Assembly: GCA_025965695.1 (NCBI GenBank)
Contig: JAOPWM010000080.1
Location: 1-64,000, forward strand
From: Blastococcus sp.
GTDB lineage: Bacteria; Actinomycetota; Actinomycetes; Mycobacteriales; Geodermatophilaceae
Direction: 5' to 3'
Length of the DNA: 64,000 bases
Shown here: piece after piece, positions 1-64,000 of the stretch
Layout of the letters: every line of letters begins with the position of its first letter
How positions within the stretch are numbered: position 1 is the stretch's first letter
Notes under the pieces: model-generated
Told to the model about the DNA's origin: nothing
The model's input: only the letters and a program-made list of their open reading frames with translations
Databases searched by the model: none
Made by a program: the position numbers and the translations under genes

Positions 1-799
1 TGCGCAGCGTCGACCAGTGCGCGACGGCGGCGTCCCAGTCGGCTCCCTGCGGCGCGTGCGGGAGGCCGGCCAGGAAGTCGATGGTGGTCTGGTCCGGCGC
101 GATCAGGCCGGCGCGCGCCCCCGCCTCGATCGACATGTTGCAGATGGTCATCCGCGATTCCATCGACAGCGCCTCGATGGTGCTGCCCCGGTACTCGATG
201 ACGTGGCCCTGGCCGCCGCCGGTGCCGATCTCGGCGATCACGGCCAGGATGACGTCCTTCGCGCTGACACCCAGGGGCAGCTCTCCGTCGACCCGGACCG
301 ACATCTGCTTCGCCGGACGCTGGGGCAGGGTCTGGGTGGCCAGCACGTGCTCCACCTCGCTGGTGCCGATGCCGAAGGCCAGCGCACCGAAGGCACCGTG
401 GGTGGAGGTGTGGCTGTCACCGCAGACGATCGTCATACCCGGCTGGGTCAGCCCCAGCTGCGGGCCGATGACGTGCACGATGCCCTGGTCGCGGTCGCCC
501 ATCGGGGCCAGGCGGATGCCGAACTCGGCGGCGTTCTTGCGCAGCGCCTCGATCTGCGCGCGGCTGATCGGGTCGGCGATGGGGCTGAGGATGTCGAGGG
601 TCGGGACGTTGTGGTCCTCGGTCGCCATCGTGAGGTCGGGACGGCGGACCGTCCGGCCGGCAGCCCGGAGGCCGTCGAACGCCTGCGGGCTCGTGACCTC
701 GTGCACGAGGTGCAGGTCGATGTAGAGCAGATCGGGCTCGCCGTCGGCGCTGCGCACCACGTGAGCGTCGTAGACCTTCTCCGCCAGGGTCTTCGGCAC
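1..799 (-). CDS. leuC: 3-isopropylmalate dehydratase large subunit (partial, runs off window start)
   Basis: Minus-strand translation from GTG at 799: [45 protein letters not shown]...[34 protein letters not shown]; LeuC aconitase-type motifs. Not in ORF track because it has no stop in the window. Confidence 0.95.
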
Positions 800-819
800 T
801 GTTCTTCCCCTCAGCTGGC

Positions 820-838
820 CATCCCACTCTGCGGGATG
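820..838. promoter_or_regulatory. Inverted repeat CATCCC-N7-GGGATG in the leuC/IclR divergent intergenic region; candidate operator
   Basis: Perfect 6-bp inverted repeat within the ~52 bp between the leuC start and the IclR start. Confidence 0.35.
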
Positions 839-851
839 CGAGTATTGCTCT

Positions 852-1553
852 GTGGGACAGCCTAACCCCGTTGCCGTCTTGGACAAAGCGGTGGCCATTC
901 TCCGCGCCGTCGCTGACGAGCCGGCGACGCTCGCCGAGCTCGTCAGCCGCACCGGCCTGCCCCGGGCCACCGCCCACCGGCTCGCCGTGGCACTCGAGGG
1001 GCATCGGCTGGTCCGGCGCACCACCGAGGGCGCGTGGGCACCGGGGCCGGCCCTCGGGGAGCTCGGGAGGGACGGGGCGGACCTGGCCGATCTGGCCGGC
1101 CGGCACCTGGCCGTCCTGCGCGACGCCAGCGGTGAGAGCGCCCAGTTCTACGTGCGGGACGGCGCCACGCGGGTCTGCGTCGCCGCCGCCGAGCGCACCA
1201 GCGGGCTCCGCGACACCGTCCCGGTCGGCGCCCGGCTGCCCATGACCGCCGGGTCCGCGGCGCATGCCCTGCTCGCCTTCACCCCCGCCGACGAGGTCAC
1301 CCGCCTTCTGCCCGCCGCGAGCTTCACCGCTCGGACGCTCCTCGAGGTCCGCCGCCGCGGCTGGGCGCACAGCGTGGCCGAGCGGGAGCCGGGCGTGGCC
1401 TCGCTGTCGGCGCCCGTCCGCGACGGTACGGGGACCGTCCTCGGCGCGGTGTCCATCTCCGGTCCGGTGGAGCGGCTGGGCCGCCGGCCCAGCCCGGAGA
1501 TCATCGGCGCCGTCCTCGACGCGGCCGCCGCCATCTCCCGCGCCGCGCGCTAG
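852..1553 (+). CDS. IclR-family transcriptional regulator (NdgR/LtbR-like position, divergent to leuC)
   Basis: [54 protein letters not shown]-terminal wHTH and IclR effector domain; divergent from leuC. Confidence 0.9.
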
Positions 1554-1558
1554 TAGAA

Positions 1559-1615
1559 GGACCCGGTCCTCCTCAGCGCTCGCACGCTCGCGCCGAGCCT
1601 CGGGACCGGGCCACA
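1559..1615. repeat. Imperfect hairpin (ACCCGGTCC...GGGACCGGG) after the IclR stop; terminator or REP-like element
   Basis: gacccggtcctcctcagcgctcgcacgctcgcgccgagcctcgggaccgggcc folds with an outer CCCGGTCC/GGACCGGG stem. Confidence 0.4.
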
Positions 1616-1623
1616 CTGCTCCC

Positions 1624-2730
1624 ATGGCCGCCACGGACTCCCGCCCCGGCATGGCCCGGATCGCCGAGGCCGGCGAGGGCATCGGGCTCGACGAGCTCGC
1701 CCTGGCCACGCGTAACCACGGCATGCCGCTGGAGGCGCTCCGCTACGACGTCACCCCACCCGGCCTGCACTACGTCCTGACCCACTACGACATCCCACTG
1801 GTGGATCCCGGGTCGTGGCGGCTGGAGATCGGCGGCGCTGTCGAGCGGCCGCTCAGCCTGGCCCTGGACGAGCTGATGCGCCGTCCCGCCGTCACCGCCC
1901 GGGTCCTGCTCGAGTGCGCCGGCAACGGGCGCGCCCGGCTCGAGCCGCGCCCGGTCAGCCAGCCCTGGCTGCTGGAGGCGGTCGGTACCGCCGAGTGGAC
2001 CGGCACCCCGCTCGCACCGCTGCTGCTGGAGGAGGCCGGCCTCTCCCCCGGGGCCGTCGACATCGTCTTCACCGGGGCCGACCACGGCGTGGAGCGCGGC
2101 GTCGAGCAGGACTACGCCCGCGGTCTGCCCCTGGCCGAGGCGCTGCGGCCGGAGACGATGCTCGTGTGGGGCATGAACGGCTCGCCGCTCCCCCCGCAGC
2201 ACGGCGCCCCGCTGCGCCTGGTCGTCCCCGGCTGGTACGGGATGGCGCAGGTGAAATGGCTGACCCGGGTCGACGTCTCCACCGAGCCGTTCACCGGATT
2301 CCAGAACGCCACCGCCTACCGGCTGAAGGTCGACTCCGACGAGGACGGCGAACCGGTGACCCGCATCCGGCCGCGGTCACTGCTCGCGCCCCCCGGCTGG
2401 CCCGACTTCATGACCCGGGAGCGCTTCGTGAGAGCCGGCCCGGTGCCGATCTCCGGACGGGCCTGGTCCGGCCGGGCACCGGTCACCCGGGTCGAGGTCA
2501 GCACCGACGGCGGGGAGACCTGGTCGGAGGCAGGGCTCGCGCCGGCCGATCCGCGCAACCCGTTCGCCTGGCGGCGCTGGACCTACGACTGGACGGCGCA
2601 GCCCGGTCGGCTCGAGCTGCTCACCCGGGCCACCGACGAGGCGGGCAGCCAGCCGCTGGAGGCGGAGTGGAACCGGCAGGGCATGGCGAACAACCTCGTT
2701 CAGCGCGTGCCGGTCACCGTCCTGGAGTGA
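1624..2730 (+). CDS. Sulfite oxidase / molybdopterin-dependent oxidoreductase family protein
   Basis: RNHGMPLEALRYDVTPPGLHYVLTHYDIP...VLLECAGNGRARLEPR...W.GTPLAPLLLEEAGL..., C-terminal Mo-co dimerisation domain; ATG at 1624 inside the longer ORF 1264..2730. Confidence 0.85.
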   Translation: MAATDSRPGMARIAEAGEGIGLDELALATRNHGMPLEALRYDVTPPGLHYVLTHYDIPLVDPGSWRLEIGGAVERPLSLALDELMRRPAVTARVLLECAGNGRARLEPRPVSQPWLLEAVGTAEWTGTPLAPLLLEEAGLSPGAVDIVFTGADHGVERGVEQDYARGLPLAEALRPETMLVWGMNGSPLPPQHGAPLRLVVPGWYGMAQVKWLTRVDVSTEPFTGFQNATAYRLKVDSDEDGEPVTRIRPRSLLAPPGWPDFMTRERFVRAGPVPISGRAWSGRAPVTRVEVSTDGGETWSEAGLAPADPRNPFAWRRWTYDWTAQPGRLELLTRATDEAGSQPLEAEWNRQGMANNLVQRVPVTVLE

Positions 2731-2765
2731 TCAGGTCGCCAGCAGCGCGACGACGACCCGCTGCG

Positions 2766-3035
2766 TCAGAGCTTCTCCGCCTCCTTTTCCTCCACGACGA
2801 TCGGCCGCAGCCGGGTCCACAGGGCGAACCCGGCGGCGACGACGGCGAGCGCGATCCCCGCCCACAGATTGGCGTTGACCCCGTCGGTCTTGCGCAGGGC
2901 CTGCTCGCCGTTGTCGACGAGACCCACGACGACCAGGACGATGCCGTAGAAGCCGATGAGGGCGGCGATGACGTTGCGGACGTCGAACGCGCCCGCCACC
3001 GTGCGCTTCGCAGGTCCCGTGTCTTCGGTGCTCAT
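2766..3035 (-). CDS. Small two-TM membrane protein, hypothetical
   Basis: 89 aa, two hydrophobic segments, downstream of the symporter gene on the same strand. Confidence 0.7.
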   Translation of the reverse strand: MSTEDTGPAKRTVAGAFDVRNVIAALIGFYGIVLVVVGLVDNGEQALRKTDGVNANLWAGIALAVVAAGFALWTRLRPIVVEEKEAEKL

Positions 3036-3050
3036 AGGTGGGCTCCTGGC

Positions 3051-4718
3051 TCAGCGGAAGATGACGTTCAGGACGATGACCATGACCAACGCGATCCCGG
3101 CCAGCGGCACCGGCGACCGGTACCAGGGCAGGCGGTGCGCCTCCGGATCGGTGCGCACCTCCTTCGGCGTCTCGGAGTAGACGAGCCCGGCCAGCTCGGC
3201 GACCGGCTTGGGCGCGGTCACCTGGCTCACCACCACGCTGACGAGGATGTCCACCACGAACGCGGCACCGGCGGCCACGAACGCCGAGCCCTGACCGGGC
3301 AGGGTGATGACCCCGGTCTCGTTCATGACGAAGACGACGATCGCCGCCAGTGTCCCGGAGACCAGGCCGGCCCACCCCGCGGTGGGCGTCATGCGCTTCC
3401 AGAACATGCCGAGGATGAACGTGGCGAACAGCGGCGCGTTGAAGAACCCGAAGAGCGTCTGCAGGTAGTCCATGAGGTTGCTGTAACCGGCCGCGATCAG
3501 CGCCGTCCCGATCGCGATGCCGGTGGCACCGACGGTGGCCCACCGGCCCACCTTCAGGTAGTAGTCGTCGGGCCGGTCCTTCTTCACGTACTGCTGCCAC
3601 AGGTCGTAGCTGAAGACGGTGTTGAAGGCGGAGATGTTGGCCGCCATACCGGCCATGAAGGCGGCGAGCAGGCCGGCGATCGCAATGCCGAGCAGACCGT
3701 TGGGCAGGACGTCCCGGATGAGCGCCAGGATCGACTCGTTGTAGGTCAGGGGGCTGTCCTCGCCGGCCTTGAGGGCTGAGATCTCGGGCACCAGGACCGA
3801 GGCGATCAGACCCGGGATCACGACGATGAAGGGCACGAACATCTTCGGGAACGCACCGATGATCGGCGTGGCCCGCGCGGCGGACATCGAGTTGGTCGCC
3901 ATCGCCCGCTGGACCTCGACGAAGTTCGTCGTCCAGTAGCCGAACGAGAGGACGAAGCCCAGACCGAACACGATCCCGACGACCGACCAGAACGGGTTGT
4001 CGAAGCCGGAGAGGTTCGTCGCCGGCCACGACGACAGCTGCCCGGCGCCCCCGGGCGACGCGGTGACCTTGTCGATCAGCCCGCCGACCCCGCCCACCCG
4101 GTGCAGGCCGATGAGGGTCAGGGGCAGGAGCGCAGCGACGATGACGAAGAACTGCAGGACCTCGTTGTAGATCGCCGCCGAGAGGCCGCCGAGCGTGATG
4201 TAACTGAGCACGATGATCGCCGCGATGATCAGCGAGACCCACAGCGGCCAGCCCAGCAGCGCGTTCACGATCGTCGCCAGCAGGTAGAGGTTGATGCCGG
4301 CGATGAGGACCTGGGCGACGGCGAAGCTGATCGCGTTGACCAGGTGGGCACCGGTGCCGAACCGCCGGCGCATGAACTCAGGGACGCTGCGGACCTTCGA
4401 CCCGTAGTAGAAGGGCATCATCACGACGCCCAGGAAGAGCATCGCGGGGACGGCACCGATCCAGAAGTAGTGCATCGTCGCCATGCCGTACTGGGCACCG
4501 TTGGCCGACATGCCGACGATCTCGACCGCGCCGAGGTTCGCCGAGATGAACGCCAGCCCGGTCACCCAGGCCGGCAGCGACCGGCCGGACAGGAAGAAGT
4601 CCAGGCTGTCCGACACCCGCCGGCGGGCCGCGAAGCCGATCAGCAGCACGACGGCGAAATAGACGACGACCAGGCCGTAGTCCACGAACGACGCATTCAG
4701 TCTCAGGGTGTCGCCCAC
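3051..4718 (-). CDS. Sodium:solute symporter (SSS/SGLT family), probable galactose uptake
   Basis: GDTLRLNASFVDYGLVVVYFAVVLLIGFAARRRVSDSLDFFLSGRSLPAWVTGLAFISANLGAVEIVGMSANGAQYG; GTG start at 4718; adjacent to galK/galT. Confidence 0.9.
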   Translation of the reverse strand: MGDTLRLNASFVDYGLVVVYFAVVLLIGFAARRRVSDSLDFFLSGRSLPAWVTGLAFISANLGAVEIVGMSANGAQYGMATMHYFWIGAVPAMLFLGVVMMPFYYGSKVRSVPEFMRRRFGTGAHLVNAISFAVAQVLIAGINLYLLATIVNALLGWPLWVSLIIAAIIVLSYITLGGLSAAIYNEVLQFFVIVAALLPLTLIGLHRVGGVGGLIDKVTASPGGAGQLSSWPATNLSGFDNPFWSVVGIVFGLGFVLSFGYWTTNFVEVQRAMATNSMSAARATPIIGAFPKMFVPFIVVIPGLIASVLVPEISALKAGEDSPLTYNESILALIRDVLPNGLLGIAIAGLLAAFMAGMAANISAFNTVFSYDLWQQYVKKDRPDDYYLKVGRWATVGATGIAIGTALIAAGYSNLMDYLQTLFGFFNAPLFATFILGMFWKRMTPTAGWAGLVSGTLAAIVVFVMNETGVITLPGQGSAFVAAGAAFVVDILVSVVVSQVTAPKPVAELAGLVYSETPKEVRTDPEAHRLPWYRSPVPLAGIALVMVIVLNVIFR

Positions 4719-4747
4719 GCTGCTGTCTCTCCTCGGGTGTGAGTCGT

Positions 4748-5917
4748 TCAGGCCAGGCGGCGGGCGCCGGCCGACGGGACCGTGACGAACGTGCGCGGTG
4801 CGGCCTGCCCCTCGCGGGCGAACCGCGCGGTGACCGCCGCGGTCACGGCCTCGACCGCGTCGGCGTCGACGAGGGCGATCGCGCTGCCCCCGAAGCCGCC
4901 GCCGACCATGCGGGCACCGTGCGCGCCGGCCCCGACGGCCGCCTCCACGCAGGCGTCCAGCAGCGGGACCGAAATCTCGAAGTCGTCCCGCAGGGACTCG
5001 TGACCGGCGGTGAGGACCGGCCCGATCGCGCGCGGATCGGCGTCCCCGCGCAGCGTGGCCACAACCTTCAGCACACGGGCGTTCTCGGTGACGATGTGCC
5101 GCGCCCGGCGCCGCAGGACGTCCCCTTCGGGGGTGCCGTCGGCGAGGACGCCGAGGGCCGCCACGTCGTCGATCTCCCGGAGCAGACCGACGCCCAGCCG
5201 AGCCGCGGCGGCCTCGCACTCGCGGCGGCGGTCGCCGTACCCGCCCTCGGCGTGGTCGTGGGTCGTGCCCGAGTCGATGACCAGCAGGGCCAGCCCCGCA
5301 GCGGCCAGGGCGAAGGGCACCTGCTCGCTGCTCCGGTCGCGGGTGTCGAGGAACAGGGCGTGCTCGGCGGTGCACAGCAGCGCGGCCGACTGGTCGAGGA
5401 TGCCCGTCGGCGCACCGACGAAGTCGTTCTCCGCCCGCCGGGCCACGTCGACGAGGTCGGCCGGGCCGAGCTCCAGGCCGAGCAGGTCGCGTAGTGCGAG
5501 GGCGACCGCGCACTCCAGCGCCGCAGACGAGGAGAGGCCCGCACCCGACGGGACGTCGCCGTCGACCAGGATGCTCAACCCGTGGGGCACCCGGTCCCGG
5601 AGCTCGTGGACGACGCCGGCCGGATACGCCGCCCAGCCGGCCGGATGCCCGGGACGCAGGTCCGCGAGCTCGATCTCGACGGCCGTGTCCGGGTGCTGCA
5701 GCGAGGCCAGCGCGACCAGCCCGTCGCCGCGCCGGGCGACCGCGGCACGGGTCGTGTGCGGCAGCGCCACGGGCAGCACGTAGCCGCCGTTGTAGTCGGT
5801 GTGCTCGCCGATGACGTTGACCCGGCCCGGTGCGGCCCACACGCCCTCGGGCGCCGTGCCGAAGCGCTCGGTGAACGCCTCGCTCGCACGCCGGGCGGCC
5901 TCGCGATCGCTGCTCAC
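4748..5917 (-). CDS. galK: Galactokinase
   Basis: APGRVNVIGEHTDYNGGYVLPVALP, DVPSGAGLSSSAALE, GARMVGGGFGGSAIALV motifs; GTG start at 5917 overlapping the galT stop. Confidence 0.96.
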   Translation of the reverse strand: MSSDREAARRASEAFTERFGTAPEGVWAAPGRVNVIGEHTDYNGGYVLPVALPHTTRAAVARRGDGLVALASLQHPDTAVEIELADLRPGHPAGWAAYPAGVVHELRDRVPHGLSILVDGDVPSGAGLSSSAALECAVALALRDLLGLELGPADLVDVARRAENDFVGAPTGILDQSAALLCTAEHALFLDTRDRSSEQVPFALAAAGLALLVIDSGTTHDHAEGGYGDRRRECEAAAARLGVGLLREIDDVAALGVLADGTPEGDVLRRRARHIVTENARVLKVVATLRGDADPRAIGPVLTAGHESLRDDFEISVPLLDACVEAAVGAGAHGARMVGGGFGGSAIALVDADAVEAVTAAVTARFAREGQAAPRTFVTVPSAGARRLA

Positions 5918-6999
5918 GCGACCACGACGGCGCGCAGCTGCTCGGCGACGTCCTCGGGGTTCGTGTCGGTGATGAACGCGCCCATGCCCGATTCCGAGCC
6001 GGCCAGGTACTTCATCTTCCCGGGCGCGCGCAGCAGCGAGAACAGCTGCAGGTGCAGCCACCAGTCCTCCCGGCCCTCATGGACCGGGGCCTGGTTCCAG
6101 GAGGCGATGTAGGGCATCGGACGGTCGAAGCGGCGGGCGAAGCGGGCGAGCACGTCGAGGTAGACGTCGACGAAGGCGTCGCGCTCCTCGTCGGTCAGGG
6201 CCGGCAGGTCGGGCACCTTGCGGACCGGGAACAGCTGGACCTCGTAGGGCCACCGGGCGGCGGCCGGGACGAAAGCTGTCCAGTGCTCGTTGCTGACGAC
6301 GACGCGGGGGCCCGACCGCTCGGCCGCGACGATGTCGGCGAACAGGTCCCGCCCCGTCCCCGCGCGGTGCCGCCGGGCCGACGCCAGGATCCTCTCCGCC
6401 CGGGGCGGCAGGTAGGGGTATGCGTAGATCTGGCCGTGGGGGTGCGACAGCGTCACCCCGATCTCCTCGCCGTGGTTCTCGAACGGGTAGACGTACTCGA
6501 CGCCGTCGATGGCGCCGAGGGCCTCGGTGCGGTCTGCCCACACGTCCACCACCAGGCGTGCGCGGTCGGACCCGAGGTCGGCGAAGACGCGCTCGTGCTG
6601 GTCGGTGAAGCAGACCACCTCGCACCGGCCGAAGCCCGGGCGCAGCTCGGCCACCGCGTTCCCCGGCGCCGACGGGGGCACGTCCCGCTCGACCCCCGTC
6701 GCCAAGGACGGGAACCGGTTCTCGAAGACCACGACCTGGTAGGCGCTCTCGGGGATCTCGGTGGGGCGCCCCGGGCGAGACGGGTCCAGCGGGCACTCGT
6801 CGGCCGGCGGCAGGAAGGTGCGCGTCTGCCGGTGGGAGGCGATGGCGACCCACTCCCCGAGCAGCGCGTCCCAGCGCAACTGCGAGCGCGTGGCGACCGC
6901 CGGTAGATCGCGGGTGTCGACTGCCTCCCGCGGGACCGGTTCCCGGTCGAAGTAGAGGATCTCGCGGCCGTCGGCCAGGCGACGACTCGTCCGGATCAC
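5914..6999 (-). CDS. galT: Galactose-1-phosphate uridylyltransferase
   Basis: RTFLPPADECPLDPSRPGRPTEIPES..VVVFENRFPSL, GVTLSHPHGQIYAYPYLPP active-site HPHGQ. Confidence 0.96.
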   Translation of the reverse strand: MIRTSRRLADGREILYFDREPVPREAVDTRDLPAVATRSQLRWDALLGEWVAIASHRQTRTFLPPADECPLDPSRPGRPTEIPESAYQVVVFENRFPSLATGVERDVPPSAPGNAVAELRPGFGRCEVVCFTDQHERVFADLGSDRARLVVDVWADRTEALGAIDGVEYVYPFENHGEEIGVTLSHPHGQIYAYPYLPPRAERILASARRHRAGTGRDLFADIVAAERSGPRVVVSNEHWTAFVPAAARWPYEVQLFPVRKVPDLPALTDEERDAFVDVYLDVLARFARRFDRPMPYIASWNQAPVHEGREDWWLHLQLFSLLRAPGKMKYLAGSESGMGAFITDTNPEDVAEQLRAVVVA

Positions 7000-7053
7000 G
7001 GCGAGACGCTATCCCCGGCATTGATCTTCCGGCCAGTCGGTGCCGGGAACGCC

Positions 7054-7086
7054 GAGAGCCCCCGGCCGGGAAGGCCGAGGGCTCTC
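7054..7086 (-). terminator. Hairpin gagagcccccggcc...ggccgagggctctc downstream of tRNA-Glu copy 1
   Basis: GC-rich inverted repeat; near-duplicate of the hairpin at 7268..7297. Confidence 0.6.
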
Positions 7087-7107
7087 GTGTGCTGTCCTGC
7101 AGTGCTG

Positions 7108-7180
7108 TAGCCCCGAAGGGATTCGAACCCTCGCTACCGCCGTGAGAGGGCGGCGTCCTGGGCCGCTAGACGACGGGGCC
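7108..7180 (-). tRNA. tRNA-Glu(CTC)
   Basis: GGCCCCGTCGTCTAGCGGCCCAGGACGCCGCCCTCTCACGGCGGTAGCGAGGGTTCGAATCCCTTCGGGGCTA; CTC anticodon in a 7-nt loop. Confidence 0.95.
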
Positions 7181-7267
7181 GTACGGAGTCAGATTCTGCC
7201 ACGGACCGCCGCACCCCTCTGCGAGGGGTGGGGAACGCCTGAAGACGCAGACAGCCCTGGAAAGCAC

Positions 7268-7297
7268 AGAGCCCCCGACCGGAAGGCCGGGGGCTCT
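7268..7297 (-). terminator. Hairpin agagccccc...gggggctct downstream of tRNA-Glu copy 2
   Basis: Perfect 9-bp outer stem. Confidence 0.65.
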
Positions 7298-7306
7298 CGT
7301 GTGCTG

Positions 7307-7379
7307 TAGCCCCGAAGGGATTCGAACCCTCGCTACCGCCGTGAGAGGGCGGCGTCCTGGGCCGCTAGACGACGGGGCC
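7307..7379 (-). tRNA. tRNA-Glu(CTC), second copy
   Basis: 73-nt sequence identical to 7108..7180. Confidence 0.95.
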
Positions 7380-7412
7380 GTGACTTGCTGCAGAGGAGAT
7401 GGAACTTCCTCG

Positions 7413-7484
7413 CTGGGGTACCAGGACTCGAACCTAGACTAACGGAACCAGAAACCGTCGGGCTGCCAATTACCCCATACCCCA
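7413..7484 (-). tRNA. tRNA-Gln(CTG)
   Basis: TGGGGTATGGGGTAATTGGCAGCCCGACGGTTTCTGGTTCCGTTAGTCTAGGTTCGAGTCCTGGTACCCCAG. Confidence 0.93.
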
Positions 7485-7562
7485 TGGGTGGCACCTCGCG
7501 GCGCCGCAGAAGACGATACCCGACGGGCCCAGTGCGGATGGCACCCACCCCGGGGCGACGGG

Positions 7563-8684
7563 TCAGCCGGCGGCGACCGGCGCGGGGACGCCCGGCGTCC
7601 GCAGGTCCAGCGCCGCGGTGTGCGTCTCGGGCAGCAGCCGACGACGGGACCGCCCCACCAGCGCGACGTAGGCGGCCACGGACAGCAGGCTCACCAGCAG
7701 GAACAGCAGCCCGGCCCCGCCAGGAACCTGCTCGGTGATGACCCCCTCCCCCAGCGCCCCGGCGAGCACGAACACGAGCACGTTGTTGACCGCGTGCAGC
7801 ACGATCGCCGCCTCCAGCCCGCCGGTCAGCCAGACCACCGCCGAGGCCGCCAACCCGAACGCGAAGCGGTCGAGGAAGGTCGGCACGTCCGGGGGCAGGT
7901 GCGCGGCGGAGAAGAGGGCGGCGGTCACGACGGCGGCGGTCACCGCGCCGGCCACGGGGTGACGCACCCATGCGGCGATCGACTGGCTCAGGTACCCGCG
8001 GAACAGGTACTCCTCCGCCGCCGACTGCAGCGGTGTGGTGAGCAGGACGACGAGCAGCAGCCAGCCGAACGAGGCGACCGGCCCGGTGACGTGCTCCTCC
8101 CCGGCGAGGAACCCGGCCAGCACCGACAGGCCGATGCCGGCGCCGAGGGTGGCCAGGGCCATCAGCGAGTACGGCAGGACCAGCCGCCAGCGCAGCCGCG
8201 CCAGCACAGAGGAGGACCAGGTCCGGCTCATGCCATGGGCGGTGACCCAGGCGAGCCAGACCACCGGGATGGCGACGATCAGCGAGAGGTTGGTGAACAG
8301 CAGCGTGAGCGGGTCGGCGAAATCCATCTGCGCGAAATCGGGGCCGATCCCGGTGGCGAGGGTGAGGAACACGACCACGGTGGCCGCGACCAGGTACACC
8401 ACGGCGAGCAGCAGCAGGCCGAGCAGCGGCCGCCACCACGCCCAGTCCCTCGACCGCATGACGAGCAGGTAGGGCTGCGGGAGGTCGTGCGGCGGGGTGC
8501 CGGGCGGCGGGGCCCATCGCACGGCCGGCGGCAGAGGCGGCAGCCACGGAGGGGGCGGCGGCCGGTCCCAGAGCACTGGTCCCGGCACGGGCGGCCAGTA
8601 CGCGTGGGCCCGTTCCCACGGTTCCGGCCGACGGGTCGGGGGCGGCCCCACGTACGGCTCGTCGCCCGGTCCCGGGTAGGTCAT
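7563..8684 (-). CDS. CPBP-family intramembrane metalloprotease
   Basis: Multi-[16 protein letters not shown] motif and HLPPD / HAVNN motifs typical of CPBP (Abi) family; ATG 8684 overlaps the gltX stop. Confidence 0.88.
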
Positions 8685-10177
8685 CCGGCGGACGGCCGCT
8701 CGGTCAGCGCCCGGCCGGCGCCCAGGCGGTCCAGCGTGCGCTCGCGGCCCAGCAGCTCCATCGACTCGTACAGCGGCGGGGAGACGGTGCGACCACTGAT
8801 CGCCACCCGCACGGGGCCGAACGCCTGCCGCGGCTTCCGGCCGAGTCCCTCGACGAGGGCGGCCTTGAGCGCCTCCTCGATCGCGGGGGTCGACCACTCG
8901 GGCAGCTCCCGCAGGGAGACCGCCGCCGCGTCGAGGATCTCGGCGTCCTCCGGCCGCAGGTGTTTGGCCGCCGCGGCATCCTCGATCGCGACGTCATCGA
9001 CGAACAGGAACCCGAGCAGGCCGACCGCGTCGGACAGCACGATCATCCGCTCCTGCGCCAGCGGGGCGATGGCCCCGAGGACGCGCCGCTGCTCGTCCGT
9101 CGGCGGGTCGCTGATCAGCCCGGCACCGGCCAGGAAGGGGACGACGCGATCGATGAATTCCTCGACCGGCAGGGCGCGCAGGTGGGTGGCGTTGATCGCC
9201 TCGGCCTTCTTGAGGTCGAAGCGCGCCGGGTTGGCGCTCACCCGCGTCACGTCGAACGCCTCGACCATCTCGGCCATGGAGAAGATGTCCCGGTCCTCGG
9301 CGATGGACCAGCCGAGCAGCGCCAGGTAGTTCGCCAGTCCCTCGGGCAGGAAGCCGCGCTCGCGGTAGATGTCGAGGTTGGACTGCGGGTCCCGCTTGGA
9401 CAGCTTCTTGTTGCCCTCCCCGGTCACGTAGGGAAGGTGCCCGAACCGCGGGGTCCCGGAGGCGACGCCGATGTCGGTGAGCGCGGCGTACAGCGCCAGC
9501 TGCCGCGGCGTGGACGGCAGCAGGTCCTCCCCGCGCAGGACATCGGTGATGCCCATGAGCGCGTCGTCGACCGGGTTGACGAAGGGGTAGAGCGGCACCC
9601 CGTTGGCCCGCACGAGCACGAAGTCGGGTACCGACCCGGCGGCGAAGCGGATCTCGCCGCGGACGAGGTCGTTCCACGCGAGGTCCTCGTCCGGCATCTT
9701 CAGCCGCAGGACCGGCTCGCGTCCCTCGGCGCGGAAGGCGGCCTTCTGCGCGTCGGTCAGGAACCGGTCGTGGTTGTCGTACCCCAGCTTGGGGTCCTGC
9801 CCGGCGGCGAGCCGGCGGGCGTCGACCTCCTCGTTGGTGGAAAAGGACTCGTAGGCGTGCCCCGCGGCGAGCAGCTTGGCGGCGACCTGGCGGTAGATGT
9901 CGTGGCGCTCGGACTGCCGGTAGGGGCCGTGCGGCCCGCCGACCTCGGGGCCCTCGTCCCAGTCCAGGCCGAGCCACCGCATGCTGTCGAGGAGGTGCCG
10001 GTAGGACTCCTCGGAGTCCCGCGAAGCGTCGGTGTCCTCGATGCGGAAGACGAGCTTCCCCCCGGTGTGGCGCGCGTGCGCCCAGTTGAACAGCGCGGTG
10101 CGCATCAGGCCGACATGCACCATCCCGGTCGGCGACGGGCAGAAGCGGGCGCGCACGGCGCTGGCGGGAGCGGTCAT
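8681..10177 (-). CDS. gltX: Glutamyl-tRNA synthetase
   Basis: [48 protein letters not shown] (KMSKS-like) motif. Confidence 0.96.
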
Positions 10178-10986
10178 CGGGCGCCACCGGCGGTGGAGAC
10201 GGCCTCGGCGGCCGCGACGGTGTTGCTGAGCGTGCCGAGGCCCTCGATCGTGACGTCGACCCGCTGTCCGGGCCGAATGGGCCCCACGCCGGACGGGGTG
10301 CCGGTCAGGACGACGTCCCCGGGAAGCAGGGTCATGATCTGGGAGATGTAAGAGATCAAGGTCGGGACGTCGAAGATCAGCTGGCTGGTGCGGCCCTGCT
10401 GACGGAGCTCGCCGTCGACCGTGCAGGTGACCTCGAGGTCGGCCGGGTCGAGGCCGAGCCCACCGAGATCGGTCTCGATCCACGACCCGATGGGGCAGAA
10501 GGAGTCGAAGCCCTTGGCGCGGGTCCACTGCCCGTCACTCTTCTGCATGTCCCGCTCGGTGACGTCGTTGCCGATCGTGTAGCCGAAGATGCTCGCCGCC
10601 GCCTGCTCGGGCGTGACGTGGCGGGCGCCGCGCGCACCGATGACCACGGCCAGCTCCGCCTCGTGGTGGACGTTGGTGCTGCCCGGCGGGATGCGGATGG
10701 CGTCACCCGGCCCGATGACCGAGGTGGAGGGCTTGAGGAACAGCAGCGGCTCCTTCGGCGCCTCGCCGGTGTTCATCTCGGCGATGTGCGCGGCGTAGTT
10801 CTTGCCGACGCAGACCACCTTGCTCGGCAGGATCGGCGAGAGCAGCCGGACGTCGGCCTGCGCGTAGCGAACCCCGGTGAAGGAGATCCGGCCGAAGGGG
10901 TGCCCCTCGATCTGGGCCACCTGGCCGTCCCCGTCGAGAACGCCGAAGGACATGCCCTGAGGTGAAGCGAAACGGACGATGCGCAC
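10174..10986 (-). CDS. Fumarylacetoacetate hydrolase family protein
   Basis: [15 protein letters not shown]...[46 protein letters not shown] start at 10986. Confidence 0.92.
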
Positions 10987-11041
10987 ACCGGCGAGGTTAG
11001 TCGGCGGGCGTGGACACCCCGCTCGCCCTACCGTGCGCCGC

Positions 11042-11173
11042 ATGGCCTGCCGCTTCTCCGAGCTCGTCGTCGACGGCCGCGACCCCGGAGCACTGGCCGC
11101 CTTCTGTCACGTCTGGACCTGCTTCGGCGTCTACTCAGTGGCATCGCGCCAGGGGATCGAACCTAGGGAGTGA
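11042..11173 (+). pseudogene. Truncated VOC/glyoxalase-like fragment (MACRFSELVVDGRDPGALAAFCH...)
   Basis: N-terminal signature resembles VOC proteins, then unrelated sequence and stop after 43 aa. Confidence 0.4.
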
Positions 11174-11246
11174 ACTCGGGTGAGAAGCCGGCTGCCACAC
11201 ACGACCAGTGAGCACCGGTCACGGAACCGGACAGGAGGACGACGGC

Positions 11247-12059
11247 ATGGCCCGGCTTGCCTCTTCCCGTCATGGAGTCGGCTCACCACTGGTGCTCCTC
11301 CACGGCCTCGGATCCACGCGTGCCGCCTGGGACCCGGTCATCCCGGTCCTTGCCGGGCACTTCGACGTCCTCGCCGTCGATCTCCCCGGCTTCGGGAACT
11401 CCGAACCCGTGCCACCGCACGCCGAGCCGGACCCGGCATTCCTGGCGGCAGCTGTGGCCGACCTCCTCGACGAGCTCGGGATCGAGCGTCCGCACGTGGT
11501 CGGCAACTCGCTCGGTGGCTGGGTGGCACTGGAGCTGGCCCACGTCCGGCCGGTGGCCTCGTTGACCCTGCTCTCCCCCGCCGGGCTGTGGCGAGGCGGT
11601 ACACCGCTGTACTGCCGGGCCAGTCTTCGAGCCTCTCGTTGGCTGAGCCAGCATGCCGCCGGCACCTTGTCCCGATTCGTCAACCACCGGCTGGGACGCA
11701 TCCTGGTTCTCGGCCAGACCCACGGCCGGCCCTCGCGCATGAGCCCCGACCAGGCGCGCGCGGCCATCCGCGCAGTGCGCATCGCGTCCGGATTCGACGA
11801 CACCCTCACGGCCACTGCGACCCGCCACTCCGTGTCCGGCCCGGCCTTCGACGCGCCGGTGACCGTCGCCTTCGGCTCGCGTGATCGCCTGCTGCTCCCG
11901 CACCAGTCCCGCCACCTCGACGAACTCCCGCCCGGCACGCAGTCCGCGACGCTTCCCGGGTGTGGCCACCTCCCCATGACCGACGACCCGCTGGCCGTGG
12001 CCGCTCTCGTCACCGCATCCACCGCCCGTGGTGAGTCCGGTGAGGGGCAGACCGCCTGA
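11247..12059 (+). CDS. Alpha/beta hydrolase
   Basis: SPLVLLHGLGSTRAAWDPVIPVLAGHFDVLAVDLPGFGNSE...VVGNSLGGWVALELA; AGGAGG upstream of ATG 11247. Confidence 0.9.
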   Translation: MARLASSRHGVGSPLVLLHGLGSTRAAWDPVIPVLAGHFDVLAVDLPGFGNSEPVPPHAEPDPAFLAAAVADLLDELGIERPHVVGNSLGGWVALELAHVRPVASLTLLSPAGLWRGGTPLYCRASLRASRWLSQHAAGTLSRFVNHRLGRILVLGQTHGRPSRMSPDQARAAIRAVRIASGFDDTLTATATRHSVSGPAFDAPVTVAFGSRDRLLLPHQSRHLDELPPGTQSATLPGCGHLPMTDDPLAVAALVTASTARGESGEGQTA

Positions 12060-12263
12060 TCAGCTGCCGATCGCACGCCACACGGCGGGAACGGTCTACC
12101 GACCCGGAACACGCCGTGCTGCAGCACTCATCAGGGGTTGAACTCGCGCTCGGGGCCACGTCGATGTCGAGGTCGATGTCGAGCAGGAGGGGGCGTCCAT
12201 GATGGTCTGCACCGAGTTCCGGGGCGAGGCCCGCGCGGCATGCCTCGGCACTGCCCCCGACGG

Positions 12264-13868
12264 TCAGCCGGAGACCACTGGACGGCGCATGACGGCGTAG
12301 GTCAGCGCGTCGACCAGCGCGTGCCAGGAGGCCTCCACGATGTTGTCGTGGACCCCCACGGTGGTCCACTCCCCCGCCCCGTCGGTCGTGGTGATCAGCA
12401 CCCGCGTGGTCGCGCTGGTGCCGCCCTTCCAGCCGAGGATGCGCACCTTGTAGTCCGCGAGGGACACCTGGGCGAGGTGCGGGTGGCGGCTGACCAGCGC
12501 CTGCCGCAGCGCGTTGTCGAGGGCGTTGACCGGACCGTTCCCCTCGGCGGTGCTGATGACCCGCTCGGCCGTCCCGTCGTCATTGGGAAGGCGCACCTTC
12601 ACCGTCGCCTCGCTGACGACGACACCGTTGCCCCAGTGCTCGACGGAGGTCTTGTAGCTCTCCAGCTCGAACAGCGGGGCGGGCGCGCCCGGCAGCTGGG
12701 CACGGAGCAACAGCTCGAACGACGCGTCGGCCGCCTCGAAGGACCACCCGTCGGCCTCGAGCACCTTCACCTGGTCGACGACGCGGCCGATGGCGTCGGC
12801 CTGGCCGGCGACGTCGACGCCGAGCTCGCGGCCCTTGAGCTCGATCGACGCGCGACCGGCCATCTCGGTGACCAGGATGCGCATGTCATTGCCCACGACG
12901 GCGGGGTCGAGGTGGTTGTAGAGCTCGGGACTCACCTTGATCGCGCTGGCGTGCAGCCCCGCCTTGTGGGCGAACGCCGAGGCACCGACGAAGGGCTGGT
13001 GGTCGTCGGGAGCGATGTTGGCCAGCTCGGCGATGGCGTGGCTGACCCGCTGCAGCTCCGGCAGGCACTCCGCCGGGACGACGGGCAACCCCATCTTGGT
13101 CACCAGGTTGCCGATCAGGGCGAACGTGTCGGCGTTCCCGGCCCGCTCGCCGTACCCGTTCGCGGTGCCCTGCACGTGGGTCACCCCGGCCTCCACGGCG
13201 GCCAGCGAGTTGGCGACCGCGCAACCGGTGTCGTCCTGACAGTGGATGCCCAGCCGGCCGGTGACCCGGGACCGGACGTCGGCGACCACCCGGCCGATCC
13301 CCATCGGCAGCATGCCGCCGTTGGTGTCGCACATGACGCCGACCTCCGCGCCGGAGGCGAACGCGGTCTCCAGCACCCGGACGCCGTAGTCGGGGTCGTG
13401 GGCGTAGCCGTCGAAGAAGTGTTCGCAGTCGAGGAAGACCCGACGGCCATGCCCGACGAAGAAGGCGACCGTGTCGGCCACCATCGCAAGGTTCTCCTCG
13501 AGCGTGGTCCGCAGCGCATCACGGACGTGCCGGACGTCGGACTTCGCGACCAGGCACACCACCGGCGTCTCGGCCTCGAGCAGGGCCCGCACCTGCCCGT
13601 CGTCCTCGACCCGGACGCCGGCCTTGCGGGTCGCTCCGAACGCCACCAGCTGGGCGTGCTGCAGGGACAGCTCGGTGCGCGCCCGCGCGAAGAACTCGGT
13701 GTCCTTCGGCAGGGCGCCGGGCCACCCGCCCTCGATGAACCCCACGCCGATCTCGTCCAGCAGCCGCGCGACGGCGAGCTTGTCGGCCACGGAGTAGCTG
13801 ACGCCCTCCCGCTGGGCGCCGTCGCGCAGTGTGGTGTCGAAGACGTGGAAGTCGAGGTCGGTGCTCAT
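12264..13868 (-). CDS. cimA: Citramalate synthase
   Basis: FHVFDTTLRDGAQREGVSYSVADKLAVARLLDEIGVGFIEGGWPGALPKDTEFF..., HCQDDTGCAVANSLAAVEAG, C-terminal LeuA-type regulatory domain. Confidence 0.93.
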   Translation of the reverse strand: MSTDLDFHVFDTTLRDGAQREGVSYSVADKLAVARLLDEIGVGFIEGGWPGALPKDTEFFARARTELSLQHAQLVAFGATRKAGVRVEDDGQVRALLEAETPVVCLVAKSDVRHVRDALRTTLEENLAMVADTVAFFVGHGRRVFLDCEHFFDGYAHDPDYGVRVLETAFASGAEVGVMCDTNGGMLPMGIGRVVADVRSRVTGRLGIHCQDDTGCAVANSLAAVEAGVTHVQGTANGYGERAGNADTFALIGNLVTKMGLPVVPAECLPELQRVSHAIAELANIAPDDHQPFVGASAFAHKAGLHASAIKVSPELYNHLDPAVVGNDMRILVTEMAGRASIELKGRELGVDVAGQADAIGRVVDQVKVLEADGWSFEAADASFELLLRAQLPGAPAPLFELESYKTSVEHWGNGVVVSEATVKVRLPNDDGTAERVISTAEGNGPVNALDNALRQALVSRHPHLAQVSLADYKVRILGWKGGTSATTRVLITTTDGAGEWTTVGVHDNIVEASWHALVDALTYAVMRRPVVSG

Positions 13869-13906
13869 GGGATCTCCCGGGTGCGGTGACGTGCGGCCCG
13901 AACACG

Positions 13907-13934
13907 AAAAAGACCCCCCGGGTACGGGAGGTCT
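13907..13934 (-). terminator. Attenuator terminator of cimA leader (AGACCTCCCGTACCCGGGGGGTCTTTTT)
   Basis: Inverted repeat AGACCTCCC/GGGGGGTCT followed by a U-tract, between leader ORF and cimA. Confidence 0.8.
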
Positions 13935-13962
13935 GCGCGCAGTCGGGGAGGTGACTGCGCGC
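13935..13962 (-). promoter_or_regulatory. Leader hairpin GCGCGCAGTC-ACCTCCCC-GACTGCGCGC (attenuator stem) overlapping the leader stop codon
   Basis: Perfect 10-bp inverted repeat; first G is the last base of the TAG stop of the leader peptide. Confidence 0.75.
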
Positions 13963-13994
13963 TAGCTGATGATGATCGTGCCGGTGGTGTGCAT
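13962..13994 (-). CDS. Putative cimA leader peptide MHTTGTIIIS (three consecutive Ile codons)
   Basis: ATG CAC ACC ACC GGC ACG ATC ATC ATC AGC TAG immediately before the attenuator hairpins. Confidence 0.75.
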   Translation of the reverse strand: MHTTGTIIIS

Positions 13995-14051
13995 CGGCAC
14001 TAGTAGAGCATGAGGGACCCCGGCCGCGGCACCCGCCACGACCGGGCCCGG

Positions 14052-15074
14052 TCAGCCGCTGGCGAGGGCCGCGAGACGGTCGCCGACATCGGTGGTCTTG
14101 ACCGGCCCCTGCGGTGAGCGGGTGGACAGGTCGAAGGCCACGGCCGCGTTGACCTTCTTCGCCTGCTCGGTGCGCCCGAGATGGTCCAGCAGCAGCCCGA
14201 TCGACAGCACCGTCGCTGTCGGGTCGGCGACGCCCTGACCGGCGATGTCGGGTGCCGAGCCGTGCACCGGCTCGAACATGCTCGGGTTGGTGCCCGAGAC
14301 GTCCAGGTTGCCGCTGGCGGCCAGGCCGATTCCGCCGGTCACGGCGGCCGCGATGTCGGTGACGATGTCGCCGAAGAGGTTGTCGGTGACGATGACGTCG
14401 TAGCGGCCCGGGTCGGTGATGAAGAACATCGAGGCGGCGTCGACGTGCTGGTAGGCCACGGTCACCTCGGGGAACTCCGGCGCCACCTCCTCCACGGTGC
14501 GCGACCAGAGCCCGCCGGCGTGGGTGAGCACGTTCGTCTTGTGGATCAGCGTGAGGTGCTTGCGCGGCCGGGCGACGGCCCGCTCGAACGCGTACCGCAC
14601 GACCCGCTCCACCCCGAACGCGGTGTTGAGCGAGACCTCGGTGGCCACCTCGTGCGGAGTGTCCTTCCGGAGCACGCCTCCGTTGCCGACGTAGGGCCCC
14701 TCGGTGCCCTCGCGGATGCAGAGCATGTCGATGGGACCGGGGTCGGCCAGCGGGCTGCGCACGCCGTCGTAGAGCTTGGCCGGGCGGAGGTTGACGTGGT
14801 GGTCGAGCTCGAACCGCAGCCGCAGGAGCAGCCCGCGCTCGAGGATCCCCGGCGGCACGCTGGGGTCGCCGATGGCGCCGAGCAGGATCGCGTCATGCTG
14901 CCGCAGCTCCTCGATCACCGTGTCGGGCAGCAGCTCACCGGTGCGCTGCCAGCGCATGGCCCCCAGGTCGTACGGGGTGGGCTCGACGTCGGGAGCCACC
15001 TCCCGCAGGACCTTGAGGCCCTCGGCCACCACCTCGGGACCGATCCCGTCTCCAGCGATCACTGCCAGGCGCAT
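14052..15074 (-). CDS. leuB: 3-isopropylmalate dehydrogenase
   Basis: [26 protein letters not shown]...[44 protein letters not shown]. Confidence 0.96.
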
Positions 15075-15090
15075 GGGGAACGACCCTAGG

Positions 15091-16692
15091 TCAGGCGGTG
15101 TGAAGGTCGGCAGCCCGGGCCTCGCGGGCACCGATCCGGCCGGCGATGTCGCCCAGCAGCTCCGCCGGGACCTGACCGTCGACGGTGACGGCCATCAGCG
15201 CCTCGCCCCCGCGGGTCGTCCGGCTGACCTGGGCCCCCGCGATGTTCACGCCGGCCTCCCCGAGCGCCGCGCCGACCGTGCCGACGACGCCCGGCCGGTC
15301 GGTGTAGATGAAGAACAACAGGTAGCCCGAGAGGTCCAGGTCGATGTCGAACCCGTCGACCTCGGTCAGCTTCGGCACCTGGTTCTTGCCGAAGAGGGTG
15401 CCCGAGACCGTCACCGCGGTGCCGTCGGCCATAGCGCCGCGCACGGTGATCAGGTTGCGGTAGTCGGGGCTCTCGACGTCGCTGGACAGTGAGACCTCCA
15501 GGCCGCGCTGCTCGGCCAGCAGCGGGGCGTTCACGTAGGTCACCTGCTCCTCGACGACGTCGGAGAAGACGCCCTTGAGAACGGCGAGCTGCACCACCGA
15601 GACGTCGAACTCGGCGATCTTGCCGCGCACCTCGACGTTCACCGACTGGGCAAGCCCCCCGGCCACGGCGGTGAACACCCGGCCGAGCTTCTCGGCCAGC
15701 GGCAGGCCCGGACGGACGTCCTCCGCGACGACCCCGCCGGCCTGGACGTTCACCGCGTCGGGAACGAACTCACCCTGCAGCGCGAGCCGCACCGAGCGGG
15801 CCACGGCCGTGCCGGCCTTGTCCTGCGCCTCGGTGGTCGACGCGCCGAGGTGCGGCGTCACGAACGTGTTCGGCAGCCCGAACAGCGGGCTGTCGCTGCA
15901 CGGCTCCTTGGCGTAGACGTCGATGCCCGCGGCCCCGACCTGGCCGGACTTGAGCGCGTCGGCGAGCGCTTCCTCGTCGACCAGCCCGCCGCGGGCGGCG
16001 TTGACGATGATCACGCCCGGCTTCGTCGTCGCGAGTTCGGCGGCGCCGATCAGCCCGACCGTCTCCGGCGTCTTCGGCAGGTGGATGGTGATGAATTCCG
16101 ACTCGCGGAGCAGCTCCTCCAGCGAGACCAGCCGGACGCCGAGCTGCGCCGCGCGACCGGGCTGGATGTAGGGGTCGTAGGCGATCAGGCTGACGCCGAA
16201 GGCGGCCAGGCGCTGGGCCACCAGCACGCCGATGCGGCCGAGCCCGACGACGCCGACGGTCTTGTCCGTGACCTCGACGCCCATGAACTTCGACCGCTTC
16301 CAGGCGCCCTCGCGCAGCGAGGCGTCGGCCGCCGGGATCTGGCGGGCGGCGGCGAGCAGCAGGGCGACGGCGTGCTCGGCGGCGCTCACGATGTTCGACG
16401 TCGGCGCGTTCACCACCATGACCCCTCGCTCGGTGGCGGCCGGGACGTCGACGTTGTCCAGCCCGATGCCCGCGCGCGCGACCACCTTCAGGTGGGGCGC
16501 GGCAGCCAGCGCCTCGGCGTCGATCTGCGTGGCGCTACGGATCATCACCGCCGCCGCCTCGGCGAGGGCTGGGAGCAGGGCCGCACGGTCGGCGCCGTCG
16601 ACGTGCCGGATCTCGACGTCGGTACCGAGCACCTCCAGGACACTCGGGGCGAGCTCTTCGGCGATCAGGACGACGGGCATGGTCGTGGTCAC
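15091..16692 (-). CDS. serA: D-3-phosphoglycerate dehydrogenase
   Basis: [48 protein letters not shown]...[17 protein letters not shown]-terminal ACT domain; GTG 16692 or ATG 16680. Confidence 0.96.
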
Positions 16693-16826
16693 AGGGCGAC
16701 AGCCTAGGAGCGCGCCCGGAGCGGCTCGACACCGCACCGGCAGGAGCGGCGTGCTTGTGCCCGACCGGCCGCCCAGACATCCTGGCCGCACGAGATCCGG
16801 GACGGCCGGAACCGACGGAGGAGACC

Positions 16827-17609
16827 ATGAGCCAGAGCGACGACCCGGGTCGTTCCGACGCCCCCTACGGCCAGGGCGCCGGCAGTGGGCAGCCGTACGG
16901 GGCGCCGGCGGAGCCCTACGGCCAGCAGCCGGACTACGGGCAGCCCCAGCAGGGTCAGCCCCAGTACGGCCAGCCCCAGCAGGGTCAGCCCCAGTACGGC
17001 CAGCCCCAGTACGGCCAGCCGCCCGCCTATGGGCAACCCGAGTACGGCCAGCAGCTATACGGCGCGCCGGCCCCCTACGGCGCCCAGTACGGGCAGCCGG
17101 CCTACGGGCAGCCCGCCTACGGGCAGTACGGGGACTCGGCGGTGCCCGCCAAGCCGCCGCACGTGATCATCGCCGCTGTCCTCGGCTTCATCTTCGGTGC
17201 GTTCGGGGTGCTCGTCTCCCTGTTCAGCATCATCGTCGGCGCCGTCGCCTCGGGGTCGGCCGGCTCCGCAAACGAGCAGATCCCCGGGTTGGGCGCGGTC
17301 GCGGGCGCCGTCGGTGGGGTGCTCATCGTCGTCGGGTTGCTCGCCCTCGCGTGGACGGTGGTCATGATCTGGGGTTCGGTGTGGGCCCTTCGCGGGCGCA
17401 GCCGCGTGATGCTCCTGGTCGGCGGGTCTCTCGCCCTGGCCTTCTCCCTGATCGGGTTCGTCGGCACCATCGCTGACAACACCAGCACCGGAGGCGGCAT
17501 CGTCTTCAACCTGGTCCTCCTGGTGGCGGCGCTGGCAATCGTCGTCCTGCTGTGCCTGCGGCCGGCGGCCGACTTCTTCGCCGCGCACCGGGCACGCCGC
17601 GGAGCCTGA
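16827..17609 (+). CDS. Membrane protein with N-terminal YGQP-rich low-complexity tail
   Basis: GGAGGAG upstream of ATG 16827; [10 protein letters not shown] repeats then four hydrophobic segments. Confidence 0.8.
16941..17000. repeat. Two tandem perfect 30-bp copies (cagccccagcagggtcagccccagtacggc) inside the YGQP-coding region
   Basis: Direct reading. Confidence 0.9.
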
Positions 17610-17628
17610 GAGCACTCCGCACGACGAC

Positions 17629-17659
17629 GAGCCCCCGCTGCCATCGCAGCGGGGGCCTC
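17629..17659 (+). terminator. Intrinsic-type hairpin cccccgctgc-catc-gcagcggggg
   Basis: Perfect 10-bp stem after the CDS stop. Confidence 0.75.
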
Positions 17660-17777
17660 GACCAGCGGGTTTCGTATCCGGATCGATACGTGGATAACTC
17701 CGCCTGAACGTTGTGGCGCCCCTTACACTCCGCCACCAACCCGCCACTCAGGCGGCACGCTCAGGAGGAGCTGCCCG

Positions 17778-18266
17778 ATGTCGAGCCCGACCCCCGGTCC
17801 AGATCAGAACTACCCGCAGAACCAGTCCGGCTGGGGCGCACCCCAGCAGCCCGGCGGCTACCCCGCACCCGCCTACGCCCCGGCTTACGCCGCAACCCCC
17901 ACCGCGCAGATCGGGTTCGCCGACGCGGTGCGCAGCGTGCTGAGCAACTACGCCAACTTCTCGGGGCGGGCGAGGCGTTCCGAGTACTGGTGGTTCATCC
18001 TCGCCTACTTCCTCGCCAGCATCGTGGCAGCGATCATCGACGCGGCGCTCGGCGCTCCGGTTCTCGAGGTGATCCTCATCCTGGGTCTGCTGGTGCCGAG
18101 CCTGGCGGTCGCGGTGCGCCGTCTGCACGACACCGACCGCTCCGGCTGGTGGCTGTTCCTCGGCCTGATCCCGTTCGGGGGGATCGTCGTGCTGGTCTTC
18201 AGCTGTCTGGACAGCCAGGCGGGGACCAACCGCTTCGGACCGTCACCGAAGTACCCGCAGAGCTAG
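17778..18266 (+). CDS. DUF805 family membrane protein
   Basis: FADAVRSVLSNYANFSGRARRSEYWWFILAYFL...PSLAVAVRRLHDTDRSGWWLFLGLIPFGGIVVLVF typical DUF805. Confidence 0.92.
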   Translation: MSSPTPGPDQNYPQNQSGWGAPQQPGGYPAPAYAPAYAATPTAQIGFADAVRSVLSNYANFSGRARRSEYWWFILAYFLASIVAAIIDAALGAPVLEVILILGLLVPSLAVAVRRLHDTDRSGWWLFLGLIPFGGIVVLVFSCLDSQAGTNRFGPSPKYPQS

Positions 18267-18277
18267 CCCCCCGCACG

Positions 18278-18314
18278 ACGAACGGCCCCCCGCCAGTGGC
18301 GGGGGGCCGTTCGT
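18278..18314. terminator. Bidirectional terminator hairpin acgaacggccccccgcc-agt-ggcggggggccgttcgt
   Basis: Perfect 17-bp stem between convergent DUF805 gene and ilvC. Confidence 0.9.
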
Positions 18315-18328
18315 GCATCAGGGGCTGA

Positions 18329-19411
<1,083 letters not shown>

Positions 19412-19939
19412 TCAGGCAGTTCGTTCGACCGGGCGCAAGGTACCGGCGCCGCTCATCGAGCGCGGACCCCGGCCCAGGGCCACGGTCCCGGACTGCGCCA
19501 TCTCCTTGATACCCAGTGGGGCGAGGACGGCGAGCAGCGCCTGCAGCTTGTCGGGGGTGCCGGTGGCCTCGAGGGTCACCGTGTCGGGGTTGACGTCGAC
19601 CACGCGGGCCCGGAAGAGCTCGGCGGTCTGCAGCACCTGGGTGCGCTCGGCCAGGGGCGCGCGCACCTTCACCAGCAGCAGCTCGCGCTGCACGGCGGCG
19701 CCGCCGTCCAGCTCGACGATCTTGATGATCTCGATCAGCTTGTTCAGCTGCTTGGTGATCTGCTCGAGCGGCGCGCTCTCCGCGTCGACGACGATCGTCA
19801 TACGGGACAGGTCGGGGTTCTCCGTCGGCCCGACGGCGAGGGACTCGATGTTGAACCCGCGGCGGCTGAACAGCGCCGAGACGCGGGCCAGGACACCGGA
19901 CTTGTTCTCCACCAGGACCGAGAGCGTGTGACGCGACAT
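19412..19939 (-). CDS. ilvN: Acetolactate synthase small subunit
   Basis: MSRHTLSVLVENKSGVLARVSALFSRRGFNIESLAVGPTENPDLSRMTIVVD ACT domain. Confidence 0.96.
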   Translation of the reverse strand: MSRHTLSVLVENKSGVLARVSALFSRRGFNIESLAVGPTENPDLSRMTIVVDAESAPLEQITKQLNKLIEIIKIVELDGGAAVQRELLLVKVRAPLAERTQVLQTAELFRARVVDVNPDTVTLEATGTPDKLQALLAVLAPLGIKEMAQSGTVALGRGPRSMSGAGTLRPVERTA

Positions 19940-19949
19940 GGTGTGCTCC

Positions 19950-21833
19950 TCAGACCTGTCCGTCGCCGAAGACCGGGCGCACGTCGCGCGCGGCCAGGAT
20001 GTCGTCGTTGCTGGCGCCCGCGGCGACCATCGGCCACACCTGGGCGTCGTGGCCGACGACGAAGTCGATGACGACCGGGGCGTCGTTGATGGCCATCGCC
20101 TTCTCGATCACCGCGTCGACGTCGTCCTTCGTCTCGCAGCGCAGCCCCACACAGCCCAGCGCCTCGGCGAGGAGGACGAAGTCGGGGATGCGCACCGCCT
20201 TGGGGGTGCCGTCGGCGTTGCGCGCGTGCAGTTTCGTGTTGGAGTAGCGACCCTCGTAGAACAGGGTCTGCCACTGCCGGACCATGCCGAGGTTGCCGTT
20301 GTTGATGACGGCGACCTTGATCGGGATGCCCTCGATGGCGCAGGTGGCGAGCTCCTGGTTGGTCATCTGGAAGCAGCCGTCGCCGTCGATCGCCCACACG
20401 GTGGTGTCCGGGCGCCCGTACTTGGCGCCCATGGCGGCCGGGACGGCGTAGCCCATCGTGCCCAGCCCGCCGCTGTTGAGCCAGCTGCCCGGCTTCTCGT
20501 ACTTCACGAACTGCGCGGCCCACATCTGGTGCTGGCCGACACCCGCCGCGTAGATCGCGTCCGGGCCGGCGATCGCGCCGAGCCGCTCGATGACGTACTG
20601 CGGGGACAGCGAGCCGTCCTCGGGCCAGTCGTAGCCGAGCGGGTACCGCTCCCGCCAGTCGTCGAGCTGCGCCCACCAGGCTGTCAGGTCCGCGATACGT
20701 CCGGCCTCGCGGTCACCGCGCAGCGCCTCGACCAGCTGGGCGATCGTCTCCTTGGCGTCCCCGACGATCGGCACGTCGGCCTTGCGGTTCTTGCCGATCT
20801 CCGCCGGGTCGATGTCGGCGTGCACCACGAGCGCGCCCGGCGCGAAGCTGGCCAGGTCACCGGTCACCCGGTCGTCGAACCGGGCGCCGAGGGCCACCAG
20901 GACGTCGGCCTTCTGCAGGGCGGTCACCGCGGTGACGTTGCCGTGCATGCCGGGCATGCCGAGGTTCTGGGGGTGGCTGTCCGGGAAGGCGCCACGCGCC
21001 ATCAGGGTCGTGACGACCGGGGCACCGGTGAGTTCGGCCAGCTCGGCCAGCTCGGCGCTGGCGTGCGCCTTGAGCACACCGCCACCGACGTAGAGGACCG
21101 GACGGCGGGCGGCCGCGATCAGCGCGGCGGCCTCGCGGACCTGCTTGCCGTGCGGGCGGGTGGTCGGCTTGTAGCCGGGCAGGTCCAGCCGGGGCGGCCA
21201 GGAGAAGTCCGTCGTCGCCTGCAGCACGTCCTTGGGGATGTCGACCAGGACCGGCCCCGGACGCCCGGTGCTGGCCAGGTGGAATGCCTCGGCGATCCGT
21301 TGCGGGATCTCAGCGGCGTCGGTGACCAGGAAGTTGTGCTTGGTCACCGGCATCGTGATGCCCCGGATGTCGGCTTCCTGGAAGGCATCGGTGCCGATCG
21401 CGGCGCTGGGCACCTGACCGGTGATCGCCACGATCGGGACGGAGTCCATGTGCGCGTCGGCCAGCGGGGTCACGAGGTTGGTGGCGCCGGGCCCGGAGGT
21501 CGCCATGCAGACGCCGACCTTGCCGGTGGCCTGGGCGTAACCGGTTGCGGCGTGGCCGGCGCCCTGCTCGTGGCGGACCAGGACGTGTCGCACCTTCGAG
21601 TCGAACAGCGGGTCGTACGCCGGAAGGATCGCCCCACCCGGGATGCCGAAGATCACCTCGACACCGACGGCCTCGAGCGAGCGCACGAGGCTCTGCGCCC
21701 CGGTGATGCCCGTGGCCGGCTCGACAGCGGCATCGGCCGTGGAACGGGCCGTCGTCTCGACGCCGGCCAGGGAGGCAGCGGCCTCGCGGGTGGCGGCCTC
21801 ACGGGCGGCGTGCTCGCTCGGAGTGGTGGTCAT
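19950..21833 (-). CDS. ilvB: Acetolactate synthase large subunit
   Basis: [81 protein letters not shown]-enzyme. Confidence 0.97.
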
Positions 21834-21883
21834 CTCGGCGTTCTCCTGGGCCTAGCTGTTGTGGGACGGGCTCGACGGGCAAC

Positions 21884-21916
21884 AAAAAACCCCTCGTGCC
21901 ACAGGCACGGAGGGGT
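21884..21916 (-). terminator. Attenuator terminator upstream of ilvB (ACCCCTCCGTGCC-TGT-GGCACGAGGGGTTTTTTG)
   Basis: Stem-loop followed by a U6 tract, between leader ORF and ilvB. Confidence 0.85.
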
Positions 21917-21917
21917 C

Positions 21918-21945
21918 AGCGCGTCGGTCGGCAGACCGACGCGCT
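21918..21945 (-). promoter_or_regulatory. ilvB leader attenuator stem AGCGCGTCGGTC-TGCC-GACCGACGCGCT
   Basis: Perfect 12-bp stem beginning inside the TAG stop of the leader ORF. Confidence 0.8.
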
Positions 21946-22000
21946 AGGCGACTACGAGGCTGCGCGGGCAGCCGGTGACGGGCAAGCAGGCGCGAGGCAC
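21944..22000 (-). CDS. Putative ilvB leader peptide (GTG start) MPRACLPVTGCPRSLVVA
   Basis: Small ORF rich in Leu/Val ending SLVVA*, directly followed by two hairpins; start uncertain (GTG 22000 or 22006). Confidence 0.6.
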   Translation of the reverse strand: MPRACLPVTGCPRSLVVA

Positions 22001-22032
22001 CTGCACACTGTGCGCCTCGCCCGCCGGGATCG

Positions 22033-24909
22033 TCAACCAGCGTGTCCCACTGTATGGACACGCATGTCCATTTCCGACACCGGGGCTTCGTCCAGCAGGG
22101 CCGGGTCGAAGTCCTCCAGCAGCAGCCGCAGCTCGGCGAGTGGCATCGGCCGGCCGAACAGCCACCCCTGGACGTAACGGCACTGCATGCCCCGCAGGGC
22201 GGCGAGCTGACCGGTGGTCTCGACGCCCTCGGCGACGACGTCCATGCCCAGCGTATGGCCCAGCTCGACGATGGCCGACACGAGCGCGGCCGCCCGCTCG
22301 TCCCGCTCGATCTCGGCGAAGAACTCGCGGTCGAGCTTAAGGATGTCGACCGGCAGCCGGGCCAGGTAGGCCAGCGAGGAGTATCCGCGGCCGAAGTCGT
22401 CCACTGCGAGCACGCAGCCCATCGCCTTGAGCGTGGCGAGGTCGCTCTCGAGGCGGTCCTCGGCGTCGAGCATCACCGACTCGGTGATCTCGACGATGAG
22501 CTTGTGCGGCGGCAGCCCCGACTCCGCCAGCGCGCGAGCGACGTCAGGAGCCAGGCAGCCGGCCTGCAGATGACGCACGGAGACGTTCACCGCCATCTGC
22601 ACGTCCCACCCGGCCACCAGCAGGGCGGCGGCGTCGGTCGTGGCCTGCTGGAGCACCCACCGCTGCAGGGCCACGATCAGGCCGTCGTCCTCGGCCAGCG
22701 AGATGAACTCGTCGGGCGGCACGGTCCCGAGCACGGGGTGGTCCCAGCGCACGAGCGCCTCCAGGCCCAGGATCCGGCGTTCCTTCACCCCCACGACCGG
22801 CTGGTAGTCCACCCGGAACTGCTCCTGCTCGAGAGCAGCGGGCAGGTCCCGGGCCAGCCGGGTGCGCCGTCCGGTCGCGCTGTCGATCGCGTGATCCGCC
22901 GTCCGGACGCAGCTCTTGCCCGCGGCCTTGGCCGCGCGCAGGGCGAGGTCGGCCGAGCGGATCGTCGTCGACACGTCGTCGGCCGGGTGAAGCTCGGCAA
23001 CGCCGATGCTGCCGGAGACGTCGAAGACGACACCGGACGCGTACCCCTCGGTTCCGGGGGCCCGGTGCACCGTTCCCAGCTCGGCGACGATGCGCTCGGC
23101 GAGCGCCGTGGCCTCCTCCAGTCCGTCGGTGACGAGGACGGCGAACTCGTCGCCGCCGAGCCGGCCCACGAGGTCCCCGTCCCGGACCGTGGCCCGCAGC
23201 CGGGCAGCAACCAGCACGAGCAGGTCGTCCCCCGCCTCGTGACCGGCCACGTCGTTGACCGGCTTGAAGCCGTCGAGGTCCAGCAGCAGGAGGCAGGCGG
23301 GTGCCCCGCCCCCGGCCACGCGGGCGCGGGCCGTGGCCAGGCCGGCCATCAGCCGGGCGCGGTTCGGCAGCCCGGTCAGGTAGTCGGTGTAGGCCAGCCG
23401 CTCCAGCTCCAGCTCGCTGCTCCGCCGCCCCGCGACGTCGCGCAGGTGCAGCACCAGCCCGTCCCGACCGGGCTCGGATCGTCGCCCCGGCAGCCGGGAG
23501 GGACCCGGCAGCCCGGCCGATGACGCCGTCCGGACGGTCTCGAACTGCCGCCACGATCCGTCGCGCGCGCGCAGCCGGAAGACCGGGCCGCGTGCCTCGT
23601 CCTCGTCAGCCGTCGGGTGGAGCACGCGGTACAGCTCGTGCCGGTCGTCCTCGTGGACGAAGTCGCGCAGCTGCCGGCCCTCGAGGTCGCGCGGAGACCA
23701 GGTGGACTGGCCCTGTGCCGCGGTCGAGGCCCACGTGACCTGACCGCGGTGGTCGAGCACGATGGTGACGTCGGCGGAACGGTGCACGAGGCTCCGGAAG
23801 AAACCCTCGGTGCGCAGCACCTGACGGGTCAACCGGGCCCCGTCCCGCGCCCAGACCAGCGTGCGGGCGAAGGTCAGGACCATCAGCCCGGCGACGGTGA
23901 CCGCCTCGAGCGTCACGAGCGGACGGCCCAAGGAGAGTCCCCCGAGCAGCAGGAGCAGGACGCCGAAGCCGAGGCAGTAGCTGACGACCACGCCGGCCAG
24001 CGGCACTGCCGCGGTGGGCTCGTCGGCACGGGCCCGCGGCCCGGGGTCGGCGGCCAGCGCCTGCGTCGCTGCGGCGAGCATGCCCAGATAGGCCGTGCCG
24101 GCGACGACGTCGAGCACCGCCGAGGGCCGCCCGACGGCGAGGGCACCGCTGACCATCGTCACCCCGAGAGAGGCGAAGGTGAGCAGCAGCCACGCGGCTG
24201 CAGCCCGGCGTGGGGCGGAGACGCCGGCGAACGTCACCAGTCCCGCGGCGCAGAGGAGCGCACTGACCGTCGGGTAGCCCACCGTCAGCATCAGCGCGGC
24301 CCGGCCGCCGGCCACGCCGACGGTGAGCGGGAACAGCATCTCCAGCAGCACACCGAGCGCGACCAGCGCGACCGCGGCGTCCAGGACGGTCTGCACGCGG
24401 ACCCTGCCCCCGGTCGACCGGACCAGCCAGACGCACATCAGGACGGCGACCGGTCCGGTCGCTGCCAGCGGCAGGTCCGACAGACTCGCGGCCGAGGGGT
24501 TGACCCCCAGGCCGCCGATCGCGCGGATCACGTGGCCCAGGGCCAGCAGACCGGCGATCGCGGCGAAGCCCCGCCACGTCGCGGTCGCGACCGGGTCCAT
24601 CCGGCGGCTGTGCCGCAGGACGGAGATGGCGACGACGACGGTGGCCATGGCCAGCACCGCGGGCCCGGTCCAGCCGTTCCATTCCGGGCGCCCCAGTTGC
24701 AGCACGCCGGCGCCGAGCGCGGTCGCGGCCAGGGAAGACAGCACCGCGGCACGTGGCCATGCCGGTTCCGGTGCTGCCGGTTCCGGTGCTGCCGGTTCCG
24801 GTGCTGCCGGTTCCGGTGCTGCCGGTTCCGGTGCTGCCGGTTCCGGTGCCGTCCGTTCGTCTGCCGGCCGGTCCGGGTCGCTTCGATCCGCCGCCTGGGT
24901 ACCGGTCAC
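22033..24909 (-). CDS. Membrane-anchored GGDEF-EAL protein (intact cyclase and phosphodiesterase motifs)
   Basis: N-terminal multi-TM, PAS-like region, RDGDLVGRLGGDEFAVLV (I-site and A-site), LGLEALVRWDHP, VEITESVML, VDDFGRGYSSLAYLARLPVDILKLD, VVAEGVET; GTG start overlaps upstream stop. Confidence 0.93.
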   Translation of the reverse strand: MTGTQAADRSDPDRPADERTAPEPAAPEPAAPEPAAPEPAAPEPAAPEPAWPRAAVLSSLAATALGAGVLQLGRPEWNGWTGPAVLAMATVVVAISVLRHSRRMDPVATATWRGFAAIAGLLALGHVIRAIGGLGVNPSAASLSDLPLAATGPVAVLMCVWLVRSTGGRVRVQTVLDAAVALVALGVLLEMLFPLTVGVAGGRAALMLTVGYPTVSALLCAAGLVTFAGVSAPRRAAAAWLLLTFASLGVTMVSGALAVGRPSAVLDVVAGTAYLGMLAAATQALAADPGPRARADEPTAAVPLAGVVVSYCLGFGVLLLLLGGLSLGRPLVTLEAVTVAGLMVLTFARTLVWARDGARLTRQVLRTEGFFRSLVHRSADVTIVLDHRGQVTWASTAAQGQSTWSPRDLEGRQLRDFVHEDDRHELYRVLHPTADEDEARGPVFRLRARDGSWRQFETVRTASSAGLPGPSRLPGRRSEPGRDGLVLHLRDVAGRRSSELELERLAYTDYLTGLPNRARLMAGLATARARVAGGGAPACLLLLDLDGFKPVNDVAGHEAGDDLLVLVAARLRATVRDGDLVGRLGGDEFAVLVTDGLEEATALAERIVAELGTVHRAPGTEGYASGVVFDVSGSIGVAELHPADDVSTTIRSADLALRAAKAAGKSCVRTADHAIDSATGRRTRLARDLPAALEQEQFRVDYQPVVGVKERRILGLEALVRWDHPVLGTVPPDEFISLAEDDGLIVALQRWVLQQATTDAAALLVAGWDVQMAVNVSVRHLQAGCLAPDVARALAESGLPPHKLIVEITESVMLDAEDRLESDLATLKAMGCVLAVDDFGRGYSSLAYLARLPVDILKLDREFFAEIERDERAAALVSAIVELGHTLGMDVVAEGVETTGQLAALRGMQCRYVQGWLFGRPMPLAELRLLLEDFDPALLDEAPVSEMDMRVHTVGHAG
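24761..24850. repeat. Six tandem 15-bp repeats (gccggttccggtgct) encoding (PEPAA)n
   Basis: Five identical copies plus a final one with 1 mismatch. Confidence 0.95.
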
Positions 24910-27605
24910 CGCGAGCCGACCAGGCCCGGCCAGAGCAGCCCGGCGCTGTCGGCGAACATCGCCGTGAAGCCGGCGAGCGGCAGCGGACGGGAGATCAGGA
25001 AGCCCTGGGCGAAGCCACAGCCGAACCCGCACAGGGCGGCCAGCTGCGCGGGCGTCTCGACCCCGTCGGCCACGACGTCCACCCCGAGCGCGCGGCCGAT
25101 GCCGACGATCGACTCGCACAGCGCCCGGCTCTGCGGATCCCGGTCGATCCGGCTGATCAGCGAGCGGTCCAACCGCAGGACGTCGATGGGCAGCCGGGTC
25201 AGGTGGGCCAGCGCCGAGGAACCGCTGCCGAAGCCGTCGAGCGCCACGTGCACGCCCATGAGCCGCAGGCTCGCCACGTCGAGCCCCGTCCGCTCGTCCT
25301 CCGACATCACCGCAGGTCCGTTGATCTGCAGGATCAGCCGCTCGGGCGCCAGGCCGGACCGGCGCAGCGCCTGCTCCACATCGGAGACCACAGCGCCGGT
25401 GGCGAGGTACCCGAACGGGATCGTGACGCCGATGCGCAGCGGGTCCTCACGCTCGGGCAGCCCGGCGGCGGCGCAGGCGGCTTCCTCCACCACCCAGCGC
25501 ATCAGCTCACCGATCAGGCCGGCGCGCTCGGCCAGCGCGAGGAACTCCTCGGGCGGCACCTCACCGAGCTGGGGGTGCTGCCAGCGCAGCTGCGCCTCCA
25601 TGCCGGTGATCCGCTGCTGCTCGAGCGCCACGATGGGCTGGAAGAGCAGGAACAACTCCCTGCGGGCCCGCGCCCCCTGCAGGTCGTGCCGGAGGCGGTC
25701 ACGTCGGGCAGCCGCATCGCCGAGGGCGACGCTGTAGCGACGGGCCGAGCCGGGACCCGCCTCGTGCGCGGCCCGCACGGCCAGGTCGCCCCGGCCGAGC
25801 AGCCCCTCCAGGCCGAGCCCCTCCTCCAGCGGGACGACTCCGACACCGGAGGTCAGCTCCATGATCCCGGCGGTCGTGAGGATGGGCTGCTCGACGACGG
25901 ACAGGCACCGGGCGGCCAGCCGGTCGGCGTCGGCGTCGTCCCCCCGGGTCAGGACGGCGAAGCCCCCACCGCCCATGCGGGCGACGACGTCCTCACCGCG
26001 CACGGTGGCACGCAGCCGCCGGCCGACCTCGGCCTCGACCGTGGCGACGATCTCGCGACCGGCGTTCTCGCGTGCGGCGGCCAAGCCGTCCAGCTCGATC
26101 ACGAGCATCGTCGACGACTGGTCCGCGGCGTCGGCCAGCGATTGCCGCACGAGCCGGAGGAAGCCGGCCCGGTTGGGCAGCCCGGTCATGGGGTCGGTGT
26201 ACGCGACACTCTGCAGCGCCTGCTCACGGGCGTGCCGGTCGGTCATGTCCCGGCAGTGCAGGACGACCCCGGCTACGTCGGCGACCCCGCGCAGGTCGGA
26301 GACACCGGCCTCGAGGTAGCGCCACTCCCCCGACGCGTCGGGCAGGCGCAGGGTCAGCAGCCCGGCGTCGGCCGTCACCGGCGCGGCTTCCGCGGCGGAC
26401 GTCGGCAGGACGGCGGCCAGCGTCGCCACGTCGTCGGGGTGCACCGCTTCGAGCAGCGGGCGGCCGAGGAGATCGTCGGCCGCCGGGCCGAGCGACCGCT
26501 GCAGGGCCGGCGAGGACCAGGTGATGCGCAGGTCGCCGTCGAGGATGACCACGGCGTCGCCGGCGGACTGGACGAGGGCGCGGAAGTGGGCCTCGCTGCG
26601 CCGCAGACGCGCCTCCATGCGTTCCTCGTCGCGCGCAGTGATCCACCGATGCACCCCGGCGAGGGCGACGCAGAGCACGGCTCCGACGAAGGTGCCGAGA
26701 CTCAGCCCGTGATCGGTCAGGGCTGCGCCGCCCGCGGCCGTCACCGCGAGGAACAATGCGACGTGCGGCAGCATCTGCCCCACGTCGGTCGACCTGCCGC
26801 GAGGCAAGCCCGCGGGCCGGTCACCCGGCCCAGGAGCGAGGAGCACGGCGAGGACGAGCAGGTGCAGGCCGGCAGCGATGAGGAATCGGCTGACGTCCAC
26901 TGCGCCGAGGGTCCCCGAGAGCCTGGCGGACGTCCCCAGGCCGCGGCCGCTGGCGAGCAGCACCATGCCGGCCAACAGCGCGGCCGCCATCGACCGCTGG
27001 CGTGCCTCGACGACGCCCAGCAACGTGAGTGCCGCGGCCATCGCCGCCGACGTCGCCACGACGGCCGCACCCAGGACCCCCTTCTCCTGAGGGCCGAGGG
27101 CCGACCACCCGCCCACGGGACCGGTGACGAGCAGATTGACGACGATCAGGCACGCGGTGAAGAAGAGCGCCACCTCGACCGCGAGCCGCCGACCGGTGCG
27201 CAGCCGAGCCCGCCCCGCGAGGCCGAGGCTGGCGATGATCGCGAGGACATAGGCAGGAACCGTGGGAGCCCAGCGGAGCACAACCAGCTGGAGGGTGTTC
27301 GGCGGGTCGACAAGTACGGCCAGGCCGTAACCGAGGACCGGCAGCAGCGGCGCCACGGCGAGCAGCCGCCAGCTCGCCGAGCGGTCCCGGCTGCCGCCGA
27401 CGACCCACAGGACCACAGCGGCCACCAGCCCGGTGACGAGAACTGCGACGTCACCGAGGGGCTGCAGGGCGGCGTTGCCCGAGGCAAGCGCGCAGGCGAT
27501 CGTCACCGGCACGGCGCCGGCGAACAGCCACCATCGACGAGGGTCCACACCGGTTGTCTCGGCATCCTCACCGACGGTGACAAGCGGGACGGGTGCCGCC
27601 GTCAC
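24906..27605 (-). CDS. Membrane-anchored PAS-GGDEF-EAL protein with degenerate GGDEF and EAL motifs
   Basis: RGEDVVARMGGGGFAVLT in place of GGDEF; GMEAQLRWQHP in place of EAL; LQINGPAVM for ITES; LDGFGSGSS for DDFG; VVADGVET. Confidence 0.92.
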   Translation of the reverse strand: MTAAPVPLVTVGEDAETTGVDPRRWWLFAGAVPVTIACALASGNAALQPLGDVAVLVTGLVAAVVLWVVGGSRDRSASWRLLAVAPLLPVLGYGLAVLVDPPNTLQLVVLRWAPTVPAYVLAIIASLGLAGRARLRTGRRLAVEVALFFTACLIVVNLLVTGPVGGWSALGPQEKGVLGAAVVATSAAMAAALTLLGVVEARQRSMAAALLAGMVLLASGRGLGTSARLSGTLGAVDVSRFLIAAGLHLLVLAVLLAPGPGDRPAGLPRGRSTDVGQMLPHVALFLAVTAAGGAALTDHGLSLGTFVGAVLCVALAGVHRWITARDEERMEARLRRSEAHFRALVQSAGDAVVILDGDLRITWSSPALQRSLGPAADDLLGRPLLEAVHPDDVATLAAVLPTSAAEAAPVTADAGLLTLRLPDASGEWRYLEAGVSDLRGVADVAGVVLHCRDMTDRHAREQALQSVAYTDPMTGLPNRAGFLRLVRQSLADAADQSSTMLVIELDGLAAARENAGREIVATVEAEVGRRLRATVRGEDVVARMGGGGFAVLTRGDDADADRLAARCLSVVEQPILTTAGIMELTSGVGVVPLEEGLGLEGLLGRGDLAVRAAHEAGPGSARRYSVALGDAAARRDRLRHDLQGARARRELFLLFQPIVALEQQRITGMEAQLRWQHPQLGEVPPEEFLALAERAGLIGELMRWVVEEAACAAAGLPEREDPLRIGVTIPFGYLATGAVVSDVEQALRRSGLAPERLILQINGPAVMSEDERTGLDVASLRLMGVHVALDGFGSGSSALAHLTRLPIDVLRLDRSLISRIDRDPQSRALCESIVGIGRALGVDVVADGVETPAQLAALCGFGCGFAQGFLISRPLPLAGFTAMFADSAGLLWPGLVGSR

Positions 27606-27656
27606 CCGTTCGGGGGATGCCCGCCGAACGGCGTCAGCAAGGCGTTCGTGCGCCGC

Positions 27657-29381
27657 TCAGCCGCAGATCGCGCCCTGTGCCGCCGACCCGACGAGCTTGG
27701 CGTACTTGCCGAGGACCCCGGTGGTATAGCGCGGGGGCAACGGTTCCCAGCCCTCGCGGCGGGCGGCCAGCTCGGTCTCGTCGACCAGCAGGTCGAGGGT
27801 GCGGGCGGCGAGGTCGAGCCGGATCCGGTCGCCGTCGCGGACAAAGGCGATGGGGCCGCCGTTCGTGGCCTCCGGCGCGACATGGCCGACGCAGAGACCC
27901 GTCGTCCCGCCGGAGAAGCGCCCGTCGGTCAGCAGCAGCACGTCCTTGCCCAGCCCGGCGCCCTTGATCGCGCCGGTGACGGCGAGCATCTCGCGCATGC
28001 CCGGGCCGCCCTTGGGCCCCTCGTACCGGATGACGACGACGTCGCCGGGCTGCAGAGTGCCCTCGGTGACCGCGTCCATGGCCCCCTGCTCGCCGTCGAA
28101 CACGCGGGCGGTGCCCTCGAAGACCTCGGCGTCGAATCCGGCCGACTTCACGACCGCCCCGTCCGGGGAGAGCGAGCCGCGCAGCACGACGAGGCCCCCG
28201 GTCTTGTGGATCGGATTGCCCATCGCGTGGATGATCGCGCCGTCCGGGTCGGGCGGGGCGATCTCGGCCAGGTTCTCGGCCATGGTCTTGCCGGTGACGG
28301 TGAGCGCGTCGCCGTGCGGCAGGCCCGCGTCCAGCAGCGCCCGCATCACGACCGGGACCCCACCGATGCGGTCGATGTCGGTCATGACGAAGCGGCCGAA
28401 CGGCTTGACGTCGGCCAGGTGCGGCGTGCGGTCGCCGATCCGGTTGAAGTCCTCCAGTGTGAGGTCGACCTGCGCCTCGTAGGCGATCGCCATCAGGTGC
28501 AGGACGGCGTTGGTCGAGCCACCGAGGGCCATGACCACCGTGATGGCGTTCTCGAACGCCTTCTTGGTCATGATCTGCCGCGCGGTGATGCCGTGCTTGA
28601 GCAGGTTGACCACGGCCTCGCCGGAGGCGACCGCGAAGGCGTCCCGGCGGCTGTCGGGCGCCGGGGGCGCAGCACTGCCGGGCAGCGCCATGCCGAGCGC
28701 CTCGGCCACGCTGGCCATGGTGTTCGCGGTGTACATCCCGCCGCACGAGCCCATGCCCGGACAGGCGGCCTTCTCGATCGCGGTGAGCTCGTCGCGAGTG
28801 ATCTTCCCGGCCGCGCAGGCGCCGACGCCCTCGAAGACGTCGATCAGGGTCAGGTCCTTGTCCCCGAGCTTGCCCGGCAGCGTCGAGCCCGAGTACATGA
28901 AGACACTGGCCAGGTCGAGCCGGGCGGCGGCCATCAGCATCCCGGGCAGCGACTTGTCGCAGCCGGCCAGCAGGACCGAGCCGTCGAGCCGCTCGGCGAA
29001 CATGACGGTCTCGACCGAGTCGGCGATGACCTCGCGGGACACCAGCGAGGCGCGCATGCCCTCGTGGCCCATCGAGATGCCGTCGGAGACCGAGATCGTG
29101 CCGAACTCCATCGGGAACCCACCCGCAGCGCGCACCCCCTCCTTGGCCCGCTTCGCGAGCCGGTCGAGGGAGAGGTTGCAGGGGGTGATCTCGTTCCAGG
29201 ACGACGCGACGCCGATCTGCGGCTTGACCCAGTCGTCGTCGCCCATGCCGACGGCGCGGAGCATGGCCCGGGCCGGGGCCTTGGTGTCCCCGTCGGTCAC
29301 CTCCCAGCTGCGCGGCTTGAGCGGGTTCCGCGTCTGGCTGTCTGCGTGGTCTCCGGTGGGGCGGTCCTCGACGGTCGTCAC
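27657..29381 (-). CDS. ilvD: Dihydroxy-acid dehydratase
   Basis: [51 protein letters not shown]..., [28 protein letters not shown]. Confidence 0.97.
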
Positions 29382-29443
29382 GAGCCAGAATGCTAGGCCG
29401 CGGGCACCGGGCCGCTCCGGGACGGGTGGGATGATGACGCCTC

Positions 29444-29821
29444 GTGGACTCCCCTGCCCGCCTGCGGATGAACCGGACCGCGCTCATCCCCGTGGGTCTC
29501 CTGGCGCTGTGCGTGGTCCCGGTGGCCTTCGCCGCGTCGTGGACCCCCGTCCTGCTGCTGATCCCCCTGGCTGTCGCCGTCTGGGTGCTGCGCGTGGGCG
29601 TGGACATCGCCGAGGACGGTCTGACCGTGCGGTCCCTGGCCGGCGAGCGACGGGTCCCGTGGAGCGAGCTCGCCGGCATCCGGGTGGCACCGCGCGGGGA
29701 GCTCTGGCTGGTCACGACCCGGGGCACCGAACTGCGCATGCCGGTGATGCGGGCCCGCGACCTCCCCCGCCTGGCGGCGCTCTCCGGCGGCCGGATCGAC
29801 GTGCCGCCGCCGCCGGCATGA
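29444..29821 (+). CDS. PH-domain-containing membrane protein
   Basis: Two TM helices then [30 protein letters not shown] bacterial PH-like pattern; GTG start. Confidence 0.75.
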
Positions 29822-29825
29822 GCGG

Positions 29826-30773
29826 TCAGTAGCGGTCGACGAGGTTGACCAGCGGCTCCCCGGCGAGCACCCGGGCCAGCTGGTCGGTCACCGCCGCGGC
29901 GGCCCGTGCGTTGGTCTCCGGCACGGCTCCCGCCACGTGCGGTGTGAGCAGCAGACCCGGCGCCGACCACAGTGGATGCCCCTCCGGGAGCGGTTCGGGG
30001 TCGGTGACGTCGAGGGCCGCTCGCAGCCGGCCCGCGGTGAGCTCGGCGAGGAGGGCGTCGGTGTCGACGACGACTCCCCGCGCGGCATTGACCAGCAGCG
30101 CGCCGTCGGCCATGGCGGCGAGGAAGCGTGCGTCGACCATGCCGGTGGTCTCCGGCGTCACGGGGACGATGAGGATCACCACGTCGGCGTGCGGCAGCAG
30201 CTGCGGGAGCTCCGCGGTCGAGCGGACGCCGTCCCGCGCGGTGCGGGCGACGTAGGTCAGCTCGACGTCGAAGCCGGCGAGCATCCGGCCGATCGTCGTC
30301 CCGATGTCACCGGCGCCCACGACGAGCACGCGGGCACCCACGAGCGAGGAGAACGTCGCCGACGACCACCGCCCGGCGCCCTGCTCACGGACGAAGTAGG
30401 GGATTCCGCGCTGGGCGGCCAGCGTCGCCGTGACGGCCCACTCGGCGGTCGACGGCGTGTGCGCACCGCGCGCGTTGCAGAGCAGCACCCCCTCGGGCAG
30501 CCGGCCGACGAACCGCTCGGCGCCGGCGCTCAGCAACTGGACCAACTGCAGCCGTGGCAGCCCCTCGAGGAAACCGTTGTCCGGGATCACCGCACCGCCG
30601 GCGCGGGGCACCCAGACCTGGGCGCGGGCGGCGTCCCCGGTCGGAGCGCCGTCGGCCGGATCGACCCGATGGGCGCGCACGCGGGGCGAGAGAGCTTCCA
30701 CCGCCGTCGCGATGGCGCGTGAGGGCACCAGCACATGGAGAGGCTCGTCGGGGTCGAGGTTCAGGCGCGGCAC
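29826..30773 (-). CDS. D-isomer-specific 2-hydroxyacid dehydrogenase family protein
   Basis: [32 protein letters not shown]...[20 protein letters not shown]...[30 protein letters not shown]. Confidence 0.92.
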
Positions 30774-30851
30774 GGCCGTTCACCCTAGGCCGCCCGCACA
30801 ACCGTCCGGCGAGCCGCCGACGCACCTCGGCACGCACGTACTCTGCAGTGT

Positions 30852-31997
30852 GTGTGGCTGCGGGCGGGAGGACGGGCATCCGGCCTGCTGCTCGCGGGCC
30901 TGCTCACGGCCAGTCTCCTGGCCGGCTGCGGCGGCGGCTACCACCCCGTCGGGCCCTTCCATCCGCTCCCTGAGGGGGCGCCCCCCGAGGTCGGTCCGCC
31001 GACGTCCCAGGCGCCGGTGCCGGGTGACCCCGCCCAGCCGGGATCGGGCCAGCAGGCCGGCGATGCCAACGTCGTCGCCTCGGGCCTGAACGTGCCGACC
31101 GGGCTGGTGGTCCTGGCCGACGGCAGCGCGATCGTCGGCGAACGGGAGACCGGCCGTCTCCTGCACGTCTTCCCGGACCGGTCCCCCGCGCGTGAGCTGA
31201 TGACGGTTCCGGGCGTCGACACCACCGGCGACGGCGGTCTGCTCGGGCTGGCCATCTCCCCCACGTACCTCGAGGACGGGCTGGTCTACGCCTACCTGTC
31301 GACGGCGACCGACAACCGCGTCGTCCGCTTCCCGCTGGGCGGAACCCCGAACCCGGTGCTCACCGGCATCCCGCGGGGAGAGACCGACAACGGCGGCGCC
31401 CTGCTCTTCGGTGCCGACGGAACCCTCTTCGTCGGCACCGGCGACACCGGGAACCCCGCGCTGGCCGACGACCCGAACTCGCTCGCCGGCAAGGTGCTCC
31501 GGATCGACGTCTTCGGTCGCGCGGTGGGCGCCTCACCGGTGTACAGCCGCGGTCACCGCGACGTCACCGCGCTGTGCCAGCACGGGGCCGAGGCCCTGTA
31601 CGCCACCGATGCCACGCTCGACGGACCGGACGAACTGAACGCGATCACCGGCGGCGGCGACTACGGCGCCCCGCAGGGGACACCGCCGGTGGCCGAGTTC
31701 GGCGCCGCGGAGGGCGGCCTCGGCGGCTGCGCGGCCGCGGCCGGTGGGGTGTTCCTCGGCGCCATGGACGGCGAGCGCGTGCTCGCCCTCACCGTCGACA
31801 AGACCGGAACGGTGACCGGGAAGCCCGAGGATTTCCTCGCCGGTCAGTACGGCCGGCTGCGCACCGTGGTGCTCGACCCGCAGGGCGCCCTCTGGATCAC
31901 CACGTCCAACCGCGACGGCATCGGGACGCCGAAGGGGGACGACGACAAGGTGCTGCGCATCCAGCCGCCGACCTCGACCGGCAGCTCCCCGCTGTGA
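30852..31997 (+). CDS. Lipoprotein, PQQ-dependent sugar dehydrogenase (beta-propeller) family
   Basis: LLAGLLTASLLAGCGGG lipobox; LNVPTGLVVLADGSAIVGERETGRLL..., GDGGLLGLAISPTY. Confidence 0.88.
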   Translation: MWLRAGGRASGLLLAGLLTASLLAGCGGGYHPVGPFHPLPEGAPPEVGPPTSQAPVPGDPAQPGSGQQAGDANVVASGLNVPTGLVVLADGSAIVGERETGRLLHVFPDRSPARELMTVPGVDTTGDGGLLGLAISPTYLEDGLVYAYLSTATDNRVVRFPLGGTPNPVLTGIPRGETDNGGALLFGADGTLFVGTGDTGNPALADDPNSLAGKVLRIDVFGRAVGASPVYSRGHRDVTALCQHGAEALYATDATLDGPDELNAITGGGDYGAPQGTPPVAEFGAAEGGLGGCAAAAGGVFLGAMDGERVLALTVDKTGTVTGKPEDFLAGQYGRLRTVVLDPQGALWITTSNRDGIGTPKGDDDKVLRIQPPTSTGSSPL

Positions 31998-32040
31998 CAC
32001 CGCGGTCCTCGACACCGCGGTCCTCCGGACCGCACCGCGG
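31996..32040. repeat. REP-like element copy A: GACACCGCGGTCCTC tandem pair then GCGGTCC-TCC-GGACCGC hairpin
   Basis: Perfect 7-bp stem at 32017..32033 preceded by a 15-bp direct duplication. Confidence 0.7.
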
Positions 32041-32129
32041 CGAGGTGCAGTACCCCAGGTGAGCTGAGTGAGCTGAGCTGTTCTGCCGTCCCCGGCGGGA
32101 GCCCTCCGGGCCCAGTCCGGGTACGACCG

Positions 32130-33632
32130 TCAGCCTGCCGTCAGCCGCTCCTCGAGCATCCGCTTGACGGTGGCTGCGTCGGCCTTGCCGCGGGTGGCCT
32201 TCATGACCGCGCCGACCAGGGCGCCGATCGCCGCCACCTTGCCGCCGCGGACCTTGTCTGCGACGTCGGGGTTGCCCTCGATCGCGGCGTCCACGGCGGC
32301 GACCAGCTCGTCGGACTCACCCATGACGGCGAGGCCGCGGCTCTGGACGACCGCGGCCGGGTCGCCCTCACCGGCCAGCACACCGTCGAGGGCCTGCCGG
32401 GCCAGCTGGTCGTTGATCGTGCCGGCGCCCACCAGGGCCACCAGCTCGGCCACCTGGGCCGGCGTCACCGCCAGTTCGGCCAGCTCCACCCCGGCGTCGT
32501 TCGCGCGGCGGGCGAGCTCACCCAGCCACCACTTCCGGGCGTCCGTCGGCGTGGCGCCGGCCGCGACGGTGTCGGAGACGAGCTCGACCGCGCCGGCGTT
32601 GACCAGCCAGGCCATCTCGGTCGGGGCGATGCCCCACTCCTCCGACAGCCGCGTCCGGCGCGCGGCGGGCAGCTCGGGCAGCGCCGCGGCAAGCTTCTCG
32701 ACCCACTCCTCGTCGGGGGCGACCGGCACGAGGTCGGGCTCGGGGAAGTACCGGTAGTCGGTCGCCTCCTCCTTGCTCCGCCCGGGCGAGGTGCTGCCGG
32801 TGTCCTCGTGGAAGTGCCGGGTCTCCTGCACGACCCGGCCGTCCTCGTCGAGGACGGCGGCCTGGCGACGCATCTCGTAACGCACGGCCCGCTCGACCGA
32901 GCGCAGCGAGTTGACGTTCTTGGTCTCGCTGCGGGTGCCCCATTCGAGGCTGCCGATCGGGGCGAGCGAGACGTTGACGTCGCAGCGCAGGCTGCCCTGC
33001 TCCATCTTCACGTCGGAGACACCGAGCGCCCGCACGATCTCGCGCAGTTCGTTGACGTAGGCCCGGGCCACCTCTGGCGCCTTCGCGCCGGCTCCGGGGA
33101 TCGGCCGCGTGACGATCTCGACGAGCGGGATGCCGGCCCGGTTGTAGTCGATCAGCGAGTGGTCGGCGCCGTGGATGCGCCCGGTGGCGCCTCCGACGTG
33201 CAGGTTCTTGCCGGTGTCCTCCTCGAGGTGCACTCGCTCGATCTCCACGCGGTAGATCTCGCCGTCGACCTCGACGTCGAGGTGCCCGGCCGTGCACAGC
33301 GGCTCGTCGTACTGCGTGGTCTGGAAGCCCTTGGGGATGTCCGGGTAGAAGTAGTTCTTGCGGGCGAACCGGCTCCAGGTGGCGATCCGGCAGCCCAGCG
33401 CCAGGCCGATGCGGATCGTCGACTCGATCCCCACCTCGTTGGCCACCGGCAGCGAGCCGGGCAGGCCGAGGCAGACCGGGCAGGTCTGGGTGTTGGGCTC
33501 GGCGCCGAACGTGGTCGAGCAGCCGCAGAACATCTTGGAGGCCGTGCCCAGCTCGACGTGGGTCTCCAGGCCGATGACCGGCTCGTAACGAGTGAGGACC
33601 TCGTCGAAGTCGACAAGCCTGTCGCTGCTCAC
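32130..33632 (-). CDS. gatB: Asp-tRNA(Asn)/Glu-tRNA(Gln) amidotransferase subunit B
   Basis: [48 protein letters not shown]...; C-terminal YqeY-like domain; GTG 33632. Confidence 0.97.
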
Positions 33633-33808
33633 GGGGTGGGGCCTTCCTTCGGGACGGTGCGGCCGGTCACCAGGGCACCGATGCCGGTCAGCACTCCGAG
33701 AACGATGAAGACGGCGAAGAGCGGGCGGCCGGTGACGATCCAGAGGACGACACCCGCCAGGACGACGAACGCGGTGAGCACCCAGGCGGCCTTGAGGGCA
33801 CCGTTCAT
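33629..33808 (-). CDS. 59-aa two-TM membrane protein between gatA and gatB
   Basis: [59 protein letters not shown]; 4-nt overlaps with both neighbours. Confidence 0.85.
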
Positions 33809-35343
33809 GCGGCACCCTCCGTCGTCGCGGCCCGGGCGGCGAGCTGGTCGAGGAACCCGCGGTCGCCGCGCTCGTCGGTCAGCGCGGCCTCCAGCGCGGC
33901 GGCCACCCGGTAGCAGCGGTCGTCGGCGAGGGCCGGGGCCATGATCTGGAACCCGACCGGCAGACCCTCGGACAGACCGCACGGCACCGAGATGGCCGGC
34001 ACCCCGGCCAGGCTCGCCGGCAGCGTGCACAGGTCCGCGGCGTACATGGCGATCGGGTCGTCGACCCGGGCGCCGAGCGGGAAGGCGACGGTCGGCGTCG
34101 TGGGGCTGACCAGTACGTCGACGCCGGCGCCGTTCCCCCCGTCCCACGCGGCCGAGAAGTCGCGGCTGATCAGCGTGCGCACCTTCTGCGCCTGGCCGTA
34201 GTAGGCCTCGTAGTAGCCGCTGGAGAGCGCGTAGGTGCCGAGGATGATCCGGCGCTTGACCTCGGGACCGAAGCCTTGCTCGCGGGTGAGCGCCATGACC
34301 TCGTCGAGGTCCCGGGCGCCGTCGTCCCCCACTCGCAGTCCGTACCGGACGCCGTCGAAGCGGGCCAGGTTGGACGACGCCTCGCTGGGGGCGATCAGGT
34401 AGTACGCGGCCAGCGCCAGGTCGAACGCCGGGCAGGAGATCTCACGGACCTCGGCACCCATGGCCTCCAGCCGGGCGACAGCGGCGGCGAAGCTGGTGAG
34501 GACGCCGTCCTCGTACCCGTCGGCGTGCCCCTCGCCGCCGAGCTCGCGGACGACGCCGACCCGGAGGCCGGCCAGGCTCCCCTCCGCGCCGCGGCGGGCC
34601 GCTTCGGCGAGGACCGGCAGGGGCGCGTCGATGCTGGTGGAGTCCAGCGGGTCGTACCCGCCGATCGCCTCGTGCAGCAGCGCTGCGTCGAGCACGGTGC
34701 GGGCCATCGGGCCGGCCTGGTCCAGGCTCGAGGAGAAGGCGATGAGGCCGTACCGGGAGACTGAGCCGTAGGTCGGCTTGTGCCCGACCAGCCCGGTGAG
34801 CGCCGCGGGCTGGCGGATCGAGCCGCCGGTGTCGGTGCCGATGGCCCACGGCGCGAGGCCGCCGGCGACCGCTGCCGACGAGCCGCCGGAGGAACCGCCC
34901 GGGATCCGCTGCGGGTCCCAGGGGTTGCGGGTGACGCCGTAGGCGGAGTTCTCGGTGGAGGAGCCCATCGCGAACTCGTCCATGTTCGTCTTGCCCAGCA
35001 GGACCGTGCCCGCCGCCTTGAGCCGGGCGGCCACCGTCGCGTCGTACGGCGGCTTCCAGCCCTCGAGGATCTTCGAGCCGCTGGTGGTGGGGACGCCCTT
35101 GGTGACGACGACGTCCTTGAGCGCGACCGGGATGCCGGTGAGGCCTGTGCCCCGGGTGCCGGCGGAGTCCATCTCGGCTGCCCGCGCGAGTGCGGCCTCG
35201 GGGTCGACGTGCAGATAGGCGCCCAACTCGCCGTCGGCCGCAGCGATGCGGTCGAGGTAGGCCCGGGTGACGTCGACCGACGTCGCCCCGTCGGCCAGTG
35301 CGGCCTGCAGTTCGTCGACGTTCATCGACGGAAGGTCACTCAC
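33805..35343 (-). CDS. gatA: Asp-tRNA(Asn)/Glu-tRNA(Gln) amidotransferase subunit A
   Basis: [26 protein letters not shown]..., [34 protein letters not shown]. Confidence 0.97.
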
Positions 35344-35657
35344 GCCTCCTCCTGCAGGATCCGCGGCACCCGGAACCGACCGTCCTCGGCTGCCGGGGCA
35401 CCGGCGAGCACTACGTCGCGGGGCAGGCTCGGGCGGGCGACGTCCGGACGGACGACGTTGGTCATCGGCACCGCGTGAGTGGTCGGCGGAACGTCCTCGA
35501 CCGCGGCCTTCCCCACCTGCGCAACGGCGTCGAGCACGGCGGCCAACTGATCGGCAAAGAGGTCGAGCTCCTCGTCGGTCACCGCCAGCCGGGCGAGGTG
35601 CGCCAGGTGCGCCACCTCGTCACGGGAGAGTTGACCCTTCCGGGAGAGCGTGCTCAT
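35340..35657 (-). CDS. gatC: Asp-tRNA(Asn)/Glu-tRNA(Gln) amidotransferase subunit C
   Basis: [39 protein letters not shown]; overlaps gatA by 4 nt. Confidence 0.96.
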
Positions 35658-35833
35658 GCTGGGGCGGGACTCCACTTCGGCGGTGCGCGACGGCTCGGTT
35701 CTCGGCCGGTGACGTGACCAGGCCACTCTACGTGGCACCGTTCGGGGTCCTCCCCGCCGAACCGGCGTGAGAGGCTGCACCCATCGCGATCGACGGAGAT
35801 CGGCCCGCACTTCGAGGACGACCCGGAGGAACC

Positions 35834-36499
35834 GTGTCCTATCTCCTGCGCCTGGTGGTGCCCGACCGGCCCGGCATCCTGGGCGCGGTGGCCACCGCGC
35901 TCGGCGACGCCGGCGTCGACATCGTTTCCCTGGACGTGCTGGAGCGCGGGCACGGCGTGGCCGTGGACGACGTGGTGGTCGAGCTCCCCCGCGACCGGCT
36001 GCCCGACAGCCTCATCACCGCCGCCCAGGCCGTGCCCGGCGTGACGGTGGAGTCCCTGCGGCCGTTCGCCGGGCCGCTCGACACCCACCGCGAGCTGGAG
36101 CTGCTCGAGGGGCTGGCCCGTGCCGCAGAGGGCACGTCGGCCAAGCTGCTCGCCGCCGAGCTGCCCCGGGTCTTCCACAGCGGCTGGGCGGTCGTCCTGG
36201 AGGCGGCGGGCGACGGCTGGGAGGTGGCCGCAGCCTCCGACGCGGCACCGACGTTCGACGGCGTGACGCTGCCCTGGATGCCGCTGCACGCACCGGCGCT
36301 GCTGCCCAGCGAGGCCGACTGGCTACCGGAGCGCTGGCGAGAGATGGCGCTGGAGATGATGGCGTCGCCCTACGGCGGCCCCGGCTGCGCGGTCGTGCTG
36401 GGCCGCTCCGGCGGTCCGGCGTTCCGCCGCTCGGAGCTGCTGCGGCTGGTGCACCTCACCGGCATCGCCACGACGGTCGCCTCGCTGCCCCCCGACTGA
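35834..36499 (+). CDS. ACT-domain protein
   Basis: MSYLLRLVVPDRPGILGAVATALGDAGVDIVSLDVLERGHGVAVDDVVVELP. Confidence 0.88.
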   Translation: MSYLLRLVVPDRPGILGAVATALGDAGVDIVSLDVLERGHGVAVDDVVVELPRDRLPDSLITAAQAVPGVTVESLRPFAGPLDTHRELELLEGLARAAEGTSAKLLAAELPRVFHSGWAVVLEAAGDGWEVAAASDAAPTFDGVTLPWMPLHAPALLPSEADWLPERWREMALEMMASPYGGPGCAVVLGRSGGPAFRRSELLRLVHLTGIATTVASLPPD

Positions 36500-36501
36500 C
36501 C

Positions 36502-40516
<4,015 letters not shown>

Positions 40517-40564
40517 GACGGCGACGGTAGACCGCCTCCGCCGCCCCGACGGGGGTGCGGGGTG

Positions 40565-42505
40565 TCAGCAGGCGCCCCGGCCGCTCCCGTCGTCGTTGAA
40601 CTGCTTCGCCGGGTCAGTGGACATCGCGCGGTCGAGCGCCGGTGGGGCGACCGGGCCCGGCTGCACCGCCAGGTAGGCATTGAACGCGTCCACGTCGTTG
40701 GGACCCGTGACCGGCGTGGAGCCACCGGTCCGGCCGGTGACGAAGGACGTGAAGTTGTCCCCGCCGCCGAGGAGGAACGAGTTGGCCGCCACCCGGTAGG
40801 TGCCCGCGAGGTTCAGCGGCACGTTGTCGATGGTGATGGAGACCGGGTCGACCCGGTTGCCGGCCGCCGCGTTCGGGTTGAACGCGTACCGGACGTTCGA
40901 CGAGACCGACAGCTGCAGGAAGCTGTCCACGCCGCCCCGCACCGCCCACTGCTGCTCGAGGATCTGCTCGATCGCCGCGCCCGTGAGGTTCACCGCGTTG
41001 ACGGTGTTGCTGAAGGGCTGGACCTCGAAGGTCTCGGCGTAGGTGATGTCACCGTTGGTCTGGCCCGAGCCGGCGGGCGCGAGGCAGTTCAGGTCCGCGC
41101 GGATGCCACCGGGGTTCGTGATCGCCAGGTCTGCCCCGCCCAGGGAGCTTCCGGGTGAATCTGCCGAAGCCAGCTGAGCGTCGGCGATCAGGTTCCCGAG
41201 TGAGGACTCGGAGTCGCGGACCGGCTTGGAGGCCAGGTAGGCGCGGTCGAGGTCGGCGGTCTGATGACCCACGACGACGCTGCCGGCGACTGCGGCGCGG
41301 TCCTTCCAGTACGAGACGATCGAGGCGACCTCGGCGTCTCCTGCTCCCTGCCGCTGGACCGGGACGTTCGTGGCGCCGTAGGACGCTGCGTGCCGGTCGA
41401 CGTCCCCGGTCCTCGGGTCCACGGTCAGCCGGATGTCGCTTACCAGTCGGCCGTAGAACCCGGCTTGCGTGACCAGCCGCGGCTCACCGGCGGGGTCCTG
41501 GAGGCTGCAGTTGTAGGCCTGGTGGCTGTGCGCGCTGATGATCAGATCGACCTGCGAGTCCATGCGGTTGTTCAGATCGAGGATCGGCCCGGTGAGGTTC
41601 TGGCAGGCGTTGATGTAGTCGGCCGCGGGGTTGGGCGTGTCGACCTGCCCACCCTCGTGCACGAGGACGGCGATGGCGTTGACGCCGCGGCGCTCGAGCT
41701 CGGGGACGACCCGGTTGACCGCATCGGCCTCGTCGATGAACCGCACGTCGGCGATGCCGTCGGGCGAGACGATCGTCGGGGTGGTCTCGGTGACCACACC
41801 GATCACTGCCAGCTTCTTGCCGCGGGGCAGGTTGAGGACCTGGTAAGGCGGGAGCATCGGCTTGCCGGTGCGGCCGGAGAGCACGTTGGCAGCGAGGTAC
41901 GGGAAATCGGTGCCGTGGAACTCGTGACCGGGGCCGCCGAAGCATCCGGTCTCACCGACCACGACTCCCTCACAGGCCGAGACGTCGTCGGTGAAGGTGC
42001 CGTCGGTCGCGCCGGAGATACGGCGCAGCTCCTCGGTGCCACGGTCGAACTCGTGGTTGCCGACGGCCGATACGTCCAGGCCCATGGCGTTGAGCGCCTC
42101 GATCGTCGGCTCGTCCTTGAAGAAGCTTGATTCGAACGTGGAAGCGCTGATCAGGTCTCCGGCGCCGACGAAGAACGAGGAGCCGGCGTTGCCGGTCTCC
42201 GCTGCGAAGGCGGACCGGACCCGGTCCACGGTCGCGGCGACGTGGGCGGAGCCGCCCACGACCAGGGACGTGTCGTCGTTGGCGTTCTTGAGGGCGGGGT
42301 TGGGGCCGAAGATGTTGTCGTCCCCCGGGCCGGTGATGATCTGACTGTCACCGCCGCTGGTCTCGGAGATCCGGCCGTGGAAGTCATTCATCGCGACGAG
42401 CTGCACGGGAATGGGCTTCTTCGGGGCGGCATGGGCCACGGCGGGCGCGCCGACGACCGCGGCGGTGACCACGGCAAGGGAGATGGCAAGGCTCAATCTG
42501 CGCAC
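40565..42505 (-). CDS. Bifunctional metallophosphatase/5'-nucleotidase, secreted
   Basis: Signal peptide; VQLVAMNDFHGRI, VGNHEFDRG, NPGGIRADL; GTG start 42505. Confidence 0.93.
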   Translation of the reverse strand: MRRLSLAISLAVVTAAVVGAPAVAHAAPKKPIPVQLVAMNDFHGRISETSGGDSQIITGPGDDNIFGPNPALKNANDDTSLVVGGSAHVAATVDRVRSAFAAETGNAGSSFFVGAGDLISASTFESSFFKDEPTIEALNAMGLDVSAVGNHEFDRGTEELRRISGATDGTFTDDVSACEGVVVGETGCFGGPGHEFHGTDFPYLAANVLSGRTGKPMLPPYQVLNLPRGKKLAVIGVVTETTPTIVSPDGIADVRFIDEADAVNRVVPELERRGVNAIAVLVHEGGQVDTPNPAADYINACQNLTGPILDLNNRMDSQVDLIISAHSHQAYNCSLQDPAGEPRLVTQAGFYGRLVSDIRLTVDPRTGDVDRHAASYGATNVPVQRQGAGDAEVASIVSYWKDRAAVAGSVVVGHQTADLDRAYLASKPVRDSESSLGNLIADAQLASADSPGSSLGGADLAITNPGGIRADLNCLAPAGSGQTNGDITYAETFEVQPFSNTVNAVNLTGAAIEQILEQQWAVRGGVDSFLQLSVSSNVRYAFNPNAAAGNRVDPVSITIDNVPLNLAGTYRVAANSFLLGGGDNFTSFVTGRTGGSTPVTGPNDVDAFNAYLAVQPGPVAPPALDRAMSTDPAKQFNDDGSGRGAC

Positions 42506-42644
42506 GGGGTCCTCCAGAGGACATGCGGAAACAGGCCACCCCGGGGGGCCTTTCAGGCGGCGTCTTCGTGGACCGAGCTCGTAGATAACGCTCCGGAAGC
42601 AGCTTGTGACAAAAACTAGCCGCTCGTAGTTCCGAAACCAAGGT

Positions 42645-43742
42645 CTAGTGACGAACCGTTTCTTCCCGTTCACATGGCGTCTCCACGGTGGCCTGCCCCA
42701 GCACCCGGTCGCCCCGCTGCGCATCCGGCTCGTAGAGCACTGCGGACTGCCCTGGAGCCACCCCGCGCTGCTCCTCGGCGAGCGTGATCCGCAGCCCGCC
42801 GTTCGCACCGGGGGCCACCTCGCACGCGACCGGAACGGCGTGCGCGCGCAACTGCACCTGCGCCGCGAACGGCATCGCGGGCGCCGGTCCGGTCCACGTC
42901 GGGACACCCGTGCGCACCTCGCCGATGCCGGCCAGGTCCTGCGTGCCGATCGTGACCGTGCGGCTCACCGGCTCGATGCCCAGGACATAGCGCGGCCGCT
43001 GGTCCCCGACCGTGATCCCGAGCCCCTTGCGCTGCCCGACGGTGAACCCGTAGGTCCCGTCGTGCTCCCCTACGGTCGCCCCCGTGGCCGCGTCGACCAC
43101 CGGACCCGGCCGGCTGCCGAGCGTGCGGGCCAGGAAGCCCCGGGTGTCGCCGTCGGGGATGAAGCAGATGTCGTGCGAGTCCGGCTTCGAGGCCACCGCG
43201 AAGCCCCGCTCGGCGGCTATCTCCCGGACCCGGTCCTTGGTCATCGATCCCAGGGGGAACATCGCCGACGCAAGCTGGTCGGGCCGCAGGACCCCGAGGA
43301 CGTAGGACTGGTCCTTGGCCGCGTCGACCGAGCGGCGCAGCTGCCCGTCGGACAGCCGGGCGTGGTGCCCGGTGACGACCGCATCGAAGCCCAGCGCCTG
43401 CGCCCGGCCGAGCACGGCGGAGAACTTGATCTTCTCGTTGCAGCGCAGGCAGGGGTTCGGCGTCCGGCCGGCCGCGTACTCCGCGACGAAGTCGTCGACG
43501 ACGTCCTCCCTGAACCGGTCAGCGAGGTCCCAGACGTAGAAGGGGATGCCGAGCTCGTCGGCGACCCGACGGGCGTCGTGCGCGTCCTCGACGCTGCAGC
43601 ACCCCCGGGCACCGCTGCGCAGGGTCTGCCGGTCCGGCGACAGCGCCAGGTGGACCCCGGTCACTTCGTGACCGGCATCGACCGCAAGGGCAGCGGCGAC
43701 GGCGGAGTCCACTCCCCCGCTCATCGCGGCGAGCACCCTCAT
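42645..43742 (-). CDS. mnmA: tRNA-specific 2-thiouridylase
   Basis: [59 protein letters not shown]. Confidence 0.96.
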
Positions 43743-44929
43743 CGGCGGTTCATCCCGGCCCGCCGGGCGCGCTCGACCACCGGGCCGATCACCTCGAGCA
43801 GCGCCTCGACGTCGTCGTCGGTCGAGGTGTGGCCGAGGCTGAAACGCAGGGAACTGCGGGCGCGGTCGGTGTCGGCGCCGGTCGCCAGCAGGACGTGGCT
43901 GGGCCGGGCCACCCCGGCGCTGCACGCCGAACCGGTCGAGCACTCGATGCCGCGCGCGTCGAGGAGCATGAGCAGCGCGTCGCCCTCGGCTCCGGGGAAG
44001 GACAGGTGCGCGTTGCCGGGCAGCCGACCCGGGCCCGACGCGATCCGGTCGTCCAGGGGCGCGCCGTTGAGCTGGACGTCGGGCACCTGGTCGACCACGC
44101 CGTCCACGAGCCGTCCGCGCAGGTCCGCGACGCGGGCGGCGCGCTCCTCGCGGGAGCCGACCGCGGCCACGGTCGCCACCGCCAGCCCGACGATCGCCGC
44201 GACGTCGAGGGTGCCGGAGCGGACGTCGCGTTCCTGACCGCCGCCGTGGAGCAGGGGCGTGCACTCGGCCTCGCGGCGCAGCAGCAGTGCACCGGCGCCC
44301 ATCGGGCCGCCGAGCTTGTGTCCGGTCATGGTGAGCGCGTCGGCGCCGCTGGCGGCGAAGTCGACCGGCACCTGGCCGACGGCCTGGACGGCGTCGGTGT
44401 GCAGCGGGACGCCCACCTCGCGGGCGACCTCGGCCAGCGCCGCGATGTCGCTGACGGTGCCGATCTCGTTGTTGGCCCACATCACACTGGCGACCGCGAC
44501 GTCCCTGCCGTCCCCGAGCGCCTCCGCGAGCGCGACGGGGGTGACCCGGCCGGTCGGCTCGACCGGAAGCCAGGTGACGTCCGCGCCGTCGTGCTTGGCC
44601 AGCCACTCGACGCTGTCGAGGACGGCGTGGTGCTCGGCGGGGCTCACCACGATCCGGCGGCGTCGCGAGTCGGCCTGCCGCCGGGCCCAGAACAGCCCCT
44701 TGACCGCAAGGTTGTCACTCTCGGTGCCACCACCGGTGAACAGCACCTCCGACGGGCGCGCACCCAGCGCCTCGGCCAGCCGCTCGCGGGACTGCTCGGC
44801 GGAGCGACGGGCGGCGCGGCCGCTGGCGTGCAGCGACGAGGCGTTGCCCACCCGGCCCAGCTGCTCGGCCATGGCAGCCAGCACCTCGGGGAGCACCGGC
44901 GTGGTCGCCGCATGGTCCAGATAGGTCAT
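43739..44929 (-). CDS. Cysteine desulfurase
   Basis: [20 protein letters not shown]...[22 protein letters not shown]...[13 protein letters not shown]. Confidence 0.95.
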
Positions 44930-46353
44930 GACGCAGCCAGCGTAGCCGCGGGATCGGACGCGACCGGCGCCACCGCCGCGGACCTGCGACCGGCGGCACC
45001 GGCCCGCGGGGCCACAACGGCCCCGAGCACTGCCAGCGCGGTGAGGACGGCGACGGCGACCAGCACCGCGGCCGACAGGGAGAGCAGCCCGGCCGTGGCC
45101 GCGGCGACCAGTACGCCGACGACGCCGACGCACAAGGCCGATCCGGTGACGTCGGCGATCTGGAAGGCGGCAGAGTCCGCGCCCCGGCGGTGCTCGGGTG
45201 ACTGGTCGAGCAGCAGCACGCCCACGCTGGGCATCCCCAGGCCCATGCCGAGCCCGGCGACGGCCCAGCTCAGGTAGGCCGGCCAGCCGCCCACGGCCGG
45301 GACCGTGACGGCCGCCGTCCCGGCCAGACCGACCGCGAGCAGCACGAAACCGGCCCGCAGCAGTACGACCCGCGGCAGGGCCGGCAGCCGGCTCTGCACC
45401 TGGGAGGCGACCGCCCAGCCGAGTGCACCGGCGGTGAGCGGGACGCCGGCCGCGGCCGGGCTGTACCCGTGCAACTGGGTCAGGGTGAGGGGCAGCAGGG
45501 TGTCCATACCGAAGAAGGCGCCGGCCAGCAGCCCGCGGGCGCCCACGACCGCCGGCAGCCCCCGGCGGGCGCGCACCGTGCCCGGCGGCAGCAGCCGGCG
45601 CAGACCGACGCCCAGCACGGCGAGCCCGAAGACGACGATGCCGACGGCGGGCAGGTCCAGGCGCTGCCCGGCGTACTGCATGGTGGCGATGCCGACGCCG
45701 GTGAGCAGCGCCCACCAGCGCCGGGCCGGCGCGCTCAGGGCAGGCGGCCCGTCGGGCACGGCGAGCGCCCGGACGGCCGGGAGCACCAGCCCGAGGCCGA
45801 GGGCGATCAGCGGGAGCAGGCCGAGGAAGACCCACCGCCAGCTCGCGTGGGTGGTGAGCAGGCCGGCGACCAGCGGGCCGACCAGGGCCGGCAGCACCCA
45901 CGCGGCGGAGATGGCACCGAACAGCTGCGGCCGCAGGGCCGCCGAGTAGGCCTGCCCCGCGACGACGTAGAGGGAGACGGCGATGATCCCGCCACCGACG
46001 CCCTGCACGGCCCGCGCCGCGACGAACAACGCCATGTCAGCGGCGACCCCGGCCGCGAGCAGGCCCGCTGCGAAGACCGCCACGCCACTCAGCAGCGCTG
46101 CGCGCGGACCGCGCCGGTCCCCGACGTCGCCCCCGAGCACCATGCCGACGACCGACGCGACCAGATAGGCGCTGAACGGCCAGCCGTACCAGGCCAGCCC
46201 GTCGAGCTCGGTGACCGCCGTCGGCATCGCCGTCGCCACCGCCATGGACTCGAAGGCCACGAACGTGACCAGCATCAGCAGTCCCGCGGTGGTGAGCCGG
46301 TGCGCCCGGTCGAGGACCGACACCCGTCCACGTTCGTCCACGTCGATGGCCAA
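44926..46353 (-). CDS. MFS transporter (drug:H+ antiporter-like; TTG start)
   Basis: [48 protein letters not shown] multi-TM. Confidence 0.9.
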
Positions 46354-46397
46354 CTCCCTGTCACTGCCGGGACTTCCCGCGATGTCTTTACCTACAT

Positions 46398-46433
46398 GCG
46401 TCGAGCGCCGCCCCCGAGGGGACGGCGCTCGAC
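46398..46433. terminator. Terminator hairpin cgtcgagcgccg...cggcgctcgacg
   Basis: Inverted repeat downstream of etfA, upstream of the MFS gene. Confidence 0.75.
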
Positions 46434-46493
46434 GTCTGCTTGCGGCCGGGCCGGGCCGGGCCCGGTGCGTCAGGCCCTTGCGGCTCTACCGAC

Positions 46494-47459
46494 TCAGCCC
46501 TTGCGGGCGGTGATCTGCTCGGTGGCCGCCGGGACGACCGTGTTCAGGTCGCCGATGACGCCGAAGTCGGCGAGCTCGAAGATCGGCGCCTCGGGGTCCT
46601 TGTTGATGGCGACGATCGTCTTCGAGGTCTGCATGCCGGCCCGGTGCTGGATGGCACCGGAGATGCCGACGGCGACGTAGAGCTGCGGGGAGACGGTCTT
46701 GCCGGTCTGCCCCACCTGGAAGCTGTGCGGGTAGAAGCCGGAGTCGACCGCGGCGCGGGAAGCGCCGACGGCCGCGCCGAGGGAGTCTGCCAGGGCCTCG
46801 ATGATGGAGAAGTTCTCGGCGCTGGCCACACCGCGACCACCGGAGACGACGATCGAGGCCTCGGTGAGCTCGGGACGGCTGCTCTTCTGCTCCACCACGC
46901 GGTCGACCACGCGCGCCTGCTTCGCCTGGTCGGACAGCGAGACCGGCACCTCCTGCTCGGTGCCCGCTGCCGGTGCCGGCTCCGGGGTCACCGAATTGCC
47001 ACGCAGCGTGTAGATCGGCGTCCCGGTGGTGACCCTCGAGTGCACGACGACCTGGCCGGCGAAGGCGGCCTGGGTCGCGGTTCCGTCGGCGGCGATCTCG
47101 GTGACGTCGGTCAGGAAGCCGCTGCCGGTCTTGATGGCCAGCCGGGCGGCGATCTCCTTGCCCTCCGGGGAGGACGGGATGACGACGGCGGCCGGCGACT
47201 TCTCGCCGACCAGCTGCGCCAGCACCTCGACCTTGGGGGCGACCAGGTACTCGTCGATGTCGGCGGACTCGGCGACGTAGACGGTTGCGGCGCCGTACTC
47301 CGCCAGGGTGTCCTTCACGCCGGCTGCGGTGCCGGGGGCGGCGATGACGACCGCCGAGGGCTCACCGAGCGCGCGCGCCGCGGTGAGTGCTTCCAGGGTG
47401 GTCTTGCGGACTCCGCCGCCGGCCGGGTTGAGCTCGACCAGAACCAGGACCTCTGCCAT
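46494..47459 (-). CDS. etfA: Electron transfer flavoprotein alpha subunit
   Basis: [75 protein letters not shown]. Confidence 0.96.
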
Positions 47460-47495
47460 GGGGATGTGTCTCCTCTTCCTGTGATCCGGGCCGGG

Positions 47496-48275
47496 TCAGA
47501 CGATCTTCTGGGCGGCGAGGAAGCCGACGAACTTCTCGGCGCCGTCGCCCTCGTCGGTGACCTTGACGCCCTCGCCCTTCGGCGGGCGGCCGGCGAAGTC
47601 GAGCACCTGGCTGGCGGCGTTCGCCAGGCCCACGGTGCCGGCGTCGACACCGAGATCGGCCAGCGACAAGGTCAGAACCGGCTTCTTCTTGGCCGCCATG
47701 ATTCCCTTGAACGACGGGTAGCGCGGCTCGTTGATGGTGTCCCAGGTGGACACGATCGCCGGCAGCGGCGCCTCGACGGCCCAGTAGCCCCCGTCGGTCT
47801 GCCGCTCGATCTTCGCCGTCGAGCCGTCGACGGTGAGCTTGCGCGCACCGGACAGCTGCGGGATGCCCAGCCGCTCGGCCAGCAGCGCCGGCATCACGCT
47901 CATCTGGCTGTCGGTGGCCTCGGCGCCACAGATCACGAGGTCGTACTCCAGCTGCCCCAGCGCGGCAGCCAGGACGGCGCTGGTCTGCAGCGCGTCCGAG
48001 CCGTGCAGGGCGTCGTCGACCACGTGGACGGCCTTGTCCGCGCCCATGGAGAGGGCCTTGCGGATGGCGTCGGTCGCCGAGGCGGGGCCGACGGACAGCA
48101 CGGTGACCTCGCCGCCCTGGGCCTCCTTCACCGTCAGCGCTTCCTCGATGGCGTACTCGTCCATCTCGTTGATCACGTTGTCGGCCGAGGCACGGGCGAC
48201 GGTGTTGTCGGACGGGTCGAGCTTGCGCTCACTACCCGAGTCCGGGACCTGCTTGACAAGAACGACGATGTTCAT
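47496..48275 (-). CDS. etfB: Electron transfer flavoprotein beta subunit
   Basis: MNIVVLVKQVPDSGSERKLDPSDNTVARASADNVINEMDEYAIEEAL; VICGAEATDSQMSVMPALLAE. Confidence 0.96.
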   Translation of the reverse strand: MNIVVLVKQVPDSGSERKLDPSDNTVARASADNVINEMDEYAIEEALTVKEAQGGEVTVLSVGPASATDAIRKALSMGADKAVHVVDDALHGSDALQTSAVLAAALGQLEYDLVICGAEATDSQMSVMPALLAERLGIPQLSGARKLTVDGSTAKIERQTDGGYWAVEAPLPAIVSTWDTINEPRYPSFKGIMAAKKKPVLTLSLADLGVDAGTVGLANAASQVLDFAGRPPKGEGVKVTDEGDGAEKFVGFLAAQKIV

Positions 48276-48386
48276 CGCCAGATCAACCTCCGACGGTTCA
48301 GGACGCGGGCAGGAACCCGCCTGGCTCCGATCATGGAGGTTACTGGGAGGTAACGCGGTAGCGGACCGAGGGGCTGGTGAGGCCCA

Positions 48387-49511
48387 TCACCCTGCGGCGG
48401 CGGGCCACTCCCCGGTCGCTGCGAACCGCTGCAGCGTGGCGGTGTGCGGTAGGAGGTCCAGCCCCTGACCGGCCACCCAGTCGTCGGAGTAATACGTGTG
48501 GGCGTACCGCTCGCCACCGTCGCAGAGCAACGTGACCACGCTGCCGGTGCGGCCCGCCGCCACCATCTCGGCGACGAGCTGGAAGGCACCCCAGAGGTTG
48601 GTACCGGTCGAGCCGCCGGCACGGCGTCCGGTGGTCCGTTCCAGCTCGCGCATGGCCGCCAGTGAGGCAGCGTCCGGCACGCAGATCATCCGGTCGACGA
48701 TGGTCGGCACGAACGAGGGCTCCACCCGTGGCCGGCCGATGCCCTCGATGCGGGAGGACCGGCCGGTCGCGGTCGCCGGGTCGCCGTCGCGCCAGCCGGG
48801 GAAGAACGACGAGCCCTCCGGGTCGACGACCGCCAGCCGCGTCGGCAGCCGCCGGTACCGCAGGTACCGGCCGATCGTCGCGCTGGTGCCGCCTGTGCCG
48901 GCGCCGACGACGACCCACTCAGGCAGCGGGTTCCGCTCCAGGGCCAGCTGACTGAAGATCGACTCGGCGATGTTGTTGTTGCCGCGCCAGTCCGTGGCGC
49001 GTTCGGCGTTGGTGAACTGGTCGAGATAGTGGCCGCCGGACTCCGCCGCGATCCGGCGGGCCTCGTCGTAGACGCTCCCGGCATCGGCCACCAGGTGGCA
49101 GCGGCCGCCGTGAAACTCGATCAGCGCGATCTTCTCGGGGCTCGTGGCGGCGGGCATGACAGCCACGAAGGGCAGTCCGAGCATCCGGGCGAAGTACGCC
49201 TCGCTGACCGCCGTCGACCCGCTCGAGGCCTCCACGACGGTGCTGCCCTCGGTGATCTGCCCCGAGCACAGGCCGTAGAGGAACAGCGACCGGGCCAGCC
49301 GGTGCTTGAGGCTGCCGGTCGGGTGGGTCGACTCGTCCTTCAGGTAGAGCTCGACCCCCCACTCCGGAGGAAGCGGGTAGACCAGCAGGTGGGTGTCCGC
49401 GCTGCGCCGGGCGTCGGCCTCCACCGCGGCGACGGCGAGGTCGACCCACGCCCGGCAGACCGGATCGGAACGGTCGACGTCGGTAGGGCCCGGGCCCGGT
49501 GCGGCAGTCAC
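48387..49511 (-). CDS. PLP-dependent cysteine synthase family protein (Cds1-like)
   Basis: [27 protein letters not shown]...[30 protein letters not shown]...[20 protein letters not shown] 49511. Confidence 0.9.
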
Positions 49512-49536
49512 CCCCGCATGATCACGTACCGGGGCG

Positions 49537-49716
49537 TCACTTCGAGGGGCAGACACACCCGCGGTTGGTTGCCGCCGAGGCCTCGGTCGCGCGGCAGAAG
49601 CGCAGCGAGATGGCGTCGTGGGCGGCGAGCGGGTGCGGGCAGACCGCACACGCACCGGCCACGACGGGCGCGTCGGTGTCGACGTCGGGGGCGGGAAGGG
49701 TCGGGGCTGATGTCAT
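49537..49716 (-). CDS. Small Cys-rich protein ending RGCVCPSK, unknown function
   Basis: [59 protein letters not shown]; five Cys with CxxC and CVC. Confidence 0.75.
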
Positions 49717-49745
49717 GACAGAACCTGACTGAGCCGGACCTGCCG

Positions 49746-49810
49746 GCACGCAGAAGGCGTGCTCCCGATCCGGCGCCGGCACGGAGAGCCGGCGCACGAG
49801 GTGGATCGGG
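49746..49810 (-). ncRNA. Structured intergenic element: stem CCCGATCC/GGATCGGG enclosing GCGCCGGC/GCCGGCGC hairpin, then GCACGC/GCGTGC hairpin
   Basis: Three nested/adjacent perfect inverted repeats between the ABC operon stop and the small Cys-rich gene. Confidence 0.45.
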
Positions 49811-49822
49811 ACGACCCCGACG

Positions 49823-50950
49823 CTACGCCCTGGCGCCCGCCTCGTCCCCGATCGTCGGCGGGGGCTCGGGCGGTGCCACGAGCACCGGCCGCTCGGCGGG
49901 GCGCACGGCCACCGCGGTACCCGGGGTGAGCTCCCCGCTGACGGCGCTGGGCAGGTCGACCCGGACCTCGACCCCGTCGGGCAGGGCGACGAGCACCCGC
50001 GTCGAAGCGCCGGAGAACGTGCGGGTGACCACCCGTCCGCCGCCGCCGGGGTCGGCGGTCACCAGCAGGGCTTCGGGGCGGACGAGGGCGACCACCGCCC
50101 CTTCCCGCGGCGCCGCACCGGCCACCGGACGCCGGGTGCCGAGCAACTGCACCTCGCCGCCGGCCAGGGTCGCGGGCAGCCGGTTCATCGTCCCCACGAA
50201 CTCCGCGACGAACGCGGTCGCCGGGCGCTCGTACAACTCGTCCGGGCTCGCCACCTGCTCCAGCCGGCCGGCCCGCAGCACGCCCACCCGGTCAGCCACC
50301 GAGAGCGCCTCGGCCTGGTCGTGGGTGACGAAGACGGTCGTGATGCCGAGCTCGAGCTGGATCCGGCGGATCTCCTCCCGCAGCTGCACCCGCACCTGGG
50401 CGTCCAGCGCGGACAGCGGCTCGTCGAGCAGGAGCACCTGCGGCGCCACCGCCAGGGCGCGGGCCAGGGCCACTCTCTGCTGCTGGCCGCCGGAGAGCTG
50501 GTGCGGGTAGCGGTCCCCCCGGTCGGCCAGGCCCACCAGGTCCAGCAGCTCCCCCGCCCGGCCGGTCCGCTCGGCCTTCGCGCGGCGGCGCACCCGCAGC
50601 CCGAAGGCCACGTTCTCGGCGACGGTGAGGTTCGGGAACAGGCTGTACGCCTGGAACACCATCCCCATGTCGCGCTTGTTGGCCGGCACGTCGGTGATGT
50701 CCCGGCCGTCGAGGAGCACCCGTCCGCCGTCCGGACGGTCGAACCCGGCGATCGCCCGCAGCGCCGTCGTCTTCCCGCAGCCCGACGGCCCCAGCAGCGC
50801 GAGGAACTCACCGCCGGAGATGTCGAGATCCAACCCGTCGAGCGCCAGCACCGATCCGTACCGGCGGGTCAGCCCGTCCAGCCGGATGGGGACACCGGGC
50901 CGTTCCCGCAGGTCGGCGGTCCCCGCGAACCGGGCGGACACGGCGGTCAT
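49823..50950 (-). CDS. ABC transporter ATP-binding protein (PotA/FbpC-like, with TOBE domain)
   Basis: LLGPSGCGKTTALRAIAGFDRPDGG, LSGGQQQRVALARALAVAPQVLLLDEPLSALD, C-terminal TOBE. Confidence 0.95.
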   Translation of the reverse strand: MTAVSARFAGTADLRERPGVPIRLDGLTRRYGSVLALDGLDLDISGGEFLALLGPSGCGKTTALRAIAGFDRPDGGRVLLDGRDITDVPANKRDMGMVFQAYSLFPNLTVAENVAFGLRVRRRAKAERTGRAGELLDLVGLADRGDRYPHQLSGGQQQRVALARALAVAPQVLLLDEPLSALDAQVRVQLREEIRRIQLELGITTVFVTHDQAEALSVADRVGVLRAGRLEQVASPDELYERPATAFVAEFVGTMNRLPATLAGGEVQLLGTRRPVAGAAPREGAVVALVRPEALLVTADPGGGGRVVTRTFSGASTRVLVALPDGVEVRVDLPSAVSGELTPGTAVAVRPAERPVLVAPPEPPPTIGDEAGARA

Positions 50951-51831
50951 GAGTTCTCCTTCGTGCCACGCCGGCGGTCCAGCGCGGAGATCAGCAGCAG
51001 CAGTACCCACGTCACCAGGAGCGAGAGCACCGAGACCGCCACCGACAACTGCGGCTGCGACCCCGAGATCCGGACGATCCACGTCGGGAAGGTCTCGAAG
51101 CCGAGGATGGCGGCGATCGTGTACTCCCCGAGCACGAGGGCGAGGGTGAGGAACGAGGCGTTGAGCACCGAGGTCCGCAGCACCGGCAGGACGACGGAGA
51201 CGAGCACCCGCGGCCAGGAGGCGCCGAGGTTGCGGCCGGCCTCGGTGAGCGTGCGGAGGTCCGCGCCGCGTACGCCGGCGTCCAGCGCGCGGTAGACGAA
51301 CGGCAGCGCGAGGACGACGTAGACGAGGACCAGGATCCAGGGCAGCGCCGGCTTCTGGAGGGCGAAGAACGCCTCGGCCAGCGGGGTGTTGAGGAAATAG
51401 TCCGGCGCCCAGGCCAGCACGCTCCGGACGCCCACGACCAGCGCGATCGGCGGCAGGACCAGCGGCATCAGGGTGAGCAGCTCCACCGTCGTCCGCAGCC
51501 GGGGCAGCCGCAGCTCGACGAGCACCACCGTGGGCACCATGAGCAGCAGCACGATGACCACGGTGAGGCCGGCCAGGGCCAGCGACCGGGTGAACGCCTC
51601 GGCGAACCCGTCGGCCCCCGGGATCTCGGCGTAGTGCTCGAGCGTGACCCCGCCGCGACCGCGGTCGCGCACGGTGAACAGCACCGAGGCGGCGATCGGG
51701 ATCAGGAAGTACAGGCCCAGGACGATCAGGACGGCGAACCGCCAGGCCCCCGACCGCCCGCGTCCGGTACGGACAGGCGTCTCCGGCGCCACGCTGCCCG
51801 CACCCGTCACGCCGGTCGCCAGGGCTGTCAT
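50947..51831 (-). CDS. ABC transporter permease
   Basis: Multi-TM with EAGRNLGASWPRVLVSVVLPVLRTSVLNASFLTLALVLGEY EAA loop. Confidence 0.93.
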   Translation of the reverse strand: MTALATGVTGAGSVAPETPVRTGRGRSGAWRFAVLIVLGLYFLIPIAASVLFTVRDRGRGGVTLEHYAEIPGADGFAEAFTRSLALAGLTVVIVLLLMVPTVVLVELRLPRLRTTVELLTLMPLVLPPIALVVGVRSVLAWAPDYFLNTPLAEAFFALQKPALPWILVLVYVVLALPFVYRALDAGVRGADLRTLTEAGRNLGASWPRVLVSVVLPVLRTSVLNASFLTLALVLGEYTIAAILGFETFPTWIVRISGSQPQLSVAVSVLSLLVTWVLLLLISALDRRRGTKENS

Positions 51832-52739
51832 GTCAGCCACCGCTGGGTCCGCCGCTGGATCCAGGCGTAGAAGGCCATGACCACACCGATCAGCACGACC
51901 ATGCCCAGCGCGAGCGCCTTGCCCAGGTTCTCGGAGCCGACGATGACGTTGCTCGACAGCGCGTCGGCGATCTGCAGGGTGACCAGCGGGATGCTGCTGC
52001 CGACCAGGGCGCGGGCGGTCGCGTACGCGGCGAAGGCGGAGGCGAACAGCAGCATCGTCGCGCCGATCACCGGCGGCGCCAGCACCGGGCCGCCGACGTA
52101 GCGCCAGTACTGCCAGCCACTGGCGCCGAGGTTGTCGGTCGCCTCCCGCCACTGCGGGCGCAGTGCCTCCAGCGCGGGCGTGATGGTCAGGACCATCAGC
52201 GGGATGAGGAAGTACAGATAGACCAGGGCCAGTCCGAACATCGAGTACAGCGTGAACCCGCCGAGGCCCAGCCCGAAGGTGTCCTGCAGGAGCGCGGTGA
52301 TCACGCCGGCGTTGCCGATGGTCGCGAGGAACGCGAAGGCGAGCGGGATCCCGCCGAAGTTCGCGAGCACCCCCGACGCGGTGAGCACCAGGCGCCGCAG
52401 CAGACGTCCGCGGCGGGCCCGCAGCACCGCCACGGCCAGCGCCAGGCCGAGGACGGCGCCGAGCACCGCGGTCATCAGCGACAGCTGCAGGCTGCCGAGG
52501 TAGGCCCGCCGGTAGGCGCCGCCGGTGATCGCCACGATCGAGTCGGTCGACCAGGTCTCCTCGAAGGTCACCGGATCGGTGGCCCGGAAAGCCTCCACGG
52601 CGAGCACCCCGACGGGGAGCAGCAGGAAGACGGCGACGTAGAGGAAGAACGGCAGCGCCCCGAGGACGGTCAGCGCGCGGCCGCGCCGGCCCCTCTTCCG
52701 AGGAGCCGGCGCGATCGTCGTCCCTGCATCGGTACTCAG
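51828..52739 (-). CDS. ABC transporter permease (apparent CTG start)
   Basis: Multi-TM with EATDNLGASGWQYWRYVGGPVLAPPVIGATMLLFASAFAAYATA; no in-frame ATG/GTG/TTG near the N-terminus, CTG overlaps the upstream TGA. Confidence 0.88.
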   Translation of the reverse strand: MSTDAGTTIAPAPRKRGRRGRALTVLGALPFFLYVAVFLLLPVGVLAVEAFRATDPVTFEETWSTDSIVAITGGAYRRAYLGSLQLSLMTAVLGAVLGLALAVAVLRARRGRLLRRLVLTASGVLANFGGIPLAFAFLATIGNAGVITALLQDTFGLGLGGFTLYSMFGLALVYLYFLIPLMVLTITPALEALRPQWREATDNLGASGWQYWRYVGGPVLAPPVIGATMLLFASAFAAYATARALVGSSIPLVTLQIADALSSNVIVGSENLGKALALGMVVLIGVVMAFYAWIQRRTQRWLT

Positions 52740-53881
52740 CCGGAGATCTCCGCGTTCCAGCGGTCCGCGACGACCTTCTTCGCCGCGGTCTGCTGCTTGT
52801 CGTCGGGGAATTCGACCGCGGCGTCGACCTTGGGCAGCGCCGCGACCGCGGCGGCGTCCGCGGTGGCCGCTGCCTGCATCGCGTCGAGCCGGACGGGGCG
52901 GGACAGGCCCTTGAGCCAGATGTTCTGGCCCTCGTCGCTGTAGAGGAACTCCTGCCACAGCCGGGCCGCGGCCGGGTGCGGGGCGAACTTGCTGATCGCC
53001 TGGCTGTAGTAGCTGCCGAACACGCCGTCCGTCGGCACGTTCACCTGCCACTTGACGCCACTGTCGGCGAGCGTCTTGGTGAAGCCTGCGTTGACGTAGT
53101 CCCAGTCGAGGGAGAGCGGCGTCTCGCCGCTCTGGACCGTGGCCGGTGTGCTCTCGACCGGATTGAAGTTGCCGGCCTGCTTGAGCTTCACGAAGAAGTC
53201 GATTCCCGGGCCGATGTCGTCGAGGCTGCCCCCGTTGGACAGGGCGGCCGCCCAGACGCCGCTGAACGCGGCCTGTGCCTGTGTCGGGTTGCCGTTGAGC
53301 GCGACCTGTCCCTTGTACTGCGGGTCGAGCAGCGCGGCCATGGTGGTCGGGCACGTGGCGACGACCGAGGCGTTGCAGCCGATCGAGATGAAGCCGCCGT
53401 AGTCGTTGTACCAGCGCCCGTCGGCGTCCTTCTGGTTGTCGGGGATGTCCTTCCAGGTCGCCACCTGGTAGGGGGCGAGCAGGTCCTGCGCGGCGGCCTG
53501 CTTCGCGAAACTGGTGCCGACGTCGAGAACGTCGGGCGCCCGGTCCTGGCCCTTCTGGCTGGTCACCGCGTCGAGCTCGTCCTGGCTGGACCCGTCCGGG
53601 TTGGCACTGCTGATCTTGATGCCGTACTTGTCGCTGAAGGTCGAGAGCATCTCTTCGTAGTTGGCCCAGCTCGGTGGCAGGGCGATGACGTTGAGCGTCC
53701 CCTCCGCCTGCGCGGCCTTGACCAGCGCGTCCATGCCACCGAGGTCGCCGGCCGTCGTCGCCGTGGCGGCGTCCGACCCGCTCCCGCCGCTGCCGGAGCC
53801 GCTGTCGCCCGACCCGCATGCGGTGAGCGTGAGTCCGGCCGTCACGACCGCGATCGCGGCGCGCAGGGTGCTTCGTCGCAC
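52736..53881 (-). CDS. ABC transporter substrate-binding lipoprotein
   Basis: Lipobox LTLTACGSG; EGTLNVIALPPSWANYEEMLSTFSDKYGIKISSANPDGSSQDELDAV. Confidence 0.92.
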   Translation of the reverse strand: MRRSTLRAAIAVVTAGLTLTACGSGDSGSGSGGSGSDAATATTAGDLGGMDALVKAAQAEGTLNVIALPPSWANYEEMLSTFSDKYGIKISSANPDGSSQDELDAVTSQKGQDRAPDVLDVGTSFAKQAAAQDLLAPYQVATWKDIPDNQKDADGRWYNDYGGFISIGCNASVVATCPTTMAALLDPQYKGQVALNGNPTQAQAAFSGVWAAALSNGGSLDDIGPGIDFFVKLKQAGNFNPVESTPATVQSGETPLSLDWDYVNAGFTKTLADSGVKWQVNVPTDGVFGSYYSQAISKFAPHPAAARLWQEFLYSDEGQNIWLKGLSRPVRLDAMQAAATADAAAVAALPKVDAAVEFPDDKQQTAAKKVVADRWNAEISG

Positions 53882-54055
53882 GTGTCCTCCTGTAGTGGTG
53901 CCGCGCCGCTCCCGGGCCCCGTTGACCCCGAGCCGTGCGGCGACGCGATTGTGTCGGACAGGGGTCGTTCAGGGGCGGTTACGGCACACGAACGTGTGGT
54001 GAACGCTGGGCGCGGAGCTCAGCGACCGGAGGCCGCGTCGTCAGCGACCTCGAGA

Positions 54056-54841
54056 TCAGCGGCCCGTGAAGACGGCCTTGCCGGGACCGTTCTCGATGAA
54101 CGAGCTCATGCCGACCTTCTGATCCTCGGTGCCGAACAGCTCCGCGAACAGCCGGCTCTCCAGCGCCAGCCCCTCCTCGAGCGGCAGCTCCAGCCCCTCG
54201 TCGATCGCCTGCTTGGCGGCGGCCAACGCCCGGGGCGGCCCCGCCGCGAACTTCCGCGCCATGGCCACCGCGGTCGAGTACACCTCCGCGTCGGGGACGA
54301 CGGCATCGGCCATGCCGATCTCCAGCGCCTCCTCTGCACCGACGTGGCGTCCCGTGAAGATCAGGTCCTTGGCCTTCGCCGGCCCGACGAGCCGGGCCAG
54401 ACGCTGGGTGCCGCCCGCCCCGGGGATGACGCCGAGCTGGATCTCGGGCTGGCCGATCTTCGCCGAGGCGCCGAGCACGCGGAAGTCCGCACACAGGGCC
54501 AGCTCGTATCCCCCGCCGAGGGCGTAACCGGTGATCGCTGCGATGACCGGCTTGGGGATCCGGGCCACCGCGGTGAAGGAGTGGGTGAGCTCCCGGCCCC
54601 AGGCGACCATGCTCGTAGCGTCGAGCTGGGACATCGCCTTGATGTCGGCACCGGCGGCGAAGACCCGCTCACCGCCGTAGAGCACGACGGCGCGGACCTC
54701 CTCACGCTTGGATGCCTCCATCGCCGCGGCGCGGACCTCCCAGTGGAGCTGCTCGTTGATCGCGTTCATCTTCGGCCGGTCGAGGCGGATCGTGCCGACC
54801 CCGTTCTCGACCTGCAGGGTCACGAACTCGGGCTCTGCCAT
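54056..54841 (-). CDS. Enoyl-CoA hydratase
   Basis: [23 protein letters not shown]...[12 protein letters not shown]...[52 protein letters not shown]. Confidence 0.95.
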
Positions 54842-54908
54842 GCGGGGCCTCCAGGTGCGGACTTCGTCGTCCTCAGGTGAGTCGTCCCCCAGCACCCTAG
54901 CCATGGGG

Positions 54909-55712
54909 TCAGGCAGCTCGCCGGGCCGTGAACCGGCCGGCGGTCCTGGACAGCGAGAGCGACAGACCGAACGTCTCCGACAGCGCGGCCTCGGTCAGGA
55001 CGTCGTCCGCAGGTCCGGCCGTCACCACCTGCCCGTCGCGCAGCAGCAGCGCGTGGGTATAGGCCGGCGGGATCTCCTCGACGTGGTGCGTGACCAGCAC
55101 CTGGGCGGGCGCGTAGTGGTAGCGGGCGAGATCCGAGAGCCGGGCGACGAGGTCCTCCCGGCCGCCGAGGTCCAGGCCCGCCCCGGGCTCGTCGAGCAGC
55201 AGCAGTTCGGGATCCGGCATGAGGGCGCGGGCGATCTGGGCGCGCTTGCGCTCACCCTCGCTCAGAGTGCCGAACGGCCGGTGGGCGAACTGCGCGACGC
55301 CCCACTGCTGCATGAGCATCCCCGCCCGGGTGAGGTCGTGGACGTCGTAGCGCTCCCGCCACCGCCCCACGACGGCGTACCCGGCGGACACCACGATGTC
55401 ACCGGTCTTCTCCGAGGGCGCGATCCGTTGCGCGAGGGCGGCGCTGGTCAGCCCGATCCGCGGCCGCAGCTCGAACACGTCGACCGCCCCGAGGGTCTCC
55501 CCCAGCAGCCGCACCTCACCGCGGGTGGGGTGCAGCTGGGCCGCCGCCAGCTGCAGCAGCGTCGTCTTGCCCGCCCCGTTGGGGCCGAGGACCACCCAGC
55601 GGTGGTCGGCCTCCACGTTCCAGTCGACGCCGCGCAGGAGGTAGGTCTCTCCCCGTACGACGTCGACCCCGGTCATCCCGACGACCGCCCCGGGGGCAGC
55701 TGAGCTCGACAC
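54909..55712 (-). CDS. ABC transporter ATP-binding protein
   Basis: WVVLGPNGAGKTTLLQLAAAQLHPTRG, TLSEGERKRAQIARALMPDPELLLLDEPGAGLDLGGRE; GTG start. Confidence 0.92.
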   Translation of the reverse strand: MSSSAAPGAVVGMTGVDVVRGETYLLRGVDWNVEADHRWVVLGPNGAGKTTLLQLAAAQLHPTRGEVRLLGETLGAVDVFELRPRIGLTSAALAQRIAPSEKTGDIVVSAGYAVVGRWRERYDVHDLTRAGMLMQQWGVAQFAHRPFGTLSEGERKRAQIARALMPDPELLLLDEPGAGLDLGGREDLVARLSDLARYHYAPAQVLVTHHVEEIPPAYTHALLLRDGQVVTAGPADDVLTEAALSETFGLSLSLSRTAGRFTARRAA

Positions 55713-55782
55713 ACCCCCATCCAACCAACCTCCTGGGTCGCCCCGGCGCACCCACGCGGCCGGGAGTTGGCAGGATCCCGGT

Positions 55783-57933
55783 ATGGGCGACAAAGCAGGG
55801 GCCGAACGTCTCGCCGGCGAGGTCCTGCCCGGGACGCCTTCTCCACTGGGCGCGCTGTGGGACGGGACGGGCACCAACTTCGCCCTGTGGTCGGCCGGGA
55901 CGCACGCGGTGGACCTGTGCCTGTTCGACGCCGACGGGACCGAGCACCGGCACCGGCTGGAAGAGACGACGCACCAGGTCTGGCACGGCCGGCTCCCGGG
56001 CGTCGGCCCCGGCCAGCACTACGGGTACCGGGTCCACGGCCCCTACGACCCGCTCGCCGGCCTCCGGCACAACCCGGCCAAGCTGCTCCTGGACCCCTAC
56101 GCGCGGGCCGTGGACGGCGGGCTGACGCTGGATCCGTCGCTGTTCGGCTACTCCGACAGCGCGGTGGACACCCCGTTCCCCGACCAGCGCGACTCCGCGC
56201 CCTACGTGCCGCGCGGCGTCGTCGTCCACGACCTCTTCCCGTGGGACGGCGACCGGCCGCCGCGCACCTCGTGGTCGAAAACCGTCATCTACGAGGTGCA
56301 CGTCAAGGGTGCGACGGCCCGGCATCCGGACGTGCCGCCGCACCTGCGCGGCACGTACGCGGGGCTGGCGCACCCCGCGTTCGTCGAGCACCTGCAGTCG
56401 CTCGGGGTGACCGCCGTCGAACTGCTCCCGGTACACCACTTCGTCAGCGAACCGCACCTGATGCGCCGCGGGCTGACCAACTACTGGGGCTACAACACCC
56501 TGGGCTACTTCGCGCCGCACGCCGCCTACAGCTCCTCGGGCAGCGGTGGCGGTCAGGTGACGGAGTTCAAGACGATGGTCAAGCAGCTGCACGCCGCCGG
56601 CATCGAGGTGATCCTCGACGTCGTCTACAACCACACTGCCGAGGGCGACCACACCGGACCGACGCTGTCGTTCAAGGGCATCGACAATGCCGGCTACTAC
56701 CGGCTCGACGGTGACAACCGCGCCCGGTACACCGACTACACGGGCTGCGGGAACACCCTCGACGTCCGCCGTCCCGCGGTGCTGGCCCTGCTCATGGACT
56801 CGCTGCGCTACTGGGTCACCGAGATGCACGTGGACGGGTTCCGCTTCGACCTCGCCTCGGCGCTGGCCCGCTCGATGCACGACGTCGACCGGCTCTCCGC
56901 CTTCTTCGACGTCGTCCACCAGGACCCGGTGGTGAGCAACGTCAAGCTGATCGCCGAACCCTGGGACGTCGGCCCGGGCGGCTACCAGGTGGGCAACTTC
57001 CCGCCGCCGTGGACGGAGTGGAACGGCAAGTACCGCGACACCGTGCGCGACGTCTGGTCCGGGGCGCACGTCGGTGTCCGCGAACTCGCCTACCGGCTCA
57101 CCGGCTCCTCCGACCTGTACCGCTCCGACGGGCGCCGACCGTTCGCCAGCATCAACTTCGTCACCGCTCACGACGGGTTCACCCTCACCGACCTGGTCAC
57201 CTACGAGCACAAGCGCAACGAGACCAACGGTGAGGACAACCGGGACGGCGAGAGCCACAACCGGAACTGGAACTGCGGCGTCGAAGGGCCGACCGACGAC
57301 CCGGAGATCCAGTCGCTGCGCGCGCGCCAGGTGCGCAACCACCTGGCCACCCTGCTGCTGTCGACCGGCGTGCCGATGCTGAACGCCGGCGACGAACTCG
57401 GCCGGACCCAGCAGGGCAACAACAACGCGTACTGCCAGGACAACGAGATCTCCTGGATCGACTGGAAGGACGTCGACGAGGACCTGTTCGCGTTCGTCTC
57501 CCGGCTGGTCCGGCTGCGGCACTCCTCCCCCGTGCTCCGCCAGGAGGCGTTCTTCGAGGGCCACGAGATCCCCGGGGCCGGCGGCACGCGCGACCTGGCC
57601 TGGTTCGCCCCCGACGGGGGCCAGCTGACCACCGCCGACTGGTTCGACTCCGGCCTGCAGACCCTCGGCATGTACCTCGACGGCCGCGGTATCCGGCACC
57701 GCGACGAGCACGGCCGACCGGTGGTCGACGACTGCTACCTGGTGGAACTGCACGCCGGCCCGGACCCGGTCGCGGTGCAGCTCCCGGGCCCACCGTGGGC
57801 CGACGGCTACGAGCTCGTGCTGTCGACGGAGTACCCCACGGGCGCACCGCCGGAGAAGTCCGTGGTGGCCCCAGGCGCGGTCGTGCTGCCCGGACGCTCC
57901 GTCTGGCTGCTCCGGGTACTCAGGAGGCCATGA
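55783..57933 (+). CDS. glgX: Glycogen debranching enzyme
   Basis: GALWDGTGTNFALWSAGTHAVDLCLFDADG..., VIYEVHVKGATARHPDVPPHLRGTYAGLAHPAFVEHLQSLGVTAVELLPVHHFV. Confidence 0.96.
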   Translation: MGDKAGAERLAGEVLPGTPSPLGALWDGTGTNFALWSAGTHAVDLCLFDADGTEHRHRLEETTHQVWHGRLPGVGPGQHYGYRVHGPYDPLAGLRHNPAKLLLDPYARAVDGGLTLDPSLFGYSDSAVDTPFPDQRDSAPYVPRGVVVHDLFPWDGDRPPRTSWSKTVIYEVHVKGATARHPDVPPHLRGTYAGLAHPAFVEHLQSLGVTAVELLPVHHFVSEPHLMRRGLTNYWGYNTLGYFAPHAAYSSSGSGGGQVTEFKTMVKQLHAAGIEVILDVVYNHTAEGDHTGPTLSFKGIDNAGYYRLDGDNRARYTDYTGCGNTLDVRRPAVLALLMDSLRYWVTEMHVDGFRFDLASALARSMHDVDRLSAFFDVVHQDPVVSNVKLIAEPWDVGPGGYQVGNFPPPWTEWNGKYRDTVRDVWSGAHVGVRELAYRLTGSSDLYRSDGRRPFASINFVTAHDGFTLTDLVTYEHKRNETNGEDNRDGESHNRNWNCGVEGPTDDPEIQSLRARQVRNHLATLLLSTGVPMLNAGDELGRTQQGNNNAYCQDNEISWIDWKDVDEDLFAFVSRLVRLRHSSPVLRQEAFFEGHEIPGAGGTRDLAWFAPDGGQLTTADWFDSGLQTLGMYLDGRGIRHRDEHGRPVVDDCYLVELHAGPDPVAVQLPGPPWADGYELVLSTEYPTGAPPEKSVVAPGAVVLPGRSVWLLRVLRRP

Positions 57934-57960
57934 CACTGCGATCCTCCGGATCGCACCGGG
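57932..57960. repeat. REP-like element copy B: GACACTGCGATCC-TCC-GGATCGCACCGG
   Basis: 7-bp perfect stem 57938..57954; near-identical to 32011..32040 with a compensatory change. Confidence 0.7.
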
Positions 57961-58017
57961 CCAGGAGCCGTCCCCCTGGTGCGCGGAGCCCATTCGGCGC
58001 GACCCCTGACAGACGCG

Positions 58018-58048
58018 AGAGCCCCGGTCCGCTGGACCGGGGCTCTCG
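58018..58048. terminator. Bidirectional terminator hairpin gagagccccggtcc-gct-ggaccggggctctc
   Basis: Perfect 14-bp stem between convergent glgX and FHA gene. Confidence 0.88.
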
Positions 58049-58066
58049 GGCTTCTGGATCAGTCCA

Positions 58067-59035
58067 TCATTCCTGCGGCTGTTCGAAGGTGATGACGGTC
58101 CAGCCGAGCAGCAGTCGGTCGCCGTCGGAGAGCGGGTGCGCGACACCCGGCTCGAGCTGCGTCCATTCGGTGGCCTCCGGCCCGGCGACGTGCGTGCCGT
58201 TGAGCGATCCGAGGTCGACCAGGGACACCTCGCGGCCGGAGCGCTGCAGGGCCGCGTGCGCCGACGAGAGGACGTTCTGGGTGTCCGCGATCGGCACCGG
58301 GCGGGCCGAGCCGGTGGAGACCAGCTCGTGGCTGTCCGGACGGCGGCCGAGCACGAGGTCCTCGTCGACGGTCACGACCATGCCGTCGTCGAAGCGGAGC
58401 ACCGGCGCCGCCTGCTCGGGCCGCCAGAAGGCGGTCTGCTCACCGGACTCGACCGCGGCGCTGGGCGCGCGGCTCGATCCGGCACCCGACCCGAAGCCGG
58501 CGTCGGACGCCGCGGTGAACGGCGACGGGCCCGCGGTCGCAGCCGGCACGGCCGGGGACGCCGAGGGCGCGGCCTTGGTCAGCTGTAGCACCGCCCCGGA
58601 CCCGGGCACCGTCCCCTCGACGAGGTCGTAGGCGACACCCGGCGGCATCTGCGGCGCGGCCGCCCCCGGCCCGACGTAGAGCGTCTGGCCGAGCGGGAAG
58701 CCGGAAGCGAGCGTGCAGCCCTCGACCGACGACCCGGACACGGGTACACCGTCGACGGCCGGCTGGCCCTTGCCCGACCACAGGGCGACGCCGGTGCCGG
58801 CGCCTCCCGATGTGTCGGCCAGGACGAGCGCGAACGAGGCGGACCCGTGGGCGAGGGAGCTCACCTGGCCGGCAAGGGCGGACAACACTCGGTCGGCCCC
58901 GGGACCCGACACGCCCAGGCAGGCGTGCAGGGCCGCGACGAGGGCGGGCGAGCCGGGTGCGTCGACCCAGAGCAGTCCGCCGCCGCGGCGGGCGACGACA
59001 GAGTCTCCAGGGAGGACTTCGCAGCGGTCAGGCAT
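58067..59035 (-). CDS. FHA-domain protein
   Basis: C-terminal DLVLGRRPDSHELVSTGSARPVPIADTQNVLSSAHAALQRSGREVSLVDLGSLNGTHVAG. Confidence 0.88.
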   Translation of the reverse strand: MPDRCEVLPGDSVVARRGGGLLWVDAPGSPALVAALHACLGVSGPGADRVLSALAGQVSSLAHGSASFALVLADTSGGAGTGVALWSGKGQPAVDGVPVSGSSVEGCTLASGFPLGQTLYVGPGAAAPQMPPGVAYDLVEGTVPGSGAVLQLTKAAPSASPAVPAATAGPSPFTAASDAGFGSGAGSSRAPSAAVESGEQTAFWRPEQAAPVLRFDDGMVVTVDEDLVLGRRPDSHELVSTGSARPVPIADTQNVLSSAHAALQRSGREVSLVDLGSLNGTHVAGPEATEWTQLEPGVAHPLSDGDRLLLGWTVITFEQPQE

Positions 59036-59157
59036 GGCCTCCAGCCTAGTGACCGAGCGGCGGTCTGGCTGACCGCACCGCACCGCCACGCCGGGCGTTC
59101 GCCAGGTCACACGGGGTGCCTGGGTCCGGCGTGGTCGAAGTTTCACGAGCGTCGAGT

Positions 59158-61707
59158 TCACGCACTCGTGACCACCCCGAGCTCCGCCGAATCGGCCATG
59201 CACTCAGAGTGCGGGAGCACGCGCACGGTGTAACCGAACGCCCCGGTCCGCTCCAGCGGCAGGGTGGACGTGAACCAGTGACGGGAGCCGTCGGTGTGCT
59301 CGTGCGCCATGGGCACGGTGGTCACCTCGTGCAGTCCGTCGGCGTCGTCGACCCGGCCATAGGCCGCCTGCACCTGGACGTCATCGGGCGCGAGGCCCGG
59401 CAGCTCGACCTCGGCGCGCAGCGCCAGCGTCGACCCGATCTCGGGCGTGTCACCGGCGCCGGTGGCCTCGACGTGGGCCACCCGCACGGCCGGCCAGTTC
59501 TGCAGCAGGTGCGCCCGCCAGCCGGCCTCCTCGCGTGCGGGGCGGTATCCGTCGGCCGCCATCGCCCGGGCCGAGCCGGCTGCCGGCACGTACAGCGCCT
59601 GCACGTAGTCACGCACCATCCGCGTGGCCAGCACCTTCGGCCCGGTCTCCCGCAGCGTGTGCCGCACCATCTCCACCCAGCGGGCAGGGACGCCGTCGCG
59701 GCCGATCTCGTAGAAACGTGGGAGCACCTGGTTGCCCAGCAGCTCATAGATCGCCCGGGCCTCCACCTCGTCGCGCCGGTCGGGATCGGCGACGCCGTCG
59801 GCCGTCGGGATGGCCCAGCCGTTCTGCCCGTCGAACCACTCGTCCCACCAGCCGTCGCGGATGGAGAGGTTCAGGCCGCCGTTGAGCGCGGCCTTCATGC
59901 CCGAGGTGCCGCACGCCTCGAGCGGACGCAGCGGGTTGTTCAGCCAGACGTCACAGCCCCAGTAGAGGTACCGGGCCATCCCGATGTCGTACCCGGGCAG
60001 GAACGCGATCCGGTGCCGGATCTCCGGGTCGTCGGCGAACGTCACCATCTCCTGGATCAGCTTCTTGCCACCGTCGTCCGCCGGGTGACTCTTGCCCGCG
60101 ATCACCAGCTGGATCGGCCGCTCCGGATCCAGCAGCAGGGCCTTGAGCCGCTCCGGGTCGCGCAGCATGAGAGTCAGCCGCTTGTAGGAGGGCACCCGCC
60201 GGGCGAAGCCGATGGTGAGGACGTCGGGGTCGAAGGCCGTCGCCGTCCAGCCCACCTCGGCCTCGGTGGCCCCGCGGGAGAGCGCGGTCTCGCGGATGCG
60301 GCGGCGCACCTCCTCGACCAGCCGGGAGCGCAGCGTCCGGCGGATGCTCCAGAGGTCACTGGCCGGGATCTTGTCGACGCCGTCGAAGTGGACCGGCCCC
60401 TCCCCGTCGACCGGGTCACCCTGACTGGAGGTCTGCGTGCCCATCTCGACCAGCTCACGGGCGGTCCAGGTGGGCGCGTGCACGCCGTTGGTGATCGAGC
60501 CGATGGGCACGTCGGCCTCGTCGAAGCCGGGCCACAGGTCGCTGAACATCTGCCGGCTGACGTGCCCGTGCAACCGGCTGACGCCGTTGGCGCGCTGCCC
60601 CAGCCGCAGGCCCATGTGGGCCATGTTGAACTTCGACTGGTCCTCCTCGGCGCCGAGTGCGAGGAGCTCCTGCAGGGGCACGCCGAAGCCTGCGAAGTAG
60701 CGCTCGATCAGCACCCTGGGGAAGCGGTCGATGCCCGCCGGCACCGGGGTGTGCGTGGTGAACACGGTGCCGGCCCGGACGGCCTGCAGCGCCTCCGGGA
60801 AGCCCAGCCCGTGCGCCTCGGTGAGCTCGCGGATCCGCTCGACGCCCTGGAAGCCGGCGTGGCCCTCGTTGGCATGGAACACCTCGGGGGCCGGCGTTCC
60901 GGTCAGCGCGCAGTAGGCGCGCAGGGCCCGGACCCCGCCGATGCCGAGCAGCATCTCCTGGCGGAGGCGGTGGTCCTCGTCGCCGCCGTAGAGGCGGTCG
61001 GTGACCCCGCGCTCGGCCGGCGCGTTCTCCTCGATGTCACTGTCGAGCATCAGCAGCGAGACCCGGCCCACCTGGGCGCGCCACACGTGCGCGTGCAGGG
61101 TGCGGCCCTCCGGCAGCGGCACGGTGATGACGACGGCCGATCCATCGGGCTGGCGGAGCAGCTTGACCGGCAGGCCGTGCGGGTCCAACGACGGATAGTG
61201 CTCCAGCTGCCAGCCGTCGGCGGACAGGCCCTGGGTGAAGTAGCCCGCCCGGTAGAGCAGGCCCACCCCGATCAGGGGGACGCCGAGGTCGGACGCGGCC
61301 TTGAGGTGATCACCGGCCAGGATGCCGAGGCCACCGGAGTACTGCGGCAGCACCTCGGTGATCCCGAACTCCGCGGAGAAGTACGCGATGCTCGCCGGCG
61401 CCTCGGCCCCGAGCGACTGGTACCAGCGCGGGGTCGCGAGGTACTCCTGCAGATCGTCGACCGCGTCCTGCAGCCGCCGCACGAACCTGCGGTCCTTGGC
61501 CAGCGCGGCGAGCCGCTCGGCCGAGACCTCGCCGAGCACCTTGACCGGATCACCGCCGCAGCTCTGCCAGAGAGCGGGGTCCAGCGCCTCGAACAGGTCG
61601 CGCGTCTCGGGGTGCCAGGACCACCGGAGGTTCATGACGAGCTGGGACAGGGGCAACAGGGGTTCGGGCAGCGCCGCGCGGACGGTGAACCGACGAAGAG
61701 CTCGCAC
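59158..61707 (-). CDS. glgP: Glycogen / alpha-glucan phosphorylase
   Basis: LVMNLRWSWHPETRDLFEALDP...AYFSAEFGITEVLPQYSGGLGILAGDHLKAASDLGVPL..., LPGYDIGMARYLYWGCDVWLNNPLRPLEACGTSGMKAALNGGLNLSIRDGWWDE. Confidence 0.96.
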   Translation of the reverse strand: MRALRRFTVRAALPEPLLPLSQLVMNLRWSWHPETRDLFEALDPALWQSCGGDPVKVLGEVSAERLAALAKDRRFVRRLQDAVDDLQEYLATPRWYQSLGAEAPASIAYFSAEFGITEVLPQYSGGLGILAGDHLKAASDLGVPLIGVGLLYRAGYFTQGLSADGWQLEHYPSLDPHGLPVKLLRQPDGSAVVITVPLPEGRTLHAHVWRAQVGRVSLLMLDSDIEENAPAERGVTDRLYGGDEDHRLRQEMLLGIGGVRALRAYCALTGTPAPEVFHANEGHAGFQGVERIRELTEAHGLGFPEALQAVRAGTVFTTHTPVPAGIDRFPRVLIERYFAGFGVPLQELLALGAEEDQSKFNMAHMGLRLGQRANGVSRLHGHVSRQMFSDLWPGFDEADVPIGSITNGVHAPTWTARELVEMGTQTSSQGDPVDGEGPVHFDGVDKIPASDLWSIRRTLRSRLVEEVRRRIRETALSRGATEAEVGWTATAFDPDVLTIGFARRVPSYKRLTLMLRDPERLKALLLDPERPIQLVIAGKSHPADDGGKKLIQEMVTFADDPEIRHRIAFLPGYDIGMARYLYWGCDVWLNNPLRPLEACGTSGMKAALNGGLNLSIRDGWWDEWFDGQNGWAIPTADGVADPDRRDEVEARAIYELLGNQVLPRFYEIGRDGVPARWVEMVRHTLRETGPKVLATRMVRDYVQALYVPAAGSARAMAADGYRPAREEAGWRAHLLQNWPAVRVAHVEATGAGDTPEIGSTLALRAEVELPGLAPDDVQVQAAYGRVDDADGLHEVTTVPMAHEHTDGSRHWFTSTLPLERTGAFGYTVRVLPHSECMADSAELGVVTSA

Positions 61708-61864
61708 CGGTCGAGACTAACCACGTCCCCGCCTGCCGCCATCGGACCGGCGAATCGTCTCGGCCACCGGCCCCACCACTTTCCACAGCCCCAACGAGTG
61801 AGCCAGATGTGACGTGATCGAAGCCGAGGTGCTGGTGAGGCGTGACCTCGATAGCGTTGGGGCG

Positions 61865-63871
61865 ATGACTGGCCGCGCTGACCTCCGCCTCGGCATCTCC
61901 GATGTCGCCCCCGTCGTGTCGTGCGGGTCGTTCTCGGCCCGCGCAGTGGTGGGCGAGCACGTGCCGATCACCGCCACCGTCTTCCGCGAGGGCCACGACG
62001 CCGTCGCGGCCGATGTCGTGTGGACCCCGCCGGACGGCGGCCCGTCGGCGCTGCTCCGGATGGCCACGTTCGGCCAGGAGCCCGACCGCTGGCTGGCCAC
62101 CGTCGTGCCCGACCGCGAAGGCCCCTGGACGTTCCGCATCGAGGTGTGGAGCGACCCGCTCGCCACCTGGCGGCACGCCGTCGAGGTGAAGATCGAGGCC
62201 GGTCAGGGCGCCGAGGAGCTCGCCAACGACATCGAGGAGGGCGCCCGGCTGCTCGACCGGGTGGCCGCCGAGGCGGACCCCGAGCACCGCCAGTCCGTCG
62301 CCGCGGCGGCCGCAGCCCTCCGCGACACGTCGCTGGAGTTGACCGCGCGCGTCGCGCCGGCGCTGACCCCGTCGCTGCAGGAGTACCTGCACGCGCACCC
62401 CGTCCGGGAGCTGGTCACCCCCTCCCCCGACTACGAGGTCTGGGTCGACCGGCCGCGCGCGCTCTACGGCTCCTGGTACGAGTTCTTCCCGCGGTCGGAG
62501 GGCCCGGTCGTCGACGGCGTCGCCATCCACGGGACCTTCGCCGACGCGCAGGACCGGCTGCCCGCCGTCGCGGAGATGGGCTTCGACGTCGTCTACCTGC
62601 CCCCGATCCATCCGATCGGGACGGTCAACCGCAAGGGCAGGAACAACACCCTGACCCCGGACGCCGACGACGTCGGCTCACCGTGGGCGATCGGCAGCGC
62701 CGAGGGCGGCCATGACGCCGTCCACCCGCAGCTGGGCACGATGGAGGACTTCACGGCGTTCGTCGCACGCACCCGGGAGCTGGGCATGGAGGTGGCGCTG
62801 GACTTCGCGCTGCAGGCCGCGCCGGACCACCCGTGGGTGGCGAGCCACCCGGAGTGGTTCACCACCAAGCCCGACGGCACGATCGCCTACGCGGAGAACC
62901 CGCCGAAGAAGTACCAGGACATCTACCCGATCAACTTCGACAACGATCCCGAGGGCATCTACGCGGAGTGCCTCCGGGTGATCCGGGTGTGGATGGACGC
63001 CGGGGTACGGATCTTCCGCGTGGACAACCCGCACACCAAGCCGCTGAGCTTCTGGCACTGGTTGATCTGGGAGGTCAAGAAGACCGATCCGGACGTGCTG
63101 TTCCTCGCCGAGGCCTTCACCCGGCCGGCGATGATGCACCAGCTCGCGCGCATCGGGTTCACCCAGTCCTACACGTACTTCACCTGGCGGACCGAGCGGC
63201 AGGAGATCGAGGACTACGGCCGGGAGCTGGCCGCGAGCGCGCACTACATGCGGCCCAACTTCTTCGTCAACACCCCGGACATCCTGCACGAGTCGCTGCA
63301 GTTCGGCGGCCCGCCGATGTTCAAGATCCGCGCCGTCCTGGCCTCGATGATGAGCCCCACCTGGGGCGTCTACTCCGGGTTCGAGCTGTTCGAGCACGTC
63401 GCCGTCCGCCCGGGCAGCGAGGAGTACCTCGACAGTGAGAAGTACCAGCTGCGCCCCCGCGACTGGGCCGCCGCGGAGGCCGCCGGCCGCAGCCTCGCGC
63501 CCTACCTGCGCCGGCTCAACGAGACCCGGCGGGCCCACCCCGCCCTGCAGCAGCTGCGCACACTGCACTTCCACGCCGTCGACAACCCGAACCTGATCTG
63601 TTTCTCCAAGACCGATCCTGGGTCGTCCGACGCCGTCATCGTCGTCGTGAACCTGTCCAGCCATTACACCCAGATCGGGACGACGGCTCTCGACCTCCCG
63701 GTGCTCGGCCTGGACTGGCACGAGCGGTTCTCCGTCACCGACGAGATCGGTGGCGGGAGCTACGACTGGGGCCAGTTCAACTATCTGGAGCTGGACCCGT
63801 ACCGGGAGCCCGCCCACGTCTTCGCGGTCACCCTGCCGCGACCGGTGCAGTTCCCACCGCCGGTCGCCTGA
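61865..63871 (+). CDS. glgE: Alpha-1,4-glucan:maltose-1-phosphate maltosyltransferase
   Basis: [75 protein letters not shown]. Confidence 0.96.
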
Positions 63872-63920
63872 TCCCCTCCCCTGACCGCACCCAGCCGATG
63901 AACGAGGGCTACCCCCAGCG

Positions 63921-64000
63921 ATGACCGTTCCCGTCCCCGACTCCCCCACCAGCCGCTCCGCGCTGCCGGCCCCTGGCACCGACCCGGAGTGGTTCAAGCG
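63921..64000 (+). CDS. treS: Trehalose synthase N-terminus (partial, runs off window)
   Basis: ATG at 63921: MTVPVPDSPTSRSALPAPGTDPEWFKR, DPEWFKR typical of the TreS start; immediately downstream of glgE. Confidence 0.75.
   Translation, partial: MTVPVPDSPTSRSALPAPGTDPEWFK

Follow-up and report, generated by a model that had tools for sequence, protein, structure and literature searches.

A candidate isoleucine-sensing leader-peptide attenuator upstream of cimA in Blastococcus and related actinomycetes

The cimA gene of a Blastococcus sp., encoding citramalate synthase, is preceded by an element that we propose to be a ribosome-controlled transcription attenuator sensing the supply of charged Ile-tRNA; we put the probability of the whole proposed explanation at roughly 0.8. 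CimA carries out the committing step of threonine-independent isoleucine synthesis. The element lies in the 64,000-nucleotide stretch of DNA that was analyzed (the window) and is read from the minus strand, as are all of its parts. It begins with a short ORF encoding MHTTGTIIIS* (13962..13994; ATG CAC ACC ACC GGC ACG ATC ATC ATC AGC TAG), whose three consecutive Ile codons (ATC ATC ATC, 13968..13976) lie 14, 11, and 8 nt ahead of the start of a 10-bp hairpin, H1 (13935..13962). H1 is formed by a 5' arm (GCGCGCAGTC, 13962-13953), a loop (ACCTCCCC, 13952-13945), and a 3' arm (GACTGCGCGC, 13944-13935), and its initial G coincides with the final base of the leader stop codon TAG. Directly abutting H1 is an intrinsic terminator, T (13907..13934), a hairpin (AGACCTCCCGTACCCGGGGGGTCT, 13934-13911) followed by the U-tract TTTT (13910-13907). 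T thus sits between the leader ORF and cimA (12264..13868, minus strand), the proposed regulated gene, and is 42 nt ahead of the cimA ATG at 13868. The cimA protein scored 610 bits against TIGR00977 (cut-off of 450). On the other side of the leader is leuB (15131-14052), and a promoter-like extended −10 sequence (TGC + TCTACT, 14002..14010, minus strand) is found 7 nt before the leader ATG. A first-pass annotation of this DNA had called the leader ORF correctly to the base, and the 10-bp hairpin starting in the stop codon and the U-tract terminator ahead of cimA were likewise confirmed. It had described a single such element; the cimA leader is indeed present, but a second one, an ilvB leader at 21879-21961, had been missed.

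The cimA leader is distinguished from its surroundings by several measures. Its fold energy has a z score of −5.8, with none of 200 shuffled sequences folding as well, and in the 1 kb around it a consensus scan gave 3 overlapping terminator-like sites versus 0.1 in shuffles. Three consecutive Ile codons occur in a single instance, the cimA leader, among the 737 short ORFs (5 to 25 codons) of the window, a tally in which that leader is counted three times via nested starts. Across the 64 kb, a search for canonical intrinsic terminators gave just two, those of the cimA and ilvB leaders. The cimA leader had only weak chance matches in Rfam and no family at gathering thresholds, which sets it apart from T-boxes and known riboswitches. 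In a 464-kb background made up of 400 kb from one relative (G008) and the window, a survey whose counts depend on the criteria and on that one genome, 8 terminator-like sites were found under criteria relaxed so that long-loop terminators counted. Three of these combine a convincing hairpin with a U-tract (the window cimA, window ilvB, and G008 leuS leaders), and all three have a hairpin against T. Canonical intrinsic terminators are also very rare in loci L187-L206, as in the window, and those found belong mostly to amino-acid attenuators. The window additionally contains three clustered tRNA genes on the minus strand (7108-7180, 7307-7379, and 7413-7484), two of which have identical Rfam scores, with a glutamyl-tRNA synthetase-like ORF nearby.

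cimA upstream regions were compared using the loci of 80 named contigs and the genomes of the family, in which the source genome falls among Blastococcus relatives. The Ile-rich ORF and the hairpins proved widely conserved in this upstream comparison, of the kind that the first-pass annotation had suggested, and the order Ile-rich ORF, H1, T is found in Geodermatophilaceae, Micromonosporaceae, Kutzneria, Thermobifida, Glycomyces, Nanopelagicales, and Streptomyces. This sample of loci leans towards conservation because it consists of the closest relatives by protein identity. The element persists while the sequence upstream of it varies among loci. A covariance model built on 58 cimA leaders, R1, matched 111 of 115 Geodermatophilaceae genomes, including 99 of the 99 good ones. 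An even draw from the phylum gave 397 genomes, 286 of them with a cimA above the cut-off; here, among the 15 other genomes with cimA that belong to the same class or order, R1 was placed at cimA in 14. Since only two genomes outside the class had R1 at cimA (G172, locus L148, and G206, by coordinates), the cimA version would appear to be mainly a feature of the class. Of the findings that the first-pass annotation had named as refuting the element, the only one to turn up was its absence from two Pseudonocardiales MAG loci (L027 and L031), in which cimA comes directly after leuB, without a leader or tandem hairpins. Between T and cimA, Streptomyces loci (L054-L085) have a further conserved sequence, around CCGGTCATTCCGGTAGACCGAGATC, which might be a promoter or another control element.

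The leader is a short ORF with many codons for the amino acid that the pathway makes, and its codon usage across relatives suggests that it is translated. At least two adjacent Ile codons were present in the short ORF of 96 of 100 distinct cimA upstream regions that had a terminator and enough sequence, and two of the four exceptions have their Ile codons split by one other codon. The peptide before the Ile run varies (MHTTGT, MDATRT, MTHSV, and MLSFAT), while the Ile codons are kept. ATT accounts for 93% of leader Ile codons in Streptomycetaceae and 92.5% in Micromonosporaceae but for 0% and 0.6%, respectively, of the Ile codons of cimA itself at those loci. Because leaders are rich in a codon that is almost absent from the genes they precede, their Ile codons look translated and chosen to be slow. 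In Geodermatophilaceae, the leader Ile codons are ATC, and runs of three are frequent. Of 89 distinct leaders, 83 have a distance of 8 or 11 nt from the last Ile codon to H1, and this spacing is kept in Streptomyces although the stop codon there is 27 nt past the last Ile codon. Leaders start with GTG or ATG, and the best −10-like hexamer, often preceded by TG, ends 6 to 8 nt before the start codon in 93 of 96 leaders, a spacing that is suggestive only, as the hexamer was picked as the best of several positions. With the start codon this close to the −10-like box, the transcript is probably leaderless. The proposal that isoleucine is sensed at cimA, also made in the first-pass annotation, is therefore supported by the wide conservation of the leader, the strong signs of translation of and selection for its Ile codons, and the ATT bias.

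A covariation check of the kind that had been called for showed that H1 covaries: both sides of a pair were changed in 76 cells compared to 24 in shuffles, none of 500 shuffles scored as high, and slid registers came nowhere near the true one. The lower pairs (GCGC) hardly vary, while the upper pairs change freely with compensation. H1 spans range from 22 to 77 nt, yet its adjacency to T is kept, with a gap of 0 nt in 75, 1 nt in 12, and 2 nt in 2 of 89 distinct cimA leaders, 0 to 2 nt in 34 of 34 ilvB leaders, and 4 nt in the most distant cimA leader (L148). In classical attenuators, the anti-terminator competes with the terminator for bases. H1 and T share no bases across the class, and the two coexist in equilibrium folding. 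The cost of folding without T was estimated with soft constraints, using the E. coli trp leader, its sequence checked against E. coli genomes, as a control. The trp attenuator resembles the cimA element in its end-product leader codons and ribosome-controlled terminator but has a base-paired anti-terminator, and its best T-free fold costs 4.4 kcal/mol, compared to 10.8 to 21.5 kcal/mol (median, 16.3) for the 89 cimA leaders. The 34 ilvB leaders required 8.1 to 22.6 kcal/mol (median, 17.4), a count that leaves out five without a terminator under the U-tract rule and two that were not parsed; the median for ten Streptomyces and Mycobacteriaceae ilvB leaders was 18.9 kcal/mol. These folds thus contain no anti-terminator competing with T by base pairing. 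The method cannot fold pseudoknots, and pairing of the H1 loop with T was tested separately, as described below.

We propose that the transcript begins at the leader start codon or immediately beside it, as promoter spacing suggests, and that a ribosome loads on the leaderless ORF. When isoleucine is ample, the ribosome would reach the stop codon, at or inside the 5' arm of H1, where its footprint would melt H1; T would then fold, presumably terminating transcription before cimA. When isoleucine is short, the ribosome would halt on the Ile codons, 8 to 14 nt short of H1, its front reaching the H1 foot, and H1 would fold. The leading edge of a ribosome is ~15 to 16 nt from the first base of the P-site codon. 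By this geometry, a ribosome whose A site holds the first Ile codon of a pair extends no further than the H1 foot, and one that has arrived at the stop codon covers all of the 5' arm or, in Streptomyces, has passed through it, which implies that H1 would be closed in starvation and open with plentiful isoleucine. Read-through in starvation is what would be sensible for a biosynthetic gene, so closed H1 would have to oppose T. T must close its lowest pairs in the polymerase exit channel, and a linker-free helix at its foot should therefore obstruct it: closed GC-rich H1 would not fit the channel at the T foot, the lower base pairs of T would be blocked, and polymerase would continue into cimA. 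This last step is a steric argument, since H1 and T coexist in equilibrium folding, and we regard its steric form as an even bet, while we have high confidence in the attenuator itself and in the steps up to the folding of H1.

Other roles for H1 and T are conceivable but less probable. H1 might serve only for pausing or synchronizing, the role usually assigned to the trp leader 1:2 hairpin, with starvation read-through then depending on something that the RNA does not show, such as ribosome-polymerase coupling or NusG/NusA. H1 does sit where a terminating ribosome would melt it, and a polymerase paused ~11 nt past H1 would be within T. We nevertheless consider this unlikely, as a pause hairpin alone leaves unexplained both the exact junction of H1 with T seen in every lineage and the means by which T is avoided. 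Less likely again is the switch suggested in the first-pass annotation, in which the G-rich 3' arm of T would be captured by the C-rich H1 loop, as a pseudoknot or long-range anti-terminator, with the ribosome choosing between these pairings. The window loop ACCTCCCC can pair over 7 bp with GGGGGGT, at least 5 loop-T pairs are possible in 43 of 89 distinct leaders, the leuA leader of actinobacteria has been reported to contain a pseudoknot (PMC1262725), and an anti-terminator sequence has been attributed to P1 of the Corynebacterium ilvB-II motif (PMC11109978). However, 26 of the 89 leaders, including Nanopelagicales with UACG loops, allow fewer than 4 such pairs, shuffled H1 loops pair as well in 44% of trials, and many ilvB relatives have H1 loops of only 3 to 5 nt. 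The switch therefore fails as a general mechanism, but one specific to Geodermatophilaceae, this genome included, is possible given the pairing of up to 7 bp.

Two further readings are very improbable. T lies between leuB and cimA and could merely insulate cimA from leuB read-through, the leader ORF being incidental. A scan found no promoter-like site in the region, T is very close to the cimA start, and relatives keep the Ile codons, the ATT bias, the spacing, and H1 itself even where the upstream sequence differs among loci. The least probable reading is that the terminated leader RNA of ~90 nt, with its two stable adjacent hairpins, is a trans-acting small RNA: the upper part of H1 changes freely, with compensation, above a basal GCGC that alone is conserved, there is no conserved single-stranded seed, and no Rfam family was matched at gathering thresholds. 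The attenuator with H1 opposing T is the reading we prefer.

The same architecture recurs within the window and beyond. A sister element on the minus strand (21879..21961), containing CTC GTA GTC GCC TAG and an H1 flush with T, precedes ilvB (19950..21833, minus strand), which encodes the acetolactate synthase large subunit (1118.9 bits against NF005860, with a cut-off of 881). R1 matched this leader with 43.8 bits (E value of 1.3e−9), and a possible GTG start is located at 22000. Most family genomes contain a second, weaker R1 match, which is the ilvB leader in the window and was treated as such in the fetched family members. Across the phylum, R1 was also found ahead of ilvB, leuA, leuS, leuB, and a small gene, and the leader codons correspond to the gene downstream, being Ile ahead of cimA, Leu ahead of leuA and leuS, and Val/Leu/Ile ahead of ilvB. 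Leaders of this plan precede leuA (L132, L160, and L164; one R1 match encodes MSQNLLLT), leuS (L154, L162, L165, and L194:4420-4560; the first three, like the G008 leuS leader MTGRLLLHRPC*, have Leu codons and an H1 flush with T), and leuB (L141). These elements share what defines a BCAA leader class, namely, BCAA codons, a stop codon at or in H1, and H1 followed by a terminator. Loci L137 (VLLIT*) and L149 have a same-plan BCAA leader ahead of a small gene of about 92 to 95 amino acids that had no Pfam match in either locus and, for the L137 protein, no NCBIfam match.

Streptomyces and Mycobacteriaceae ilvB leaders also follow the plan, with an H1-T gap of 0 in Mycobacteriaceae where it was measured. 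The Streptomyces leaders were located by IlvB protein search; the S. lividans IlvL peptide pattern had no match in six Streptomyces genomes. The Mycobacteriaceae ilvB leader in L211 has an H1 of entirely different sequence (GGCCCGTCCAACAT...ATGTTGGACGGGC) that is still flush with T, a complete turnover of H1 sequence with the architecture kept. We tentatively suggest, at somewhat less than even odds, that BCAA genes (cimA, ilvB, leuA, and leuS) across Actinomycetota have an anti-terminator and a terminator without sequence in common: a flush hairpin would obstruct the terminator sterically in the polymerase exit channel, and the leader ribosome would determine whether this hairpin closes.

Elements related to this one have been described for other genes. 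A close functional parallel is ilvB1 of Mycobacterium tuberculosis, for which attenuation has been demonstrated in cells by reporter, codon replacement, and terminator deletion (PMC13236596, 2026). Like the cimA element, it has a BCAA-rich upstream ORF and a terminator, and the position of the ribosome decides the outcome; it differs in its LVVI codons, where the cimA leader has Ile codons only, and in a mutually exclusive terminator and anti-terminator (PMC13236596), whereas no pairing conflict was found in the cimA or Mycobacteriaceae leaders. The candidate ilvB leaders proposed for Corynebacterium, Mycobacterium, and Streptomyces (Seliverstov 2005, PMC1262725), like the ilvB-II motif (PMC10272879), combine a short BCAA ORF, P1/H1, and a terminator, as here, and neither paper mentions cimA. 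Seliverstov 2005 called the mode of ilvB regulation unclear (PMC1262725), and a codon substitution in the S. coelicolor ilvB leader, quoted in the same paper as having no effect, counts against an attenuator. The Streptomyces leuS leader (PMC1262725; LeuL2 MRAVRLLLSEPR, PMC8079986) has the plan of the leuS leaders in G008, L154, L162, and L165, which differ from the cimA element in their Leu codons and in the gene they precede. The LEU element ahead of leuA is likewise a leader peptide of an actinobacterial BCAA gene but forms a pseudoknot, with a stem between the Leu codons and the leuA Shine-Dalgarno box, and no terminator was described for it (PMC1262725); the cimA element has two plain hairpins and an intrinsic terminator.

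As the first-pass annotation had supposed, a search of the searchable (non-subscription) literature found no described cimA leader. None is mentioned in the S. lividans reannotation (PMC8079986), nor in the main text of structured-RNA surveys, and cimA is not among the eight leaders listed from S. lividans RNA-seq. The cimA attenuator therefore appears to be undescribed so far, and on the comparative sequence evidence it seems to work like an attenuator by a plan that we did not find spelled out. It would be the first leader-peptide attenuator described for cimA, and it is common to the industrially important Streptomyces. It also bears on an observation that has long been puzzling, namely, that parts seem to be missing from the BCAA attenuators of actinobacteria (PMC1262725), for which it offers a concrete answer: the anti-terminator may act by its position flush with the terminator and not by competing pairs. 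The same plan is found in the ilvB leaders of the Mycobacteriaceae, where such an attenuator has been tied to a vulnerability of rifampicin-resistant tuberculosis (PMC13236596).
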